DNA from: Borrelia recurrentis A1
GTDB taxonomy: Bacteria > Spirochaetota > Spirochaetia > Borreliales > Borreliaceae
DNA: 64,000 nt
Direction: 5' to 3'
Assembly: GCF_000019705.1 (NCBI RefSeq)
Contig: NC_011244.1
Coordinates: 310,001 to 374,000, forward strand
In this document: positions 1-64,000 of the stretch, piece by piece
Numbering within the stretch: the stretch's first letter is position 1
Layout: the number at the start of each line of letters is the position of its first letter
Program-made: the position numbers and the translations under genes
Notes under the pieces: model-generated
Seen by the model: only the letters and a program-made list of their open reading frames with translations
Database searches by the model: none
Told to the model about the DNA's origin: nothing

Positions 1-117
1 CTGAAAAATTGAAACTAAAAGACCAACTATAAGCGCTGTAATTAATATTGGCGCTGAGAGAATAATAATATTTTCAATAGATATTTTAATCAAATAAATA
101 ATTTGTCCAGTTGTCAC
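1..117 (-). CDS. fliQ: Flagellar export gate protein FliQ, 5' part only (cut by window edge)
   Basis: The minus strand from 117 to 1 reads 39 uninterrupted codons. It starts MTTGQIIYLIKISIENI and continues into a hydrophobic helix with SAPILITALIVGLLVSIFQ, typical of the first membrane segment of FliQ. The start codon is GTG at 117-115, preceded by a GAGG ribosome-binding site that lies inside the end of fliP. FliQ is a small two-helix protein of the type III export gate with FliP and FliR. The rest of the gene lies beyond base 1. Its place after fliP matches the usual fliP-fliQ-fliR order. Confidence 0.85.
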   Translation of the reverse strand, partial: MTTGQIIYLIKISIENIIILSAPILITALIVGLLVSIFQ

Positions 118-125
118 TTATGACC

Positions 126-890
126 TCACATAAAACTTTTTATAAGTCCACTAGTAATCAAAGTCCAACCATCCACCATAACAAAAAGTATAAGCTTAAA
201 TGGTAATGATATTATTACAGGTGGCAACATTATCATACCCATTGCCATTAAAACTGCAGCTACAATAATATCTATTATTATAAATGGTAAAAAGATCAAA
301 ATACCCATTTTAAAAGCAACTTTGAGTTCATGTAAAATAAAAGATGCAATAAGAACATGTGTTGGAACTTCACTAAAATTTTTAGGCTTTGCATAATCAC
401 TAATACTCATAAACAATCTAATCTCCTCATGCCTACTATTAGACATCTGTTTATACATAAAATTTCTAAGTGGAGCAATCCCTCTATCATAAAATTCATT
501 AAAATTTATTTTAGAATCTCTCAAAGGTAAATATGCATCTTTATATATTATGTTAAAAGTTGGCCACATAGTAAAAAGAGTTAAAAATAAAGCTAATCCC
601 ATTATTACCTGATTAGGTGGTGATTGCTGAAGTGATAATGCTCTTCTAATAAAATCCAATACTATTGCTATCCTTAAAAAGGAAGTCATCAAAACCAAAA
701 AAGCTGGAGAAAGCGTTATGATGCTTAATATTAATAAAAGTTGCAGAGGAAAAACTATGCCACCACCAAAAGAATTTAAAAAATCAACAAATGGAAAATT
801 CAATCCAGTAGTAGGTTGCAAAGACTTGGTTTGAGCAAATGCAAAATTTACAACTCCAAATAACAACAAAAAACTTAATTTTTTATTCAA
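126..890 (-). CDS. fliP: Flagellar export gate protein FliP
   Basis: This 254-residue protein starts with a cleavable signal peptide (residues 1-19, ending AFAQ), as FliP proteins do. Hydrophobic helices follow at about 45-75 and 85-110, then a pair at about 180-240. The stretch TSFLRIAIVLDFIRRAL is the family signature. FliP forms the core of the FliPQR export gate in the inner membrane, through which rod, hook and filament subunits leave the cell. Length is normal for the family. It sits 9 bases after fliZ and just before fliQ in the motility operon, so co-transcription is very likely. Confidence 0.95.
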   Translation of the reverse strand: MNKKLSFLLLFGVVNFAFAQTKSLQPTTGLNFPFVDFLNSFGGGIVFPLQLLLILSIITLSPAFLVLMTSFLRIAIVLDFIRRALSLQQSPPNQVIMGLALFLTLFTMWPTFNIIYKDAYLPLRDSKINFNEFYDRGIAPLRNFMYKQMSNSRHEEIRLFMSISDYAKPKNFSEVPTHVLIASFILHELKVAFKMGILIFLPFIIIDIIVAAVLMAMGMIMLPPVIISLPFKLILFVMVDGWTLITSGLIKSFM

Positions 891-899
891 ATTTTACCT

Positions 900-1532
900 C
901 TAAAACTTTTTTAATCTATCCTGTTTACTTTTCAAAGAAGTCTCAATATCATTTTCCAACTCCGCATATTCATCATGATCATTAATAAATGATTTATCTT
1001 TCTTATTATTGCGTAATATTTTATTAAAAATTGACTTAAATGAATTTATATTACCACGGCTCTTAATTTTATTAAGTTGAAATTCTAAATTCTCCAACTC
1101 TTCACTTGTTGTTATCTCCTTTAGTACAATAGAAGAACTATTTGATACTAAAAATACATAAACATTGCCTAATACATTAACAATCCTTATAGAATTTTTA
1201 TTATCTATTTCATAAAAAGCAAGTTCTCTTATTAAACTCGACATATCATTATTTTTATTTTTTTTATAGCTTAAAATCATTTTCTTAAATAAAAAAATAA
1301 AAATAACAAAAAAAAGAAAAAACAAAACCAAAGTAAACAAATCTGTAACATTAAAAAGAGATATGCTTTGTATGTCTTGATTATCTAAAACAACCTTATT
1401 ATCATCAAATATTGGCAAATTAACTTCATTTTCTAATTTAGAAGTAACATTTAAATCACTCTCATTATCCTGCGCAAATAAATTTTCTGCAAAAAATACA
1501 ATAAAAGTGAAAAATAAAATTAACCTATTCAT
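900..1532 (-). CDS. fliZ: Flagellar biosynthesis protein FliZ/FliO
   Basis: The 210-residue protein has an N-terminal signal sequence (residues 1-20, ending LFAQ), a short asparagine/aspartate-rich segment and one strong membrane helix at about 63-85. A basic cytoplasmic tail contains [20 protein letters not shown], which resembles the FliO core. FliO helps assemble FliP into the export gate. In Borrelia the gene is called fliZ and lies between fliN and fliP, as here. Its start overlaps the end of fliN by 8 bases, suggesting translational coupling. Sequence similarity to FliO is weak, so the call rests partly on position. Confidence 0.8.
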
Positions 1533-1869
1533 TTTTAATTTTAATTATTTCGGTAATTCTAACACCAAAATTCTCATCAATTACAACAACCTCTCCTTTA
1601 GCCACTATTTTTCCATTTACCAAAATATCTACAGGTTCACCAGCAAGTTTATCAAGTGTAATGATCGTTCCTTCAGACATAGCAAGTATATCTTTTATTT
1701 TACGTTCAGTCCTACCAAGTTCTACTGTAACTTGCATAGAAACATCCATTAAAAGACCAAAATTGCTAGGATCAACACCTTCAGGCAAACTATCAATCAA
1801 ATCAGGAAGTTTAACACCCTTTATCTCAGGTTTTTCCTCACTAAAATCATTCTTATCATCTACATCCAT
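1525..1869 (-). CDS. fliN: Flagellar motor switch protein FliN
   Basis: This 114-residue protein has an acidic N-terminal arm and a C-terminal SpoA (FliN/surface presentation) domain from about residue 35. [18 protein letters not shown] and [20 protein letters not shown] are the conserved beta-strand core, followed by [18 protein letters not shown]. FliN forms the lower C-ring of the flagellar rotor with FliM and docks the export ATPase complex through FliH. Length and domain are complete. The gene follows fliM after 46 bases and overlaps fliZ. Confidence 0.95.
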
Positions 1870-1915
1870 TATTTACCTCTCTATTAAATTCATTAAAACA
1901 TCAAAACTCTTTAAG

Positions 1916-2974
1916 TTATTCAACTTCTTCTGTAAGTTCTTTCAATAAATCAAAATCCTCTACCTCACCAACTTTTCTTGTAATTTGAACTGAAATTTTA
2001 TTCCCAACAAGTCCCATTCGACATTTAAATTTTTCTTTAGTTCCTACTTTCAAAATCAAATCTTGATCTATTGAAGAATTTTCAAGATTAATAACATCCC
2101 CTTTCTCTAAAGATAAGATTTCTCTTACCTTTAATTTCACTTCTCCTATCTCAGCCACCAAAGGCATATTTGTATATTCAAGTTTTTCTCTAAGTACATC
2201 AAGATTCTCACTGGTAGTTCCCACACCAATTAAAGAATGCCAATATCTTGTTGACAGTTTAGATACAATAGGTTCTATTGTAATATAAGGCAAACAAAAA
2301 TTCATAAGTCCTTCAACTTTACCTATCTTAACTTCAAGTGTAACCAAAATAACCATTTCTGTTGGAGGAACTATCTGCGCAAATTGAGGATTCACTTCTA
2401 TGTGCCCAAACCTAGGCCTTAAATCAACTACTTGAGACCAAGCCTCTCTCATATTAGCAAGAATACGAATAATAACACTTTCCATTACAGACTGTTCTAT
2501 TTCTGTTAAATCTCTACTCTTATCTTTAATGGTGTCACCATCACCACCAAAAAGCCTATCAACTATTGCAAATGCAATAGTTGGATCAACTTCAAATATA
2601 GCAGAACCTTTAAGAGGATCCATATTAATTATTGCTAAGGTAGTAGGATTTGGAATAGATCGAATAAATTCTTCATAAGTCAACTGATCAACTGAAGCTA
2701 CATGTACATGAACCATTTTTCTCAAAAGAGCTGAAAGTGAAGTTGTAGTATATCTTGCAAATGCTTCATGAAAGCTTGATACTGTTCTTACTTGTTCTTT
2801 TGAAAATTTATCTGGTCTTTTAAAATCATACACTTTAACTTTCTGTTTCTTGCCCATAGGGCTAGATATAATATTAGAAAGTGAATCATCTGATGATAAA
2901 TTATCAGACGAATTAATAGATTCTAAAAGACTATCTATATCATCTTGTGATAATGCTCCCGGATTACCTGCCAT
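1916..2974 (-). CDS. fliM: Flagellar motor switch protein FliM
   Basis: The 352-residue protein opens with LSQDDIDSLLESI (residues 8-20), the N-terminal peptide that binds phosphorylated CheY. The middle domain contains VHVASVDQLTYEEFIRSIPN and FGGDGDTIKD, and binds FliG. A C-terminal SpoA domain (KLKVREILSLEKGDVINLE) pairs with FliN. FliM is the C-ring component that receives the chemotaxis signal and sets rotation direction. It is full length, with no missing motif. It follows fliL after a 19-base gap and precedes fliN. Confidence 0.97.
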   Translation of the reverse strand: MAGNPGALSQDDIDSLLESINSSDNLSSDDSLSNIISSPMGKKQKVKVYDFKRPDKFSKEQVRTVSSFHEAFARYTTTSLSALLRKMVHVHVASVDQLTYEEFIRSIPNPTTLAIINMDPLKGSAIFEVDPTIAFAIVDRLFGGDGDTIKDKSRDLTEIEQSVMESVIIRILANMREAWSQVVDLRPRFGHIEVNPQFAQIVPPTEMVILVTLEVKIGKVEGLMNFCLPYITIEPIVSKLSTRYWHSLIGVGTTSENLDVLREKLEYTNMPLVAEIGEVKLKVREILSLEKGDVINLENSSIDQDLILKVGTKEKFKCRMGLVGNKISVQITRKVGEVEDFDLLKELTEEVE

Positions 2975-2993
2975 TTAAAATTCCTTTTAAAAA

Positions 2994-3530
2994 TCACATA
3001 TCAAAAATATCAATTTGCGTCAATGCTATCTCTTTTATTTCACCATTTCTAAGAATACTATTAATTCTGGCCTTAATTTCTGCTTTAATCTGACTTTCAT
3101 TTTTTATCTCTTGGCCTGTTCTTTGACTAAAATATTCCCTTATAATATCTTTTAATCGCACCTTTTGTCGCCCAAGTTCACTTAAAATATTAACATTATT
3201 CTCAGCATAACCTAGTGCAAGTTTTATTACAAAAGTTTTCGGAGGAGTATCTTGGGTAGTCCCTCTAATTTCGTCTATACTTTCATACCATATAAGCATA
3301 GGAAGCTTTTCTAAATATTCATTAGAAAAGATTGGAAAATTATTAGGTGCGCCACTTTGACTTACTACCATCTTAGAAACAAAATAAGAAACTATTATCA
3401 TGATAACAACAGTAAATAGTCCTATTGCTAATATTTGCAAAATCCTTATTATCACATCAGGTAGTAGTCCTATTTTTTTACTATCAGAACCTCCTACTAC
3501 ATCCATACTATCATCATCTTTTTCAGGCAT
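2994..3530 (-). CDS. fliL: Flagellar basal body-associated protein FliL
   Basis: The 178-residue protein has a charged N-terminal tail, one membrane helix at about residues 30-55 and a periplasmic FliL domain. The domain shows the typical LGYAENNVNILSELGRQKVR and LKDIIREYFSQRTGQEI segments. FliL surrounds the stator units and supports torque. In spirochetes it also influences how the periplasmic flagella are oriented. An AGGAGGT ribosome-binding site precedes the ATG. It is placed after motB in the operon, with a 43-base gap. Confidence 0.93.
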   Translation of the reverse strand: MPEKDDDSMDVVGGSDSKKIGLLPDVIIRILQILAIGLFTVVIMIIVSYFVSKMVVSQSGAPNNFPIFSNEYLEKLPMLIWYESIDEIRGTTQDTPPKTFVIKLALGYAENNVNILSELGRQKVRLKDIIREYFSQRTGQEIKNESQIKAEIKARINSILRNGEIKEIALTQIDIFDM

Positions 3531-3573
3531 ATTACCTCCTATAAATTTCTTATTTCATTACTAAAAAATATTA

Positions 3574-4362
3574 TTATTGCTTAATACCTTTAGCAAAACT
3601 TAAAGAAGCATCACTAGTAATCAAAATATCTATTCTTCTATTATAAGCTCTACCTTCAGGAGTATCATCAGTAGCAACGGGCCTACTACCTGCAAATCCA
3701 GATACCTCAAATTTACTCTCAATACTTTCTATTTTAGAATGATCAGTATAGTTTAAAATCTGCTCTAACATGTTTACTGCTCTTGCTGATGAGAGTTCCC
3801 AATTACTTTTCCAAATTCCATTTATATTAACATCGACATTATCTGTATGTCCTTCAATTTTAAAATTATATCCTTGATTATCTAAAAACCCAATAAAAGA
3901 AGCTATCTTTTGTATAACATCTCTATTATCATCAAGTTTCACCTCAGCACTAGCTGAATCAAAAAAAGCATCTGCTAAAAGAGATACAACAACACCTCGC
4001 TCATGTCGTCTTACAATAACCTTATTCGACTGAATTTTTTCAACAAACTCGATAATAGATTTGTTTTTAGAAGCCTGAGAAGCTTGTTTGTTTTTAGCAG
4101 TAGAAGGCAAAGACATAAAGCTATTACTCAAATAAGAAAGCTTATCAATATCCAAAGTCTTACCTCCCTTAAAAAATCCAGAACCCGTAAAAGAAGCTGA
4201 CATTATTTTTAAAACATTTTCTTTCATAATAACATCATTTAATGAAAACATAGTAACAAAAAAGACAAGCAACAAAGTCACCATATCTCCATAAGTCACC
4301 ATATATTCAGGAGCACCACCATCTTCACACTTTGAACGTTTCTTTTTAGTTTTAAATATCAT
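3574..4362 (-). CDS. motB: Flagellar stator protein MotB
   Basis: This 262-residue protein has a basic N-terminus, a single membrane helix with the proton-accepting aspartate in TYGDMVTLLLVFF (Asp26), a plug/linker region, and a C-terminal OmpA-like peptidoglycan-binding domain (IEGHTDNVDVN, NWELSSARAVNMLEQIL, NRRIDILI). MotB anchors the stator to the cell wall and forms the ion channel with MotA. The start overlaps the motA stop by one base, so translation is coupled. All key residues are present. Confidence 0.97.
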   Translation of the reverse strand: MIFKTKKKRSKCEDGGAPEYMVTYGDMVTLLLVFFVTMFSLNDVIMKENVLKIMSASFTGSGFFKGGKTLDIDKLSYLSNSFMSLPSTAKNKQASQASKNKSIIEFVEKIQSNKVIVRRHERGVVVSLLADAFFDSASAEVKLDDNRDVIQKIASFIGFLDNQGYNFKIEGHTDNVDVNINGIWKSNWELSSARAVNMLEQILNYTDHSKIESIESKFEVSGFAGSRPVATDDTPEGRAYNRRIDILITSDASLSFAKGIKQ

Positions 4363-5147
4363 TATTCACCTCCAAGAACACCACTACCAAGTTGATTTCT
4401 ATCTTTAGGAGTTAAAAACGTTACAAGTTTTTGCTCTAAAATTCTAGGATTGTCACCTGCTTGAATTGATAAAATACCTTCAACTATCATTGCTCTAACT
4501 GATGCTTCCTCAAGATCGATAGACTCTAATTTAAGTTGAATAGGAGTCAGCATTAAATTTGACATTATTGTACCATAAAGAGTTGTAACAAGAGCAACAG
4601 CCATAGAAGAACCGAGTGCTGATCTGTCTTCTAAATTTCCAAGAAGAGCAATAAGTCCAATAAGAGTACCTATCATTCCAAAAGCAGGAGCAAGTTTTGC
4701 CCAAGTTCCAAAAAGATCTGCACCAACCTTATGTCGCTCTTGCATCTGTTCAAGTTCAAGAAAAAGCATAGTTCTAATTATCTCTGGATCAGTACCATCA
4801 ACAACAAGTCTCATTCCAGATTTAAAAAAAATATCATCAATTTGATCAAGTTCATCATCAAGAGATAAAAGTCCTTCTTTCCTAGCTTTTTCTGAAAGTT
4901 CTACTAAAGTTTTTATAATAGGAATTTTACTAAAAGAACTTCTTTTAAAGAAAAATCCTAAATATGTAGGTATTCTCTTAACAATAGTAATTTCTGAAGA
5001 AGCCACAAGCGCAGAAAAAGAACCAACAATAGTAATAAACACAGAACTTAAATCCCAAAAAACTCCTAATCCTGTAGGAGTAAATGCCATAGATATTAAA
5101 ATAGCACCAAATCCAACTCCCCATCCAATTATACTAGCCAAATTCAT
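4362..5147 (-). CDS. motA: Flagellar stator protein MotA
   Basis: The 261-residue protein has four hydrophobic helices: two near the N-terminus (about 5-25 and 32-52) and two around 145-205. A large cytoplasmic loop between them carries charged residues that face FliG. The segment LAPAFGMIGTLIGLIALL is the conserved third helix. MotA and MotB form the torque-generating stator in the inner membrane. The start overlaps flbD by four bases (ATGA arrangement) and the stop overlaps motB, so three genes are translated as a unit. Confidence 0.97.
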   Translation of the reverse strand: MNLASIIGWGVGFGAILISMAFTPTGLGVFWDLSSVFITIVGSFSALVASSEITIVKRIPTYLGFFFKRSSFSKIPIIKTLVELSEKARKEGLLSLDDELDQIDDIFFKSGMRLVVDGTDPEIIRTMLFLELEQMQERHKVGADLFGTWAKLAPAFGMIGTLIGLIALLGNLEDRSALGSSMAVALVTTLYGTIMSNLMLTPIQLKLESIDLEEASVRAMIVEGILSIQAGDNPRILEQKLVTFLTPKDRNQLGSGVLGGE

Positions 5148-5365
5148 AATTCAACTCCCTTATTCTCTTGTGTAATTCTATCTAACAAAGCAATTTCTCT
5201 CCTATACATCTTGATTTTATTGACCACATCTGCCACACTCTCTTTGACAACCAATTTCTTACTATTCATAAGTAAAATTGTAGTATCAGGATTAGCTTCA
5301 ATACTCTCAATATGAGAAGGATTTAAATAATAACTATCTCCATTAAGTTTGGTTACATAAATCAT
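5144..5365 (-). CDS. flbD: Small flagellar protein FlbD
   Basis: This complete 73-residue protein belongs to the FlbD family. It begins MIYVTKLNGDSYYLNPSHIE and contains DTTILLMNSKKLVVKESV, the recurring features of this small, probably cytoplasmic protein. It is encoded between flgE and motA in spirochetes and Gram-positive bacteria. Its biochemical role is not established. Tight packing (16 bases after flgE, 4-base overlap with motA) ties it to the motility operon. Confidence 0.9.
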   Translation of the reverse strand: MIYVTKLNGDSYYLNPSHIESIEANPDTTILLMNSKKLVVKESVADVVNKIKMYRREIALLDRITQENKGVEL

Positions 5366-5381
5366 AAACTAAAACAAAAAA

Positions 5382-6707
5382 TCAACTCTTAAGCCTTACA
5401 AGCTCTTGCAATAACTGATCTGAAGTAGTTATAGTCTTAGCATTAGCTTGAAAACCTCTCTGAGTCACTATCATATCTGTAAATTGTTCAGCAAGATCAA
5501 CATTAGCCATTTCTAAAACTCCTGACCTAATAGTACCAAGTCCTGCAAATCCAGTCTCACCTATTCTAGCTTGTCCTGAATTACTAGTTTCAGTAAAATT
5601 GGTATCACCTGCTTTTGCAAGACCCCCAGGATTAACAAATGAAGCAAGAGCAATCTTTCCAATAGTGCGTCTAATGCCATTTGAATAAACTCCTGTAATA
5701 ACACCATTTTGATCAATCTCATAATTTTCCATATATCCCATACCATACCCATTTTGAACAATAGCTTTTGTAGTACTTGCATCAGCAAATTGAGTAATTG
5801 AATCAGCATAACTACCAACAGTTCCAAGTCTAAGGTTAACGGTCTGCTCACCACCTTCTCCAGCATTAGCATCAATAACACCAAAAGTTATAGGAAACTC
5901 AAGTAAATCTCCTGGTTGACCTGCTTGACCATTTAAAGAAAGCAATGCTCCCTCATTATCAAATCCCATTGTAAAATTAGAATTTTCTTCTCCATTAACT
6001 AAAACTGTAGCATTCCATGTATTAGGAGCAGTTGCATCCTTTAAAACTCTAAGTTCAACAACATTAGTATTCCCAAAAGAATCATAAATGGTTTTATTGA
6101 CAACCCAAGTACCACGAGCAATATCTACTTCGTTTGCACCTTGTTGAACTATAGGCAATCTCTTATCAAGATTACAAGCAAAAGTAATGTACTCAGTAGC
6201 TTTAGCACCCTCTTTATCTCTAATAGGAATAATCAAATCTCTAATATCAGAAGATGTATTGAAAACTTGCTCTCCTCCAACAGATTCTGCCATCCAACCT
6301 TGAATTCTCATACCATTTGCAGGATTTACAAGATGTCTATTAGAATCAACATCAAATGCACCTGCTCTTGTATAAAAAGAATTATCACCATCCCTTAATA
6401 TAAAAAACCCATTACCACTAATTCCTAAATCAGAAGCTTTCTGGGTACTTTGAAATGAACCTTGAGTATGAATAGTATCAACAGTAGCAACAGTCATTCC
6501 AAGACCAATTTGTTTTGGATTAACACCTCCACGTCCATCAGTAGGACGAGATGCCCCAGAAATACTTTGAGATATCATGTCTTGAAAATTAACTCTTCCT
6601 TTCTTAAAGCCAACGGTATTAACATTTGAAATGTTATTACCAACAACATCCATTCTTGTTTGATGATTCTGCAACCCAGAAACACCAGAATACAAAGATC
6701 TCATCAT
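5382..6707 (-). CDS. flgE: Flagellar hook protein FlgE
   Basis: The 441-residue hook protein starts with MMRSLYSGVSGLQNHQTRMD and VVGNNISNVNTVGFKK, the coiled-coil D0 domain of rod/hook proteins. It ends with MANVDLAEQFTDMIVTQRGF and a C-terminal D0 helix. Lys165 (PIRDK) and Cys178 (TFACNLD) sit exactly at the positions reported to form the lysinoalanine cross-link in Treponema hook protein. Cys178 is the only cysteine in the protein. FlgE forms the universal joint between the rod and the periplasmic filament. A GGAG ribosome-binding site precedes the ATG. It follows flgD directly. Confidence 0.97.
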   Translation of the reverse strand: MMRSLYSGVSGLQNHQTRMDVVGNNISNVNTVGFKKGRVNFQDMISQSISGASRPTDGRGGVNPKQIGLGMTVATVDTIHTQGSFQSTQKASDLGISGNGFFILRDGDNSFYTRAGAFDVDSNRHLVNPANGMRIQGWMAESVGGEQVFNTSSDIRDLIIPIRDKEGAKATEYITFACNLDKRLPIVQQGANEVDIARGTWVVNKTIYDSFGNTNVVELRVLKDATAPNTWNATVLVNGEENSNFTMGFDNEGALLSLNGQAGQPGDLLEFPITFGVIDANAGEGGEQTVNLRLGTVGSYADSITQFADASTTKAIVQNGYGMGYMENYEIDQNGVITGVYSNGIRRTIGKIALASFVNPGGLAKAGDTNFTETSNSGQARIGETGFAGLGTIRSGVLEMANVDLAEQFTDMIVTQRGFQANAKTITTSDQLLQELVRLKS

Positions 6708-6711
6708 ATAA

Positions 6712-7152
6712 TTACTCCTCCAATCCTACTGATAAAACATTACTATAAACATAATATTTTCCATCAATCATAATTTGTGGATTTACTCCTGCCTTTACAC
6801 TTGTAACTTTACCTTTAATAATTTTTCCTTCAACATTTTCAAATTCAACTATTTTCCCTAATAAATTCAAATCCTTATTTACACCAAGGATAGATGATAA
6901 ATTTTCAAAAGATTTATTCATATTTGTCATCTGTTCAAGTGCCGAAAACTGTGCCATTTGAGAAATAAATTCTTTATCTTTCATTGGCTCTGTAGGATCT
7001 TGATATTTAAGCTGAGTAAGAAGCAATTTCAAAAAATCATCTCTACCCAAATTACTTTCCTTAATATCCCTATCTCTTTTTAATCCAGCATTAACTATTT
7101 TTTTAGACTGCCCTATATTAACTAAATTATCAATATTACTAATTGTATTCAT
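6712..7152 (-). CDS. flgD: Hook assembly scaffold FlgD (short form)
   Basis: The 146-residue protein carries the conserved FlgD N-terminal domain LGRDDFLKLLLTQLKYQDPT (residues 36-55) and EFISQMAQFSALEQMTNM. The C-terminal part is only about 50 residues and holds a single beta-rich module (GKIVEFENVEGKIIKGKVTS). It lacks the full tudor/Fn3 pair of enterobacterial FlgD. FlgD caps the growing hook and directs FlgE assembly. The stop lies 4 bases before the flgE start, and fliK precedes it by 12 bases. Confidence 0.93.
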   Translation of the reverse strand: MNTISNIDNLVNIGQSKKIVNAGLKRDRDIKESNLGRDDFLKLLLTQLKYQDPTEPMKDKEFISQMAQFSALEQMTNMNKSFENLSSILGVNKDLNLLGKIVEFENVEGKIIKGKVTSVKAGVNPQIMIDGKYYVYSNVLSVGLEE

Positions 7153-7164
7153 CTGTCCTCCATT

Positions 7165-8334
7165 TTAAACAATTAAATTAACATTTTCCTCTAAATCACT
7201 AAAAAATTCAACATAATCTTCAATTCTAAAAACCTGACTCTCCTTTAAAGAATGTCGATGACCCTCAAAATCATCCTTAAAATTACTACCAGAAGAAAAT
7301 CCCAAATCACTACCTGCAAGAGAAAGATTTAAACTACTATTAAAACCATTATCACTTAACATTTTATTGAGTGAATACATATTTTGTTCAAAAAGAGTCC
7401 TAACATTATGATTATCAACTATTATCTTTCCTAATAAATTATTATTAGAATCAAGATTTAAATTAATTCTTATACTACCAAGTTTTTTAGGTTTTAAAAT
7501 CAACCTAATCTCTCCTGTATCATTTGATTTTAACACAATTTTAGCCTTATTCACAATATTACGATTAACTTTCAAATTCCATTCTGACATCAAATTATCA
7601 TCAATTTGACTTAAAAAAAATTCTTTTATATTTTTTACACTAGATCCAGATAGATTATCCATAAATTCGCTAGAACTATCAAATGTTTCCTTTAAAGCAT
7701 ATTTTCCAACAGAATTATCATTATCAACTAATCTAAATCTAGAATTTGTATTCAAAAATTCCTTAACACCACTATTCTTCTTAAAATTTTTAACATCAAT
7801 ATTAATCAAATTTTTTTCTTTTTCTGTATTCTTTTTTATAATACCCAAATCTCCACATTCAAAATCAGTACCAATATTGAAACAATCAGCATTAAAAACA
7901 AAATTTAAATCACCAATTAAAGTAGCAAGTTCAGATAAGACCTTCTCAACATTACTTAACATTTCTCTTCTATCAACAAATTCAGAATCAAAAGATAAAT
8001 TTTCTCTTAAATTTTTCAAACTTTCAAAATCAAATAAACTTCCTGTTTCTTTAAGCAAGGATTTAAAGTCAGACATAAAATCTTTATCTTTAAATTTTTC
8101 CAACACAAAAGAATGATTTAAAGAAAGATTTTTAGAACTTTTATTTATAAGCCCATTACTCTTTAAAAACTCTAACAATGAAATTCTTAATTTAGACATA
8201 CTTTGAATTTCTGAAGAAATAAAATCTGCAAAACCACCCTTTTTATCTTGACTTAATAAACTAGCATTTATAAAATTAAAATTTTTATTTAACTTTGATA
8301 AATTAACATCAATAATTTTACTTAAATTACTCAT
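7165..8334 (-). CDS. fliK: Hook-length control protein FliK
   Basis: The 389-residue protein has a poorly conserved asparagine/serine-rich N-terminal part. A C-terminal Flg_hook domain at about 274-345 is recognised by GEIRLILKPKKLGSIRINL and KIIVDNHNVRTLFEQNMYSL. FliK measures hook length and switches export specificity from hook to filament. Position between flbB and flgD agrees with Borrelia fliK. The N-terminal ruler region cannot be assigned by sequence alone. Confidence 0.85.
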   Translation of the reverse strand: MSNLSKIIDVNLSKLNKNFNFINASLLSQDKKGGFADFISSEIQSMSKLRISLLEFLKSNGLINKSSKNLSLNHSFVLEKFKDKDFMSDFKSLLKETGSLFDFESLKNLRENLSFDSEFVDRREMLSNVEKVLSELATLIGDLNFVFNADCFNIGTDFECGDLGIIKKNTEKEKNLINIDVKNFKKNSGVKEFLNTNSRFRLVDNDNSVGKYALKETFDSSSEFMDNLSGSSVKNIKEFFLSQIDDNLMSEWNLKVNRNIVNKAKIVLKSNDTGEIRLILKPKKLGSIRINLNLDSNNNLLGKIIVDNHNVRTLFEQNMYSLNKMLSDNGFNSSLNLSLAGSDLGFSSGSNFKDDFEGHRHSLKESQVFRIEDYVEFFSDLEENVNLIV

Positions 8335-8337
8335 ACA

Positions 8338-8952
8338 TTACTCCAATGCACTAACAGACATTTTTCTAATCAATACAGCAGCCTTCTTAGAATCCATAAG
8401 AGACAACCAATAAGGCACAATAGATGCTCGTCCTTCTTTTTTGGCTATATCTTCTACTTTACGCATATAAGATATAGCAATCTCATCATTAAGTTCTTCA
8501 ATTCTTTTAACTGCATCTTCTGGTGGCATATTAATCAAATATAAAGCAGCCTGTGCAAAATTTGCATCCTCATCTCTATACTTGTTAACAATATCATCAA
8601 TTAACTTTTGTTTTAAATCCAAATCTTTTTGTTTTTGATTAAGTTCCGCTTCCAATTTATTTAAATTATCTTCCCTTTTCTTTAATTCTTCTCTCAATTT
8701 TTCAACTTGTTGACTCTTAATATAAATGGCCTCTTTTTCTTTTATCATCCTAATCTCATCAAGACTAATATGTGTATAATCAAGTAACTGCTCATCATCT
8801 TTAAAAAATAAAGTTCTAATATACTTGGGCAAATAGTCTCTAGTATGATATATACCAAATAAATCTGTTAAAAAAAAAGAAAGTCCTAAGAAAAAAATAA
8901 CCAAAAATAACCACAAAAAAAATCTAAATAAAAATAACAAATAATTATTCAT
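8338..8952 (-). CDS. flbB: Periplasmic flagellar collar protein FlbB
   Basis: This 204-residue protein has an N-terminal membrane helix (about 8-30) and a long charged coiled coil (about 70-130, VEKLREELKKREDNLNKLEA). Its C-terminal MotE/MgtE-N-like helical region contains MPPEDAVKRIEELNDEIAIS and SLMDSKKAAVLIRKM. In B. burgdorferi FlbB is the base of the spirochete-specific collar around the periplasmic motor and is needed for stator assembly. It overlaps fliJ by 8 bases and lies 3 bases before fliK. Membrane and coiled-coil features are visible; the collar role is from the family. Confidence 0.88.
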   Translation of the reverse strand: MNNYLLFLFRFFLWLFLVIFFLGLSFFLTDLFGIYHTRDYLPKYIRTLFFKDDEQLLDYTHISLDEIRMIKEKEAIYIKSQQVEKLREELKKREDNLNKLEAELNQKQKDLDLKQKLIDDIVNKYRDEDANFAQAALYLINMPPEDAVKRIEELNDEIAISYMRKVEDIAKKEGRASIVPYWLSLMDSKKAAVLIRKMSVSALE

Positions 8953-9376
8953 TATTCTTTCCTAATTTCTTACAAATCTTATAATTAACATACTCGTCTA
9001 AAGACAAAATCTCACTTCTTATTTTACCTTTAATTATAGTATTATTTAAAGTTTTTATTAATATGTCAACCTTTTTTTCTTCTGCATACTTTTTTAAATA
9101 AATATCATAATATTTATTATACTCTCTCTTAAACTCCTCAAGCTTTTTTATCTCTTCTTTTTGTTTTAAAGAAATATAATCCAAATAATTTCCTTTCAAA
9201 AAAAGGTCTGCACTATTTAACTTACAAAGTCCTTTAATAATACCTTCCAAAAATTCTTCTATTTTTACAATCTTATTATTAACATTCATCAAATCATTCT
9301 CACTAAATTTTCTATTATAGGTTCTAATGGTTAATATTTTTTCAAAATTTTTTTTCTTTAAAATTAAATCATTCAA
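8945..9376 (-). CDS. fliJ: Flagellar export chaperone FliJ
   Basis: This 143-residue protein is almost entirely helical, charged and lysine-rich, as FliJ is. KKLEEFKREYNKYYDIYLKK is part of an antiparallel coiled coil. FliJ binds the export ATPase FliI and links it to FlhA. Sequence identity in this family is low, so the call rests on size, composition and position immediately after fliI, with a 4-base overlap. An older name for the Borrelia gene is flbA. Confidence 0.8.
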   Translation of the reverse strand: MNDLILKKKNFEKILTIRTYNRKFSENDLMNVNNKIVKIEEFLEGIIKGLCKLNSADLFLKGNYLDYISLKQKEEIKKLEEFKREYNKYYDIYLKKYAEEKKVDILIKTLNNTIIKGKIRSEILSLDEYVNYKICKKLGKNNE

Positions 9377-10680
9377 GCTAATATTTCTCTCATTTCATTA
9401 TCCAAATTTTCAAAATCACATTCTTCCTGCATCCCTTGGGATAAAAAATCAATAATTTTTGGATATTTTGCAATAGCTAAATCAACTTCTTTATTAGAAC
9501 CCTTAACATAAATCCCTGTTTTAATTAAATCCTCATAGCTTTTATAAATTGATAACAAATTCCTAATTTTAGATATCAATTTTTGTTTCTCAAAATTGAC
9601 TATTCTATGAAGAGATCTTGAGGTTGAATTTAAAATATTTACCGAAGGATAAATTCCTTTATCAGACAAATCTCTATCTAAAATAATGTGTCCATCCAAA
9701 ACAGCCTTCATATTATCAGATATAGGTTCACTAAAATCATCACCCTCAACAAGCACAGTATAAAATCCTGTAATACTACCCTTTGCATTAAGTCCTGAAC
9801 GCTCAAGCAAAATAGGAATTTCCACAAAAACAGACGGAGGATATCCTTTAGTAGCAGGGGGCTCTCCCATCGAAAGACTAATTTCTCTTTTAGCATTTGC
9901 AAATCTTGTAATTGAATCAAACAATAACATAACATCCATTCCACAATCTCTAAAATGTTCAGCCACTAATGTTGCTGTATAAGCCCCCTTATATCTTGAA
10001 ATAGGAGACTCATCAGAAGTTGACACAATTAAAACACTTCTATTAAAACATCCATTTCCAAGCTCATATTTAATAAATTCATTAAGTTCACGACCTCTCT
10101 CCCCAATAAATGCAATGACATTAACATCTGCTTTTGAATTCTTAGCAATCATACCAAGCAAAGTAGACTTGCCAACACCAGCACCTGAAAAAATACCCAC
10201 ACGTTGTCCCCGTGCCACTGGCAAAAATCCATCAAGAACTCTAACCCCAGTAACTATTTGCTCAGTAAAAACACCTCTATCTAAGGGATTAATACTACTA
10301 AAACTTAATTCTTTATAATTATTACCAAAAAACGGACCTTTGTTATCAATAGGCCTTCCAAGCGAATCAATCACCCTTCCAAGTAATTCATCACTAAGAT
10401 TAATTTGAGGTTTCTTATTTAAGGAATAAACTTTATCTCCAACCTTAATCCCATCAAATCCTTCATAAGCCATAAGACTCACACAAGATCCATTAAAACC
10501 TAAAACTTCCGCATATATTTTTTTTCCACAACTCTGCTCAATTAAACATAAATCACCAATACCACATTTTGGACCTAAACTTTCCAGCAAAAGTCCTTTA
10601 ATTTTTTTTACCCTACCAATAAAAGATATAGTATGAATATCATCTAATATATTTGAATAACCTTCAAAAAAATTATCCAT
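9373..10680 (-). CDS. fliI: Flagellar export ATPase FliI
   Basis: The 435-residue ATPase is related to F1 beta subunits. The Walker A motif is GIFSGAGVGKSTLLG, Walker B is DVMLLFDSITRFA, and FIGERGRELNEFI is the catalytic glutamate region. SMGEPPATKGYPPSVF is typical of type III secretion ATPases. FliI hydrolyses ATP to help unfold and deliver export substrates. I chose the ATG at 10680, one codon inside a possible TTG start, because GAGGA lies six bases upstream of it. It overlaps fliJ by 4 bases. Confidence 0.96.
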   Translation of the reverse strand: MDNFFEGYSNILDDIHTISFIGRVKKIKGLLLESLGPKCGIGDLCLIEQSCGKKIYAEVLGFNGSCVSLMAYEGFDGIKVGDKVYSLNKKPQINLSDELLGRVIDSLGRPIDNKGPFFGNNYKELSFSSINPLDRGVFTEQIVTGVRVLDGFLPVARGQRVGIFSGAGVGKSTLLGMIAKNSKADVNVIAFIGERGRELNEFIKYELGNGCFNRSVLIVSTSDESPISRYKGAYTATLVAEHFRDCGMDVMLLFDSITRFANAKREISLSMGEPPATKGYPPSVFVEIPILLERSGLNAKGSITGFYTVLVEGDDFSEPISDNMKAVLDGHIILDRDLSDKGIYPSVNILNSTSRSLHRIVNFEKQKLISKIRNLLSIYKSYEDLIKTGIYVKGSNKEVDLAIAKYPKIIDFLSQGMQEECDFENLDNEMREILA

Positions 10681-10696
10681 CAAAATTCCTCAGTAG

Positions 10697-11617
10697 CTAG
10701 AATATAGAAGAAAAATTTTTAAATCTCTCCTCTATCCTATCAAGTTGAGATGAAATTCGTGCATCTATCTCACCAAAATCAGTCTCAATAATACATCCAC
10801 CCTTTCCTATATTAACGTCCTCAACAATTTCAAGATTTTCTATAAAATCAAATTTAGAAATAAATTCATGTTTTTGATGACTTACAACATCTATATCATC
10901 GAGATTCACACGAATAATAATACTAGTTTTACTTTTTATTTTTTTTAAAGCCTCATTTACATTTTCTATAACAACACCTTTTTGAGAATCTATGATTTTT
11001 TTAACCACTTTAACTGCAATTTGCATTACAAGATTCATTATGTGTTCACCTGAGGACTCAAGAATTTCCTTTCTTTTTGCAATCAAAGAAGATATAATAC
11101 CATTCAATTTCCCAAGTATTTTATCAAAATCTTCACGTCCCTTTTGAAATCCATCATCATATCCTTCATTTCTCCCTTTTTCAGTCTCAATTTCAAGTTC
11201 TCTCTTTAATTTTTCTTCATGTTCTTTAATTATCCTTTGAATTTCCAAATTAGATTCTCTCTCAATTGCTCCTTTTTTATCTTCAGCCTCTTTTTGTAAA
11301 CTTTCAGCTTTCTCATTAGCCAAACTCACTATTTCATTAGCCTGCTCCCTAGCTTTCTCAAAAATTTTAGAACATTCAGCATCAATTTCTGCCTTAATAA
11401 GTTCATGTTCATGTTCAAGTTCTTCTTGTAGTTTTGCCTTTTGACTCATTAAAGTTTCAAGCTCATTACGAAGCTTAACACTACGACTCTCTACATCAAA
11501 AATTTCATTTTCTTTTCTCTTAACTTCTAATGATTTAAAGAGAGGATTTGCAATTTCAACAAACTCTAACTTTACTGCATTTACAATTTCTTTTGATTTA
11601 TATAAAACCTTAGGCAA
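10697..11617 (-). CDS. fliH: Flagellar export ATPase regulator FliH
   Basis: This protein of about 306 residues has a long coiled coil (about 30-165, rich in Glu, Lys and Ala). A C-terminal FliH domain includes GEHIMNLVMQIAVKVVKKII and IVEDVNIGKGGCIIETDFGE, the latter being the typical end of FliH/V-ATPase E-like proteins. FliH dimers bind FliI and dock it at FliN. I prefer the TTG at 11617: the AAAGGAG site sits six bases before it but touches the alternative TTG at 11623. It is longer than the enterobacterial protein because of an extended coiled coil. Confidence 0.9.
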   Translation of the reverse strand: MPKVLYKSKEIVNAVKLEFVEIANPLFKSLEVKRKENEIFDVESRSVKLRNELETLMSQKAKLQEELEHEHELIKAEIDAECSKIFEKAREQANEIVSLANEKAESLQKEAEDKKGAIERESNLEIQRIIKEHEEKLKRELEIETEKGRNEGYDDGFQKGREDFDKILGKLNGIISSLIAKRKEILESSGEHIMNLVMQIAVKVVKKIIDSQKGVVIENVNEALKKIKSKTSIIIRVNLDDIDVVSHQKHEFISKFDFIENLEIVEDVNIGKGGCIIETDFGEIDARISSQLDRIEERFKNFSSIF

Positions 11618-11631
11618 ATACAACTCCTTTA

Positions 11632-12666
11632 TTAGATAAGCACATCTTCCTCACCACCTCTAGAAATTACTATTTCACCCTGCTCTTCTAATTTTCTAAT
11701 AAGAGAGACAATTTTTTGTTGAGCTTCCTCAACATCTTTACGTCTAGTGGGACCCAAAAATTCCATATCTTCTTTAAGCATTCCAGCGGCTCTCTTAGAC
11801 ATATTCTTGAAAATTTTTTCTTGTACAGGAATATCAACTGATTTTAAAGCTTTTGCCAATTCCTGACCATCGATTTCCCTTAAAATACGCTGTATTGATC
11901 TGTCATCAAGAAGCACAATATCTTCAAATACAAACATTTTCTTCTTAATTTCTTCTGCAAGCTCAGGATCTTCTTCTTCAAGAGATTCAATAATAAATTT
12001 CTCTGTTTTACGATCAGCCATATTAATTATTTCAACAACATTATCAACACCACCAGCTGAAGTATAATCTTCTGAAGACAAAGAAGCCAATTTTTTTTCA
12101 AGAACTCTTTCAACCTCTCTTACAACTTCAGGAGAAGTTCTATCCATCAATGCTATTCTTCTGGCAACATTAGTTTGAATTTCAGTAGGAAGACTAGAAA
12201 GAATAAATGAAGCCTTTTGGGGATCAAGATATGACAGTATCAAAGCAATTGTTTGTGGATGTTCTTGTTGAATAAAGTTTAAAATATTAGCAGGATCTGC
12301 TCTTCTAACAAACTCAAAAGGTCTTGATTGCAAAGCAGAACCTAAATTATTAATAATATCCACTGCCTTTTGAGTACCAAGTGATTTCTCAAGAAGTTCT
12401 CTAGCATAATCTATACCACCCTTTTGAATAAATTCTTGGGCCATCATTAATTCTTTAAATTCCAAGAGAACACTATCTTTAAGCTCAGAAGTCACAACAT
12501 CAAGTCTTGCTATTTCAAAAGTTAAAGACTCTATTTCTTCTTGAGAGAGATATTTAAATATTTTTGATGAAATATCAGAACCTACAGAAACTAATAAAAT
12601 AGCAGCCTTTTGTTTTCCTGTTAAAGTAGAAACACCAAATATTTCTTTTTCTTTTTGATCTTCCAT
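11632..12666 (-). CDS. fliG: Flagellar motor switch protein FliG
   Basis: The 344-residue rotor protein has the three FliG domains. The N-terminal part binds FliF (TGKQKAAILLVSVGSDISSK). The middle armadillo domain contains EHPQTIALILSYLDPQKASF. The C-terminal torque domain contains FEDIVLLDDRSIQRILREID and QELAKALKSVDIPVQEKIF, including the charged residues that meet MotA. It is complete and typical. Spirochetes often have a second fliG paralogue elsewhere; this operon copy is the canonical one by position after fliF. Confidence 0.97.
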   Translation of the reverse strand: MEDQKEKEIFGVSTLTGKQKAAILLVSVGSDISSKIFKYLSQEEIESLTFEIARLDVVTSELKDSVLLEFKELMMAQEFIQKGGIDYARELLEKSLGTQKAVDIINNLGSALQSRPFEFVRRADPANILNFIQQEHPQTIALILSYLDPQKASFILSSLPTEIQTNVARRIALMDRTSPEVVREVERVLEKKLASLSSEDYTSAGGVDNVVEIINMADRKTEKFIIESLEEEDPELAEEIKKKMFVFEDIVLLDDRSIQRILREIDGQELAKALKSVDIPVQEKIFKNMSKRAAGMLKEDMEFLGPTRRKDVEEAQQKIVSLIRKLEEQGEIVISRGGEEDVLI

Positions 12667-12681
12667 ATAAACTATTATCCT

Positions 12682-14388
12682 TTATACATTCTTCACAATC
12701 CATGTCCTAATAAGCTTAGCAACATCTTCGGGTTTCTCTCTAGCTAAAATTTCAGCATTACTTTGAAGTTCATCCTCTTCTCTAAATCCACCAACAACAT
12801 TATCAATCCCAATATTATCACCATCCATTAATGCCTGTTGACGTCTTAAATGTGCTTGTCTTGCAAATTCTTCTTCTCTAAGACGTCTTCTTCTCTCAAG
12901 TTCTCTAGAAATAATGAAAAACACTGTAAATATTAATATCAATAAAGCAATTATTATACTTACAACAAAAATAAGAAATTTAAATTTTTCACCTGCAAAA
13001 TAATCCTCATCTATTTTTCTAAATTCACTTGCTCTATCAAAGATAATATTTCTAACAGTAATTGAATCACCTCTTTCTGGTTTATACTCAAAAGAACTCT
13101 GCAAAACATCAGTTATACTTTTTAAAGTCTCATCAGAAATAGGCTTATACTCCCTTTTTCGCATCCCATTTTCCATAACGAAATTTCCAGACTCATCATA
13201 AACAAAATCCCAAATACCATCTATAAAAATTCCAAGCGAAATCCCAGAAACTCTAGCAGGTTCCTTTTCACTTAAAGATTTTTTTTCATTAAGAGCAACA
13301 TTTTTTATTTCTTTAAACTCATTTGATTTTCCAATAATATCGCTCATATCTCCGTATTCAGGAGGAGTATTACCTTCCTGTCCAGGAGGACCCCATGGAC
13401 TATAACCTTGTCCTTCATACTCTCTCTTATGTACTTGAGAAGAAATTAATGTAGAATCACTCACTTTTCTTGTATTATAAGAAACTTTTGGATTTTGAGG
13501 TTCAAGCTCAATAGGAGCATACTCTTTAGATTCTGTAGTTTGCTTTGAAGTATCTAATGTAACATTAACCCTTGCAATCATAAATCTATCACTAGACAAA
13601 ACCTTACTTAAAGCAAAATCAATCTCATCACGAAGCATAGATTCATATTTTAATTTAAGTTTTCTTTCCTTCTCAGCTAAATCAATTCTATCAACACCAT
13701 CTAAATTAGAAAAATCATTTAAAATGGTTCCTTTATTATCAACAATAACAATATTATCTGCTTCAAGACCTTCAACAGCATATTGAATTAACTTAACAAG
13801 ACCTTCTACTTTTTGACGATTAGTTGCAATATCAGAACCAGGTTTAGGAGTAATTCTAACAGACGCTCTCACAGATTCTTGTGATTCTTTAAAAAGAGCT
13901 TTTTCTGGCATAACAAGATTAATACTAACAGCATCAACATCATCAAGAGCAACAATATGTTGCTCAACAGCTCTTGTAATTGACCTTCTAAGATTAATAT
14001 TCCTCTCAAAATCAGTAATAGTCCATCTATCAATATCAAAAAGAGACCAAGGATCCATATGCATAGGAATAAGCTCTTCTCTTACAAGAATTGCTCTTAT
14101 TCTCTTAGACATATTTTCATCACTTAAGTAAATTCTTCCATCAGCAGTAATAGTATACTTTGCATTCTCTCTATCCAATCTCTGCACTATTTTATCTAAC
14201 AAGTACTGATCCTTAATCGAAATACCAAAAAGAGCAATACCTTGTTTTCTAGTAGAAAAACTCACCAAAAAAACAAGCGACAAAATTATAAATAAAGCAA
14301 TAACCCCAAAAGCCACTTTTTGAACCATAGTGGCTTTTTTTATCTTTTTACTTATTGATGCAAAAAACTTAGTAATAAAATTGTTCAA
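12682..14388 (-). CDS. fliF: Flagellar MS-ring protein FliF
   Basis: The 568-residue protein has two membrane helices (about 24-45 and 458-482) flanking a large periplasmic region with YscJ/FliF ring-building motifs (LDRENAKYTITADGRIYLSD, TRAVEQHIVALDDVDAVSIN). A C-terminal cytoplasmic tail (REKPEDVAKLIRTWI) binds FliG. FliF forms the MS ring in the inner membrane and houses the export gate. The start is a TTG at 14388-14386, with AGGAG nine bases upstream. No other in-frame start fits as well. Confidence 0.96.
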   Translation of the reverse strand: MNNFITKFFASISKKIKKATMVQKVAFGVIALFIILSLVFLVSFSTRKQGIALFGISIKDQYLLDKIVQRLDRENAKYTITADGRIYLSDENMSKRIRAILVREELIPMHMDPWSLFDIDRWTITDFERNINLRRSITRAVEQHIVALDDVDAVSINLVMPEKALFKESQESVRASVRITPKPGSDIATNRQKVEGLVKLIQYAVEGLEADNIVIVDNKGTILNDFSNLDGVDRIDLAEKERKLKLKYESMLRDEIDFALSKVLSSDRFMIARVNVTLDTSKQTTESKEYAPIELEPQNPKVSYNTRKVSDSTLISSQVHKREYEGQGYSPWGPPGQEGNTPPEYGDMSDIIGKSNEFKEIKNVALNEKKSLSEKEPARVSGISLGIFIDGIWDFVYDESGNFVMENGMRKREYKPISDETLKSITDVLQSSFEYKPERGDSITVRNIIFDRASEFRKIDEDYFAGEKFKFLIFVVSIIIALLILIFTVFFIISRELERRRRLREEEFARQAHLRRQQALMDGDNIGIDNVVGGFREEDELQSNAEILAREKPEDVAKLIRTWIVKNV

Positions 14389-14401
14389 ACTGCATAGCTC
14401 C

Positions 14402-14731
14402 TTAACGAATATTGATTACATCTTGATAAGCCTTTATGCTTTTCTCAACAACAGCTTTTGTAATACTTAAATTCATATTAGCTTTAGCCATTGATATTAC
14501 AACATCATGAACATCAACACTATCTGGATGCAAAATAGCTTGCTGTGATACTTTATACATATCCAACTGACTATTATTAACATTAGATATCAAATTTAAA
14601 AAAAGTTCTCTAAAGGTTCCTGCTTGTTTTTCACTCTTAACACTAAAATCAGAAAAACTTTTATCAAAATGCAAAGGATTTTTACGAATTAAATAAACAT
14701 TACTATCTGTGAAAAAAGAATCTACTTTCAT
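14402..14731 (-). CDS. fliE: Flagellar rod adaptor protein FliE
   Basis: This 109-residue protein has the FliE C-terminal signature: VDVHDVVISMAKANMNLSIT followed by a helix with VVEKSIKAYQDVINI. FliE joins the MS ring to the proximal rod. A 13-base gap separates it from fliF, and 15 bases separate it from flgC upstream. Length matches the family. Confidence 0.95.
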   Translation of the reverse strand: MKVDSFFTDSNVYLIRKNPLHFDKSFSDFSVKSEKQAGTFRELFLNLISNVNNSQLDMYKVSQQAILHPDSVDVHDVVISMAKANMNLSITKAVVEKSIKAYQDVINIR

Positions 14732-14746
14732 TTTCTACAAACCTCC

Positions 14747-15205
14747 TTAATTTTGAAGTATTGATAATGCACTCCTAAACATTGATTTACTACTATTAAT
14801 TACAGAAGAATTTGCTTCATAAGCACGAGAAGCAGAAATCATATCTACCATTTCTTCAACCACATTTACATTAGGAAATTCCACATAACCTTTCAACTCT
14901 CCAGATTTTATTGCATCAGGATGAGTTGGATCATATTGTAGCTTTAAAGGAGACTTGTCTTTTTCAATACCAGAAACTCTGACGCCTTGTCCAACTCCAT
15001 TATCAAGATAATCAGGAACAAAAGGCCCCTTCCAATATGGACTTACAACTCTAGGAGCAAAAATTATTCTCTCTCGTCTATAAGCTCCCCCATCAGCAGT
15101 CCTGGTAGTTTCCACATTTGCAATATTATTTGCAATAACATCGAGTCTTAATCTTTGAGCTGTCAAACCTGTCGAAGCAGTATTAATACTTGAAAATAAT
15201 CCCAT
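14747..15205 (-). CDS. flgC: Proximal rod protein FlgC
   Basis: The 152-residue rod protein starts MGLFSSINTASTGLTAQRLR and contains DVIANNIANVETTRTADGG, the rod/hook N-terminal motif. It ends with EEMVDMISASRAYEANSSVI. FlgC forms the proximal rod with FlgB and FlgF. I start it at the ATG at 15205, which gives the standard FlgC N-terminus. A TTG two codons upstream at 15211 lies closer to the AAGGA site and cannot be excluded. Confidence 0.96.
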   Translation of the reverse strand: MGLFSSINTASTGLTAQRLRLDVIANNIANVETTRTADGGAYRRERIIFAPRVVSPYWKGPFVPDYLDNGVGQGVRVSGIEKDKSPLKLQYDPTHPDAIKSGELKGYVEFPNVNVVEEMVDMISASRAYEANSSVINSSKSMFRSALSILQN

Positions 15206-15233
15206 ATACAAATATTCCTTGAGGTTATATAAC

Positions 15234-15641
15234 TTATTTTATTACAATATTTACACTTTTAAAATGATGAGCTTGAATATTTGTAAATAATCTATACATC
15301 ATTTGGTTCTGAACAAGACTTTTCATTTCAGAATCAATATCAACATTATTGCCATTATTATTCAATGTTGAGAGATGATCAAGCATTCTTTGAGGTTTAA
15401 CATCTAAATATCCTAACTCTTTAAAACCATCTAAATGTTTATTATTACCTCTAATCAAAGACAAATTATTTGTCTTTTCATTCAAAATTGCTCTCTCAAG
15501 CTCAGCCTCAAAAGTAACCTTACTTCTCTTAAAATTCGGAGTATCCACATTTGCAATATTATCAGCCACTACACTTTGTCTTAACCCAAGAACATCTAAA
15601 TACCTATGTGTCAAATCTACTGATCTTTGAAAAATATCCAA
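15234..15641 (-). CDS. flgB: Proximal rod protein FlgB, first gene of the motility operon
   Basis: The 135-residue protein contains DVLGLRQSVVADNIANVDTP and NFKRSKVTFEAELERA, the FlgB form of the rod motif, and ends with a helical QNQMMYRLFTNIQAHHFK. The start codon is TTG at 15641-15639, with GAGG eight bases upstream. FlgB builds the base of the rod. In Borrelia the operon beginning here is read from a promoter of the housekeeping (sigma-70) type; a matching -10 box lies at the end of hslU. Confidence 0.95.
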   Translation of the reverse strand: MDIFQRSVDLTHRYLDVLGLRQSVVADNIANVDTPNFKRSKVTFEAELERAILNEKTNNLSLIRGNNKHLDGFKELGYLDVKPQRMLDHLSTLNNNGNNVDIDSEMKSLVQNQMMYRLFTNIQAHHFKSVNIVIK

Positions 15642-15670
15642 ACTAATATCCTCATACTACAAATTGTTTT

Positions 15671-15683
15671 TTACTATATTATA
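15671..15683 (-). promoter_or_regulatory. Probable flgB operon promoter (-10 box)
   Basis: A perfect TATAAT on the minus strand (15683-15678) sits about 37 bases before the flgB start codon and overlaps the last codons of hslU. No good -35 box is seen at normal spacing (the sequence there reads GAACAA or similar). A sigma-70-like flgB promoter is known in B. burgdorferi; the exact match here is inferred from position and the -10 consensus. Confidence 0.6.
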
Positions 15684-17026
15684 TAATAATTTAAGTCTTT
15701 TTGTTCGTTAATTTTTATTTTTTCATCAACATAGTCCAAATTTATTTCAATTTTTTTCAACTTACTACCAGGTGCCTCAAAAAAAAGATCGGCAAGGATT
15801 TTTTCCATAACTCCATGCAATCTCCGTGCACCAAGATTTTCTCCCTCAAAATTCATATTAAATGTAAGTTCAGCAATCCTATCAATTGCCTCTTCAGTAA
15901 ATGTTAAGGTTAAATTATAAACTTTAAACATCGCAATGTACTGTTTTATCAAAGAATTTTTAGTACACTTTAAAATATTTTTAAAATCATCTATACTCAA
16001 ACTTGTAAGTTCAACTTTAATTGGAAACCTACCTTGAAGCTCTGGTATTAAATCAGATGGTTTAGATAAATTAAATGCACCAGCAGCAATGAACAAAATA
16101 TGAGAAGTATCAACTATTCCATACCTAGTATTAACTTTAGATCCTTCAACAATTGGCAAAATATCTCTCTGCACACCTTCTCTAGATACATCATTTCCAG
16201 TTCTATTTTTAGTAACTATTTTATCTATCTCATCAATAAAAACAATACCCATATTTTCAACCCGTGATTTAGCAATATCTACAATATTTTCATAATCAAC
16301 TAATTTTTCAAGCTCCTCAGATATAATTATCTCTCTAGCTTTTTTTATTTTTAACTCTCTTCTCTTTTTTCTATCAAAGATATTATTAATAAGACCCCCA
16401 ATACTCATATCAATCTCTTCTAAATTACCACCTGAAAATATTTCTATAGTAGAAACAGGCATCTTACCCGAAACATAAACATCGATAAGATTCTCATCAA
16501 GCTCACCTTTTCTTAACTGTTTTCTAAACTTATCTCTCAATTTATCACGAACTCTCTTCTCTTCATCAGTAATATTATCATTCTCAGAATTCTCAGAATT
16601 TTTTAAAAGTTTATCAATGATTCTATCCTCAGCACGCTTACTTGCTTCTTCTTTAACAGAATCATACATCTCTTCCCTTACCATATTAACTGCAATACTC
16701 ATTAGATCACGAATCATAGATTCAACATCACGACCAACATAACCTACCTCAGTATATTTAGTAGCCTCAACTTTAATAAAAGGAGCCTTAATAAACTTTG
16801 AAAGTCTTCTTGCAATTTCAGTTTTCCCAACTCCAGTTGACCCAACCATAATAATATTTTTAGGCATAACATCGTCTCTTATTTCTTTAGGAAGTTTAGA
16901 CCTTATATACCTATTAACAAGAGCAATTGAAACCAATTTCTTTGCTTCTGACTGTCCTATTATATACTTATCCAATTCTGCAACAATTTCTCTAGGTACT
17001 ATACTTTGATCCTCAATCTTATTCAT
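15674..17026 (-). CDS. hslU: HslU, ATPase subunit of the HslUV protease
   Basis: The 450-residue AAA+ unfoldase has Walker A GSTGVGKTEIA, the pore loop GYVGRDVE, Walker B VFIDEIDKI, and sensor 2 in NLGARRLHGVMEKIL. The C-terminus NYYII is the hydrophobic tail that inserts into HslV. It unfolds substrates and feeds them to HslV. The ATG at 17026 overlaps the hslV stop (TGATG), with GAGGAG upstream. Its last codons also contain the flgB -10 box. All catalytic motifs are intact. Confidence 0.97.
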   Translation of the reverse strand: MNKIEDQSIVPREIVAELDKYIIGQSEAKKLVSIALVNRYIRSKLPKEIRDDVMPKNIIMVGSTGVGKTEIARRLSKFIKAPFIKVEATKYTEVGYVGRDVESMIRDLMSIAVNMVREEMYDSVKEEASKRAEDRIIDKLLKNSENSENDNITDEEKRVRDKLRDKFRKQLRKGELDENLIDVYVSGKMPVSTIEIFSGGNLEEIDMSIGGLINNIFDRKKRRELKIKKAREIIISEELEKLVDYENIVDIAKSRVENMGIVFIDEIDKIVTKNRTGNDVSREGVQRDILPIVEGSKVNTRYGIVDTSHILFIAAGAFNLSKPSDLIPELQGRFPIKVELTSLSIDDFKNILKCTKNSLIKQYIAMFKVYNLTLTFTEEAIDRIAELTFNMNFEGENLGARRLHGVMEKILADLFFEAPGSKLKKIEINLDYVDEKIKINEQKDLNYYII

Positions 17027-17568
17027 CAACCAATCTCCTCAAGCACAATATTTGAATTTGTATATATACAAACTCTTGCTGCTATCTTTAAAGCTTTAAA
17101 AGCAATATCAGCAGCACTTAATTTTTTATTTTCCATGTAAGCAAGAGCTGCTGAGTATGCATAATTTCCACCACTACCAATGGAAATTACATCCTCTTCA
17201 GGCTCAACAACATCTCCAGTACCTGAAATTAATAAAATATTATCAGAATCAGCAACAAGCATCATTGCCTCAAGTTTATGCAGTATTTTATCAGCTCTCC
17301 AATCTTTTGCAAGATCCACAGCAGCTCTCTTAATATCAATAATTCCATCTTCTCTAGACTTCACCTTTTCCTCAAATTTCTCAAAAAGAGTAATAGCATC
17401 AGAAGTCGAACCTGCAAATCCTGCCAAAATCTTTCCATTAACCAACTTTCTTATTTTTACAGCATTAGATTTTAAAACAGTATATCCAAAAGTCACCTGC
17501 CCATCTGCTGCTACTACAGTCTTTCCTGCCCTTCTTATTGCAATAACTGTGGTTCCTTTAAAATTCAC
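17026..17568 (-). CDS. hslV: HslV, proteolytic subunit of the HslUV protease
   Basis: This 180-residue threonine peptidase begins MNFKGTTVIAIRRAGKTVVA. By comparison with the family, processing before the first Thr of GTTV exposes the nucleophile, leaving a five-residue propeptide. AADGQVTFGYTVLK and ISIGSGGNYAYSAALAYM are conserved. The start is GTG with GGAGGGG upstream. It forms a double hexamer capped by HslU, and the two genes overlap. The Lys and Gly residues around the active site are present. Confidence 0.96.
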   Translation of the reverse strand: MNFKGTTVIAIRRAGKTVVAADGQVTFGYTVLKSNAVKIRKLVNGKILAGFAGSTSDAITLFEKFEEKVKSREDGIIDIKRAAVDLAKDWRADKILHKLEAMMLVADSDNILLISGTGDVVEPEEDVISIGSGGNYAYSAALAYMENKKLSAADIAFKALKIAARVCIYTNSNIVLEEIG

Positions 17569-17580
17569 GACGTCCCCTCC

Positions 17581-18525
17581 CTATTTAGATATTTCATTCA
17601 ATAACTCACTAATAAGCATACTAGATATATCTCCACCTATACAACAACTATCCATATCATCAACAATTTCAAGCTTATTATACTCAACATTTAAAACCTT
17701 ATAAAGATCTGGTACTGATTTTATTTCTAAGGCTCCAGAATCATATAAATCCCTAGAACCATCACCAGAATAATTAACATCATAAACATAAACATCAAGA
17801 CCAACATCAAGTCCAAGTTCAGCAGTAATTAAAGCACCTGACTTTTTTGGTGCACAAGTAACAAAAACAGCATTTGCAAGACCAGCCACTATCCTATTTC
17901 TTTTTGCAAAAAAATAATTTTGTATCTTCTCATAAGGCAAAGTCTCAGTCAGAATACCTCCACCATTTTCTAAAAGACGAGCAACATATTTTCTATTTTA
18001 CTTTGGATAAATATTATCAATATCTGTCGCAATAACTGCATATGTCCTCTTTTTTTCAATAAGTGCACCAATATGAGCCGCAATATCAGCACCTACTGCA
18101 AATCCAGATATTATCTCGATATTATTCCTAACAAGATGAGATGACAACTCTTTAATTTTATTTGCCAAAAAAGTACTAATCTGTCTTGACCCAACAACAG
18201 CCCAAGATACAGAATTAGAATCTGGAAGATTCCCTTTATAATAAATGACAAATGGAGGATCATAGATTCTCTCTAATTTGAAAGGATAATCTTTAAACCC
18301 AAGAACTACAACCTTTGTACCCGTCTTATTAATAATTTTTTGTTGCAACTCTATTAATTTTAGGTCTGGAAGCTTATGGATTTTTTTAAAATCTCTAGAT
18401 AAATAACTAGAAATATCTCTTAAACTTAATTTACAAAGTTCATTGAAATCAAAATTATTAAAAATCCTAAGCTTTTCTTTGCTCTTTAAAAATTTTAAAT
18501 TATCAACATAAAGTAATTTGCACAT
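17581..18525 (-). pseudogene. dprA: dprA (smf) broken by one in-frame stop codon
   Basis: The frame opens at 18525 (MCKLLYVDNLKF) and codes a DprA/Smf Rossmann core (AVVGSRQISTFLANKIKEL, ISGFAVGADIAAHIGAL) up to IYPK. A TAA at 18000-17998 (codon 176) then interrupts it. The same frame continues without further stops for about 138 codons (NRKYVARLLENGGGILTETL, FFAKRNRIVAGLANAVF, KKSGALITAELGLDVG) to the normal stop at 17581. DprA loads RecA on single-stranded DNA in transformation and recombination. A single nonsense change in an otherwise open gene points to recent inactivation; a sequencing error or readthrough is less likely but possible. Confidence 0.88.
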
Positions 18526-18530
18526 AAAAA

Positions 18531-19220
18531 CTACTTAAAATCATTTATTATTTTACTAACTCCCTCTATCTGTTCTTGAGTTGAAGCCTTACTTTTTGCT
18601 TTATTATAAAATAATAAAGCATTATTAAAATCACCAAGAGAATAATAATTTGCACCTCTTAACATCAAAAACTCAAAATAATTTTCTCCCATAAATTCAA
18701 GTTTACTTAAATAACCTTTAGCTTCTAATTGCTTATCAAGATCATAAACATACATAGTAGAGAGAGCAAAAATTGCTTCCTTAAAATCATCTTTAAGAGA
18801 TATCGATTTTAAAAAAGAATTTTCAGCAAGAGTAAAATACTCCTCTATCTTGTCTTGAGTTTGCATTCCCTTAGCTAAATTATAAGAAGAAACACCTATA
18901 TAAAAATGAGACAAATGATTATCGGGTCCATACTCTAAATTTTTATTTAAATATTCAATAGCAGGCAAATATTGACCAAGCTTAATAAGCTCAAGACCAA
19001 TTAAGATAAAAAACCTGGCCTTCTTAGCAATAGAATTTATTATTTTTAAAACATTTTTTTCTTCCCTATCAATAAATTCTTTATAAACTTCTACCTTTTC
19101 TAATGAACCACCACCAGATAATTCCACTTCTCTGATTCTAAGTCCAAGATTTGATTTTTCTTTAGCTCCATCACCACAAGAAACCCATAGTAACAAAAAT
19201 ACCGATACACATCTCTTCAT
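18531..19220 (-). CDS. TPR-containing lipoprotein
   Basis: The 229-residue protein has a lipoprotein signal (MKRCVSVFLLLWVSCGDG, acylated Cys15). Tetratricopeptide-like helices follow: LIKLGQYLPAIEYLNKNLEY, LSHFYIGVSSYNLAKGMQ, AIFALSTMYVYDLDKQLEAK and GANYYSLGDFNNALLFYNKA. TPR proteins are scaffolds for protein contacts; the partner here is unknown. The gene begins directly at the ftsZ stop, with no gap, so it is translated with the division genes, and it ends 5 bases before dprA. It matches the B. burgdorferi hypothetical gene at this position (BB0298). Confidence 0.8.
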   Translation of the reverse strand: MKRCVSVFLLLWVSCGDGAKEKSNLGLRIREVELSGGGSLEKVEVYKEFIDREEKNVLKIINSIAKKARFFILIGLELIKLGQYLPAIEYLNKNLEYGPDNHLSHFYIGVSSYNLAKGMQTQDKIEEYFTLAENSFLKSISLKDDFKEAIFALSTMYVYDLDKQLEAKGYLSKLEFMGENYFEFLMLRGANYYSLGDFNNALLFYNKAKSKASTQEQIEGVSKIINDFK

Positions 19221-20417
19221 TCAATTGTCGCCATTTTTCTTATTTAAATTTCTAAGAAATGTGGGGATATCAATATCATCTTCAAAATAATTCACATTTT
19301 TTGATTTTGCTATAAAATTATCATTAGCCCCATAAGTCACCCCAGAAGCATCTTGACTACCTGACATTAAACTATCAAATTCTTTTGAACTTAAAGTATT
19401 ATTCTCAACAACTCCAGATAGATCTTTTTGTTTTTTAGCAGAAAATCCAGTAGCAACAACTGTAACATAAATCTCATCATCCAGATTTGAATTAATTGCA
19501 TGTCCATATATTACAGTAGCCTCATCATCAACACTAGCAGTAATAATTCCCATAATCTCTTCAAGTTCAAGCAATGAAAAATCTTCACCCCCAGTTATAT
19601 TAACAAGAAGACCCTTAGAACCTTCTATTCTAACTTCCTCAAGTAAAGGATTACTAATAGCAGAAGTAGCAGCATCAACTGCCCTATTCTCACCCTTGCC
19701 ATAACCAATACCCATTAAAGCATCTCCTTGCCCTTGCATAATACTCTTAACATCAGCAAAATCAATATTGACTTCTCCATGTTCAATAATAAGACCTGCA
19801 ATTCCCTGTACACCCATTCTAAGTACATCATCAGCTCTCTTAAATGCATCCTTAATCGTAGTTCGTTTATCAACAACTGTTAAAAGCTTTTGATTTGGAA
19901 TAATGATCAAAGTATCAACAGATTTTCTTAAATTATTTATTCCTTGCTCAGCAAGTCGCATCTTTTTAGGTCCCTCAAATTTAAAAGGCTTAGTAACAAC
20001 TCCAACTGTCAAAATCCCAAGTTCCTTAGCAACTTGAGCAATAACAGGAGCAGCACCTGTTCCTGTTCCTCCTCCCATTCCAGCAGTAATAAATACCATA
20101 TCAGCACCTGCTAAATGATTTTTAATAACATCAATGTCTTCTTCTGCTGCAGCCTGTCCAATTTCTGGTCTACCACCAGCCCCAAGACCTGCTGTAACTT
20201 TAGCACCAAGAGCAATCTTGATGGGAGCAATAGACGTTTGAAGAGCCTGAAGATCAGTATTTGCTACAATAAATTCAACATCTCTTACTCCATATTCAAT
20301 CATACGATTGACAGCATTACTACCACCACCGCCTGCACCAATTACTTTAAGAACCGTAGGATTTGTAGCAGAATCAAACCTTTTTGAATGACTATCAATA
20401 ATATTATAATCTTTCAT
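19221..20417 (-). CDS. ftsZ: Cell division protein FtsZ
   Basis: The 398-residue tubulin homologue has the GTP-binding motifs [17 protein letters not shown] and the [13 protein letters not shown] signature loop, the T7 synergy loop region ([14 protein letters not shown]), and the conserved C-terminal peptide [12 protein letters not shown] that binds FtsA. FtsZ polymerises into the division ring. It follows ftsA after 20 bases; an A-rich spacer with GAGGC precedes the ATG. Fully typical. Confidence 0.98.
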
Positions 20418-20437
20418 TTAAATGCCTCCATGACCAA

Positions 20438-21679
20438 TCAAAACCACTCCTTCAAAAACCAACCTTTCAATTTTGAAGATATTTTACCTTGTCTTTTAGA
20501 TTTATTATTTCCTTTTTTCAACTTATTAAATTTTTGTTGCTCATGTTTATACAAAACAAGACCAAGAGCTGAAGAAAATTTAGGATCAATATACTCTTCC
20601 CCAACCCCATTAATATTCATTGGAAACCCTATTCTTGATGAATACTTAAATATTTCTTCTGTCAAATTAGAAATACCAGGAAACAAAACTCCCCCTCCAG
20701 TCAAAACAATCCCTCCATTAATCCTATTATAAAGTCCCCTCTTAACTATTTCGGCTTTTATCATCTCAAAGATTTCACTTAATCTCGAACTAATAATTAT
20801 AGCCAACTCTTTTCTACTCTTTTCTTGAGGTGGTCTAGTTCCAAGATTAGGTATAATGACACTTTCCATTTGAGTCTCAAGAGCAGAAATATGGGCAACT
20901 CCAGCTGTTATTTTAATATTCTCAGCAACATCTTCGGGAACTTTCCAAACTTGTGCAATATCAAGAGTCACTCTATTTGCACCTATAGGAATTACTCCTG
21001 TATAATAAGGAGAACCATCAACATAAAGAATGATATCGGTTGTACCTTTTCCCATATCAATAAACAAAACTCCCATTTCACGCTCCTCTTTAGATAAGGT
21101 AGCATAAGATGAAGCCAAACTTCCAAGAACAACCTCATCAACAGAAAATCCTGCTCTATTTACACATCTAACTAAATTCTGACTTGAAGAACTAGATCCT
21201 GTAATAATATGTACTTCACCTTCAAGACGAATTCCCATCATATCTATTGGATTTTTTATATGAGGGATTCCATCCACAATAAACTCTTGAGGAATTACAT
21301 GTAAAATTTCTCTATCCATTGGAATTACAATTGCCTTAGCAGCCTCAATAACACGTTCAACATCTTCATCACCAATTTCCCTGGTCTTTGAATTTATTGC
21401 TACAACTCCACGAGAATTAGTACCCTCAATGCTACTACCTGACATAGAAACAGAAAGAGTAGCAATATCACACCCAGAAATAAGCTCAGCAGCCTCAATA
21501 GAATTCGATATCGAATCAAGAGCTGCCTCAATATTTATAAGGACTCCTTTTCTAACACCCCTTGAAATGCTAGTGCCTATTCCAACTATCTCCAATTGAT
21601 TGTTCAAATTTACCTCAGCTACAACAGTACAAATTTTTGAAGTTCCAACATCCAATCCTACTATCAAATCCCTAGACAC
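20438..21679 (-). CDS. ftsA: Cell division protein FtsA
   Basis: The 413-residue actin-like ATPase has the phosphate-1 motif VGLDVGTSKICTVVAE, phosphate-2 LFIDMGKGTTDIIL and adenosine motif IVLTGGGVLFPGI. It ends in the amphipathic membrane-binding helix KLKGWFLKEWF. FtsA tethers FtsZ to the membrane and recruits later division proteins. The start is GTG, overlapping the ftsQ TAG by one base. Complete in length and motif content. Confidence 0.97.
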   Translation of the reverse strand: MSRDLIVGLDVGTSKICTVVAEVNLNNQLEIVGIGTSISRGVRKGVLINIEAALDSISNSIEAAELISGCDIATLSVSMSGSSIEGTNSRGVVAINSKTREIGDEDVERVIEAAKAIVIPMDREILHVIPQEFIVDGIPHIKNPIDMMGIRLEGEVHIITGSSSSSQNLVRCVNRAGFSVDEVVLGSLASSYATLSKEEREMGVLFIDMGKGTTDIILYVDGSPYYTGVIPIGANRVTLDIAQVWKVPEDVAENIKITAGVAHISALETQMESVIIPNLGTRPPQEKSRKELAIIISSRLSEIFEMIKAEIVKRGLYNRINGGIVLTGGGVLFPGISNLTEEIFKYSSRIGFPMNINGVGEEYIDPKFSSALGLVLYKHEQQKFNKLKKGNNKSKRQGKISSKLKGWFLKEWF

Positions 21680-22422
21680 TAATTCTCTCCTAACAAAATG
21701 ATATCACCACTTCTTAAATCAACAATATCAAATCCTTTTTTAAGTAAATTAGATATCATGAATACCTTATGCATTACACTTATTAAATCCATATCCATTC
21801 TTATCAATATCTTATTATATATATTCTTTATATACAAAATAATCTTGTAATCATAGAAATTCAACTTCAAAAAATTAATTTCTGATATTAAATTATACAA
21901 AGTATTTTGATTTATTTTAACATAGTTAAGGTTCTTTATAATAGTTAACATCCCATCCTCTAAAAAATCACCAACTTCAATGCCAGTTAAATTCAATCCG
22001 CTAATTATAGGCAAATCATAAATCAAATCTTTAGATTTCTCTAAAATAACACCATCTGAGGCAATAAAATAATAGACAAAACTACCATTAATATTCTCAT
22101 AAGCAGTAGCCACAGGAACTCTTCTCTCAATATTGATGCTAATCATATTAGGAAATTTAAGTTTTATCTTCACATTCTTTACTCTTAAATCCTTCATAAT
22201 ATTCTTCTCATAAATACTAATATCAGCATTATAATAATAAGTATTAGGCTTAATTCCTGAAATACTTAATATATCTTCCTTAGAAATATGAATGTCATCA
22301 TTGAAACTAATATACCTAATTAAAAAATAAGGAGAAATAAAAATAATAAAAATAATTTCAAGTAATATAAAAGATATTATTACATAAATATAAATAATTA
22401 AAATTTTTCTATAAATCCCCAT
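21679..22422 (-). CDS. ftsQ: Cell division protein FtsQ/DivIB
   Basis: This 247-residue bitopic membrane protein has one helix at about residues 9-33 and an extracytoplasmic POTRA domain (YISFNDDIHISKEDILSISG, NIMKDLRVKNVKIKLKFPNM, ISINIERRVPVATA). FtsQ/DivIB links early and late division proteins. Its place between ftsW and ftsA, and the RVPVA motif, support the call. It is somewhat short at the C-terminus compared with E. coli FtsQ, close to DivIB size. Confidence 0.88.
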   Translation of the reverse strand: MGIYRKILIIYIYVIISFILLEIIFIIFISPYFLIRYISFNDDIHISKEDILSISGIKPNTYYYNADISIYEKNIMKDLRVKNVKIKLKFPNMISINIERRVPVATAYENINGSFVYYFIASDGVILEKSKDLIYDLPIISGLNLTGIEVGDFLEDGMLTIIKNLNYVKINQNTLYNLISEINFLKLNFYDYKIILYIKNIYNKILIRMDMDLISVMHKVFMISNLLKKGFDIVDLRSGDIILLGEN

Positions 22423-22453
22423 AAACCTAAAACTAAATCACAATTACTCTAAA

Positions 22454-23548
22454 CTATGTACCCTCAATATCTCTTGAGACATTTGAAATAAGACCAGAGA
22501 GTGCCATCGTAACAACAATAGAAGAACCACCTGATGAAAAAAATGGCAAATTTATACCTGTAGGGGGCAAAAGTCCAATTGCAATTAAAATATTCATGAT
22601 ACTTTGAAGAAAGATTGCAAGACTTGAAATAAACGCAAGAAAAAATTTAAACTTGGTTTTAGCATGAATGGCAACAAAATATCCAAAATAAAAAAATAAA
22701 AAAAACAATACAATAGCAAAAAAAATTCCAAAAAACCCTAATTCTTCTCCAAGTACAGAAAAAATAAAATCAGAATTAGCCTCAGGAAGTCTTCCAAGCT
22801 TCATCTCACCCATTCCAAGCCCCTTACCTAAAAGACCACCACTCTTTAAAGCATTAAGTGACGATATTATTTGATATCCCTTTCCCAAAGGATCATCATA
22901 AGGATTTAAAAATGCAAAAATTCTTGCAACCCTATAAGGTTCAAATAATAAAAACAGCATAGCAATTGGAATAAAAGTAAACAAAATAGCAAAAATGTAT
23001 CCTAATGACATTCCAGCAATAAACAAAACAATAAAAAAAAGAATAGCAAAATAAATAGCTGTTGAATAATCATTTTGTAAAATTATAAGCAACCAAAAAA
23101 TACCAAAAATTAACATAGGTTTAAGCCAATAAGAAATATAATTATTTGCTTTTAATTTAAACTTACTCAAATAATTTGCAAGATAAATTGTAAAAGAAAC
23201 CTTAAAGATTTCTGATGGCTGAATACTGATACCTTTAAAAAATATCCATCTTTGTGCTCCAGAAACACTAGGAGAAAAAAAAGTCGCTAAAACTAATGCA
23301 AAAGTTATAAACAATATAACAAAAACTATTTTTTTTAAAAAATCTAAAGAAATCTTATCAAAAATAAAAAACACAATCAAACTTAAAACAAGATACTTAA
23401 GACGCATTAAAAATAAAAAATTAGGATCCCCTGTAAGTTCCAAACTTAAAAAAAATGAAGATGTATAAAATACAATAAGACCATAAGAAATAAGTGAAAA
23501 TAAAACAAGAAAATAACATTTTCTAAGAGAGGTTTTCTCTACAAACAT
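22454..23548 (-). CDS. ftsW: Peptidoglycan glycosyltransferase FtsW
   Basis: This protein of about 364 residues has around ten membrane helices. SEDS-family motifs include KGISIQPSEIFKVSFTIYLA, GLLGKGLGMGEMKLGRLPEA, DFIFSVLGEELGFFG and the C-terminal PFFSSGGSSIV. FtsW polymerises lipid II glycan chains at the septum. I use the ATG at 23548; a TTG at 23557 is possible because GGGAG lies only two bases from the ATG. It lies between mraY and ftsQ in the division cluster. Confidence 0.95.
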   Translation of the reverse strand: MFVEKTSLRKCYFLVLFSLISYGLIVFYTSSFFLSLELTGDPNFLFLMRLKYLVLSLIVFFIFDKISLDFLKKIVFVILFITFALVLATFFSPSVSGAQRWIFFKGISIQPSEIFKVSFTIYLANYLSKFKLKANNYISYWLKPMLIFGIFWLLIILQNDYSTAIYFAILFFIVLFIAGMSLGYIFAILFTFIPIAMLFLLFEPYRVARIFAFLNPYDDPLGKGYQIISSLNALKSGGLLGKGLGMGEMKLGRLPEANSDFIFSVLGEELGFFGIFFAIVLFFLFFYFGYFVAIHAKTKFKFFLAFISSLAIFLQSIMNILIAIGLLPPTGINLPFFSSGGSSIVVTMALSGLISNVSRDIEGT

Positions 23549-23567
23549 AACTCCCAATCTAAATTTC

Positions 23568-24623
23568 TTATCTAATCTTAATAGTACTTAAAGCAAGTAT
23601 AGCAAATATTAAACCTATGATCCAAAATCTAATAACAACCTGCATTTCAGACCACCCAAGCTCCTCAAAATGATGATGAAGTGGCGCCATTTTAAATACC
23701 CTTTTTTTGGTTTTCTTATAAACCACAACTTGAATAATTACAGATAAAGTTTCTACAACAAAAACTCCTGCAAGGATTGCAAAAAGAATTTCACTCTTTA
23801 AAATCAAAGCTACCATTCCAAGTACTGCACCTATTGAAAGACTACCAGTATCACCCATCATTATTTTAGCAGGATATGCATTAAACCACAAAAATCCAAA
23901 ACTACCACCAAGCAAAGCCCCAAGAAATATTACAAGTTCTTCACAACCTTTAACATTTGGAATATTTAAATACAATGCAAAATCAACTCTACTTGTAAGA
24001 TATGCAATTATTATTAAAGCACCTATTACAACAATACTAAGTCCAATAGCAAGTCCATCAAGCCCATCTGTTAAATTAAAAGAATTAGATGCAGATATCA
24101 GAACAAACATCCCAAATGGAATATATAAAATTCCCAAATCTAATTTGAGAGATTTGAAAAATGGAAAATAAAGTATACTAACATGTTCTCCACCAAAATA
24201 GTAAAGCATAACAACTGAAATAAAAGAAAATAATATTTGCCCATAAATCTTAAATTTAGGATTAAGTCCATCCGAATTTTTCCTTTTTATTTTAAGCAAA
24301 TCATCTGTAAATCCCAAACACGCAAAACTAACCATAACAAACAGTACAATTAAAAAATAAATATTAAAAAAATGAATCCAAAAAAATAAAGAAACTAAAA
24401 CACAAAAAAAAATAAGAACACCACCCATAGTAGGAATTCCCATTTTTTCACTTAAATGATGTTTTGGTCCATCCTTTCTTAAAATTTGATCCAATTTTAA
24501 TTTCTTAAGCCTTGAGATAATAAATGGACCAAAAATTAAAGCAAGCAAAAATGCAAAAATAGTAGCATAAGCGGTTCTAAAAGTAATATATTTCAATAAT
24601 CTAAGTCCTAAAAAACAAAACAT
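23568..24623 (-). CDS. mraY: Phospho-MurNAc-pentapeptide transferase MraY
   Basis: The 351-residue polytopic enzyme transfers phospho-MurNAc-pentapeptide to undecaprenyl phosphate to make lipid I. Motifs visible are the Mg-binding FTDDLLKIKRKNSDGLNPKF region, NSFNLTDGLDGLAIGLS, NAYPAKIMMGDTGSLSIGA and APLHHHFEELGWSE (the HHH motif). TPTMGGVLIFF (PTMGG) is also present. It is full length with every catalytic residue, and it is located between murF and ftsW. Confidence 0.98.
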   Translation of the reverse strand: MFCFLGLRLLKYITFRTAYATIFAFLLALIFGPFIISRLKKLKLDQILRKDGPKHHLSEKMGIPTMGGVLIFFCVLVSLFFWIHFFNIYFLIVLFVMVSFACLGFTDDLLKIKRKNSDGLNPKFKIYGQILFSFISVVMLYYFGGEHVSILYFPFFKSLKLDLGILYIPFGMFVLISASNSFNLTDGLDGLAIGLSIVVIGALIIIAYLTSRVDFALYLNIPNVKGCEELVIFLGALLGGSFGFLWFNAYPAKIMMGDTGSLSIGAVLGMVALILKSEILFAILAGVFVVETLSVIIQVVVYKKTKKRVFKMAPLHHHFEELGWSEMQVVIRFWIIGLIFAILALSTIKIR

Positions 24624-24646
24624 AAATCCTCTCTTCCACCATTAAT

Positions 24647-26041
24647 TCAAAGATAGTCAAGCACTCTCTCAAGTCTATTTGTCCTTGACCCTTTAATCGC
24701 AATAAAACACCCTGATTCTAAAGCATTTACAAAACAATCAATAAAACTCTCAAAATTATTAAAATAAAATAAACAACTATTTGAGGATAGACTATCAACT
24801 CTCTTAACTGCTTGAAATTCTTCACCAATTAAAAAAATCTTATCAAAATTCATTAAAACAACTTCTTCTATAGCTGTTTTATGAACCTCATATGCAAATT
24901 TTCCAAGTTCTTTAAAAGAACCAAGAACAATGATTTTTTTATCTTTAATCTCAAGATCTAAAATCATTTCTTTTAAAGCCATAAATGAGCTTAAATTACC
25001 ATTATAAGAATCATTTAAAACCAAATAATCTTTTATTCTTACAAGTTCTGCTCTACCCTTTTGAAAATCAGCATGTAACAAACCATTACGAATTTCATTT
25101 TCACTTAGTCCAAGAAATAAAGCTAAATTAATACAAGATATTGCATTGCAAATATTATGTTTCCCGGGTAATAAAATGGAATAATCACATCCTTTATAAG
25201 TAAAATCATAAGAAAATTTATCATTTATAAATGAAAATGATCTAATTTGAAGATTATGAAATTCAAAATAAAAGATATTGATATTTGGGTTTACAGATTT
25301 GGCTATTTCTTCTAGATATACATACTGAGGACAACTTTCATTTAAAATTAACATTTTGGTATCTTTTGTAATAATTTTACTCTTCTCATAAGCAACAATT
25401 TTTAAATCCTCAAAAGCTTGCATATGAGCATAACTAACATTTGTTACAATAACAATTTCAGGATTTAATATCTCAGCAATGATATTCATCTCTCCAACAT
25501 AACTAATTCCTACTTCAAAAACAGCATACTCTTCATCTCCTTTGGTTCTTAAAATACTCAAAGGCAATCCAATATCTGAATTTAAATTTCCCCAAGTTTT
25601 GCAAGTTTTATATCTCTCTGACAATATACTGTAAAGCATCTCTTTCGTTGTAGTCTTTCCATTACTACCTGTAATAGCTATTCTTTTAAAACGTGTTTTT
25701 TTAATAAAGTGAGCTGCTAAATTTTGAAGACAAGTTACAACATTAGTAGTTAGCAAAAAAATTAAATCCTTATCTTTTTTTAAATATTCAATACACAAAA
25801 GTTCCCGATCTTTAGAACATACAAAACATTTAACACCAATATCAATTAAATATTTAACAAAAAAAAATCCATCTACCCTATCACCTTTATAAGCAAAATA
25901 AAGACTAACTTCACTATTCTCTACATTTATCTCACGACTATCTAGTGAATAAAATGATACAATTTTTTGCACATTACTAACATCACCAATAAATTTAACA
26001 TCCTTTAGAGAATCTAAAATATCTTTAATTTTTATATGCAT
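24647..26041 (-). CDS. murF: UDP-MurNAc-tripeptide:D-Ala-D-Ala ligase MurF
   Basis: The 464-residue Mur ligase has the ATP-binding loop AITGSNGKTTTKEML, the central ENG-equivalent segment VFEVGISYVGEM, LPGKHNICNAISCI and the C-terminal VLNDSYNGNLSSFM. It adds D-Ala-D-Ala to the UDP-MurNAc peptide, giving the substrate of MraY, encoded next. The ATG at 26041 is chosen over a TTG one codon earlier because GAGGA lies six bases before it. The cluster lacks murE, murD and murG, which must lie elsewhere. Confidence 0.96.
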   Translation of the reverse strand: MHIKIKDILDSLKDVKFIGDVSNVQKIVSFYSLDSREINVENSEVSLYFAYKGDRVDGFFFVKYLIDIGVKCFVCSKDRELLCIEYLKKDKDLIFLLTTNVVTCLQNLAAHFIKKTRFKRIAITGSNGKTTTKEMLYSILSERYKTCKTWGNLNSDIGLPLSILRTKGDEEYAVFEVGISYVGEMNIIAEILNPEIVIVTNVSYAHMQAFEDLKIVAYEKSKIITKDTKMLILNESCPQYVYLEEIAKSVNPNINIFYFEFHNLQIRSFSFINDKFSYDFTYKGCDYSILLPGKHNICNAISCINLALFLGLSENEIRNGLLHADFQKGRAELVRIKDYLVLNDSYNGNLSSFMALKEMILDLEIKDKKIIVLGSFKELGKFAYEVHKTAIEEVVLMNFDKIFLIGEEFQAVKRVDSLSSNSCLFYFNNFESFIDCFVNALESGCFIAIKGSRTNRLERVLDYL

Positions 26042-26059
26042 CAAATATCCTCATAGATA

Positions 26060-26341
26060 TTATCGTTTAATAATATTAATATCTTTATTATCTTTTTTTT
26101 CTAAATCTAAATAATTTTGACTAAGATCTTCTATTCTATCAATACTTTGAAGCTCATATATTATGGTCAACAATCTAAGATTTTCATCAATAATATCATT
26201 TTGTTCATTATTCAACTCATCAAACTCACGTAACTTTACAACATATCTAAAATTAAAATAAATATTTAAACATACTATAATTGTTAATAGCAAAATTAAT
26301 AAACAGTAAAAACCAATTTCAAATCTTTTAATCTTACTCAT
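26060..26341 (-). CDS. ftsL: FtsL-like small division protein
   Basis: The 93-residue bitopic protein has one membrane helix (about 10-32), then a short coiled coil with LREFDELNNEQNDIIDENLR and LSQNYLDLEKKD. This is the general plan of FtsL, which complexes with FtsQ and FtsB. Primary sequence in the family is barely conserved, so the call rests on size, topology and position between rsmH and murF. It overlaps rsmH by 8 bases. Confidence 0.65.
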   Translation of the reverse strand: MSKIKRFEIGFYCLLILLLTIIVCLNIYFNFRYVVKLREFDELNNEQNDIIDENLRLLTIIYELQSIDRIEDLSQNYLDLEKKDNKDINIIKR

Positions 26342-27227
26342 ATAATTTTTTTACAGCCCTCAGCTTAGCACTTCTTGATGCATTATTGTACTGTTTTTCT
26401 TTAAAACTTGAGGTTATAGGTTTTTTAGTAAGTATGCAATACTTATCCTTAGTCAAACCTTTAAAAAATTCTTTTACAATTTTATCTTCCAAAGAATGAA
26501 ATGTAATAATGGCCAAAATTCCATTCTTTGACAAATTTGCTATCCATAATGGCAAACTTCTCTTTAAACGATCCAACTCATCATTAACATAAATTCTTAA
26601 TGCTTGGAAAGTTTTTGTTGCTGGATTTATTTTAAATTTCACATTAGGATACGCTTTACAAATTATTCTCTGGAGTTCTCTTGAGGTTTGAATCTTATTA
26701 ATTTTTCTATACTCTAAGATAGCCTTAACAATTCTCCTAGAATAATATTCACCGCCCAATTCATAAATCAAATTTTCAAGCATTTCTTTATCAAAAGTAT
26801 TAACAATATCATAAGCACTAATACCCCCATCAGAAGGAAAAAGTCTCATATCTAATTTTTCATCTTCCAAAAAAGAAAATCCTCTACCAGCAACTTTGTA
26901 ATGAAACATAGAAATACCAAGATCAGCTAAAATAAAATTAAATCGACGATGTAAAGAATATTTACAAAAAAAATCATCAAACCAAGTATTAGAATAGGAA
27001 ATTCTTTTACTAAATTCTACAAGAGATTCTTTTGCCCTATTCAAAACAACATCATCTCTTTCAATTCCAATCACATTAATATTTTGATACTTACTAAGTA
27101 CAGCTTTTGAATGACCACCTTCTCCAAGAGTACAATCAACAAAAACAAATCCATCATCTAAATATATAGTTTCTACAAGATTAATAACATCCTCAAGAAG
27201 CACAGGAATATGAAAAATGTCACCCAT
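26334..27227 (-). CDS. rsmH: 16S rRNA m4C1402 methyltransferase RsmH (MraW)
   Basis: The 297-residue methyltransferase starts with IFHIPVLLEDVINLV and has the SAM site FVDCTLGEGGHSKAVLSKY. LADLGISMFHY corresponds to the DLGVSS motif, GRGFSF is conserved, and the C-terminal ITFHSLEDKIVKEFF is diagnostic. It methylates C1402 of 16S rRNA. It heads the division/cell-wall cluster, as in many bacteria, and overlaps its neighbours on both sides by 8 bases. Confidence 0.97.
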   Translation of the reverse strand: MGDIFHIPVLLEDVINLVETIYLDDGFVFVDCTLGEGGHSKAVLSKYQNINVIGIERDDVVLNRAKESLVEFSKRISYSNTWFDDFFCKYSLHRRFNFILADLGISMFHYKVAGRGFSFLEDEKLDMRLFPSDGGISAYDIVNTFDKEMLENLIYELGGEYYSRRIVKAILEYRKINKIQTSRELQRIICKAYPNVKFKINPATKTFQALRIYVNDELDRLKRSLPLWIANLSKNGILAIITFHSLEDKIVKEFFKGLTKDKYCILTKKPITSSFKEKQYNNASRSAKLRAVKKLYE

Positions 27228-28050
27228 TAAGTGTAAACCTATAAGTTAAACTATTTTCGACATTATAAACATCCCCATATTTGATTTTAATCTCATTACT
27301 ACCATTAGTAAATTCAAGATTATCTATCTTAATACTTCCATTATTTTTCTTTAAATCAAAAACATTTAAATTATAATTTTTATTTCCAGAAACAACGTAT
27401 GAATTACCATTTAAATATATACTTTGAAAATCAATACGAAAAACACTGTTATTATTTAATAATACTTCAAAATAATAAATACCAGTAAGAATTCTTGATT
27501 CCTTAGCAACATCTCTTTTTAAAAAATTCAAAACAAGAGTATAATTCCCTAACTCTAAATCTAGATCTACATTTTCTTTTAATAAAAATACAATATTATC
27601 TTTACTTTTTAAAAAAAGTTCAGACACAAAAAAAGAAGAAATAATATTTAAATTATTTCTATTTTTTATAACAAATAAAGGATTAATTATCTGTCTATTA
27701 TACTGATCAACCACTACGATATCAAAATTTTTATTATCCATTAAAAAAACTTTATCATCCTTATAAATAAAATCACCAAAAAACTCCAAATTAAAATTTA
27801 AGTCTTTATCAAAAATGATTAAAACACTCTTATCATATTCATTTATCTTATTCTTGGAATATAAGACTTTATAATTATTTGAAAAAATAGAAAAATGAGT
27901 ATCTAAAGCTCTCAATTTTATACCAATATTTAAAGTATCATTTTTAATCTCTCCAAAATCATCAATCAAATAAAATTTTTCATCCTTGCCAAATTCTAAA
28001 AATGAATATAAATTAGATATACTAAATAAAAAAAGAAAAATAATTATCAT
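27220..28050 (-). CDS. Exported protein of unknown function
   Basis: I do not recognise this 276-residue protein. It has a signal peptide (MIIIFLFLFSISNLYS, cleavage near 16). The rest is a beta-rich sequence of short strands alternating Asn/Lys-rich turns, ending in SLTYRFTLNG, a strand like those that finish extracytoplasmic beta-sandwich domains. No catalytic motif is visible. It overlaps rsmH by 8 bases and follows the next gene by 3 bases, so it belongs to the same transcript as the division genes. A periplasmic role in envelope or division is only a guess from this context. Confidence 0.75.
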   Translation of the reverse strand: MIIIFLFLFSISNLYSFLEFGKDEKFYLIDDFGEIKNDTLNIGIKLRALDTHFSIFSNNYKVLYSKNKINEYDKSVLIIFDKDLNFNLEFFGDFIYKDDKVFLMDNKNFDIVVVDQYNRQIINPLFVIKNRNNLNIISSFFVSELFLKSKDNIVFLLKENVDLDLELGNYTLVLNFLKRDVAKESRILTGIYYFEVLLNNNSVFRIDFQSIYLNGNSYVVSGNKNYNLNVFDLKKNNGSIKIDNLEFTNGSNEIKIKYGDVYNVENSLTYRFTLNG

Positions 28051-28053
28051 TAT

Positions 28054-29121
28054 TTAAAGTCCTAAGTATTTTAAATCACTCTTATCATTAAAATATAAAA
28101 TCCCTTTATCAAATTCAACATACGACCTTACCTTATCTTTGAAAAAGATATTATCAAACAACCTATAAGAATTTACAGAATAAGTCCTTATATTGATTAT
28201 ACTACTATTTAAATCATAAAAATATATTCTATATGTATTTGATAAAGAATCATAACAAGCTTGCAAAACAGAATTTTCATCATTAATCCTAAAAGTTTTA
28301 CCACTCTTAATATTAAGTATTAAAAAGGAATCGAAAGTTTTAATAAACAAATTATAAAATTTATCTATCTTAAAAAAAGGATTAAAATCTTTTATCTTTA
28401 AATCTTTTAAAGATAAAACCTGATTATATCCATGATCTAAATTAATTACCTCTAAAGAATAAAATTCATTCTGCCTTAAAAGACACAAATATTTATTATC
28501 TAAGCTTAATTTAACACATATAATGGGCAAACCAAGATCTAATAAATCACCACTATAAATAAAATTTCCATGCTTATATACATAAACATTTCCATCAGAT
28601 GCCCCTAAAACCAAAACACCATCATTATAATCAACACTTAATATTGAGGCTACAAATTTAAAAGAAAAAATTTGACTCCCATCTTCTCCATAAACTTCTA
28701 AAGTTTTATATAAATTATTTAAAGCAAAAATAGCATCACCTTTTGTAAATACAAGATCTTTATATGATAAAGAAAATAAAAATTTATTTGTATTTTTAGA
28801 ATATATAGAATAATTATTTTGGGATTCTCCAAGTACATAATAATACTCAGAAAAACTAACCAAACGATCATTTATAACATGATAATAATATTTATTTAAA
28901 TCTAGATTTAAGATTTGATCTTGCATAAAAACATTATTATTTGAAAACATTTCAACCAAATTATCATATTTTGCAAAATGATTAAATTTATAAGAAGTCG
29001 AAACATCAATTGTTACCCGCAATAAAGAATTAACTAATATGATAAATATCAACAAAAAAATCGACAAGAAGAAAAATCTCATTTTGATAAATTTCGTTGA
29101 ACTTTCTCTATAAAGATGCAT
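28054..29121 (-). CDS. Membrane-anchored beta-propeller-like protein
   Basis: This protein of about 355 residues has one N-terminal helix (about 15-38, FFFLSIFLLIFIILVNSLL). A large extracytoplasmic region of repeated four-strand units follows, such as ILSVDYNDGVLVLGASDGNV and CVKLSLDNKYLCLLRQNEFY, suggesting a WD40/PQQ-like propeller. The function is unknown. I take the ATG at 29121: the TTG at 29142 would place a GAGAGGA element inside the gene, where it looks like this gene's ribosome-binding site. Neighbours lie within 3 bases (downstream) and about 31 bases (upstream). Confidence 0.75.
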   Translation of the reverse strand: MHLYRESSTKFIKMRFFFLSIFLLIFIILVNSLLRVTIDVSTSYKFNHFAKYDNLVEMFSNNNVFMQDQILNLDLNKYYYHVINDRLVSFSEYYYVLGESQNNYSIYSKNTNKFLFSLSYKDLVFTKGDAIFALNNLYKTLEVYGEDGSQIFSFKFVASILSVDYNDGVLVLGASDGNVYVYKHGNFIYSGDLLDLGLPIICVKLSLDNKYLCLLRQNEFYSLEVINLDHGYNQVLSLKDLKIKDFNPFFKIDKFYNLFIKTFDSFLILNIKSGKTFRINDENSVLQACYDSLSNTYRIYFYDLNSSIINIRTYSVNSYRLFDNIFFKDKVRSYVEFDKGILYFNDKSDLKYLGL

Positions 29122-29152
29122 ATTTATTACGTCCTCTCCCAATCCTTAAATT

Positions 29153-29911
29153 CTATTTATTTTTGCTTAAATCAGACTTAAATTTAACAGACCATACTTC
29201 ATAAAATTTAGAAAATTTTTCAGCCATCTCCTTTTGAGAAGTAACTGTAGCTAAAATTTTTCCAGCCTGAATATAATTTAAAATCTGCTCTGTCAATCCA
29301 TAAGCCCCATTTGCTTCATACCTTGATCTTAATAAAAATGCCCCTTCTTCTAAGAGTTCTAAAGATTTAGTTAGATGCAATAATTGAGACTTATAAAAAG
29401 GACTATCAATAACTAAATTTTTTGCTAAATTTTTAAAGTCAATAAAATTTTTTGCCAAGATAATAAACTTCAAATATATATCTTCTAAGAGAAAAATTGA
29501 CTTGGAATCTCCTTTACTAAAATACATTCCCAAATCAATAAGATATCCCAATTTTCTAATAATTAAAAATCTCTCTTCAGGATTTAATTTAATAACAGAT
29601 CCATTTGACACAAGCTCACTAAGAGATATGAGTAAAGAAGGGCTTACAAATAATGAAAAATCAGAAATAAAACTAAAAAGATTTGTTCGAAAATCATAAT
29701 TAACCTTCAATCGAGGCCTTGTATAAAAATAATTTAAAGATAAAATATAACTTAGAACATTTAAATTTAAATTAATAAAATTAACGGTTTTATTTGAATC
29801 CACCCCAACTTTACCAGATTTTTTTACATTCTTTATTTCATCTAAAGTTTGCAAAATAAGACTATCAATAAACAAAATTTTTTGATAATTTTCATTATGC
29901 ACTAAATCCAT
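29153..29911 (-). CDS. Conserved helical protein of unknown function
   Basis: The 252-residue protein has no signal peptide or obvious membrane helix. It is mostly alpha-helical and leucine/phenylalanine/lysine-rich: YQKILFIDSLILQTLDEIKN, RFLIIRKLGYLIDLGMYFSK, KSLELLEEGAFLLRSRYEA. I see no enzyme motif. It lies in the run of four unrecognised genes between nadK and rsmH, all the same strand with short gaps, so it is probably co-expressed with cell-wall genes. Confidence 0.7.
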   Translation of the reverse strand: MDLVHNENYQKILFIDSLILQTLDEIKNVKKSGKVGVDSNKTVNFINLNLNVLSYILSLNYFYTRPRLKVNYDFRTNLFSFISDFSLFVSPSLLISLSELVSNGSVIKLNPEERFLIIRKLGYLIDLGMYFSKGDSKSIFLLEDIYLKFIILAKNFIDFKNLAKNLVIDSPFYKSQLLHLTKSLELLEEGAFLLRSRYEANGAYGLTEQILNYIQAGKILATVTSQKEMAEKFSKFYEVWSVKFKSDLSKNK

Positions 29912-29942
29912 AAATACCTACACTTGCAATCAATTATTACTT

Positions 29943-31469
29943 TTAAAAGACTACTACATACCCAAAATTAATATTACTAATATTACCATAAAGCATTCTA
30001 ACAATTCCTAAAACACTCTCATAGGCAAACAACAAAGACACCTCCTTAAGCACAAATTCTCTTTTAATACACTTTTCTTTACTAAAATATAAAAAGTTTG
30101 CAATATTAGTAAGATAAGTGACAATAAATATATGCATATTTTGCGATAAACTTTTCAAATATTTACCCAAAGTTACATTAAACTTACTCTCTATAGCATA
30201 ATCAATACCATTAACTATTATATGATTATCATCAATGCTTTGAACACTCTGAATAGTCAATATTGTTTTTAAAATCTCCCCTACAGATGCAACTCTATAC
30301 ATTATTGATTGCACTTTTAAAGCAATATAATTAGAAATAAAAAACTTTAAATCACCTACAGTTGCCAAATTCATTTTACCTTCAAATACTGATACAAAGA
30401 ATCTTACATCCCTCATATTAAATTTATGAAAAATCTCAATTACTCCCGATGCAAATTTTAAAGCAACTGTTTTTATAATATTTGAAATACTAAATGATAA
30501 TTTTTGCAAATTTTCAAACAAAACATTTAATTTTTGCTCATTAGCTAATTTAAATGTTGCAATATTAAGCAACAAATTAATAATCTCACTATACTTATCT
30601 ACTAACACTATAACATTTTTAAAATTTGGTCCATATTTTTTATTAAGACAAGGAAAAAAATATAAACGTTTATCTACTAATTCAAGCTCATTTTCATCAC
30701 AAGCTTTTCCAAGACAAACTCCACTATAATCGTGACCAATATCCTCAAGTTCATAGTAAAAATTTTTAAAACAATTTTCAAATTCAAAATAACAAATATT
30801 TACTTTTAAAAAATACTCAGCATCACAAATCACCTTTATTATCTCTCTTAAACAACAAACATTATCATCCAAGTTTAAAACATTTCTTAAATTTAAGATT
30901 GAATTATATATAGATTTATAACTTTTAAGTTCATTTTTAATTGTTTTTTCATATTTTTCTATATTATCACCATACAATTTTTGTTTTAAAATAAAACCAT
31001 AATAACTATTTAAACACCTAATATACGATTTAAACTCTAATTTATATGTTTCTAATTTAATATTTAAATTAACATAATCATTCAAAATATTAAGACAATC
31101 TAAAATATTTTTTAAAAATAAATATTCCCAATTTTGAAAACAAATTTTAAATTCCATATTAAAAATCGAATTTAATACGAAAATAGAAATTGGCTTGTCA
31201 TTGACATAATAATGACCCAAAATGACATTTACAAAATCAAATATTATTGTTTTTAAATCTTTGACCAAAATTCCCCTAAAAAATAAACAACGTCTAAACT
31301 CATCACTTGCTTGAAATTTAGCAACTAAAACATCTCTACATCCTTCATTAGAAATTACATCATCTTTAATTTTGTAACCAAATAAATAATAAAATAAAGA
31401 CAACAACAATATACCCCTGATATTATCAGATTCATCCTCAAATGCAAATAATCCCACATTTAGCCTCAT
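29943..31469 (-). CDS. Large cysteine-rich helical protein of unknown function
   Basis: This protein of about 508 residues starts MRLNVGLFAFEDESDN. An ATG at 31529 would add 20 hydrophobic residues, and neither start has a clear ribosome-binding site. It is helical, rich in Phe, Tyr, Asn and Lys, and has many cysteines (for example VCCLREIIKVICDAEYFLKV), unusual for a Borrelia protein. No signal peptide is evident with the shorter start. The C-terminal half contains IEIFHKFNMRDVRFFVSVFE and ends NISNINFGYVVVF. No family is recognised. Confidence 0.68.
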   Translation of the reverse strand: MRLNVGLFAFEDESDNIRGILLLSLFYYLFGYKIKDDVISNEGCRDVLVAKFQASDEFRRCLFFRGILVKDLKTIIFDFVNVILGHYYVNDKPISIFVLNSIFNMEFKICFQNWEYLFLKNILDCLNILNDYVNLNIKLETYKLEFKSYIRCLNSYYGFILKQKLYGDNIEKYEKTIKNELKSYKSIYNSILNLRNVLNLDDNVCCLREIIKVICDAEYFLKVNICYFEFENCFKNFYYELEDIGHDYSGVCLGKACDENELELVDKRLYFFPCLNKKYGPNFKNVIVLVDKYSEIINLLLNIATFKLANEQKLNVLFENLQKLSFSISNIIKTVALKFASGVIEIFHKFNMRDVRFFVSVFEGKMNLATVGDLKFFISNYIALKVQSIMYRVASVGEILKTILTIQSVQSIDDNHIIVNGIDYAIESKFNVTLGKYLKSLSQNMHIFIVTYLTNIANFLYFSKEKCIKREFVLKEVSLLFAYESVLGIVRMLYGNISNINFGYVVVF

Positions 31470-31555
31470 ATAAAACTTTTTAATTAAAATCAAATTTTTT
31501 ATAAAAAGTTCAATCAATATATGACACATAAAATAAATTATTATAAAACCATAGT

Positions 31556-32395
31556 CTATAATAACTTATTTTTCAGTCTTCTAACAAAAGTATCCGTACA
31601 AAAGGATGCAAAACGTAAACTTTTATTATCAAGTTTTAACTCAAAAACAATATTAACCCCAAATGTACCAATATTAACACCATCAACAAAAATTGATGCA
31701 GAATTTAATGTATACCCTTTTTGAAACGCAAGTGACAGTTTACTTTTACTTGAAAAAATAAAAGAACGATTATAAACAGAATGCGGTGAAATGGGTGTTA
31801 AAATGAAAGCCTTAAGATCAGATTCTAAAATAGCTCCTCCCGCTGAAAAAGAATACCCAGTTGATCCTGTTGGAGTTGCAAATATTATTCCATCACTCTT
31901 ATACGAAAGAAAATCTTCTGAATTAACTTTAAGATTTACATAAATCAATTTATTTAAAATACTAGAACGAATAATCACATCATTTAAAGCATATTTAGTA
32001 AATAAATTATTTCCATCTTCATAAGCACTAATACAAAGTAAATATTTTTTATGAATTACTAAAGAATTATTAAAAAACTTATCTATCACATCTTTAAAGT
32101 CTCTAGGCTTTATATCTGCCAAAAATCCTACTTTACCCAAATTGATTGAAATAATAGGAATATCAATATCATTCTTTAAAAGTAAACTACTGGCTAATAA
32201 AACAGTACCATCTCCACCCAAAGTTATTGCAAAAATCAAATTATCTTTATTTGATATATCACATAAAGATTTATTCATTCCTGCAAATAAACTTAAAACA
32301 CCATACTTAAACTCCAAATATCTTTGTATCTCACAAGCAAGAACTTCAGCATCTAAATTTGAATAATTTACGTAAATTAAAACTTTACTACTCAT
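31556..32395 (-). CDS. nadK: NAD kinase
   Basis: The 279-residue enzyme phosphorylates NAD to NADP. Signature motifs are LGGDGTVLLAS (the GGDG loop), NLGKVGFLADI, and TPTGSTGYSFSAGG of the catalytic site. The ATG at 32395 is preferred: AAGGAG lies eight bases before it, and the protein then begins MSSKVLIYVNYSN as NadK should. A longer open frame to 32455 has no such support. The start overlaps the cheW stop by 8 bases. Confidence 0.95.
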   Translation of the reverse strand: MSSKVLIYVNYSNLDAEVLACEIQRYLEFKYGVLSLFAGMNKSLCDISNKDNLIFAITLGGDGTVLLASSLLLKNDIDIPIISINLGKVGFLADIKPRDFKDVIDKFFNNSLVIHKKYLLCISAYEDGNNLFTKYALNDVIIRSSILNKLIYVNLKVNSEDFLSYKSDGIIFATPTGSTGYSFSAGGAILESDLKAFILTPISPHSVYNRSFIFSSKSKLSLAFQKGYTLNSASIFVDGVNIGTFGVNIVFELKLDNKSLRFASFCTDTFVRRLKNKLL

Positions 32396-32894
32396 TATTC
32401 TCCTTATATGGAATCTTTTCAAACTCACTCTTATCAAATATTCGTTCAATATCAATTAAAATTAAATATTCACTCTCAAAATTTTCTTCTTTCTCAATCT
32501 TAACAACACCAGATATATATTTTTTATCAAAAGTTTGTAAAGTTGCAGGAGGCTCTTGTATTCTTGAAACATCAAAACTAATAACTTTTAATACTTTATC
32601 TACAAATATTCCTAAAAGTTTATTTTGAATATTTACTATTAAATAACCTACTAAAAGTTTATCTTCTTCTGTTGCATAAACAGAAGGAATATTAAATCTA
32701 ATATTTAAATTTATCAAAGGAATAACATTTCCTCTAAGATTATAAATACCTGTAATATAATCAGGAACATTAGGTATTGCATAAACACCTTCTAAGGGTA
32801 CTTTAATTACCTCTCTAATATGCTCTATTGAAACTCCATAACTTTCTTTACCAATTTTAAAACATGCAACTTGTAAATGAGATTTTTTTTCCAT
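32388..32894 (-). CDS. cheW: Chemotaxis coupling protein CheW
   Basis: This protein of about 168 residues has the CheW fold: VACFKIGKESYGVSIEHIRE, YAIPNVPDYITGIYNLRGNV, IPLINLNIRF and LLGIFVDKVLKVISF. CheW links chemoreceptors to CheA in the signalling array. Borrelia carries several cheW genes; this one lies away from the cheA operon, so it is probably the one called cheW2. I use the ATG at 32894, with AAGGA eight bases upstream; an ATG at 32915 with GAGGA ten bases upstream is the alternative. Confidence 0.93.
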   Translation of the reverse strand: MEKKSHLQVACFKIGKESYGVSIEHIREVIKVPLEGVYAIPNVPDYITGIYNLRGNVIPLINLNIRFNIPSVYATEEDKLLVGYLIVNIQNKLLGIFVDKVLKVISFDVSRIQEPPATLQTFDKKYISGVVKIEKEENFESEYLILIDIERIFDKSEFEKIPYKENNE

Positions 32895-32955
32895 AATTTT
32901 ATCCTTTATAAACATACTTTAACAATCCTCAACAAAAAACAATTTAAAAATAACT

Positions 32956-33537
32956 CTATAATTTAGCAAAATCTTTAGCTAAAAAATAAATTTCAAAGGA
33001 ATTTTTACGAACAGCTTTAGGTCTCACTTTTTTAACAACTCTAAAACAACTCTTAAGTTTATAAAAAATCTGTTCTTCCTCACCACCTTGAAAAACCTTA
33101 ATTAACAAATTTCCACCTCTCATCAAACTCTCACAAGCTAACTCAAATATTCTGATATTTAGATTAAAAGAATTACTAGTATCAACTAATCTATTACCAG
33201 TAGTACTAGGAGCTGCATCGCTTACAATCAAACTATAAGGTGAAAAAATTTTGATTTTCTGATAAACCTCATCAAGATATATATTGCCCTTAATAAAATA
33301 AAAATTACTAGTAAAATTAAGATTTACATCATTAAGGTCAACTGCAACAAGCACTCCATTCTTAAGATTAGCATAAGCATATTGAGAAAAACTGCCAGGA
33401 GATGCTCCAATATCTAATATATTACCAGAAGAGAACAAAGAAAATTTTTTATCAATTTCAATCAATTTATAAACAGATCTAGCAAGATACCCCTCATTTT
33501 TAGCTTTTTGTGAATATTCATCAAAAACATTATACAT
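32956..33537 (-). CDS. rlmE: 23S rRNA 2'-O-methyltransferase RlmE (FtsJ/RrmJ)
   Basis: The 193-residue enzyme begins with [20 protein letters not shown], the FtsJ entry motif with the first catalytic Lys. It has the SAM site [16 protein letters not shown], the catalytic Asp in [13 protein letters not shown], the second Lys in [11 protein letters not shown] and the Glu in [11 protein letters not shown]. It methylates U2552 in the 23S rRNA A-loop. It is divergent from the polyprenyl synthase gene, with 52 bases between the starts. Confidence 0.95.
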
Positions 33538-33589
33538 ATAACTCTCTTAAACACACTTAATCATCATACTTTTTATTATAATTATAATT

Positions 33590-34636
33590 ATGCAAAATAA
33601 ATCATTTTTAGATAAAATCGAAAAAAATATCAATAATATATTTTCAAAAGATTACTTTCTAAACTTATTTACAGACAAAAACCTAAAACTAACACTTAAT
33701 ATACAAGAGAGTACAATAAATGCAATTCAAGCACCTGTTATTGAAATAATAAATAGAGGCGGAAAAAAAATCAGACCAATGCTAATGATTTTATTGGCAC
33801 ATGCACTAGGATATAACAACTCAGATACTGAAAATCTATATAAACTTAGTATGTTACTTGAATTACCTCATTCTGGAAGTCTCATTATCGACGACATAGA
33901 AGATGGTGCTCTTAAGAGACGTGGCAAGCCTTCTATTCATTTAATTTATGGATTAGACAACAGCATTAATACAGCAAATCTCATTTACTTTCTACCCGCA
34001 AAACTAATACAAACTTCAAATTTAAAGACAAGTCAAAAATTAATTATTTATGAAAATTTTTTTACAACTCTATCAAATCTTCATTTAGGACAAGGAATTG
34101 ATATTACATTACATAATGGAACATATATTCCAAGTATTGAAGAATATATATCTTTAGTTGAACATAAGACAAGTTCTCTTTTTGGAATGGCTGGATTTTT
34201 AGCAGGAATACTTACTAACAATGAAAATAAAGCAAAAAATCTTTACAATACATTCCTAAATATTGGAACATATTTTCAAATGATAGATGACATTAAAAAT
34301 ATCAAGGACGGAGTTAAGGGAAAAGATTTTGGAGATGACTTAATTGAAGGGAAAAAAAGTTTACCTATAATATACTTTTTAAGAGAAAAAAATTTTGATA
34401 ATAAAATTATTCATGAACTAGCAAAAATTAAAAATCAACCTATAGATAAAGTAAAAGAAAAAATATTACAATTCAGTAATATGATCAACTCATCAAATGC
34501 AATCCAAAATTCTTCAATTCTTGCAACGTCATATCTTAATAAATTTATAGAAGAATTAAATTCATACAAACTGATTAATAAATACAAAGATATGATAATC
34601 AAGCTTGTAACAAAAATAAAAGAGGATAACCAATGA
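33590..34636 (+). CDS. Polyprenyl diphosphate synthase
   Basis: The 348-residue trans-prenyltransferase has the first Asp-rich motif in LIIDDIEDGALKRRGKPS and the second region FQMIDDIKNIKDG followed by GKDFGDDLIEGKKSLP. The last residue of the second motif is Asn rather than Asp (DDIKN). The product is probably a medium- or long-chain prenyl diphosphate; chain length cannot be read from the sequence. There is no Shine-Dalgarno site. Two abutting TATAAT boxes (33577-33588) end one base before the ATG, so the message may be leaderless. It overlaps the next gene by 4 bases. Confidence 0.88.
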   Translation: MQNKSFLDKIEKNINNIFSKDYFLNLFTDKNLKLTLNIQESTINAIQAPVIEIINRGGKKIRPMLMILLAHALGYNNSDTENLYKLSMLLELPHSGSLIIDDIEDGALKRRGKPSIHLIYGLDNSINTANLIYFLPAKLIQTSNLKTSQKLIIYENFFTTLSNLHLGQGIDITLHNGTYIPSIEEYISLVEHKTSSLFGMAGFLAGILTNNENKAKNLYNTFLNIGTYFQMIDDIKNIKDGVKGKDFGDDLIEGKKSLPIIYFLREKNFDNKIIHELAKIKNQPIDKVKEKILQFSNMINSSNAIQNSSILATSYLNKFIEELNSYKLINKYKDMIIKLVTKIKEDNQ

Positions 34637-35301
34637 AAAAATACACAATAATACTAATTTGGTTTAATATAATTACTACTATTCATGCAACAATTTCTAC
34701 AAAAGATGTCAGTATAAATAAAATAGAAGAACTTTATACAAAATCAATATTACTTAAAGAATTTAAAAAATATAATCAATCTAAAGCATTATTAATGCAA
34801 ATTATCAATCAAGATCCAAAACAAGTTGATGCATATTTATTACTCTCAGAATTAGAATATCTCATGAACAATTGGTTAAAAGCAATAAAACAAACAAATA
34901 ATTACCTACATATAATTGATTTCCAAGATACAAAAAATTATCTTGACATATCATGGGCATATTTTCTTATTGGAGAACTGGGAAATTCAATGGATTATAT
35001 AATGCAATTTATTCAAGATAATAAAGAACTATTAAACAGTAATATATACGTATTAATTGACACTATTTTAAAAAAAGGATTTTATCATCTAATGCAAGAT
35101 GAAGATTTAATGTTTAATATAATAATGAATACTATTTTTCAAATAGAAACACATGATGATACCATATTTACAATCTTTTTAAATAATTTGGATGTCATCA
35201 AACAAATTCCTTTTTATGAATTTAATAAAACTAAAATCGAAGATTTGGAATTACAGATTAAAACTTTAAAAAATCTTAAAAATGAAAATAACAACCTCTA
35301 A
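34633..35301 (+). CDS. Exported TPR protein
   Basis: The 222-residue protein has a signal peptide (MKKYTIILIWFNIITTIHA). Tetratricopeptide-like helices follow: LLKEFKKYNQSKALLMQIIN, AYLLLSELEYLMNNWLKAIK and YLDISWAYFLIGELGNSMDY. No lipobox cysteine is present, so it is probably periplasmic or membrane-anchored by an uncleaved signal. Partner unknown. The start overlaps the prenyl synthase stop (ATGA), and its stop overlaps the convergent rfuD stop by three bases. Confidence 0.78.
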   Translation: MKKYTIILIWFNIITTIHATISTKDVSINKIEELYTKSILLKEFKKYNQSKALLMQIINQDPKQVDAYLLLSELEYLMNNWLKAIKQTNNYLHIIDFQDTKNYLDISWAYFLIGELGNSMDYIMQFIQDNKELLNSNIYVLIDTILKKGFYHLMQDEDLMFNIIMNTIFQIETHDDTIFTIFLNNLDVIKQIPFYEFNKTKIEDLELQIKTLKNLKNENNNL

Positions 35302-36104
35302 AATAATTTAGTTTTTCTAAAAAAAGCAGCAAATACATTAATCAATATAGCCATATAAAAAGGTAAAGAAAGTGCAAAATAAGAATTAACATAATCTTGA
35401 AGATTAAAAAATTTGTATTCAATAAACACCATAAAAAATGAACTTGGCAAAATAAGCCAGGGATTTGCAAATGCAATATACAATATACAAATAGCAAGCC
35501 AACCATTATTCAATCCCAAATCATAAGAATAAACATTAAAATTTATAGCAAGCAATGAACCCGCAACACTTGCCGATATTACAGAAACAAAAATAGCAAA
35601 AGACTTAAAATAATTACTAGTCTGTTCACCTAATACATTTTCATAATCATTTGAACGAATAAATTCAAATACTACCCTAACTTTTGAATAATTTATTACA
35701 TAAATACTAAAACTTAAAAAAGTAAAAAAAAATATAACAAAAAAAATAATGGCAATATTATTGGAAATATTTAAACTAAATCCTGGAATAAAATTGAAAT
35801 TAGCTCTCATTAAAATTCTAACCAAGAAATTACACAATATATTAATTCCTATACCCGTTATAAAAATATTATAACCATTTATTGCAATAAAAGATAAAAA
35901 ACAACCAAAAAGTAAACTAATACAAATTGTCATAATCACTGAAATAAATATTCCATAGCCCCAATATATAAAAAGAGAAGTCAAAAAAACAGACAAAAAA
36001 GAAATTCCCTCTATAGATATATTTAAAAGCCCTACTCTCTCAGTATAAAGAATACCAAGAGCTAAATATGCAAATATTATAGAATGCAAAAAAATACTAA
36101 ACAC
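35298..36104 (-). CDS. rfuD: ABC transporter permease, riboflavin (Rfu) type, RfuD
   Basis: The 268-residue polytopic protein has about seven to eight membrane helices and the BPD_transp_2 layout. Visible motifs include GILYTERVGLLNISIEGISF near the N-terminus, FITGIGINILCNFLVRI, and GLNNGWLAICILYIAFANPW, which resembles the permease loop contacting the ATPase. It pairs with the permease just upstream. Substrate assignment comes from the known spirochete Rfu operon with the same four-gene order, not from this gene alone. Confidence 0.85.
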   Translation of the reverse strand: MFSIFLHSIIFAYLALGILYTERVGLLNISIEGISFLSVFLTSLFIYWGYGIFISVIMTICISLLFGCFLSFIAINGYNIFITGIGINILCNFLVRILMRANFNFIPGFSLNISNNIAIIFFVIFFFTFLSFSIYVINYSKVRVVFEFIRSNDYENVLGEQTSNYFKSFAIFVSVISASVAGSLLAINFNVYSYDLGLNNGWLAICILYIAFANPWLILPSSFFMVFIEYKFFNLQDYVNSYFALSLPFYMAILINVFAAFFRKTKLF

Positions 36105-37037
36105 CTACTTTTTACCCGTATTAATAAAAAACAATGCAATGAAAACAGAAATGGCCTGATATAAACCAATAAATTCATACTTAAATGAATAATTTATTTT
36201 AAGATAATTATTAAATTCGTTCAACATTGCAAAAAACAAACTAAAACATAACACATAAATATAATTAAACCCCGAAACCACAGCAACAACAAAGCCATTC
36301 CAACCAAGTCCAGAAGTTAAACTTAAAAACAAATAATTCTTAAAAAAAATTACAAATATTGCACCTACAAGACCATTTAAAAAAGCACTGGTAAACACTG
36401 TACAAAACTTATATTTAAATTCATTAATACTAAAAAATTTACTTAATGTTTTTCGATCACTCAATATTTCAAGTTTTAATCCCAAAATAGTTCTTTTATG
36501 AATAAATACATAACATCCCCAAATTAACAGACTAAATACAAGCAAATATGGCAAAGCAACATCACGAGCAAATATTTTATTAATACTTTTAGTTTGACTT
36601 AAAAGTTCATTTGAACTTAAAAGCTTTGATATAAACCCATCTACCAACCTTTGATTTCCATAAGACATCAAAAGACCAGTAAGCATACCATTTACTCCAC
36701 AAAAAAATGTTAATAAAAAAGGAATTATACCTAGAAGTCCAACTAATAATGAACTTAAAAACATTATTAATATAAAATTAAAGTATGTAAGCCCACAAAA
36801 ATCACAAAACACATAAGACAAAAACGCTCCAAAATAAACCTGACCCTCATCACCAAGAGTTAAACTATTACTCTTAGCACAAGTTGAAATTCCTGTTGCA
36901 ACTAACAATAACAACATAAAATTCCATAAAATTACTTTTATGTAAGAAAAACTAAAAAATCCATCAAAAAAATAACTAATACATAACGCACTAAAAGAAA
37001 ACATAAATAAAATATATTCTTTTCTAAATGTATTCAT
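36105..37037 (-). CDS. rfuC: ABC transporter permease, riboflavin (Rfu) type, RfuC
   Basis: The 310-residue permease has eight or so membrane helices and the family motifs KSNSLTLGDEGQVYFGAFLS and NGMLTGLLMSYGNQRLVDGF, typical of sugar/nucleoside BPD_transp_2 permeases. LGWNGFVVAVVSGFNYIYVL near the C-terminus is the ATPase-facing segment. It ends one base before rfuD begins and overlaps rfuB by 4 bases, so the three subunits are translated together. Confidence 0.86.
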   Translation of the reverse strand: MNTFRKEYILFMFSFSALCISYFFDGFFSFSYIKVILWNFMLLLLVATGISTCAKSNSLTLGDEGQVYFGAFLSYVFCDFCGLTYFNFILIMFLSSLLVGLLGIIPFLLTFFCGVNGMLTGLLMSYGNQRLVDGFISKLLSSNELLSQTKSINKIFARDVALPYLLVFSLLIWGCYVFIHKRTILGLKLEILSDRKTLSKFFSINEFKYKFCTVFTSAFLNGLVGAIFVIFFKNYLFLSLTSGLGWNGFVVAVVSGFNYIYVLCFSLFFAMLNEFNNYLKINYSFKYEFIGLYQAISVFIALFFINTGKK

Positions 37038-38491
37038 ACAAATAACATTTCCTTTAAGGTTGACTTATCGACATATTCTCTTTTTAATCTCAACACGACC
37101 TCCCCTGTTTTTATTGCCAAAATATCATCAGATAAAAACAACAATTCATCCAAATTAGGGGTAATTAAAAGTACGGGCTTCTCATTAGAAAAATTACGAA
37201 TAAAATTAGATGTTTCAATATATGCCCTATAATCTAGATTGCTAAGAGGTGAAAAACAAATTAAAAAGCTTTTTGTAATATATTTTTCTCTAAAAAGAGC
37301 AAGCTTTTTTAAAGTTCCACCAGAGAATGCCACAGATTTAGAATAAAAAGTCTTTAATATCTTACTATCACAATATTCCATATCATTTTTAAAAAATTTT
37401 TTAAGCTTATTAATGGTAGATTTTTTAATAAAAATTTCATTTTCAAAACTCATTATTTTAGATAAAAAACTATCCAATATAGTGATATTATCAGGAAATA
37501 AATTACCAATTCCTAAAGGCAAAAAACCTGCCTTAAGCTCATTAAAATCAACATTTTCATATCGATGTCCATTCATTTTAATACATCCTACAAATGGTAT
37601 TTTTCCTAAGAATAACTTTTCCCAAGTTTTTATTGCTGCCTCTTCTGCAACAATGCCCAAAATACCTCTCTTTTTCAAAGAAAAATTAATATCATATTTC
37701 CAAAAATCTTCAAAAAATAAACTAAATTTTATAAATTCTTCATTTTGTTCACCACGTTTAGAATTTACAGCAATAAATTTACCAGAAGGTATTTCAAGTT
37801 TATTAAGTATAATTTCTTTATTTGTTGTTCTAAAACATTTTCCTTCTTGTAAAATAATAAATTCATCACTAAATTTTATGGCATCGCTAATTTCTCTATG
37901 TGTAATAAAAAGCGAAGTAATACCTATCTTTCTAAGATCTTGAAGTAATTTAATAAATTCTTTTGCCTCTTTTTGAGAAAAATAAGCAACACTCTCATCA
38001 AAAATAATAATCTTTGCATTTTTTTTAAGGGAAGACATAATAAGCAAAAAATATATTTCTTTAATATTTAAATCTTGTATCCTTGTTTCTAAATCAAAAA
38101 TAATATTATAAAATTGTTTAAGCCATTTATAATACCTATAAGTTGCAGATCTATTCATTGGCATAAAAAACTTAGAATCAAACCAATAAATACTAAGATA
38201 TTCCCAAACTTTTAAATTCATATCAAGCTTTGGAATCTGTGATACAATATAAATACCATTATTTTTTGCTACATCTACATTCCAATTTTTTTGTTTAATA
38301 TTATTAACAAAAACCTCACCACTATCAAAACGAACAAGCCCAGCTATAATTTTTGATAAGGTACTCTTACCTTCTCCATTTCGCCCAATAACAGTTAAAA
38401 TTTTAGATTCCTCAATTCTTAAATTGACACTATTTAGGATAGGTCTCTCAATATCTGGAAAATATTTTACTATATTTTTAAACTCTACCAT
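37034..38491 (-). CDS. rfuB: Duplicated ABC ATPase, riboflavin (Rfu) type, RfuB
   Basis: The 485-residue protein has two ABC domains. The first has an intact Walker A (TVIGRNGEGKSTLSKIIAG) and Walker B (AKIIIFDES) but a degenerate signature (QDLNIKEIYF). The second has lost Walker A (VAEEAAIKTWEK) yet keeps a signature (AFSGGTLKKLALFRE). This complementary loss leaves one good composite ATP site, as in other sugar/nucleoside-type importers. The B. burgdorferi equivalent, BB0318, is reported to matter for oxidative stress and infectivity as part of a predicted riboflavin importer. It follows rfuA by 3 bases. Confidence 0.88.
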   Translation of the reverse strand: MVEFKNIVKYFPDIERPILNSVNLRIEESKILTVIGRNGEGKSTLSKIIAGLVRFDSGEVFVNNIKQKNWNVDVAKNNGIYIVSQIPKLDMNLKVWEYLSIYWFDSKFFMPMNRSATYRYYKWLKQFYNIIFDLETRIQDLNIKEIYFLLIMSSLKKNAKIIIFDESVAYFSQKEAKEFIKLLQDLRKIGITSLFITHREISDAIKFSDEFIILQEGKCFRTTNKEIILNKLEIPSGKFIAVNSKRGEQNEEFIKFSLFFEDFWKYDINFSLKKRGILGIVAEEAAIKTWEKLFLGKIPFVGCIKMNGHRYENVDFNELKAGFLPLGIGNLFPDNITILDSFLSKIMSFENEIFIKKSTINKLKKFFKNDMEYCDSKILKTFYSKSVAFSGGTLKKLALFREKYITKSFLICFSPLSNLDYRAYIETSNFIRNFSNEKPVLLITPNLDELLFLSDDILAIKTGEVVLRLKREYVDKSTLKEMLFV

Positions 38492-38494
38492 AAA

Positions 38495-39559
38495 TTATTC
38501 TAAATTTATTTTGATTTCAGTATCATTCATCTCTCTCATTTTTTCCTCAAGCTTTTCTTTAAGATCCAAACCTATACTCTCTAGATAAAATTTATTTAAC
38601 AAATTAAATGAAACCCCCTTATCTTTAAATCCAAGCACCCTATAAGTTCCATACTGAATCTCATCCTTAATAGCTTTACTTAAGACCTCTTCCAAGAATA
38701 ATCTTTGATTTGTAATACCCGATCCAATAATATTCTCTTTATTATCCAAATAATCCTCACCATCAAAAAGAACAACAAAAACACCATGCTTACGAACTGC
38801 TGATAGAACACCCTTAATAGCTGCCCCTACAATCGGAAGAATGACAGATACTTTTGAATCCAAAATCAAAGATTCGGTCAAAACTTTGACTCTATTACTA
38901 TCATGCCAATTTCCTAAAGTCCTAAAAAAAACCTCTGAATCTAAAACCTCTTTAATACCATTTTTAAAATAAGGAAAAATATAATTATTCATAACAGGAT
39001 ACTCTTGTCCAGCAATCAAAGCAACATTCTGATTTGCTAAATTTGAATCTTTTAAAAATAAACCAACATAATAACCCAACAAATAAGCTTCTTCGGCAAC
39101 GTTATAAGAAAGAGAATATACTTGGGGATTAGTATTTTTAACTAAAGAATCAAAAAGCAAAAATTTAGTATAAGGATAATTCCTGGAAACTTTATCTATA
39201 ATGCCTTGCATGACATTATTTGTTGTTATTAAAAAATCATAATTTTTGGAATTTAATAATTTCTCGAGTAATTCTATCCATTCATGCTGATTAAATCCAG
39301 ATTCAAATAATTCAATATCAATATCACTTCTACTATTTTGAAATTCAATTAAACAATCATACATTGCCTTATAAGAAGGCGAACCAGTAATACTGCCAGG
39401 AATAAATAAAGCAATTTTTCTATTAGATGAAAATTTAAGCCCTCTAGCCTTAAAAAAATTAATATAAACAAATAAAAACAAACAAATTAATGAAATAACA
39501 ATCCAAAAAATTCTAAAAAAAAAAGATTTACTCACAAATACAAAACACCTTTTTCTCAT
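38495..39559 (-). CDS. rfuA: BMP-family substrate-binding protein, riboflavin (Rfu) type, RfuA
   Basis: This protein of about 354 residues belongs to the BMP/Med family: KIALFIPGSITGSPSYKAMY, DFLITTNNVMQGIIDKVSRN, AEEAYLLGYYVGLFLKDSNL, ALIAGQEYPVMNNYIFPYFK, VILPIVGAAIKGVLSAVRKH. It binds the ligand for the importer encoded downstream. The N-terminus has a basic stretch and one hydrophobic helix (about 15-35) without a lipobox, so it looks membrane-anchored rather than lipidated. The ATG at 39559 is used; a TTG at 39568 adds three residues. No ribosome-binding site is clear. Confidence 0.86.
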   Translation of the reverse strand: MRKRCFVFVSKSFFFRIFWIVISLICLFLFVYINFFKARGLKFSSNRKIALFIPGSITGSPSYKAMYDCLIEFQNSRSDIDIELFESGFNQHEWIELLEKLLNSKNYDFLITTNNVMQGIIDKVSRNYPYTKFLLFDSLVKNTNPQVYSLSYNVAEEAYLLGYYVGLFLKDSNLANQNVALIAGQEYPVMNNYIFPYFKNGIKEVLDSEVFFRTLGNWHDSNRVKVLTESLILDSKVSVILPIVGAAIKGVLSAVRKHGVFVVLFDGEDYLDNKENIIGSGITNQRLFLEEVLSKAIKDEIQYGTYRVLGFKDKGVSFNLLNKFYLESIGLDLKEKLEEKMREMNDTEIKINLE

Positions 39560-39568
39560 AAAATACAA

Positions 39569-39967
39569 CTAATTTTGACACTATGAGAACAAAACGGCAT
39601 AAAATCAAAACCCTAAAACCTACCAATATACCAATTACTTTCATAAAAAGTTTCTTTGTAAAAAGATATCATAAAATTCGCTATTACGTCCAATCTTAAG
39701 CAAATTTTGCTTTAATTTGATTAAAATATCAATTTAAAAAAAAACAAAATCTTAAATAATTAAAGAGAAATTCAATTTTATAAACTCTCAAGAAATAAAT
39801 TTTTAAAATTAAAATATCTCCCTCAAACATTTAGTATTCAAATTCATTATAAAATACTTTACTAAAAAAATTTATCTTTCAATCAAATAAAAAACTATAT
39901 TTATAGTTTCTAAATTATAACAAATTTCACTGCCAATTCATTAGTTTAACAAAAGCATTTCTTAATA
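39569..39967. other. 399-base noncoding spacer upstream of the Rfu operon
   Basis: The spacer is extremely AT-rich, with short stops in all frames. It should hold the rfuA promoter, but I see no -35/-10 pair that stands out. No FMN riboswitch-like G-rich, multi-stem element is visible. Its right end contains the hairpin at 39885-39909 that probably ends transcription from the FecR-like gene. No tRNA-like fold was found by eye. Confidence 0.6.
39885..39909 (-). terminator. Probable Rho-independent terminator after the FecR-like gene
   Basis: On the minus strand AAACTAT and ATAGTTT form a 7 bp stem with a 4-base loop, followed directly by a T-rich run (TTTATTTGATT after the stem). It lies about 60 bases past the stop of the 39968-41059 gene. 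The stem has little GC, so strength is uncertain. Confidence 0.5.
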
Positions 39968-41059
39968 TCAAAATTCTCTAGGTGTTAATAAATAAAATTC
40001 ATTAACACTTAAATTACTAGGAAGATCACCATTTGTACGAACTAAATACATTTTAAAGGAATGAATTGTTTTAAAAAATTTTTTTGCCAAAGATGACCTA
40101 TTTTGTTTATAATTTTCAAAAAATTTTAAAACAGATCCATAAATGATCACTTTATCAAACATATCAGAAGTATGATTAACAATATCCTCTATAAAAAAGA
40201 AAACATTGGCTAAATAAACAAAATTCTTAAAAAGAATACCTACTCTTCCTCTTAAATAATTAACATCATTTATCATATCAACCCTATTTCCTAAAGTATA
40301 ATTTTTATCCTCTAAACTCCACTTAGAATATATAACGTTAAATTTAGGATCCCTTACTAAATAATCGTACACGAAATCAAACCTAAAGCTATCCTCAACA
40401 TACTTTGAAAATACATAAGCTGAATGCTTATTATTTAGAGAAATAAAGTTTTTGCGAGACATTTCTTTTAAGTTTTGAATCACATTTTGTGGCACAGCAT
40501 CATCGGTTTTATATAAAAAAGAATTATTATTCCAAAGTAAAATACTAGTATTTGTCGAAATCCAATATGTATCTTTATTATAATGATTAAGAATACCATC
40601 AAACACACTGACAAAATAATTATTAAAATATTCACAATTTACATAAAATTTAGCTGGAGCATCTGTTTTAAAAAAATAATTATTAATATCTACAGAAAAT
40701 GAAGAACCCTGAACAATTTTATAAATTGTCACATCTAAACTTCCCTTAAATAAATATATTTTTGCATCTTGCATATCTTTAAGAGAAGAATAACAAATAA
40801 GACTATAAGTATTAGAATGCAAAGTCAAATCTGATTCAATACCATTAATCCCATATAAGCTTATTTTAAGTTTAGAATTACTGCCCACATCAATAAAATC
40901 ATATTCAAAAATTTCATCTCCTAAATTTAACTTAACATAAACAGCATTTCGTATAACATTAATTTGTCCTTCCATTTCCTTAATAGATGCTACTTGAGAA
41001 AACAATATTACTTGGGATGACAAAAATAAAAGGATAATAATATATAATTTCAAAACCAA
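39968..41059 (-). CDS. Exported FecR-like protein of unknown function
   Basis: The 363-residue protein has a signal peptide (MVLKLYIIILLFLSSQVILF, cleavage near 22). A region resembling the FecR fold follows: VASIKEMEGQINVIRNAVYV, KLNLGDEIFEYDFIDVGSNS, KLKISLYGINGIESDLTLHS. In this family it is a beta-helix-like periplasmic domain that senses or binds. The C-terminal half (about 200-363) is helical and not recognised. The start is TTG, with AAGGA five bases upstream. A promoter with TATAAT lies just before it. It ends next to a hairpin terminator, so it is monocistronic. Confidence 0.72.
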   Translation of the reverse strand: MVLKLYIIILLFLSSQVILFSQVASIKEMEGQINVIRNAVYVKLNLGDEIFEYDFIDVGSNSKLKISLYGINGIESDLTLHSNTYSLICYSSLKDMQDAKIYLFKGSLDVTIYKIVQGSSFSVDINNYFFKTDAPAKFYVNCEYFNNYFVSVFDGILNHYNKDTYWISTNTSILLWNNNSFLYKTDDAVPQNVIQNLKEMSRKNFISLNNKHSAYVFSKYVEDSFRFDFVYDYLVRDPKFNVIYSKWSLEDKNYTLGNRVDMINDVNYLRGRVGILFKNFVYLANVFFFIEDIVNHTSDMFDKVIIYGSVLKFFENYKQNRSSLAKKFFKTIHSFKMYLVRTNGDLPSNLSVNEFYLLTPREF

Positions 41060-41089
41060 ATTTTCCTTTTCAATAATATTACAATGTTA

Positions 41090-41118
41090 ATTATATCTTT
41101 TTTAAAGAGATTTATTAA
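41090..41118 (-). promoter_or_regulatory. Promoter of the FecR-like gene
   Basis: On the minus strand TTAATA (41118-41113) and a perfect TATAAT (41095-41090) are separated by 17 bases. Transcription would start near 41083, giving a leader of about 24 bases that contains the AAGGA site. Confidence 0.5.
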
Positions 41119-41264
41119 CTTTAATAAAAACGAAAAATACGTTATACTTCTTTAACACAGCATAAAAAAATAATATTTTATGTTAAGCCTGTTCTTTTCA
41201 AGAATCTAAGGCGTGAGAAAAGTTACACAATGTGTAGCCAATTTTATGTCAAAAGGATGTACTT

Positions 41265-41387
41265 ATGATTAAAAAATCCAAATTATTATTTTTAATATTA
41301 TCTATGCTTACTCTTGTCCTAATTTCATGCCAAACTGCACCTCAAGAAGAAAGATGTGGAGAACCAGTGATTTTTAAGGCAGATTAA
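41265..41387 (+). pseudogene. Lipoprotein remnant: duplicated 5' end of the neighbouring LysM gene
   Basis: ATG at 41265 with AAAAGGATG upstream opens a 40-codon frame beginning [20 protein letters not shown], then SCQTAPQEERCGEP, stopping at 41385-41387. The signal peptide and lipobox closely match those of the LysM lipoprotein 295 bases downstream ([20 protein letters not shown], then SCNSTPEDQ), and the leaders match too. After the stop, a short stretch in another frame reads DVIKIERNMKQ, faintly like [11 protein letters not shown] of the LysM protein. I read it as a decayed tandem duplicate; a very small functional lipoprotein is possible. Confidence 0.6.
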
Positions 41388-41559
41388 AGGCAAGAATTAA
41401 AATATTGATGTAATAAAAATAGAACGTAATATGAAACAAAAAAATTGTATAATATCAAATTGTGTAATAATATACTACTTAGAAGCTTTATAAGAAGTGA
41501 TATGTAAAAAGTAAAGTTCTTAATTTATGTAATCAATATCACATAAGAAGGATGTATTT

Positions 41560-42681
41560 ATGATAAAAAAAAGCAAGTTATTATTTTTAATGTTATTTGT
41601 TTTTGCTATTTCTCTAATTTCATGCAATAGCACACCAGAGGATCAACAAAATGACAACTCCAAAATCTCAATTAAAGAAACTGGAGATATCAAAAGAGAC
41701 ATTGAAGAAATGAAAAATGGAGTCATCAGAGAAAGGGGTAATCTCTTTTATTCTAAAGAATTCAATGAAGCTGAAAAGCTTGAAAAAGAAATGAATAGTA
41801 AATTTTCAAAAGGAATAATCCAGGAAGGCAATGAACTTGCCATAAAAGTACTGGAACGATATAGAAATATCGTAAGAGACACAATAGAAAAAAAAGAAAA
41901 AATAAATTATTTAAAAGAAAATATTGAAAAATATTTAAATGACGCCGAAGTTAATGAAGCATACATATGGATTCCATTAGAAATCGATGAAGTAAACAAT
42001 TTATATTTTGAGGCAACAAGAAAATACAAAATATATGATATCGAAAGTGCTCTTGGAATGTATAGCAAAGCATTTACTAAAGCACAACAAACGGCTAAAA
42101 AAGCAAAGGAAGCAAGAGCTCTTAAAGAAACAGAAGAAAGAATGTACAAACAATTAAAAGCACTAGAAGCTGCTTCTAATCTTCCTATTTATAGCAACAA
42201 TAAGCTTATTAAGCCATCACCATGGAATGGAAGAAGTTTAATTCAAGATAAAGGTGAAAGAGTAAATCTATTGAATTTACAAGATAACACTTACTTACTT
42301 GGACAAATAGACGCAATAGTGCTCCCTTATGAAGAGAAAGTAGAAGAAGTAAAAAATACAGAAGCAAATAAATTCAAAACACTTCAACTCATTGAAAAAG
42401 CCAGACAACTATGGGAACAAGGACTTAAAGCCAAAAATCTCAATAATCTCAGACTAGCAAACGAACTATTCTTAGATTCTGCAAGATACTTAAAAGCTTA
42501 TCAAAGTCATTCAAGTAAAGAACTCTACATAATCAAAATTGGAAATACATTATGGGGAATTTCTAAAAAATTATATAATGACCCTTATTTATGGCCAAAA
42601 ATCTGGTTTGCTAACAGACAAAAAATTCAAAATCCAGATCTCATACTTGAAAATTGGAAAATAATAATTCCTTCTAAATAA
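41560..42681 (+). CDS. LysM-domain lipoprotein (BB0323-like)
   Basis: The 373-residue protein has a lipoprotein signal with lipobox LISC (Cys22). A long helical coiled region follows (about 40-290, with repeats such as [18 protein letters not shown] and [20 protein letters not shown]). The C-terminal LysM domain ([20 protein letters not shown], then [20 protein letters not shown]) should bind peptidoglycan. The B. burgdorferi counterpart BB0323 is needed for cell fission and outer-membrane integrity and is processed by HtrA; those roles are from the family. A strong hairpin follows the stop. Confidence 0.88.
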
Positions 42682-42684
42682 AAT

Positions 42685-42722
42685 ATAAAGAAGAAAACAA
42701 ACATAAACTTGTTTTCTTCTTT
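42685..42722 (+). terminator. Rho-independent terminator after the LysM lipoprotein gene
   Basis: AAAGAAGAAAACAA (42687-42700) pairs perfectly with TTGTTTTCTTCTTT (42709-42722) over 14 bp around an 8-base loop. It is followed by TTATATC. It begins a few bases after the stop codon and separates the gene from the BamD-like gene. Confidence 0.75.
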
Positions 42723-42774
42723 TATATCTAATAAAATTAAATTAAATATTTTCTATAGAACAAGAGTATAACAA

Positions 42775-43137
42775 ATGAATAAATTAATACTGCCATTAAC
42801 TATTTTATTAGTCTCCTGCTACACAATAGCTCATCTAGATGACCAACTTACAGAAAAAACCTCTCACAGAATTTATTTAAAAGAAGCTCAAAAAGCAAAA
42901 AATATTAATGACTATCAAACTGCTTTAAAAATATATGAAAAAATGATTCAAAATTACAAAGAAAACAAAGAAATTGTTGCCACCGGAAAGTATGAAATTG
43001 CATTCATATATTATGTTAATAATAAAAAAGAAACAGCAAAAAAGCTCTTTGAAGAATTGATACAATCTAACATTGAAACACCTAAGTGGGTTATCCCACT
43101 ATCTCAAAAAATATTACAAAAGATCAAAACCCAATAA
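42775..43137 (+). CDS. bamD: BamD-like lipoprotein of the outer-membrane assembly machine
   Basis: The 120-residue protein has a lipoprotein signal (MNKLILPLTILLVSCYTIAH, Cys15) and TPR-like helices (KEAQKAKNINDYQTALKIYE, KYEIAFIYYVNNKKETAKKL). It matches B. burgdorferi BB0324 by size and position. That protein was described as a BamD orthologue in a complex with BamA and BB0028. It is only half the length of proteobacterial BamD, with about two to three TPR units. There is no strong ribosome-binding site before the ATG; a promoter must lie after the preceding terminator. Confidence 0.78.
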   Translation: MNKLILPLTILLVSCYTIAHLDDQLTEKTSHRIYLKEAQKAKNINDYQTALKIYEKMIQNYKENKEIVATGKYEIAFIYYVNNKKETAKKLFEELIQSNIETPKWVIPLSQKILQKIKTQ

Positions 43138-43170
43138 AAAATAAAACAACTTCAAATTAAAAAAAATTCA

Positions 43171-44286
43171 CTACTTAAGTAATATACCATAAATTGTAAT
43201 ATCCTTCTCCTTAGCTGCTCTAATAACATCTTCATAAACTATAGGACCTCTAGGATACTCATGAGGAGGAGCATTGCCAAGTACAATAATAAATCTATTA
43301 TCTGATTTCCAATCAAATTGAGTAACAGCAGCATTAACTCCTTCAAATACCGCTTCAGGATAATCTCCTCCACCCCCAACATTAATACTTTCAAGAATAT
43401 TATGTAAATATTTTTTACTATTAAAATCAAAAGATCGTGTTAAAAAATCTTCAAGATAGTCCTTATAAAACACAAAACCTATTCTATAAGACTTAAACTG
43501 ATTCAATTGAGGTTCTACCATGTCAAGAAGGTGTTCTCGTAAAATTTCAATATGATTTTTCATACTATCAGTAACATCAATAACAAAAACTAGATCTAAA
43601 TCAACAAGTGGATCTTCTGATTTTTCTAAAATATCTTTTATTTTATCAACAATATCAAGTCCCTTATTTGCAGTAACAACATCATCAGCAAATCTAGAAA
43701 ATCCCTCTTCTAAAACACTATTTTCAACTATATTTTCTCGTTGCGTATCCCCAAAAAACAATTCATAAGCATTATCTTTATATTGACCTAAATAATCATT
43801 ATATTTTTTTTCAAAAGTTCTAATTGAAAACCAAAAAGGTTCCTTATTTCTTTTTAAAATTTCCAAATCGATATCTCCACTTCTTGTTGAAAAATTTGGA
43901 AATCCATACCTCAATTTTTTAGGTATTAAAATATGAAAAGCTTCTCCAAATCTTTTATTTTGCACAGGAGTAGAAGATGTTAAAGATAAAAGACTTCTAT
44001 TTTGAATAACTCGACCATTTAAAATTCTAATTTCATCACCATTAATATTATTATATTCTAATGTTCTAAATGAATAAGTAGAAGCATCTTTATTTTTATC
44101 TGGAATTTCAAAAGATTCGGTTAAAATAACTGATTTAATATTTGGTTTTTTTCTAATAAAAAGATGAAATCCATCATCATGAGCTTCAACATAAACATCA
44201 TCAATATTAATACTCAAGTGATCATGCGATTCAGAAAACAAATTAAATACAATAAACAAGAAAATAATAAAGCAAGCTTTTCTCAT
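43171..44286 (-). CDS. Exported von Willebrand factor A domain protein
   Basis: The 371-residue protein has a signal peptide (MRKACFIIFLFIVFNLFSES) and an N-terminal beta-rich part. A VWA domain starts at about residue 230: LDLVFVIDVTDSMKNHIEIL carries the MIDAS DxTxS-like motif, then RIGFVFYKDYLEDF, VGGGGDYPEAVFEGVNAAVT and NRFIIVLGNAPPHEYPRGP. VWA domains bind metal and mediate protein contact; the ligand here is unknown. AAGGG lies five bases before the ATG. It follows flcA by 63 bases, which include two hairpins. Confidence 0.82.
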   Translation of the reverse strand: MRKACFIIFLFIVFNLFSESHDHLSINIDDVYVEAHDDGFHLFIRKKPNIKSVILTESFEIPDKNKDASTYSFRTLEYNNINGDEIRILNGRVIQNRSLLSLTSSTPVQNKRFGEAFHILIPKKLRYGFPNFSTRSGDIDLEILKRNKEPFWFSIRTFEKKYNDYLGQYKDNAYELFFGDTQRENIVENSVLEEGFSRFADDVVTANKGLDIVDKIKDILEKSEDPLVDLDLVFVIDVTDSMKNHIEILREHLLDMVEPQLNQFKSYRIGFVFYKDYLEDFLTRSFDFNSKKYLHNILESINVGGGGDYPEAVFEGVNAAVTQFDWKSDNRFIIVLGNAPPHEYPRGPIVYEDVIRAAKEKDITIYGILLK

Positions 44287-44307
44287 ATAAACCCTTACAC
44301 ATTAATC

Positions 44308-44365
44308 GGACAATTCTACAATGTCCTTAAGCTGATAAATTATAAAGATCTAAAGATTATCAGCT
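44308..44365 (-). promoter_or_regulatory. Two hairpins at the flcA stop codon
   Basis: On the minus strand AGCTGATAA (44365-44357) pairs perfectly with TTATCAGCT (44338-44330), looping out the flcA stop codon. A second 5 bp stem, GGACA with TGTCC (44326-44308), follows. There is no T-run, so this is more likely an RNA processing or attenuation element than a classic terminator. Confidence 0.4.
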
Positions 44366-47205
44366 AAATTATCATAAAATAAAATCTTTAAACCTGTAAA
44401 ATCATTTTTAAATACGCTTCTAAGATTTAAACTAGCAAGATCTCTTTTAACATTTTTCATCATATCCTCATCACGATTTAAGAGATCAAATATTCTAGAA
44501 GATTCTGTTAAATTTGCAATTCCTGAATCAAAAAGATCATGATCTATAATAACACCAGACTTAATCTTATTGCCAAGAGATGCTATTATCTCAACAACTC
44601 CAAGATTATTATAAACTTCAATTTCTCTTAGCAACAAAGCTTTATGATGATCATTTCCTTTAGGTCTCAAACTTACAATACTGGATTTCTCTGATTCCAA
44701 ATTTTGCAATACTCTTAAATAATAACTCCTCGAAGCTTCAAAATCACCCATTTTATAAAGAACAGATGCTATTGAATTTAAAACTTTATTACTATTTGCA
44801 AATCCAGACATATTTTCAACTTTGAATAGCGAAGTTAATGCATCCTTATAATTATTTTCCTTATAACTAAGTAATGCTAATTTATAGTAAACATCTGGTG
44901 AATTAACCCCTTCATTTATTGCCATTTTATAAGAAGATATGGCTGATTGAAAACCATTTAAAGTTTTAAATATATCTCCTTGCTTTTCATAAATTAAAGC
45001 AAGTTCTCTCGAACCTTTAATAAGGCCATTTCTTTTATAAAAATCATATTCATTTAAAGCCAAACTGACAATATTACTTGCTTTAAGTGTATCATTTCCC
45101 TTCTCATAAATATCTGATAAAATCCTATAAGCAATAATCTTTTCACTAGCATTATTAATTGAATCTTCTTGTCTAAAACCGTTTATAGCCGTTAATAAAT
45201 ATCCTTCTGACTTTTTCAAATCTCCCATATAATAAAAATATCTACCACTTTCAAATAATGCCTTATTATAATCAGGATTTTTTAATAAAATTCTCCTAAG
45301 AATATATTCAATCTCCGAATTAAGATTAACATCATTTAAAATATCAGAAACACTCTTGCCACTATTTATTTTAAAATTAGAAAACTCTTTATTAAGTAAA
45401 TTCATTTGAGCATTTAAATATTTTAAATTTCTAGAAAGAGCATTTATTCGCTTATTATAAACTGTAAATTCTACATATTTATCTATCAATTTCTTAACAT
45501 ACTTAGTATAAACTACCTCATCAATATCTAATTCCTGATTTGTTTTAATAAAAGCATTTACATTGTCAGCTTCTCTCTCAGCACCAGCTTCAATATAAGC
45601 ATCAAAAAGCTTAAATAAAACTTCCTTCTTATGATATCCATACTTTGAAAGTAAAATGGTATAATCATTTATACTATTTCTATAATACATAGGATCCACT
45701 TGAGCCCACTGAAAATAATTCTCACCCTTAGCCATTAATGCCTCATAATCATAAATATCGTAAGATATAACCTCATCCAAAATCGAATTAGCATCAGAAT
45801 ATTCACCAAGCCTCATCTTCATAAAAGCATAAGATATATACCCATCTTTATCAAAAATTTTTCGTCTTCTCTTAGAAGCACCCTCAGAAAATGGGTCAAC
45901 AGTAAACAATTCTTCATATTTTTCCTCAGCACTATCAAAATCCTTTATACTCTCAAAAGCCTTAGCATAAGTTAAAAACCACTTTCTATTAGGACGCATA
46001 TAATATGCATCCTTAAAAGTAGCTTTAGCAAGTTCTCTTTTATTTTCATATATATATGAAATTCCTTCTTTATATTTTTTATCAGATGCAATATAAAAAA
46101 ACATAATATCTACTAAAAAATAAAACGACAAAAAGGTTAATACAATAAAAAAAGAGGCAATTTTTAATATTGGTGTTAAGGCTTTAGAAAGTCTATAACT
46201 AAATTGCTTCTCCAGTTTGCTAAATTCTTCTGCCTTATAATACATAATGGGCAATTTAACAGATCTGCCAATAATATCTCCAACAAATTTAGCAATAAAA
46301 TTGAGCCCTTTTTTATTTTGTTCAACAAGATCAACTAATGCCTCAATTTTATATTTAGAAACATTTTCTAACATTAATGCTTCGGCAATAGCAATTCTCA
46401 AATTTCTAGGATAAGAATCTAAATGTTTAAAAAATAAAGAATAATTAACTTTAAAATCAGAATCCTCAAAAATTTTGTTCTCTTGATCCTTTAAAGATTG
46501 AAAATCACCTGTAAGATTAGACCAATCTTTCTCCTCTTTAGTATTAGGATCTAAAGAATCATCACTAGAATCAAACTTATTAGAAGAAATTTCATCATCT
46601 GCTTCCTTGATTTTACTAATCATATACTCAAGATCAAAATCATCATTATTATAATCTTGAGATTCCTGAGTAGAACTATCATCATTTTCAAAAGGATTTT
46701 CAAAATCAGAAGAATTTGAATTTAAACTATTCTCTACATTTGAATTTTGAACATTATCATCATCATCAACATTATTACCAGAATTATCTAAATTCAAATT
46801 AATAGCATCATCTAAACTTACAGAATTATCATCAAGAACTTTATCTAAAGTTTCCTCAAAATGTGAACCTAAAACATCAAAATCCTCATTTAAATTATCA
46901 AATTCAGAATCAATTTCTACATTCTCAGAATTTTTTAAAAGATTAATATCATTTTCACTAGCTTCACTCTTTTGTCCTTCCTCATTATCAAGAACACCAA
47001 GAATAGCATCTAAATCTGGTCCTTCATCATGTTCTTCATCAAAATCAACAACTTCTTCTTGTTCTTCCCAAGGAAGAATAGACTCACCATCCTTTGGAGG
47101 GTCAATATCCATTTTAATGCCAAAACTATCTTTTCTAGCCTTCTCATCAGCAATATTATCTATTATTTCCTTCTTAAACTTATTTATTTTTTCTATATCA
47201 GGCAT
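44350..47205 (-). CDS. flcA: Flagellar collar protein FlcA (large TPR membrane protein)
   Basis: The 951-residue protein has three parts. Residues 1-250 are acidic low complexity, rich in Asp, Glu, Asn and Ser. One membrane helix lies at about 346-370 (ASFFIVLTFLSFYFLVDIMF). From about 385 to 880 a long TPR array includes KRELAKATFKDAYYMRPNRK, FESIKDFDSAEEKYEELFTV and SPDVYYKLALLSYKENNYKD. It corresponds to B. burgdorferi BB0326, shown to be a collar protein of the periplasmic flagellar motor. The TPR part would be periplasmic and the acidic part cytoplasmic. It lies outside the motility operon, next to an acyltransferase gene. Confidence 0.85.
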   Translation of the reverse strand: MPDIEKINKFKKEIIDNIADEKARKDSFGIKMDIDPPKDGESILPWEEQEEVVDFDEEHDEGPDLDAILGVLDNEEGQKSEASENDINLLKNSENVEIDSEFDNLNEDFDVLGSHFEETLDKVLDDNSVSLDDAINLNLDNSGNNVDDDDNVQNSNVENSLNSNSSDFENPFENDDSSTQESQDYNNDDFDLEYMISKIKEADDEISSNKFDSSDDSLDPNTKEEKDWSNLTGDFQSLKDQENKIFEDSDFKVNYSLFFKHLDSYPRNLRIAIAEALMLENVSKYKIEALVDLVEQNKKGLNFIAKFVGDIIGRSVKLPIMYYKAEEFSKLEKQFSYRLSKALTPILKIASFFIVLTFLSFYFLVDIMFFYIASDKKYKEGISYIYENKRELAKATFKDAYYMRPNRKWFLTYAKAFESIKDFDSAEEKYEELFTVDPFSEGASKRRRKIFDKDGYISYAFMKMRLGEYSDANSILDEVISYDIYDYEALMAKGENYFQWAQVDPMYYRNSINDYTILLSKYGYHKKEVLFKLFDAYIEAGAEREADNVNAFIKTNQELDIDEVVYTKYVKKLIDKYVEFTVYNKRINALSRNLKYLNAQMNLLNKEFSNFKINSGKSVSDILNDVNLNSEIEYILRRILLKNPDYNKALFESGRYFYYMGDLKKSEGYLLTAINGFRQEDSINNASEKIIAYRILSDIYEKGNDTLKASNIVSLALNEYDFYKRNGLIKGSRELALIYEKQGDIFKTLNGFQSAISSYKMAINEGVNSPDVYYKLALLSYKENNYKDALTSLFKVENMSGFANSNKVLNSIASVLYKMGDFEASRSYYLRVLQNLESEKSSIVSLRPKGNDHHKALLLREIEVYNNLGVVEIIASLGNKIKSGVIIDHDLFDSGIANLTESSRIFDLLNRDEDMMKNVKRDLASLNLRSVFKNDFTGLKILFYDNLADNL

Positions 47206-47219
47206 ATTACAATAAAATC

Positions 47220-48113
47220 CTAAATTAAATCATTATATATTTTAGCTCCATCCTTATGAAGAATCTCAAAACGTTTTTCTAAATCATCAGCAATCTTGGA
47301 ACCTAAAATTTCTTTTGTTGGTTCTAAACCTTCTTTTTTCAATTTTTCTAAAATCAAAGTTTTATATTCAACTATATCCAACACTTCGGTTATATTATAT
47401 ACAAGAACATCTTCTCTAAAAATATCACACGACATATCATCATTTGATGAAACTTCAAGAATATTGCCATTAATACCAACCATTATGAAATAATCAAAAA
47501 TTTTAAAATAATTTGAAATTTCTGAAATTATCTTTTTAGTCTCAGGTTTACCTTTTCTATATCTTGTAGCTGTTGGGAAAATAAGAATTATATAACCACT
47601 ATTCTTTTTATCTGCAACATATCTCATAGAATTAGCATTAAAAACTCGTCTCTCCCTCATAGTTTTACTATCAACATCAACAAATGCATGTGGAGGATAG
47701 ATGAATATTACATTATAGCCCAAACTTAAACTTTTAATTAATAAATTATCTTTAAAAAGTTTAACACCAGCTATAGGAACAACATATTCTGAAATTTCCT
47801 TACAATTCATTTTTTCAAGCAAAAATTGAAAACAAGGAAAATCGAAATTACTATAATGTTCCATTAATATAATTGAAGACTTACCGGATTTGGACTTTTC
47901 ATAAAGTTTTAAAATATTTTGAATACCAACAATAGTAGAATTACTCTTAAGTAATCTTTCTATCATCGTATCAATCAACTTTCTACTAACAGAATCAGCC
48001 TCATGATACGAACTATTTAAACAATTTATATTTTCAATATCTTTAAACCTACTAAAGAATTCGTTCTCAATACCTTTAAAATACTTATTAAAACTTTTAT
48101 TCCGTATAAACAT
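47220..48113 (-). CDS. Glycerol-phosphate acyltransferase-like protein
   Basis: The 297-residue protein has the acyltransferase motif I HX4D in ILMEHYSNFDFPCFQFLLEK, a motif II-like segment GYNVIFIYPPHAFVD, and motif III IFPTATRYRKGKPETKK in place of FPEGTRS. This suggests transfer of an acyl chain to glycerol-3-phosphate or a lysophospholipid, as annotated for B. burgdorferi BB0327. No membrane helix is clear. The Thr-Ala-Thr in motif III is unusual. The gene ends 14 bases before flcA and is probably co-transcribed with it. Confidence 0.75.
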   Translation of the reverse strand: MFIRNKSFNKYFKGIENEFFSRFKDIENINCLNSSYHEADSVSRKLIDTMIERLLKSNSTIVGIQNILKLYEKSKSGKSSIILMEHYSNFDFPCFQFLLEKMNCKEISEYVVPIAGVKLFKDNLLIKSLSLGYNVIFIYPPHAFVDVDSKTMRERRVFNANSMRYVADKKNSGYIILIFPTATRYRKGKPETKKIISEISNYFKIFDYFIMVGINGNILEVSSNDDMSCDIFREDVLVYNITEVLDIVEYKTLILEKLKKEGLEPTKEILGSKIADDLEKRFEILHKDGAKIYNDLI

Positions 48114-48312
48114 AAAACTTCATCCTTTAAAGTTTTTGAAAAACAACATACTAGAAATCCAAAAATACTCAAATGTAATATATAACATGCATCAATAATT
48201 TTATATAAATTATACTTTATTTATTTAGCAAATTAAAGTAAAATCCATTCAAGTATATTAAACAAGAATAATTCATTAAAAAATACAAAATATTTATAAA
48301 GGAGAATAAATT

Positions 48313-49899
48313 ATGAAATATAAAGTCATAATTCTTTTATCTTTCTTAATTATATGGCTAACTTCTTGTTCAAATAATGAACATAAAGAAAAGATAATAT
48401 TTAGGACAACAGCTGAATCCGAACCTGATTCACTAGATCCTTAACTAGCTACTTCAGCTCAATCATATAGAATAATCGTAAATATATTTTCAGAATTAAC
48501 AACAAAAAACACACAAACTGGAGGATATAAACCAGGACTAGCTAAATCTTGGGATATATCTGAAGATGGACTTGTATACACAATGCACCTAAGAGAAGAT
48601 ATATTTTGGAGTGATGGAGTCCCTATTACTGCTGAGGGAATTCGAAAATCTTATCTTAGAGTATTAAATAAAAAAACAGGTTCACAATATGTTGATATTA
48701 TTAAATCAACAATAAAAAATGCACAAGATTATTTTGATGATAAAATATCAGAATCTGAACTTGTCATTAAAACTATAAATGATTCAACATTAGAAATAAC
48801 ATTAATTAGTCCAAAACCTTATTTTCTTGATATGTTAACGCATCAAACATTCATACCAGTACCAATTCACACTATTGAAAAATACGGACAAAACTGGACA
48901 AACCCTGAAAATATAGTAATAAGTGGTGCATATAAATTAAAAGAAAGAACACCAAATGAAAAAATAGTTCTTGAAAAGAATAACAAATATTATAACTTTG
49001 CAAATGTCGAAATAGACGAAGTAATATTTTATCAAGCCCAAGGAAACACTGCTTATAATATGTATATAAACGATGAACTTGATTTCTTAACAGCAATAAC
49101 ACCAGAATACCTAGATGAAGCTAGAATAAGAAACGATTATTACTCTCACCCTGCAAACACCTTAATCTATATGGCATTCAACACAACTGTCAAACCACTT
49201 AACAATGCAAAAGTTAGAGAAGCTTTAACCCTTGCTATTGACAGAGAAGCTCTAAACAAAATGTCTCTAAAAGGTCAATCACAACCAACTAGAAATATAA
49301 CCCCATCATTTGAAAACTATGCTTATGGTAAACAATTAAAATTATTTGATCCAGAAAGAGCAAAACAATTATTAGCTGAAGCTGGCTATCCTAATGGTTC
49401 AGGTTTTCCTACTCTTAAATACAAAACTTCACAAAAAAACATAATGAAAATAACCGCAGAATTTTTACAAGAACAATTCAAAAAAGTATTAAACATCAAT
49501 GTTGCGATTGAAATTGAAGAATGGACCACATTTTTAGGTAGCAGAAGAACAGATAATTATCAAATATCACATATGGGATGGACAGGGGACTATGTAGATC
49601 CATCAACATTCCTTACTCTATTTACAACAGCAAATTACAACTTTGGCTCATACAGTTATTCAAGTAAGCAATATGATAATTTAATAAACCAATCGAATTT
49701 TATCTTAAATCCTACAGAAAGACAAGAAATTTTACGCAAAGCTGAAGAAATAATTGTAGAAAAAGATTTTCCTACAGCTCCACTTTCAATACCAAAATCA
49801 TATGCTCTCTTTAGACATGATAGATGGATTGGATGGACTCCCAATATTGCAGAAGTTTATCTTTATGAAGATATAAAACAACAAAAAGAAAACACATAA
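48313..49899 (+). pseudogene. oppA1: oppA1: peptide-binding lipoprotein gene with a nonsense codon
   Basis: ATG at 48313, with AAGGAG upstream, opens a lipoprotein signal (lipobox LTSC, Cys19) and the mature N-terminus TTAESEPDSLDP. TAA at 48442-48444 (codon 44) stops it. The paralogue downstream has Gln (CAA) in the matching EPKSIDPQLAED, so one C-to-T change explains it. The same frame then continues to 49899 with a complete SBP_bac_5 domain (SDGVPITAEGIRKSYLRVLN, REALTLAIDREALNK, GWTGDYVDPSTF). Recent inactivation, or rarely readthrough. Restart at 48583 would lack the export signal. Confidence 0.88.
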
Positions 49900-49960
49900 A
49901 ATATGAAATACAATACAAAAATTAACAAACATAAACACTAACAATTATTCAAATACAAGC

Positions 49961-49995
49961 CACTTTTATAAATGAGTTATATGAGTGTTTTTTTT
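49961..49995 (+). terminator. Rho-independent terminator after oppA1
   Basis: CACTTTTATAA (49961-49971) pairs with TTATATGAGTG (49977-49987), 11 positions with one mismatch and one G-T pair, with a 5-base loop. Eight T residues follow directly. Confidence 0.8.
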
Positions 49996-50241
49996 AAAAC
50001 TTAAAAAGTATTTTAAATATAATAAAAGTCTTTAATTAAGAGATCTCTTAACATAAATTACTAAAATATATTTTAGTCTCAATCACAAAATATATACAAT
50101 ATTTCAAATTTCATGAATACATATTTTCAAAATATTCATTTAACGATTTTATTTTATAATTTTCATCAAATCTATTTCAATTAAATATATTTTATGCTTT
50201 ATTAAATAATTTAAAACAAAACTAAGTAATTTAATAAAAAA

Positions 50242-50270
50242 TTGTCAAAAAATCATCTAAAACTTTTAAT
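50242..50270 (+). promoter_or_regulatory. Candidate promoter of the intact oppA
   Basis: TTGTCA (50242-50247) and TTTAAT (50265-50270) are 17 bases apart. Each differs from consensus by one base. The leader would be about 55 bases and ends with an AAGGAG ribosome-binding site. Confidence 0.45.
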
Positions 50271-50331
50271 CATTTCAGCTAAAATAGAATTAAAGTTAAT
50301 AAAGGTAATTAAGTTAAATAAGGAGATCAAA

Positions 50332-51915
50332 ATGCAAATAAAAAAAATAACATTCATTATATTTTTTTTAATAACTATCCTATCCTGTAGTAAGGAAAGC
50401 AACAAAGAAAATGTATCATTTAAAATCGCTATAGGGGGAGAACCTAAATCAATAGATCCTCAATTAGCTGAAGACAAAATGGGTGCTACTATAATTTTAC
50501 AAATGTTCAATGGCATCGTAATTGGTGACCCAAAAACTGGCGGATACAAACCAGGGCTAGCTGAATCTTGGGATATATCTCAAGATGGCACTGTATATAC
50601 ATTTAATTTAAGAAAAAATCTTGTTTGGAGTGATGGAGTCCCTATTACTGCTGAGGGTATTCGAAAATCTTACCTTAGAATATTAAATAAAGAAACAGCA
50701 TCAAATTATGTTGCACTTGTTAAATCAACAATTAAAAATGGAGAAGATTATTTTGAAGGAAAAATATCAGAATCTGAACTTGGTATTAAAGCTATAGACG
50801 ACCTAACACTAGAAATATCTATTACCTCTCCAAAATCTTATTTTCTAGATATGTTAGTACACCAATCTTTTATACCAGTACCAGTGCATGTTATCGAAAA
50901 ACATGGAAATAAATGGACAGATCCTGAAAATATGGTAGTAAGTGGCGCATATAAACTAACTGAGAGAACACCAAATGAAAAAATATCACTTACCAAAAAT
51001 GACTACTACTTTAATGCTAAAAATATTGAAGTACAAGAACTGATATTTTACACAATAAATGACGCATCAACTGCCTACAGAATGTATAAAAATAATGAAA
51101 TCGATGCTGTCTTTGCAATAATTCCATCTGACCTAATAAAAGAAATAGAATTAAGAAATGATTATTACTCATCACCTATTAATGGTCTTTATTACTATTC
51201 ATTCAACACACATATCAAACCTCTTGACAATGTAAAAATCAGAGAAGCTTTAACTCTTGCTATTGACAGACAAACATTGACATCAAAAATTATAAAAAAT
51301 GGGGCTATTCCAACAAGAAATGTAAGTCCAAAATTCAACAATTATTCCTATAAAAAATCATTAGAACTATTCAACCCACAAAAAGCAAAACAATTAATGA
51401 GTGAAGCTGGTTATCCTGATGGAAAAGGTTTTCCTACATTAAAAATCAAATATAATACAAATGAAAATCACAAAAAAATTGCTGAATTTATTCAAAACCA
51501 ATGGTTGAAAATTTTAAAGATCAATATTGAACTTACAAATGAAGAATGGGCATCATTTCTAGACAACAAACAAAAAGGTAATTATGAAATAGCAAGATCT
51601 GGTTGGATAGGTGATTATGCAGATCCATCAACATTTTTAACTTTATTTCAAAAGGGACTTTCAAATTTTTCATCATACAATTATTTTAATGAAGAATATG
51701 AAAATTTAATGAAACAATCTAATTTTGAACAAGATCCGATTAAAAGACAAGATATATTAAGAGAAGCCGAATCAATAATTATAGAGAAAGATTTTCCGAT
51801 AGCTCCAATATACATATATGCAGGAAATTATTTATTTAAAAACGATAAATGGACTGGATGGGAACCTAACATTGCAGAAAGATTTGACTTTTCGCAACTT
51901 AAACTCATAAAATAG
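50332..51915 (+). CDS. oppA2: Oligopeptide-binding lipoprotein OppA (intact copy)
   Basis: The 527-residue SBP_bac_5 protein has a lipoprotein signal (MQIKKITFIIFFLITILSC, Cys19). Motifs are GGEPKSIDPQLAEDKMGATI, SDGVPITAEGIRKSYLRILN and REALTLAIDRQTL, with WIGDYADPSTFLTLF near the C-terminus. It binds peptides for OppBCDF. The ATG at 50332, with AAGGAG eight bases upstream, is the start; a TTG 30 codons upstream falls on the promoter and would hide the signal peptide. It is the only unbroken oppA in the window. B. burgdorferi has three at this locus. Confidence 0.95.
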   Translation: MQIKKITFIIFFLITILSCSKESNKENVSFKIAIGGEPKSIDPQLAEDKMGATIILQMFNGIVIGDPKTGGYKPGLAESWDISQDGTVYTFNLRKNLVWSDGVPITAEGIRKSYLRILNKETASNYVALVKSTIKNGEDYFEGKISESELGIKAIDDLTLEISITSPKSYFLDMLVHQSFIPVPVHVIEKHGNKWTDPENMVVSGAYKLTERTPNEKISLTKNDYYFNAKNIEVQELIFYTINDASTAYRMYKNNEIDAVFAIIPSDLIKEIELRNDYYSSPINGLYYYSFNTHIKPLDNVKIREALTLAIDRQTLTSKIIKNGAIPTRNVSPKFNNYSYKKSLELFNPQKAKQLMSEAGYPDGKGFPTLKIKYNTNENHKKIAEFIQNQWLKILKINIELTNEEWASFLDNKQKGNYEIARSGWIGDYADPSTFLTLFQKGLSNFSSYNYFNEEYENLMKQSNFEQDPIKRQDILREAESIIIEKDFPIAPIYIYAGNYLFKNDKWTGWEPNIAERFDFSQLKLIK

Positions 51916-51920
51916 AAAAA

Positions 51921-51958
51921 ACAGACATCTAAATGAAACATTTTTGTTAGATGTCTGT
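51921..51958 (+). terminator. Stable hairpin after oppA
   Basis: ACAGACATCTAA (51921-51932) pairs perfectly with TTAGATGTCTGT (51947-51958), 12 bp with a 14-base loop, five bases after the stop codon. No good T-run follows on the plus strand. It may be a partial terminator, or protect the oppA message so that OppA is made in excess over OppBCDF. Confidence 0.6.
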
Positions 51959-52192
51959 AAATTAATAATTTTAAAAAATCAAAATTATAATTATATATTT
52001 AATACAAAAAGATTTACCTACAAAAATTCAAATATAATACTGACAGATGAAATTAACTACTCATACAACATACTACCTTAATTAAAGCAATATAATATTA
52101 ATATTATAAAGACAAAAGCAAGAAAACCATTAAGTCTACTTAAAATCAACAAAATCAATAGTTACAAATCAATTAAAATAAAGTGAATTTTT

Positions 52193-52223
52193 TTGAATAA
52201 TATCTCACCTTCTATGTTACAAT
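52193..52223 (+). promoter_or_regulatory. Candidate oppBCDF promoter with extended -10
   Basis: TTGAAT (52193-52198) is followed after 19 bases by TACAAT (52218-52223), which has the upstream TG of an extended -10 (TGTTACAAT). It lies about 57 bases before the oppB ATG, suggesting oppBCDF can be read independently of oppA. Confidence 0.45.
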
Positions 52224-52279
52224 GGTTCATTATATAACGCATACAAATCTTTATCTTTCTATCATAGTAAGGAGCAATT

Positions 52280-53200
52280 ATGTTAAGGTTTAGTATACAA
52301 AAATTACTAGAAACATTACCAACTTTAATAATAATAATTTTTTTATGTTTTTTGATAATGAGACTTGCTCCCGGAAATCCATTCGATTCTGAAAAACCAA
52401 TTGATCCTCAAGTAAAAGAAAAACTAATGCAAAAATATCACCTTGATAAGCCTTTTTATATGCAAGCTTATTACTATATTAAAAATATATTAAAAGGTGA
52501 CTTTGGTCCATCAATAGCAAAAAAGGACTTAAGTGTAAATCAATATATAAAATTAGGGTTTCCTAAGTCATTTACAATTGGAATAATTAGTCTTATAATA
52601 TCTCTTACACTTGGAATTGTACTGGGCTCACTAGCAGCAATCAACAAAAACACACACATAGATTATATAATAAGAATGGCTGCTATATTTGGAATTTCCG
52701 TGCCCACATTTATAACCGGTCCTATTTTACAATACATTTTATCTGTCAAATTAAAATTGTTCTATACTTCTGGATGGATTTCAGAAAGAGGTGGCCTTGC
52801 AAATTTAATTATGCCAATATTAACAATGAGTTTACCATGGATAGCTATTTTTACGCGCATAATTAGAGGTTCTATGCTAGAAATTTTAAATAGTGATTTT
52901 GTACGAACAGCAAAAGCTAAAGGACTAAGCTTTAATGTAATAATTAGAAAGCATGTACTTATAGGAGCTATACTGCCAATTGTAAGCTATATAGGCCCTG
53001 CATTTGCTGGTATAATTTCTGGAAGTATGGTTATCGAACAAATATTCAGAATTGCTGGAATGGGCATATTTACAATAGAAGCATCTCTAAACAGAGATTA
53101 TCCATTACTAATGGGCTCATTATTAGTATATTCAGCAATATTGCTCATCTCCATTTTGGCATCTGATATTATATACAAAAAACTTGATCCAAGAATATAG
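52280..53200 (+). CDS. oppB: Oligopeptide ABC transporter permease OppB
   Basis: The 306-residue permease has six membrane helices. The N-terminal signature is MRLAPGNPFDSEKP, and the EAA loop is in VRTAKAKGLSFNVIIRKHVL. FAGIISGSMVIEQIFRIAGM is typical near the C-terminus. It forms the membrane channel with OppC. The ATG has AAGGAG upstream (TAAGGAGCAATTATG). The stop lies 13 bases before oppC. Confidence 0.97.
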   Translation: MLRFSIQKLLETLPTLIIIIFLCFLIMRLAPGNPFDSEKPIDPQVKEKLMQKYHLDKPFYMQAYYYIKNILKGDFGPSIAKKDLSVNQYIKLGFPKSFTIGIISLIISLTLGIVLGSLAAINKNTHIDYIIRMAAIFGISVPTFITGPILQYILSVKLKLFYTSGWISERGGLANLIMPILTMSLPWIAIFTRIIRGSMLEILNSDFVRTAKAKGLSFNVIIRKHVLIGAILPIVSYIGPAFAGIISGSMVIEQIFRIAGMGIFTIEASLNRDYPLLMGSLLVYSAILLISILASDIIYKKLDPRI

Positions 53201-53213
53201 GAGAACAAATCAA

Positions 53214-54269
53214 ATGAGCAATATAAAACAAAATACATGTGTAAACATCGATACTCAAACAGCAAATAAAAGAGCATGGTTAAGATTTAAAGAAAATAAA
53301 CTTGCGTATATTAGTATATTTGTCATTGGATTTTACATGGCAATTGCAATACTTCAGCCAATATTACCAATATATAAATATTATACTCAAATTGTAGAAC
53401 ATGTCGATTTACCTCCATCTTTTAGATATGCAGGAGAACTTTGGTACAAAAAAGAACTTGATTTTATAAAAAGATTAGCAAAAAAGGAAAATAGAGAAAT
53501 CAATGAAGAAGAAAAAGAAAAACTTGAGGAGATAAAAAGAAAGATAGAAACTGAAATCCAAATTATTAATGGAAAAGAAACTAAAATACACAAAAGAATA
53601 TATTTACTAGGCACAGATAATCTTGGACGAGACTTGCTTTCACGCATAATACAAGGAAGTCAAATATCGATATCTATCGGATTTATTGGAGCATTAATAT
53701 CAATGCTTATAGGAAGCATAATAGGAGCAACAGCAGGTTTCTTTGGCGGCATCATAGATAGAATTATAACTAAAATAACGGAAGTTCTCTATTCTTTACC
53801 TAATTTACTTGTAATAATAACTTTAATGACGATTATGGAAAGAAACATCATCGGCTTATTTATTGCAATAAGTATAATCTCATGGTTAACAATTTCTAGA
53901 ATTGTAAGAGGACAAGTAAAAACACTCTCACAATCTGAATTCATAGAAGCCGCCAGGACATTGGGTGCAACAAATAGAAGAATGATATTCAAACATTTAA
54001 TACCCAATAGCTTTGGAATGATAGTGATTATTACAACAATGAATGTTCCCTCATTCATTATACTTGAATCATTTCTATCATTTCTAGGACTTGGAATATC
54101 AGCACCAATGACTAGTTGGGGAGAATTAATTAAAAATGGAATTCCTACATTTATTGAATATCCATGGAAAATTTTCATACCAGCATCAATCATGACAATT
54201 TTCCTATTATTTATGAACTTCTTAGGCGACGGATTACGAGATGCATTTGATCCAAAAGATAACCTCTAA
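53214..54269 (+). CDS. oppC: Oligopeptide ABC transporter permease OppC
   Basis: The 351-residue permease has six helices, LLGTDNLGRDLLSRIIQGSQ (family entry motif), GATAGFFGGIIDRIITKITE and the EAA loop EAARTLGATNRRMIFKHLIP. Between helix 1 and the motif there is a long charged insertion (about 60-115, with EINEEEKEKLEEIKRKIETE), probably periplasmic and longer than in E. coli OppC. The ATG at 53214 follows AGGAG; an in-frame start ten codons earlier lacks a site and would overlap oppB. Confidence 0.96.
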   Translation: MSNIKQNTCVNIDTQTANKRAWLRFKENKLAYISIFVIGFYMAIAILQPILPIYKYYTQIVEHVDLPPSFRYAGELWYKKELDFIKRLAKKENREINEEEKEKLEEIKRKIETEIQIINGKETKIHKRIYLLGTDNLGRDLLSRIIQGSQISISIGFIGALISMLIGSIIGATAGFFGGIIDRIITKITEVLYSLPNLLVIITLMTIMERNIIGLFIAISIISWLTISRIVRGQVKTLSQSEFIEAARTLGATNRRMIFKHLIPNSFGMIVIITTMNVPSFIILESFLSFLGLGISAPMTSWGELIKNGIPTFIEYPWKIFIPASIMTIFLLFMNFLGDGLRDAFDPKDNL

Positions 54270-54279
54270 GGAGATATAA

Positions 54280-55152
54280 ATGAACGAAAACTATATGCTA
54301 GAAATCAAAAATTTAACAATTGAATTTCAATTAAAACACACAACAATATATCCTGTAAATAATATAAATTTAAAAATGAAAAGAGGAGAAATTAGAGCTA
54401 TTGTTGGAGAATCTGGCAGTGGAAAATCTGTCACAAGCATGGCAATATTAAAACTATTACCCGAATCTACAACGATATATAAAACTGGAGAAATAATATT
54501 CGAAAATCAAGATTTACTGAAACTCAAAGAAAAAGAACTTCAAAGCATAAGAGGTAATAAAATAGCAATGATATTTCAAGATCCAATGACGTCTCTAAAT
54601 CCATATCTAAAAATATCCACACAAATTGAAGAGACAATCATGTTACACCAAAAATTAAATAAAAAGCAAGCAAAACAAAAAGCAATAGAAATGTTGAAAA
54701 CAGTTGGTGTTATAAACGCAGAAGAGAGAATAAAACACTATCCACATCAATTCTCAGGAGGAATGAGACAAAGAGTGATGATTGCAATGGCATTAAGTTG
54801 TCATCCATCATTATTAATTGCAGATGAACCTACAACAGCTCTTGATGTCACAATTCAAGAGCAAATACTATTACTAATTAAAAATCTCTCTAGGAAATTT
54901 AATACCTCCACCATATTAATAACACATGATTTAGGAGTAGTAGCAGAAATATGCGATACTGTCTCTGTAATGTACCAAGGAAAATTTGTAGAAGAAGGAA
55001 CAGTACAAGAAATATTTAAAAATCCTAAACATCCATACACAATTGGACTTTTAAAATCAATACTAACTCTTGATAAAAATCCAAATGAAAAACTTTATTC
55101 AATTAAAGATTATCCCATTGAAACTATTACAAATAACAACGAGGGTATTTAA
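54280..55152 (+). CDS. oppD: Oligopeptide ABC transporter ATPase OppD
   Basis: The 290-residue ABC ATPase has Walker A GESGSGKSVTSM, Q-loop FQDPMTSLNPYL, signature QFSGGMRQRVMIAMAL, Walker B LLIADEPTTALD and H-loop ITHDLGVVAE. The C-terminal oligopeptide-specific extension (NPKHPYTIGLLKSI) is shorter than usual (about 320 residues in the family). It ends cleanly one base before the oppF ATG, so I do not see a frameshift. Confidence 0.96.
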   Translation: MNENYMLEIKNLTIEFQLKHTTIYPVNNINLKMKRGEIRAIVGESGSGKSVTSMAILKLLPESTTIYKTGEIIFENQDLLKLKEKELQSIRGNKIAMIFQDPMTSLNPYLKISTQIEETIMLHQKLNKKQAKQKAIEMLKTVGVINAEERIKHYPHQFSGGMRQRVMIAMALSCHPSLLIADEPTTALDVTIQEQILLLIKNLSRKFNTSTILITHDLGVVAEICDTVSVMYQGKFVEEGTVQEIFKNPKHPYTIGLLKSILTLDKNPNEKLYSIKDYPIETITNNNEGI

Positions 55153-56136
55153 ATGACAAATGAAAAAGATATAATTCTTAAAGTAGAAAATTTGGTACAA
55201 ACATTCACAATCGGAGAAAACTTTTTATTTTGGAAAAATAAACGTAAAGTAAACGCTGTAAACGGCATTAGTTTCGAAGTTGAACGTAACAAAACACTAG
55301 GACTTGTTGGCGAATCTGGATGTGGAAAATCAACAACATTAAGAACAATAATGCAACTCTATACACCAACATCTGGTAGAATATATTTTAATGGTAAAGA
55401 CATAACAAAACTGTCAAAAAAAGAACTTTTAAAGACAAAAAAAGACATGCAAATGGTATTTCAAGATCCACACACATCCCTAAATCCAAGAATGACAATA
55501 AGAGAAATAATAGCAGAACCACTTGTGATATACAATGAAAACAAAATTATTCCACGAACAAAACAAGAAATAGAACAAAGAGTAAATGAATTAATGGATA
55601 TTACTGGTCTCTCAAAAAGCATGTTATCTAGATATCCACACGAATTTTCAGGAGGACAGAGACAAAGAATAGGTATAGCAAGGGCACTAGCTTTAAACCC
55701 TAAACTTTTATTATTAGATGAAGCTGTATCTGCATTAGATGTGTCAATCAGAGCACAAATTTTAAACTTACTTAAAGATTTACAAAAAGAATTAAGTCTA
55801 TCTTATCTATTCATTTCACATGACTTAGCAGTAGTAAAATACATGAGCGACAAAATTGCCGTAATGTATCAGGGTATAATCTTAGAAATTGCACCTAGAG
55901 AAATTTTATTTTCAAATCCTAAACATCCATACACAAAAACATTAATAGCCTCTATTCTAGAAATTGATCCAGAAAAAATAAAAAATAAAACTATTAAGCT
56001 TGATGAACCATCTTTAACGAATATACGAAATACATATTCACCAACAGAAAATGAAATTCTTGAAGAAGTAGAGAAAGATCATTTTGTATCTAAATATCTT
56101 TTTGATGAGATGAATAGTTTACTTAATAAAAACTAA
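55153..56136 (+). CDS. oppF: Oligopeptide ABC transporter ATPase OppF
   Basis: The 327-residue ATPase has Walker A GESGCGKSTTLR, Q-loop FQDPHTSLNPRM, signature FSGGQRQRIGIARALAL, Walker B LLLLDEAVSALD and the HPYTKTLIASI C-terminal motif. It pairs with OppD. The ATG immediately follows the oppD stop; the ribosome-binding GAGGG lies inside oppD. It is the last gene of the opp operon. Confidence 0.97.
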   Translation: MTNEKDIILKVENLVQTFTIGENFLFWKNKRKVNAVNGISFEVERNKTLGLVGESGCGKSTTLRTIMQLYTPTSGRIYFNGKDITKLSKKELLKTKKDMQMVFQDPHTSLNPRMTIREIIAEPLVIYNENKIIPRTKQEIEQRVNELMDITGLSKSMLSRYPHEFSGGQRQRIGIARALALNPKLLLLDEAVSALDVSIRAQILNLLKDLQKELSLSYLFISHDLAVVKYMSDKIAVMYQGIILEIAPREILFSNPKHPYTKTLIASILEIDPEKIKNKTIKLDEPSLTNIRNTYSPTENEILEEVEKDHFVSKYLFDEMNSLLNKN

Positions 56137-56151
56137 AATAGTAAAACATAT

Positions 56152-56176
56152 AAAACACAACTTTTACTTGTTTTTT
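56152..56176 (+). terminator. Possible weak terminator after oppF
   Basis: AAAACACAA (56152-56160) pairs with TTGTTTTTT (56168-56176) with one mismatch around a 7-base loop, so the T-run is part of the stem. It lies between convergent oppF and the P26-like gene. Weak because the stem is mostly A-T. Confidence 0.3.
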
Positions 56177-56261
56177 GAAATCTTCTTCCCTTAAATAGGG
56201 ACCATAATTTAATAAACCCAATGTAAATTAATGAATAAAAATTAAATTTTAATTTGAATAT

Positions 56262-57017
56262 TTAGTTATCAAAATAAGAGACTTCAAAATCTACCTTATT
56301 CTCAACATTTTCAACTGAATATAAATTAACCCTATTTACATTATTCTTATCTATAACCTTATTCCCAGAATCTACAAAATAATAATAAATCCTACCCTTA
56401 GGAAGATCTTTAAGCTTAATAGTATATACACCCTTACGTGATTCTTGCTCAACCAATCTGTTTAAAAACGGATTAAAATTATTAAAATTGCCAGCTATTG
56501 TAACAATATGTCCAGGTTGTCCTATATAAAAAAGTTCTACTTCCCTACCATCAGACGAATCAATTGGATTTCTCAAAGAAACATAACCATAATCCACACC
56601 TATATCAATTATAGAAAACGGAATTAGATCCTTATTAAAAACTACATTTTTATTATATTCATCATTTGTCCAGATACCATCCACAATAAGTCTATATTTG
56701 ATTTTACCAATTCCATGAGGAAGATTAATTTTTACGAAAAAAAGCCCATATTTATTTTTTTTAAACAAATATTTTTTCGCATAATCATCAAACTCAAAAG
56801 CAGCAAAAATCTTTCGAATACCCTTATTTGGAGGATAAAACATAATAACTCGCTTAGAATCAACAATAGGTGATAAATTATTTTCTCTGGTCGATACTTC
56901 TAAAAATTCATTTAAAGACAAATCAAAATTTTCAATTATATAACTCGTTGCTAAAACATTAATAACATTACAGAAAAAAAATATAGAACAAAATAACCAT
57001 CGCAAAGTTTTTCCCAT
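56262..57017 (-). CDS. Exported P26-like protein with a carbohydrate-binding-like fold
   Basis: This protein of about 251 residues has a signal peptide (MGKTLRWLFCSIFFFCNVIN, then VLA, cleavage near 23). It contains two early-set (Ig-like) segments similar to CBM48/AMPK glycogen-binding modules: KIRKIFAAFEFDDYAKKYL-type spacing with YRLIVDGIWTNDEYNKN, and IVTIAGNFNNFNPFLNRLV with GRIYYYFVDSGNKVID. The order matches B. burgdorferi BB0336 (P26). Ligand unknown. The start at 57017 is chosen because it puts the signal peptide at the N-terminus; an ATG at 57068 has no ribosome site. Confidence 0.75.
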   Translation of the reverse strand: MGKTLRWLFCSIFFFCNVINVLATSYIIENFDLSLNEFLEVSTRENNLSPIVDSKRVIMFYPPNKGIRKIFAAFEFDDYAKKYLFKKNKYGLFFVKINLPHGIGKIKYRLIVDGIWTNDEYNKNVVFNKDLIPFSIIDIGVDYGYVSLRNPIDSSDGREVELFYIGQPGHIVTIAGNFNNFNPFLNRLVEQESRKGVYTIKLKDLPKGRIYYYFVDSGNKVIDKNNVNRVNLYSVENVENKVDFEVSYFDN

Positions 57018-57127
57018 AATTGAATTATAAAACTCGCCAAACAATTCTTTTACAAAAAGACTACACATTTATTTTATTTGTTATTATACTAAAAATATAT
57101 ACTAAAGTAAATATACATAAATATTAA

Positions 57128-58444
<1,317 letters not shown>

Positions 58445-58457
58445 GAATAAATAATTA

Positions 58458-58485
58458 AAGCCCTCTTTCAAAGGGCTTATTTTTA
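58458..58485 (+). terminator. Rho-independent terminator after eno
   Basis: AAGCCCT (58458-58464) pairs with AGGGCTT (58472-58478), 7 bp with a 7-base loop, followed by ATTTTTATAT. It is the most GC-rich hairpin in the window. It may also serve the convergent rpsI on the minus strand. Confidence 0.85.
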
Positions 58486-58514
58486 TATAAACAAAATAAT
58501 ATAAAAATAAATAT

Positions 58515-58925
58515 CTATCTTTTTGAAAATTGGAAACTCTTCCTAGCTTTCTTTTTCCCAAACTTCTTACGTTCAACTTTTCGTGAATCTCTTGTTAAAA
58601 ATTCATTGGATTTAAGAACCATTTTATACTCTTCATCAAGATCAAAAAGAGCCCTTGCAATACCATGTCTAATAGCACCAGCCTGACCTGAAATACCTCC
58701 ACCATAAACATTAATATAAATATCATATTTACCAAGAGTATGCGTTAAAGCTAATGGGGATAAAGCTATTGTTTTTAACTTTTCAAGCTGCATGTAAACA
58801 TCAAAATTCTTGTGGTTAATCTTAATGTCACCCTTACCTTCTCTAATATAAACCCTAGCAACAGAAGACTTTCTGCGCCCTGTACCCATTCCTAAATTAA
58901 CACCCTTAACATCTGATTTTGCCAT
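58515..58925 (-). CDS. rpsI: 30S ribosomal protein S9
   Basis: The 136-residue protein has [40 protein letters not shown] and the basic C-terminus [12 protein letters not shown] that reaches the P-site tRNA. It follows rplM after 10 bases, the universal rplM-rpsI pair. It ends facing the eno terminator. Confidence 0.98.
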
Positions 58926-58935
58926 TTTTCCTCTC

Positions 58936-59385
58936 TTAATTTGCTTCTAATTTATAAAGATTCTGAGAGCTAAGCTTATGATTAGCATCAGCAAAAACCT
59001 TTAGATTTCTAAAAAGCTCACGACCCAAAGGACCCTTTGGCAACATGCCCTTAATAGCAATTTCAAGAGGAGCTGTTGGTTTTCTTTCAGATAATGTTCT
59101 ATAAGTATCAGAATAAAGACCTCCAGGATATCTTGAATGTCTATAATAAATTTTTTGAAAATATTTCTTACCAGTAAGCTTAACCTTTGAAGCATTAATA
59201 ATAACAACATTATCACCTAAATCTTGGTGAGGAGTATAATAAGGTTTATGTTTGCCCCTCAGAATTTTAATAGCTTCTGTAGCAATTCTACCAAGAACTT
59301 TATCCGAAGCATCAATCACATACCACTTTTTCTTCACGTATCTTGGTTTCATCCATATTGTCTTATTATTAGTCATTTTATTCAT
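58936..59385 (-). CDS. rplM: 50S ribosomal protein L13
   Basis: The 149-residue protein has the L13 motifs [60 protein letters not shown] and [19 protein letters not shown]. It is an early-assembly protein of the large subunit. A near-consensus promoter lies about 42 bases upstream of the start. GAGGA lies 11 bases before the ATG used; a second ATG three codons later is possible. Confidence 0.97.
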
Positions 59386-59433
59386 AATAATATAAAGTCC
59401 TCGCTTAGATATTCTACAAAATTATACTTTTTC

Positions 59434-59462
59434 ATTGTATTATTTGTAAGTTAACCTGTCAA
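59434..59462 (-). promoter_or_regulatory. rplM-rpsI promoter, near-consensus
   Basis: On the minus strand a perfect TTGACA (59462-59457), a 17-base spacer and TACAAT (59439-59434; one base off consensus) form the best promoter in the window. It begins two bases after the stop codon of the preceding gene. Confidence 0.82.
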
Positions 59463-59464
59463 TA

Positions 59465-60250
59465 CTAACATCCAAATTTGTTTTGAAGCTTAGCAGAAAT
59501 TTTTCGAAAACCATCTAAATCTCCTTTAGAAAATTTCAAAGGTAAAAGTGAAGGAAAATCAAAAACAGGACTAATTAAATATCCATTACTTAAATATTCC
59601 TTAAAAACCTCACCATGATATTCAGATTTATAGCAAGGAAACATATACCTATTAATTAATTTAAACATAGGAGTAGAAAAAATATCAAAATTAATTTTTA
59701 AACTTTTTTCATAAGATAAAATTTTAACAAGCATATGCTTAGCAACTGCTAAAGTTAAAGCATCAAAAGAATCTCTAAATTCCATTTTTTTAGATAAATT
59801 ATCTACTATAACAATATTAATAGACATACATCCAGGCATTGGAAGCTTTATAAACATAGGATATCTCACATTATTAAATCCAAACTTAAACTCATATATA
59901 CCCTGCCTCACTTCCCAAGGATTACTAAAATAATTTTGACCTGTTAATGACAACAAAAAATCTCTAGCATCTCTTTCAAACCTAAAAACACGCACAAATC
60001 CTGCTTCTTTAAAGTAAGAAAAAAAAACATTTTCAAATTGCTTTTTAAATATAGATGGATAAGATGCTGTAAGCCCTCTTGAAAAAGTTTGCTTAAGAAT
60101 CAGATTTAATCCTTGAACTCTATGCCCTAAAAAATTTAAACCTTCATTTAAATATAAATCTAAATACCGATTACCATTAATATCATAAAGATAAAAAAAT
60201 CTTGCTCTTTTAATTATGGGAAAACAACTAAATAAAGATTTACTACACAT
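59465..60250 (-). CDS. Degenerate class III aminotransferase-like protein, PLP domain lost
   Basis: The 261-residue protein begins like class III aminotransferases and glutamate semialdehyde aminomutase: YDINGNRYLDLYLNEG, then LGH at 41-43. It ends like their small C-terminal domain (LSNGYLISPVFDFPSLLP from residue 220). Family members have about 420 residues. The cofactor-binding core with its Asp and catalytic Lys is not recognisable between, so it probably cannot bind PLP. Its role is unknown. It overlaps gatB by 8 bases and so is translated with the amidotransferase genes. Confidence 0.65.
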   Translation of the reverse strand: MCSKSLFSCFPIIKRARFFYLYDINGNRYLDLYLNEGLNFLGHRVQGLNLILKQTFSRGLTASYPSIFKKQFENVFFSYFKEAGFVRVFRFERDARDFLLSLTGQNYFSNPWEVRQGIYEFKFGFNNVRYPMFIKLPMPGCMSINIVIVDNLSKKMEFRDSFDALTLAVAKHMLVKILSYEKSLKINFDIFSTPMFKLINRYMFPCYKSEYHGEVFKEYLSNGYLISPVFDFPSLLPLKFSKGDLDGFRKISAKLQNKFGC

Positions 60251-61700
60251 CCTGCAATTTATTCATTAAAATTTCATTTGAAAGAACAGGATTAACCTTA
60301 CCAGAAGTTTTACGCATAATTTGTCCCATCATAAATTTAACAGCATGACTTTTCCCTTTTTTGTAAAGTTCAATTGATTTAGGATTTTCGTTTAACACTT
60401 CAATTACAATTGATTCAATAAACGATTTATCGCTTATCTGTTCTAATTTTTTTTCATTGATAATAGTAATAGAAGAAACATTTCTGTCAACCATTTCTAA
60501 AAATATTTCCTTAGAAATCTTTCCACTTATTTTTCCATTAAGAATAAATTCAACAAGCTCACCAATATATGATGCTGGTAAATTAAAATCAAGTATACCT
60601 ATTTCCCTTTCATTTAACACACTTAACACTTCAGATAATATCCAATTAGCCACTTTCTTAGGTTCACTTGAAGTTAATGCTGCCTCTTCAAAATATTTAA
60701 CCAAATTTTTATCTGAAGTTAAAGTTACAACATCAAAATCACTAAGCCCATACTGCTCTTGCAACCTAATTCTTGCATCAAAAGGTAACTCCACCATCCT
60801 ATGAGATTTAATATTTTCAATATAATCACTCTCAAGTTTAATTAAAGGTAAATCTGGATCCTTGATATAACGATAATCAGATATTGTTTCTTTGCTTCTT
60901 TGAAGAACTGTAATACCTTTCTTATCATCAAATCCCATTGTACACTTCCCGACACTTTCCAAAGTTTTTCTATACAAAATCCATTCTTCTTTTTGTTTTG
61001 ACTCCTCATAATCAATTGCTAACTTTACTGACTTAAAAGAATTTAAATTTTTTATCTCAGAAATGGGAGTTTTATAGTTAACATCATTCTCATTAATAAG
61101 TAAGTTAATATTAACATCACAACGAAATGATCCATTTTCCATACTACACTCAGACAAATCAAGATATCTAAAAATTTCCCTTAAAGCATTCAAATAAGCT
61201 ACGGCTTCTTCTCCACTACGTATATCAGGTTGTGATACAATTTCTAGCAATGGTGCTCCTGCACGATTAAAATCAATATAACTTTGATTATCATTTGAAA
61301 GCAAATGCAAACTTTTTCCAGAATCCTCTTCCATATGTATTCTTGCAATATTAATTCTTTTTACACCCAAACTAGTTTTAATAAAAATAAACCCATTCTC
61401 ACAAATAGGCGCATCATTTTGAGATATTTGGTATCCTTTGGGCAAATCAGGATAAGCATAATGCTTTCTATCGAATTTAACAATATTTCTAATTGTAGAA
61501 TTAGTAGCATGCCCTGCCAAAATTGCACTACTAACAAGTTCTTTATTTACGCTAGGTAATGCTCCAGGAAGTCCAAGACATATTGGACAAACACGAGAAT
61601 TTGGAATTCCACCAAAATCATTTTTACATCCACAAAAAGCTTTAGTCTTTAATCCTAATTGTACGTGGACTTCTAATCCAATAAGCAATTTATATTCCAT
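60243..61700 (-). CDS. gatB: Asp/Glu-tRNA amidotransferase subunit B
   Basis: The 485-residue subunit starts LLIGLEVHVQLGLKTKAFCG and has the cradle motifs NRAGAPLLEIVSQPDIRS, KHYAYPDLPKGYQISQNDAP and YIKDPDLPLIKL. The C-terminal YqeY-like tRNA-binding domain ends VNPVLSNEILMNKL. GatCAB converts Glu-tRNA(Gln) to Gln-tRNA(Gln); Borrelia lacks glutaminyl-tRNA synthetase. The start overlaps gatA by 11 bases. Confidence 0.98.
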   Translation of the reverse strand: MEYKLLIGLEVHVQLGLKTKAFCGCKNDFGGIPNSRVCPICLGLPGALPSVNKELVSSAILAGHATNSTIRNIVKFDRKHYAYPDLPKGYQISQNDAPICENGFIFIKTSLGVKRINIARIHMEEDSGKSLHLLSNDNQSYIDFNRAGAPLLEIVSQPDIRSGEEAVAYLNALREIFRYLDLSECSMENGSFRCDVNINLLINENDVNYKTPISEIKNLNSFKSVKLAIDYEESKQKEEWILYRKTLESVGKCTMGFDDKKGITVLQRSKETISDYRYIKDPDLPLIKLESDYIENIKSHRMVELPFDARIRLQEQYGLSDFDVVTLTSDKNLVKYFEEAALTSSEPKKVANWILSEVLSVLNEREIGILDFNLPASYIGELVEFILNGKISGKISKEIFLEMVDRNVSSITIINEKKLEQISDKSFIESIVIEVLNENPKSIELYKKGKSHAVKFMMGQIMRKTSGKVNPVLSNEILMNKLQDV

Positions 61701-63135
61701 CTAATTCTAATTCCTCTATTATATTTTTTGAAAAACTTAAAAGTTCAAAATCCCTCTTAACTCTACCAATAACTTGCATACCAATAGGTAATCCCTTATC
61801 ATCTTTAGCAAATGGAATTGAAAGTGCAGGAAAACCAATAAGATTGGCAATCACAGTACATAAATCAGAATAATACATTTTCAAAGGATCATCAAAATTT
61901 TCACCTATTTTAAAAGGTTTCAAAAAACTTGTGGGAGTTATAATATACGAATAATTGTTAAAAATTTCATCAAATTTTGGAATCAATACGTTTTCTATAA
62001 TTTTACAAGCCTTAGTATAATATTCCAAATCATATCCTTCTGATAATAAATAATTACCAAGTACAACACGCCTTTTAACTTCTTCTTGTAAAAATAAACT
62101 TCTATGTTTGTAATAAAAATCATTAAGACTCAATGTATCATTTAATCTTTTCCCATAATGAAGACAAGTATAACGAGCAAGATTAGATGCAGCTTCAACA
62201 GGAGATATTGAATAATAAAGAGAAAGTACAAAATTAACTGCTTCTATTGAAATTTCATGTATCTCAACACCCTTACTTAAAAGAGCAGACTTAAATTTAG
62301 AAAACTCACAATAAATATCCTCTTCCATCAAGTCTTTACTAAACTCTTTAATAACAGCCAATTTAGTACCTTTTAAAGGTTTATTTAATAATGGATAGGG
62401 TTCTTGAATAATATCTATACTAGTAGAATCCATTGTATCAATTCCACAAGTATATTTTAATATTAAAGCCACGTCATCAATAGAATTAGCAAAAAATCCT
62501 ATTTGATCAAGAGACGAAGAATAAGATGACAGTCCATAGCGAGACAATCCTCCATAGGAAGGCTTAAATCCAATTACACCTGCAAATGAAGCAGGAAGCC
62601 TAACAGAACCACCCGTATCACTTCCAAGTGAAAAAGGGGATTGACCTCTAGCAACAACAGCTGCAGAACCACCAGAACTTCCCCCCACAACATATTCTTT
62701 ATTTGAAGGATTAAGAGTAACTCCATAATAAGAAAATTCACAAGAAGAACCCATTGCAAACTCATCCATATTAGTTCTTCCAATTATAATTGCCCCATTA
62801 TCTTTTAATCTTTTAATAACAGTTGCATCATAAGGAGAAATATAACCTTGCAAAATCTCAGATGCACAAGTTAAATCTTTATTTTTAATTGCAATATTAT
62901 CCTTAACTGCAATAGGAATACCAAGTAAAGGCAAATCTTGTCCCCCACCTTTACTTAAAAGATCATCATATTCTTTGGCTATTTCCAATGCATCATCAAA
63001 AAACTCAACATAACCATTAATATCTCTATTATCTTCATAAACTTTCTTATAATAAAGGATAATATCATAAATCTTATATTTCCGAGTCAATATTAATTCT
63101 TTAATTTTTATTAAATTCAAACCACTTAAGTCCAA
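61690..63135 (-). CDS. gatA: Asp/Glu-tRNA amidotransferase subunit A
   Basis: The 481-residue amidase has the Ser-cisSer-Lys triad: Lys in GIPIAVKDNIAIK, the GGSSGGSAAVVARG glycine-serine loop, and the nucleophile in LGSDTGGSVRLPASFAG. TNMDEFAMGSS is also conserved. It releases ammonia from glutamine and passes it to GatB. It follows gatC after 11 bases. Confidence 0.98.
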   Translation of the reverse strand: MDLSGLNLIKIKELILTRKYKIYDIILYYKKVYEDNRDINGYVEFFDDALEIAKEYDDLLSKGGGQDLPLLGIPIAVKDNIAIKNKDLTCASEILQGYISPYDATVIKRLKDNGAIIIGRTNMDEFAMGSSCEFSYYGVTLNPSNKEYVVGGSSGGSAAVVARGQSPFSLGSDTGGSVRLPASFAGVIGFKPSYGGLSRYGLSSYSSSLDQIGFFANSIDDVALILKYTCGIDTMDSTSIDIIQEPYPLLNKPLKGTKLAVIKEFSKDLMEEDIYCEFSKFKSALLSKGVEIHEISIEAVNFVLSLYYSISPVEAASNLARYTCLHYGKRLNDTLSLNDFYYKHRSLFLQEEVKRRVVLGNYLLSEGYDLEYYTKACKIIENVLIPKFDEIFNNYSYIITPTSFLKPFKIGENFDDPLKMYYSDLCTVIANLIGFPALSIPFAKDDKGLPIGMQVIGRVKRDFELLSFSKNIIEELELDGI

Positions 63136-63146
63136 ATCATTACTCC

Positions 63147-63422
63147 CTATTCAAGTACTTTAGGTGATAAAAAATAACCATCAACAAAAACATTGCTAAA
63201 ATTCTTAATAGATTCTATTGTCAACGAAGGCAAAATCTCATCATCTCTTAAGTCAGAAAAATTACATACTGCTTTATGGAAGCCATCTTTAATTTTAAAT
63301 TCAGAAATTTTATCTAACATACAAACAATTTTTTCAAATTTCATAACAAATTGCTGCTTTTCATCTTCACTTAACTTTAATAAACTCAATTTTAAACTAT
63401 TCTCTAAATGAATATTTTTCAA
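63147..63422 (-). CDS. gatC: Asp/Glu-tRNA amidotransferase subunit C
   Basis: The 91-residue protein has the GatC pattern: an N-terminal helix (LKLSLLKLSEDEKQQFVMKF) with EKIVCMLDKISEFKI, then RDDEILPSLTIESIKNF and a terminal YFLSPKVLE, equivalent to the F.VP.VL ending. GatC wraps around GatA and stabilises the complex. Short and divergent, but position and ending are clear. Confidence 0.92.
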   Translation of the reverse strand: MKNIHLENSLKLSLLKLSEDEKQQFVMKFEKIVCMLDKISEFKIKDGFHKAVCNFSDLRDDEILPSLTIESIKNFSNVFVDGYFLSPKVLE

Positions 63423-63431
63423 ATTTCACCT

Positions 63432-64000
63432 CTACATTTTAGAAAGTTTTTTAATATAACTTGAACTCAAAATAGCTTTTTTCCCATTTTTCAAACTAAT
63501 CTTAAGAAATGGTCCACCATCTTGGTACCACTTATCAACAATAATGCCATTCTCACCATTATAAATTATATAATCGCCAATATTAAAATTTTTATTATCA
63601 CTTCGTGTAAAAAAAAATTTAAAATTATCTTTCAAATATTCTGGAACAAAAACAATATCATAATTATCCTTATGGATCTCTTGAAAAAAAACTGATATAG
63701 CTGTATTTTTTAATATTCCTTTAAAAAATCTTTGCAAATTTATTGTAATAAAAAGTTCGAATTTAGCCCTAGTAATAGCAACATAAAAAAGTCTCCTCTC
63801 TTCTTCTAATCTATCAGCTGTCAATTCTTCAATCTCAGAAGGTAATAAACCTTTCTCAAGACCAGATATTATTACCCTATCAAACTCAAGTCCTTTAACG
63901 CCATGAATTGAAGAGAGTAACACACTAGATGCAAAATCTCCATGAACTAAAGGAGACAAAGACGAATTTTCAAGAAATATCACAAGACCTTCAAAACTAC
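63432..64000 (-). CDS. uvrD: UvrD/PcrA-type DNA helicase, C-terminal part (cut by window edge)
   Basis: The frame is open from 64000 to the stop at 63432. It shows superfamily 1 helicase motif V (SIHGVKGLEFDRVIISGLEK) and motif VI (EERRLFYVAITRAKFELFIT). The C-terminal tudor-like segment (FNIGDYIIYNGENGIIVDKW) is seen in PcrA/UvrD. It unwinds DNA 3' to 5' in repair. The 5' part lies beyond the window. It precedes gatC by 9 bases. Confidence 0.92.
   Translation of the reverse strand, partial: SFEGLVIFLENSSLSPLVHGDFASSVLLSSIHGVKGLEFDRVIISGLEKGLLPSEIEELTADRLEEERRLFYVAITRAKFELFITINLQRFFKGILKNTAISVFFQEIHKDNYDIVFVPEYLKDNFKFFFTRSDNKNFNIGDYIIYNGENGIIVDKWYQDGGPFLKISLKNGKKAILSSSYIKKLSKM

Follow-up and report, generated by a model that had tools for sequence, protein, structure and literature searches.

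A conserved propeller and LytM-related gene pair beside a decayed recN upstream of the division cluster of Borrelia recurrentis

Four genes, here designated P1 to P4, lie between nadK and rsmH in a stretch of 64,000 nucleotides from Borrelia recurrentis A1 (the window; NC_011244.1, positions 310,001 to 374,000). Profile comparisons identify P1 as the eroded Borrelia ortholog of an M23/LytM protein that in other spirochetes is the partner of a membrane-anchored propeller, represented in this organism by P2. We assign a probability of about 0.5 to the reading that the two constitute a spirochete-wide envelope pair, whose LytM-related member would, in Borrelia, regulate or scaffold peptidoglycan hydrolysis without being catalytic itself.

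All four frames are real and lie on the same strand, in a row with the tiny gaps that the first-pass annotation had reported (Table 1). The spacing is 26 nt between nadK and P4, 31 nt between P4 and P3, 10 nt between P3 and P2, and 3 nt between P2 and P1, while P1 overlaps rsmH by 8 nt. A search of 36 Borreliaceae genomes showed the order nadK-(recN)-P3-P2-P1-rsmH-ftsL unchanged in every one, and the arrangement P3-P2-P1-rsmH is therefore not due to chance. A promoter scan was uninformative, with 61 found versus 60 expected. The description of the four genes as unrecognised holds for P1, P2, and P3, for which Pfam and NCBIfam scans returned no family match, but not for P4, which matches RecN and, as BRE_317, is listed under that name in the B. 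recurrentis genome paper (PMC2525819).

Table 1. Genes of the nadK-rsmH interval and its two flanking genes, in window coordinates
Gene	Position	Strand	Product length	Remarks
rsmH (mraW)	26334-27227	-		First gene of division/cell-wall cluster
P1	27220-28050	-	276 aa	Open frame between nadK and rsmH
P2	28054-29142	-	362 aa	Alternative ATG start at 29121
P3	29153-29911	-	252 aa	Soluble, apparently helical; family without Pfam/NCBIfam model
P4	29943-31529	-	528 aa	Degenerate RecN, BRE_317; full-length open frame
nadK	31556-32455	-		Upstream neighbor, conserved synteny

The relations of P1 and P2 came to light only when profiles were built on the genes at corresponding positions in other spirochetes; Borrelia-only profiles of the two proteins retrieved nothing outside their own families. 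The propeller and M23 family HMMs comprised 48 members each and were built without Borrelia sequences. P2 was the sole match in the window to the propeller HMM (35.3 bits, E = 2.6e-10), and it could be aligned by hhalign (2e-8) with a gene of about 355 aa in other spirochetes, whose product itself starts with a TM stretch. A single strong TM segment was found near residue 23 of P2, and the AlphaFold2 model (pLDDT 84.8) places an N-terminal TM helix at residues 14-45 ahead of a beta-propeller, so that P2 has the predicted helix-then-propeller layout and the earlier description of it as membrane-anchored and propeller-like was borne out. Foldseek searches with the model matched BamB (4imm, 3q54) and other propellers with E about 1e-10; a PDB sequence search with P2 gave nothing credible. 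The likeness to BamB is at the level of the fold, as for many propellers, and P2 differs from BamB in having a TM anchor rather than a lipid anchor and in being partnered by an M23 gene rather than BamA. P2 is read as a beta-propeller anchored in the inner membrane and probably facing the periplasm. The TM-plus-propeller model does not support the placement of BB0308 among outer-membrane proteins in a published candidate list (PMC4939628).

The pairing of propeller and M23 genes is conserved. P1 directly follows P2 in 36 of 36 Borreliaceae, and of the 97 non-Borrelia genomes with a propeller match, 91 have an M23 gene as the immediate downstream, same-strand neighbor of the propeller gene. The six exceptions comprise two on short contigs, two with an adjacent M23 gene at the loci inspected, one convergent arrangement, and one without an M23 neighbor. 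P3 lies directly upstream of the propeller gene in 70 of 89. The run in other spirochetes begins with cheW, a DegT-like aminotransferase gene, nadK, recN, P3, the propeller gene, and a gene of about 285 aa encoding an M23/LytM domain followed by a further C-terminal domain; it continues through genes for a methyltransferase, a DUF4912 protein, and a GH57 branching enzyme to mraZ, rsmH, ftsL, murF, and mraY. The order from cheW through nadK, recN, P3, and the pair to rsmH, murF, and mraY is seen in many Spirochaetia and is the ancestral one. The methyltransferase, DUF4912, branching enzyme, and mraZ genes stand between the M23 gene and rsmH at loci L151, L153, and L157-L159, and are absent from that position in Borrelia. 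Because other spirochetes carry further genes there that are missing in Borrelia, the contact between P1 and rsmH in Borrelia is secondary.

Scattering of the genes in other spirochetes, which the first-pass annotation had set against its own proposal of a system for cell-wall growth or division, is not what the comparison shows. The block of P3, P2, and P1 is found upstream of rsmH-murF-mraY across much of the Spirochaetia, but in Treponema-like genomes the propeller-M23 pair has moved away from the P3 locus and rsmH, its two members still together. This departure speaks against a fixed tie to the division genes, and position therefore assigns the pair no specific division role. It also favors an alternative that we consider rather unlikely, namely that P1 and P2 serve the envelope outside division, as in remodeling of elongation zones or in relation to the periplasmic flagella, and that their proximity to the division cluster is an inherited order. 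The pair is separated from rsmH and P3 in further genomes besides the Treponema-like ones, four to six unrelated genes lie between it and rsmH in most spirochetes, and in other settings M23 enzymes have a part in shape, as does the bactofilin-linked BB0246 (PMC13393453). However, at least 25 of the loci inspected, and every Borreliaceae genome, still have the block upstream of rsmH, and so long a retention needs some reason.

A second type of M23 protein, bearing LysM, is encoded near P3 in Treponema-like genomes (L154, L156, L160, L226), besides the propeller-M23 pair located elsewhere. In some genomes its gene follows nadK-recN-P3, its best NCBIfam match is ActS, and by eye its zinc motifs are apparently lost. 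It differs from P1 in its LysM, in the HD-domain gene that lies between it and P3 in three loci, and in that two of these genomes (L154, L160) carry the propeller-M23 pair at another site.

P1 begins with a hydrophobic stretch and contains no Cys, and is thus not a lipoprotein; a conserved C-terminal beta domain spans about residues 142-273. Against the M23 family HMM, P1 scored 56.7 bits (E = 1e-16, Z = 1000), whereas the next window ORF reached 1.3 bits and shuffled sequences at most 5.3 bits, and scores of 45-65 bits were obtained for P1 in 36 of 36 Borreliaceae. Alignment of P1 with the ~285-aa spirochete gene by hhalign gave E = 2.5e-7 over 256 columns, and crossed controls gave a probability of about 1%. 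Most of the family score comes from the C-terminal domain (44 bits), with the LytM part alone contributing 13.4 bits, or 20.5 bits in the best Borrelia relative; the C-terminal domain, together with gene order, carries most of the weight in assigning P1 to the family. No match of PF01551 to P1 was obtained at E <= 1, a search of the B. recurrentis genome with this model found only other M23 proteins, and a PDB search with the Borrelia P1 profile produced no credible match. Among the M23 matches in the genome, two on the same chromosome (G000:C1:281642-281932 and 288416-288706) have identical scores and frame lengths and may represent a recent duplication. The profile of the M23 set itself matches DipM (1e-12) and EnvC (1.3e-6) in the PDB.

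The thin signal over the N-terminal half of P1 could mean that this half no longer has a LytM fold and that in Borreliaceae P1 simply binds P2, or serves it as a scaffold, in the periplasm by way of its conserved C-terminal domain. The LytM-only profile is weak on P1 and leaves the middle of the domain unaligned, and AlphaFold2 models P1 poorly and at low confidence, with Foldseek returning no significant match and no LytM structure. Against this stand the collinear matches to both ends of the LytM domain in Borrelia P1s and the full-length hhalign alignment, and we give such a wholesale change of fold little chance of being correct. On either account the catalytic site is gone. The zinc-site columns, HxxxD and HxH, are occupied in Borrelia P1 by N/K, N or V/D; with every ligand lost, the protein can have no activity as an M23 enzyme. 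The full site is kept by only 8 of the 48 non-Borrelia family members and by none of the Borrelia sequences inspected, so that catalysis has been lost widely across the propeller-partner M23 family.

P4, by contrast with its neighbors, has lost its constraint as a protein. It matches RecN TIGR00634 in the NCBIfam scan (E = 1.9e-26, 93 bits over 243-478), below the curated cut-off of 407.85 bits; that cut-off is exceeded by the RecN of only 4 of 36 relatives, the remaining intact ones scoring 370-395 bits. It aligns along RecN and occupies the same position beside nadK as the intact recN of relatives. Motif alignment revealed EDESDNIRG in place of the Walker A sequence GESGSGKS, VGEILKT in place of the signature SGGELSR, VNGIDYAIES in place of Walker B FDEIDSGIGG, and VTYLT in place of the H-loop VTHLA. 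B. recurrentis shares the loss of all ATPase motifs of this gene with B. duttonii. Of 200 RecN columns that are otherwise invariant, 100 have changed in the two species, a rate equal to that of variable columns. The pN/pS of P4 on the branch of B. recurrentis and B. duttonii is 1.49, compared with 0.72-1.40 in a neutral simulation and 0.11-0.58 for neighboring genes, whereas P1, P2, and P3 give 0.22-0.58 on their own branch. The first-pass annotation had described P4 as a Cys-rich helical protein: the 15 Cys are there (2.8%, against a window mean of 0.7% and 5-8 per protein in intact RecNs), but the richness is in part a by-product of drift in a decayed RecN. The motif changes indicate that P4 cannot work as a RecN ATPase in B. 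recurrentis, and the RecN entry of the genome paper should be corrected in this sense.

The P4 frame is nonetheless still open. About 11-13 stops would be expected from some 241 neutral substitutions and none is seen, none of 2000 simulations was free of stops, each of the five main-body indels has a length divisible by three, and frame shifts are confined to the last part. The product may still be made, or translation through the frame may have been kept for downstream expression. Elsewhere in the family, an intact recN frame of about 550 aa occupies the same site in 14 of 18 Borrelia genomes, and two other Borrelia have broken copies (stops in G002, a split over frames in G005; loci L016, L019, L063, L069). 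The gene is missing from all 18 Borreliella genomes (L079-L096), which retain the flanking genes. It thus appears that recN has been lost or broken in several Borreliaceae lineages, more than once.

A single undescribed spirochete system for cell division made up of all four genes, as their tight spacing and conserved order had suggested, is very improbable, given that P4 is a decayed RecN absent from 18 of 18 Borreliella in which P1, P2, and P3 remain. P4 likewise goes against the expectation that none of the genes would clearly match an unrelated family. The broader proposal of a spirochete cell-wall system is partly supported, as the P1 family carries an M23/LytM domain; RecN falls outside any such system, and the division role is unproven.

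P3 has no TM segment. A Borrelia P3 profile detected 13 distant relatives in Spirochaetia (E < 1e-7), and the profile made from Borrelia P3 plus these relatives matched 120 of 158 Spirochaetia and 257 of 296 Spirochaetota genomes, from which P3 is taken to be an old spirochete protein of phylum-level distribution. In Spirochaetia P3 nearly always follows recN, and in other classes it does so only sometimes. It comes directly after recN in genome G108, in agreement with TP0443 of T. pallidum, a recN neighbor with gidB and recX as two-hybrid partners that has been placed with DNA metabolism (PMC2386257). The RecN-linked role that this neighborhood and placement might suggest for P3 is weakened by Borreliella, which lost recN yet kept P3, and P3 is accordingly independent of RecN.

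For the envelope pair that we favor, P2 would tether the exported P1 at the inner membrane. P1, whose family descends from M23/LytM peptidoglycan endopeptidases, would then be a non-catalytic, LytM-derived factor that recruits or switches on another peptidoglycan hydrolase, or that scaffolds the wall. The comparisons establish the families, the orthology, the lost zinc site, the propeller model of P2 and the conserved pairing, while contact between P1 and P2, their periplasmic placement, control of a hydrolase and any timing at division are inferred. The B. recurrentis genome encodes two Amidase_3 proteins, one of which is a possible target. P3 would act in the cytoplasm, its tie to P1 and P2 being positional only. 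Searches of the literature on BB0307-BB0310 and on a spirochete propeller-LytM pair yielded nothing relevant and no interaction or phenotype data. Precedent is provided by EnvC, NlpD, ActS, and DipM, inactive LytM proteins that regulate other hydrolases (PMC10268282, PMC10336132, PMC8360153). By analogy, P1 may serve at the wall without catalytic activity while P2 holds it in place. Like these proteins, P1 is predicted to be exported, is of M23 ancestry, and has lost the zinc site, and its family profile matches two of them; the further likeness, action through other hydrolases, is putative for P1. In contrast to them, P1 has neither LysM nor coiled coil and has a conserved C-terminal domain of its own, and it is paired with a membrane-anchored propeller, not with FtsX. 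A bolder version of the proposal would have the inner-membrane propeller and LytM factor form a module of the spirochetes' own, with the part in controlling peptidoglycan hydrolysis that FtsEX-EnvC has elsewhere; P3 would be its cytoplasmic, phylum-specific member, and its LytM partner would have become non-catalytic in most lineages, Borrelia included. In this complete form we think the proposal unlikely.

Little is known about the control of peptidoglycan hydrolysis at the unusual growth zones of spirochetes and around their periplasmic flagella. The class-wide propeller-LytM pair and the unnamed pan-spirochete protein P3 are defined candidates for this control in Borrelia, in Treponema-like organisms, and in free-living spirochetes.
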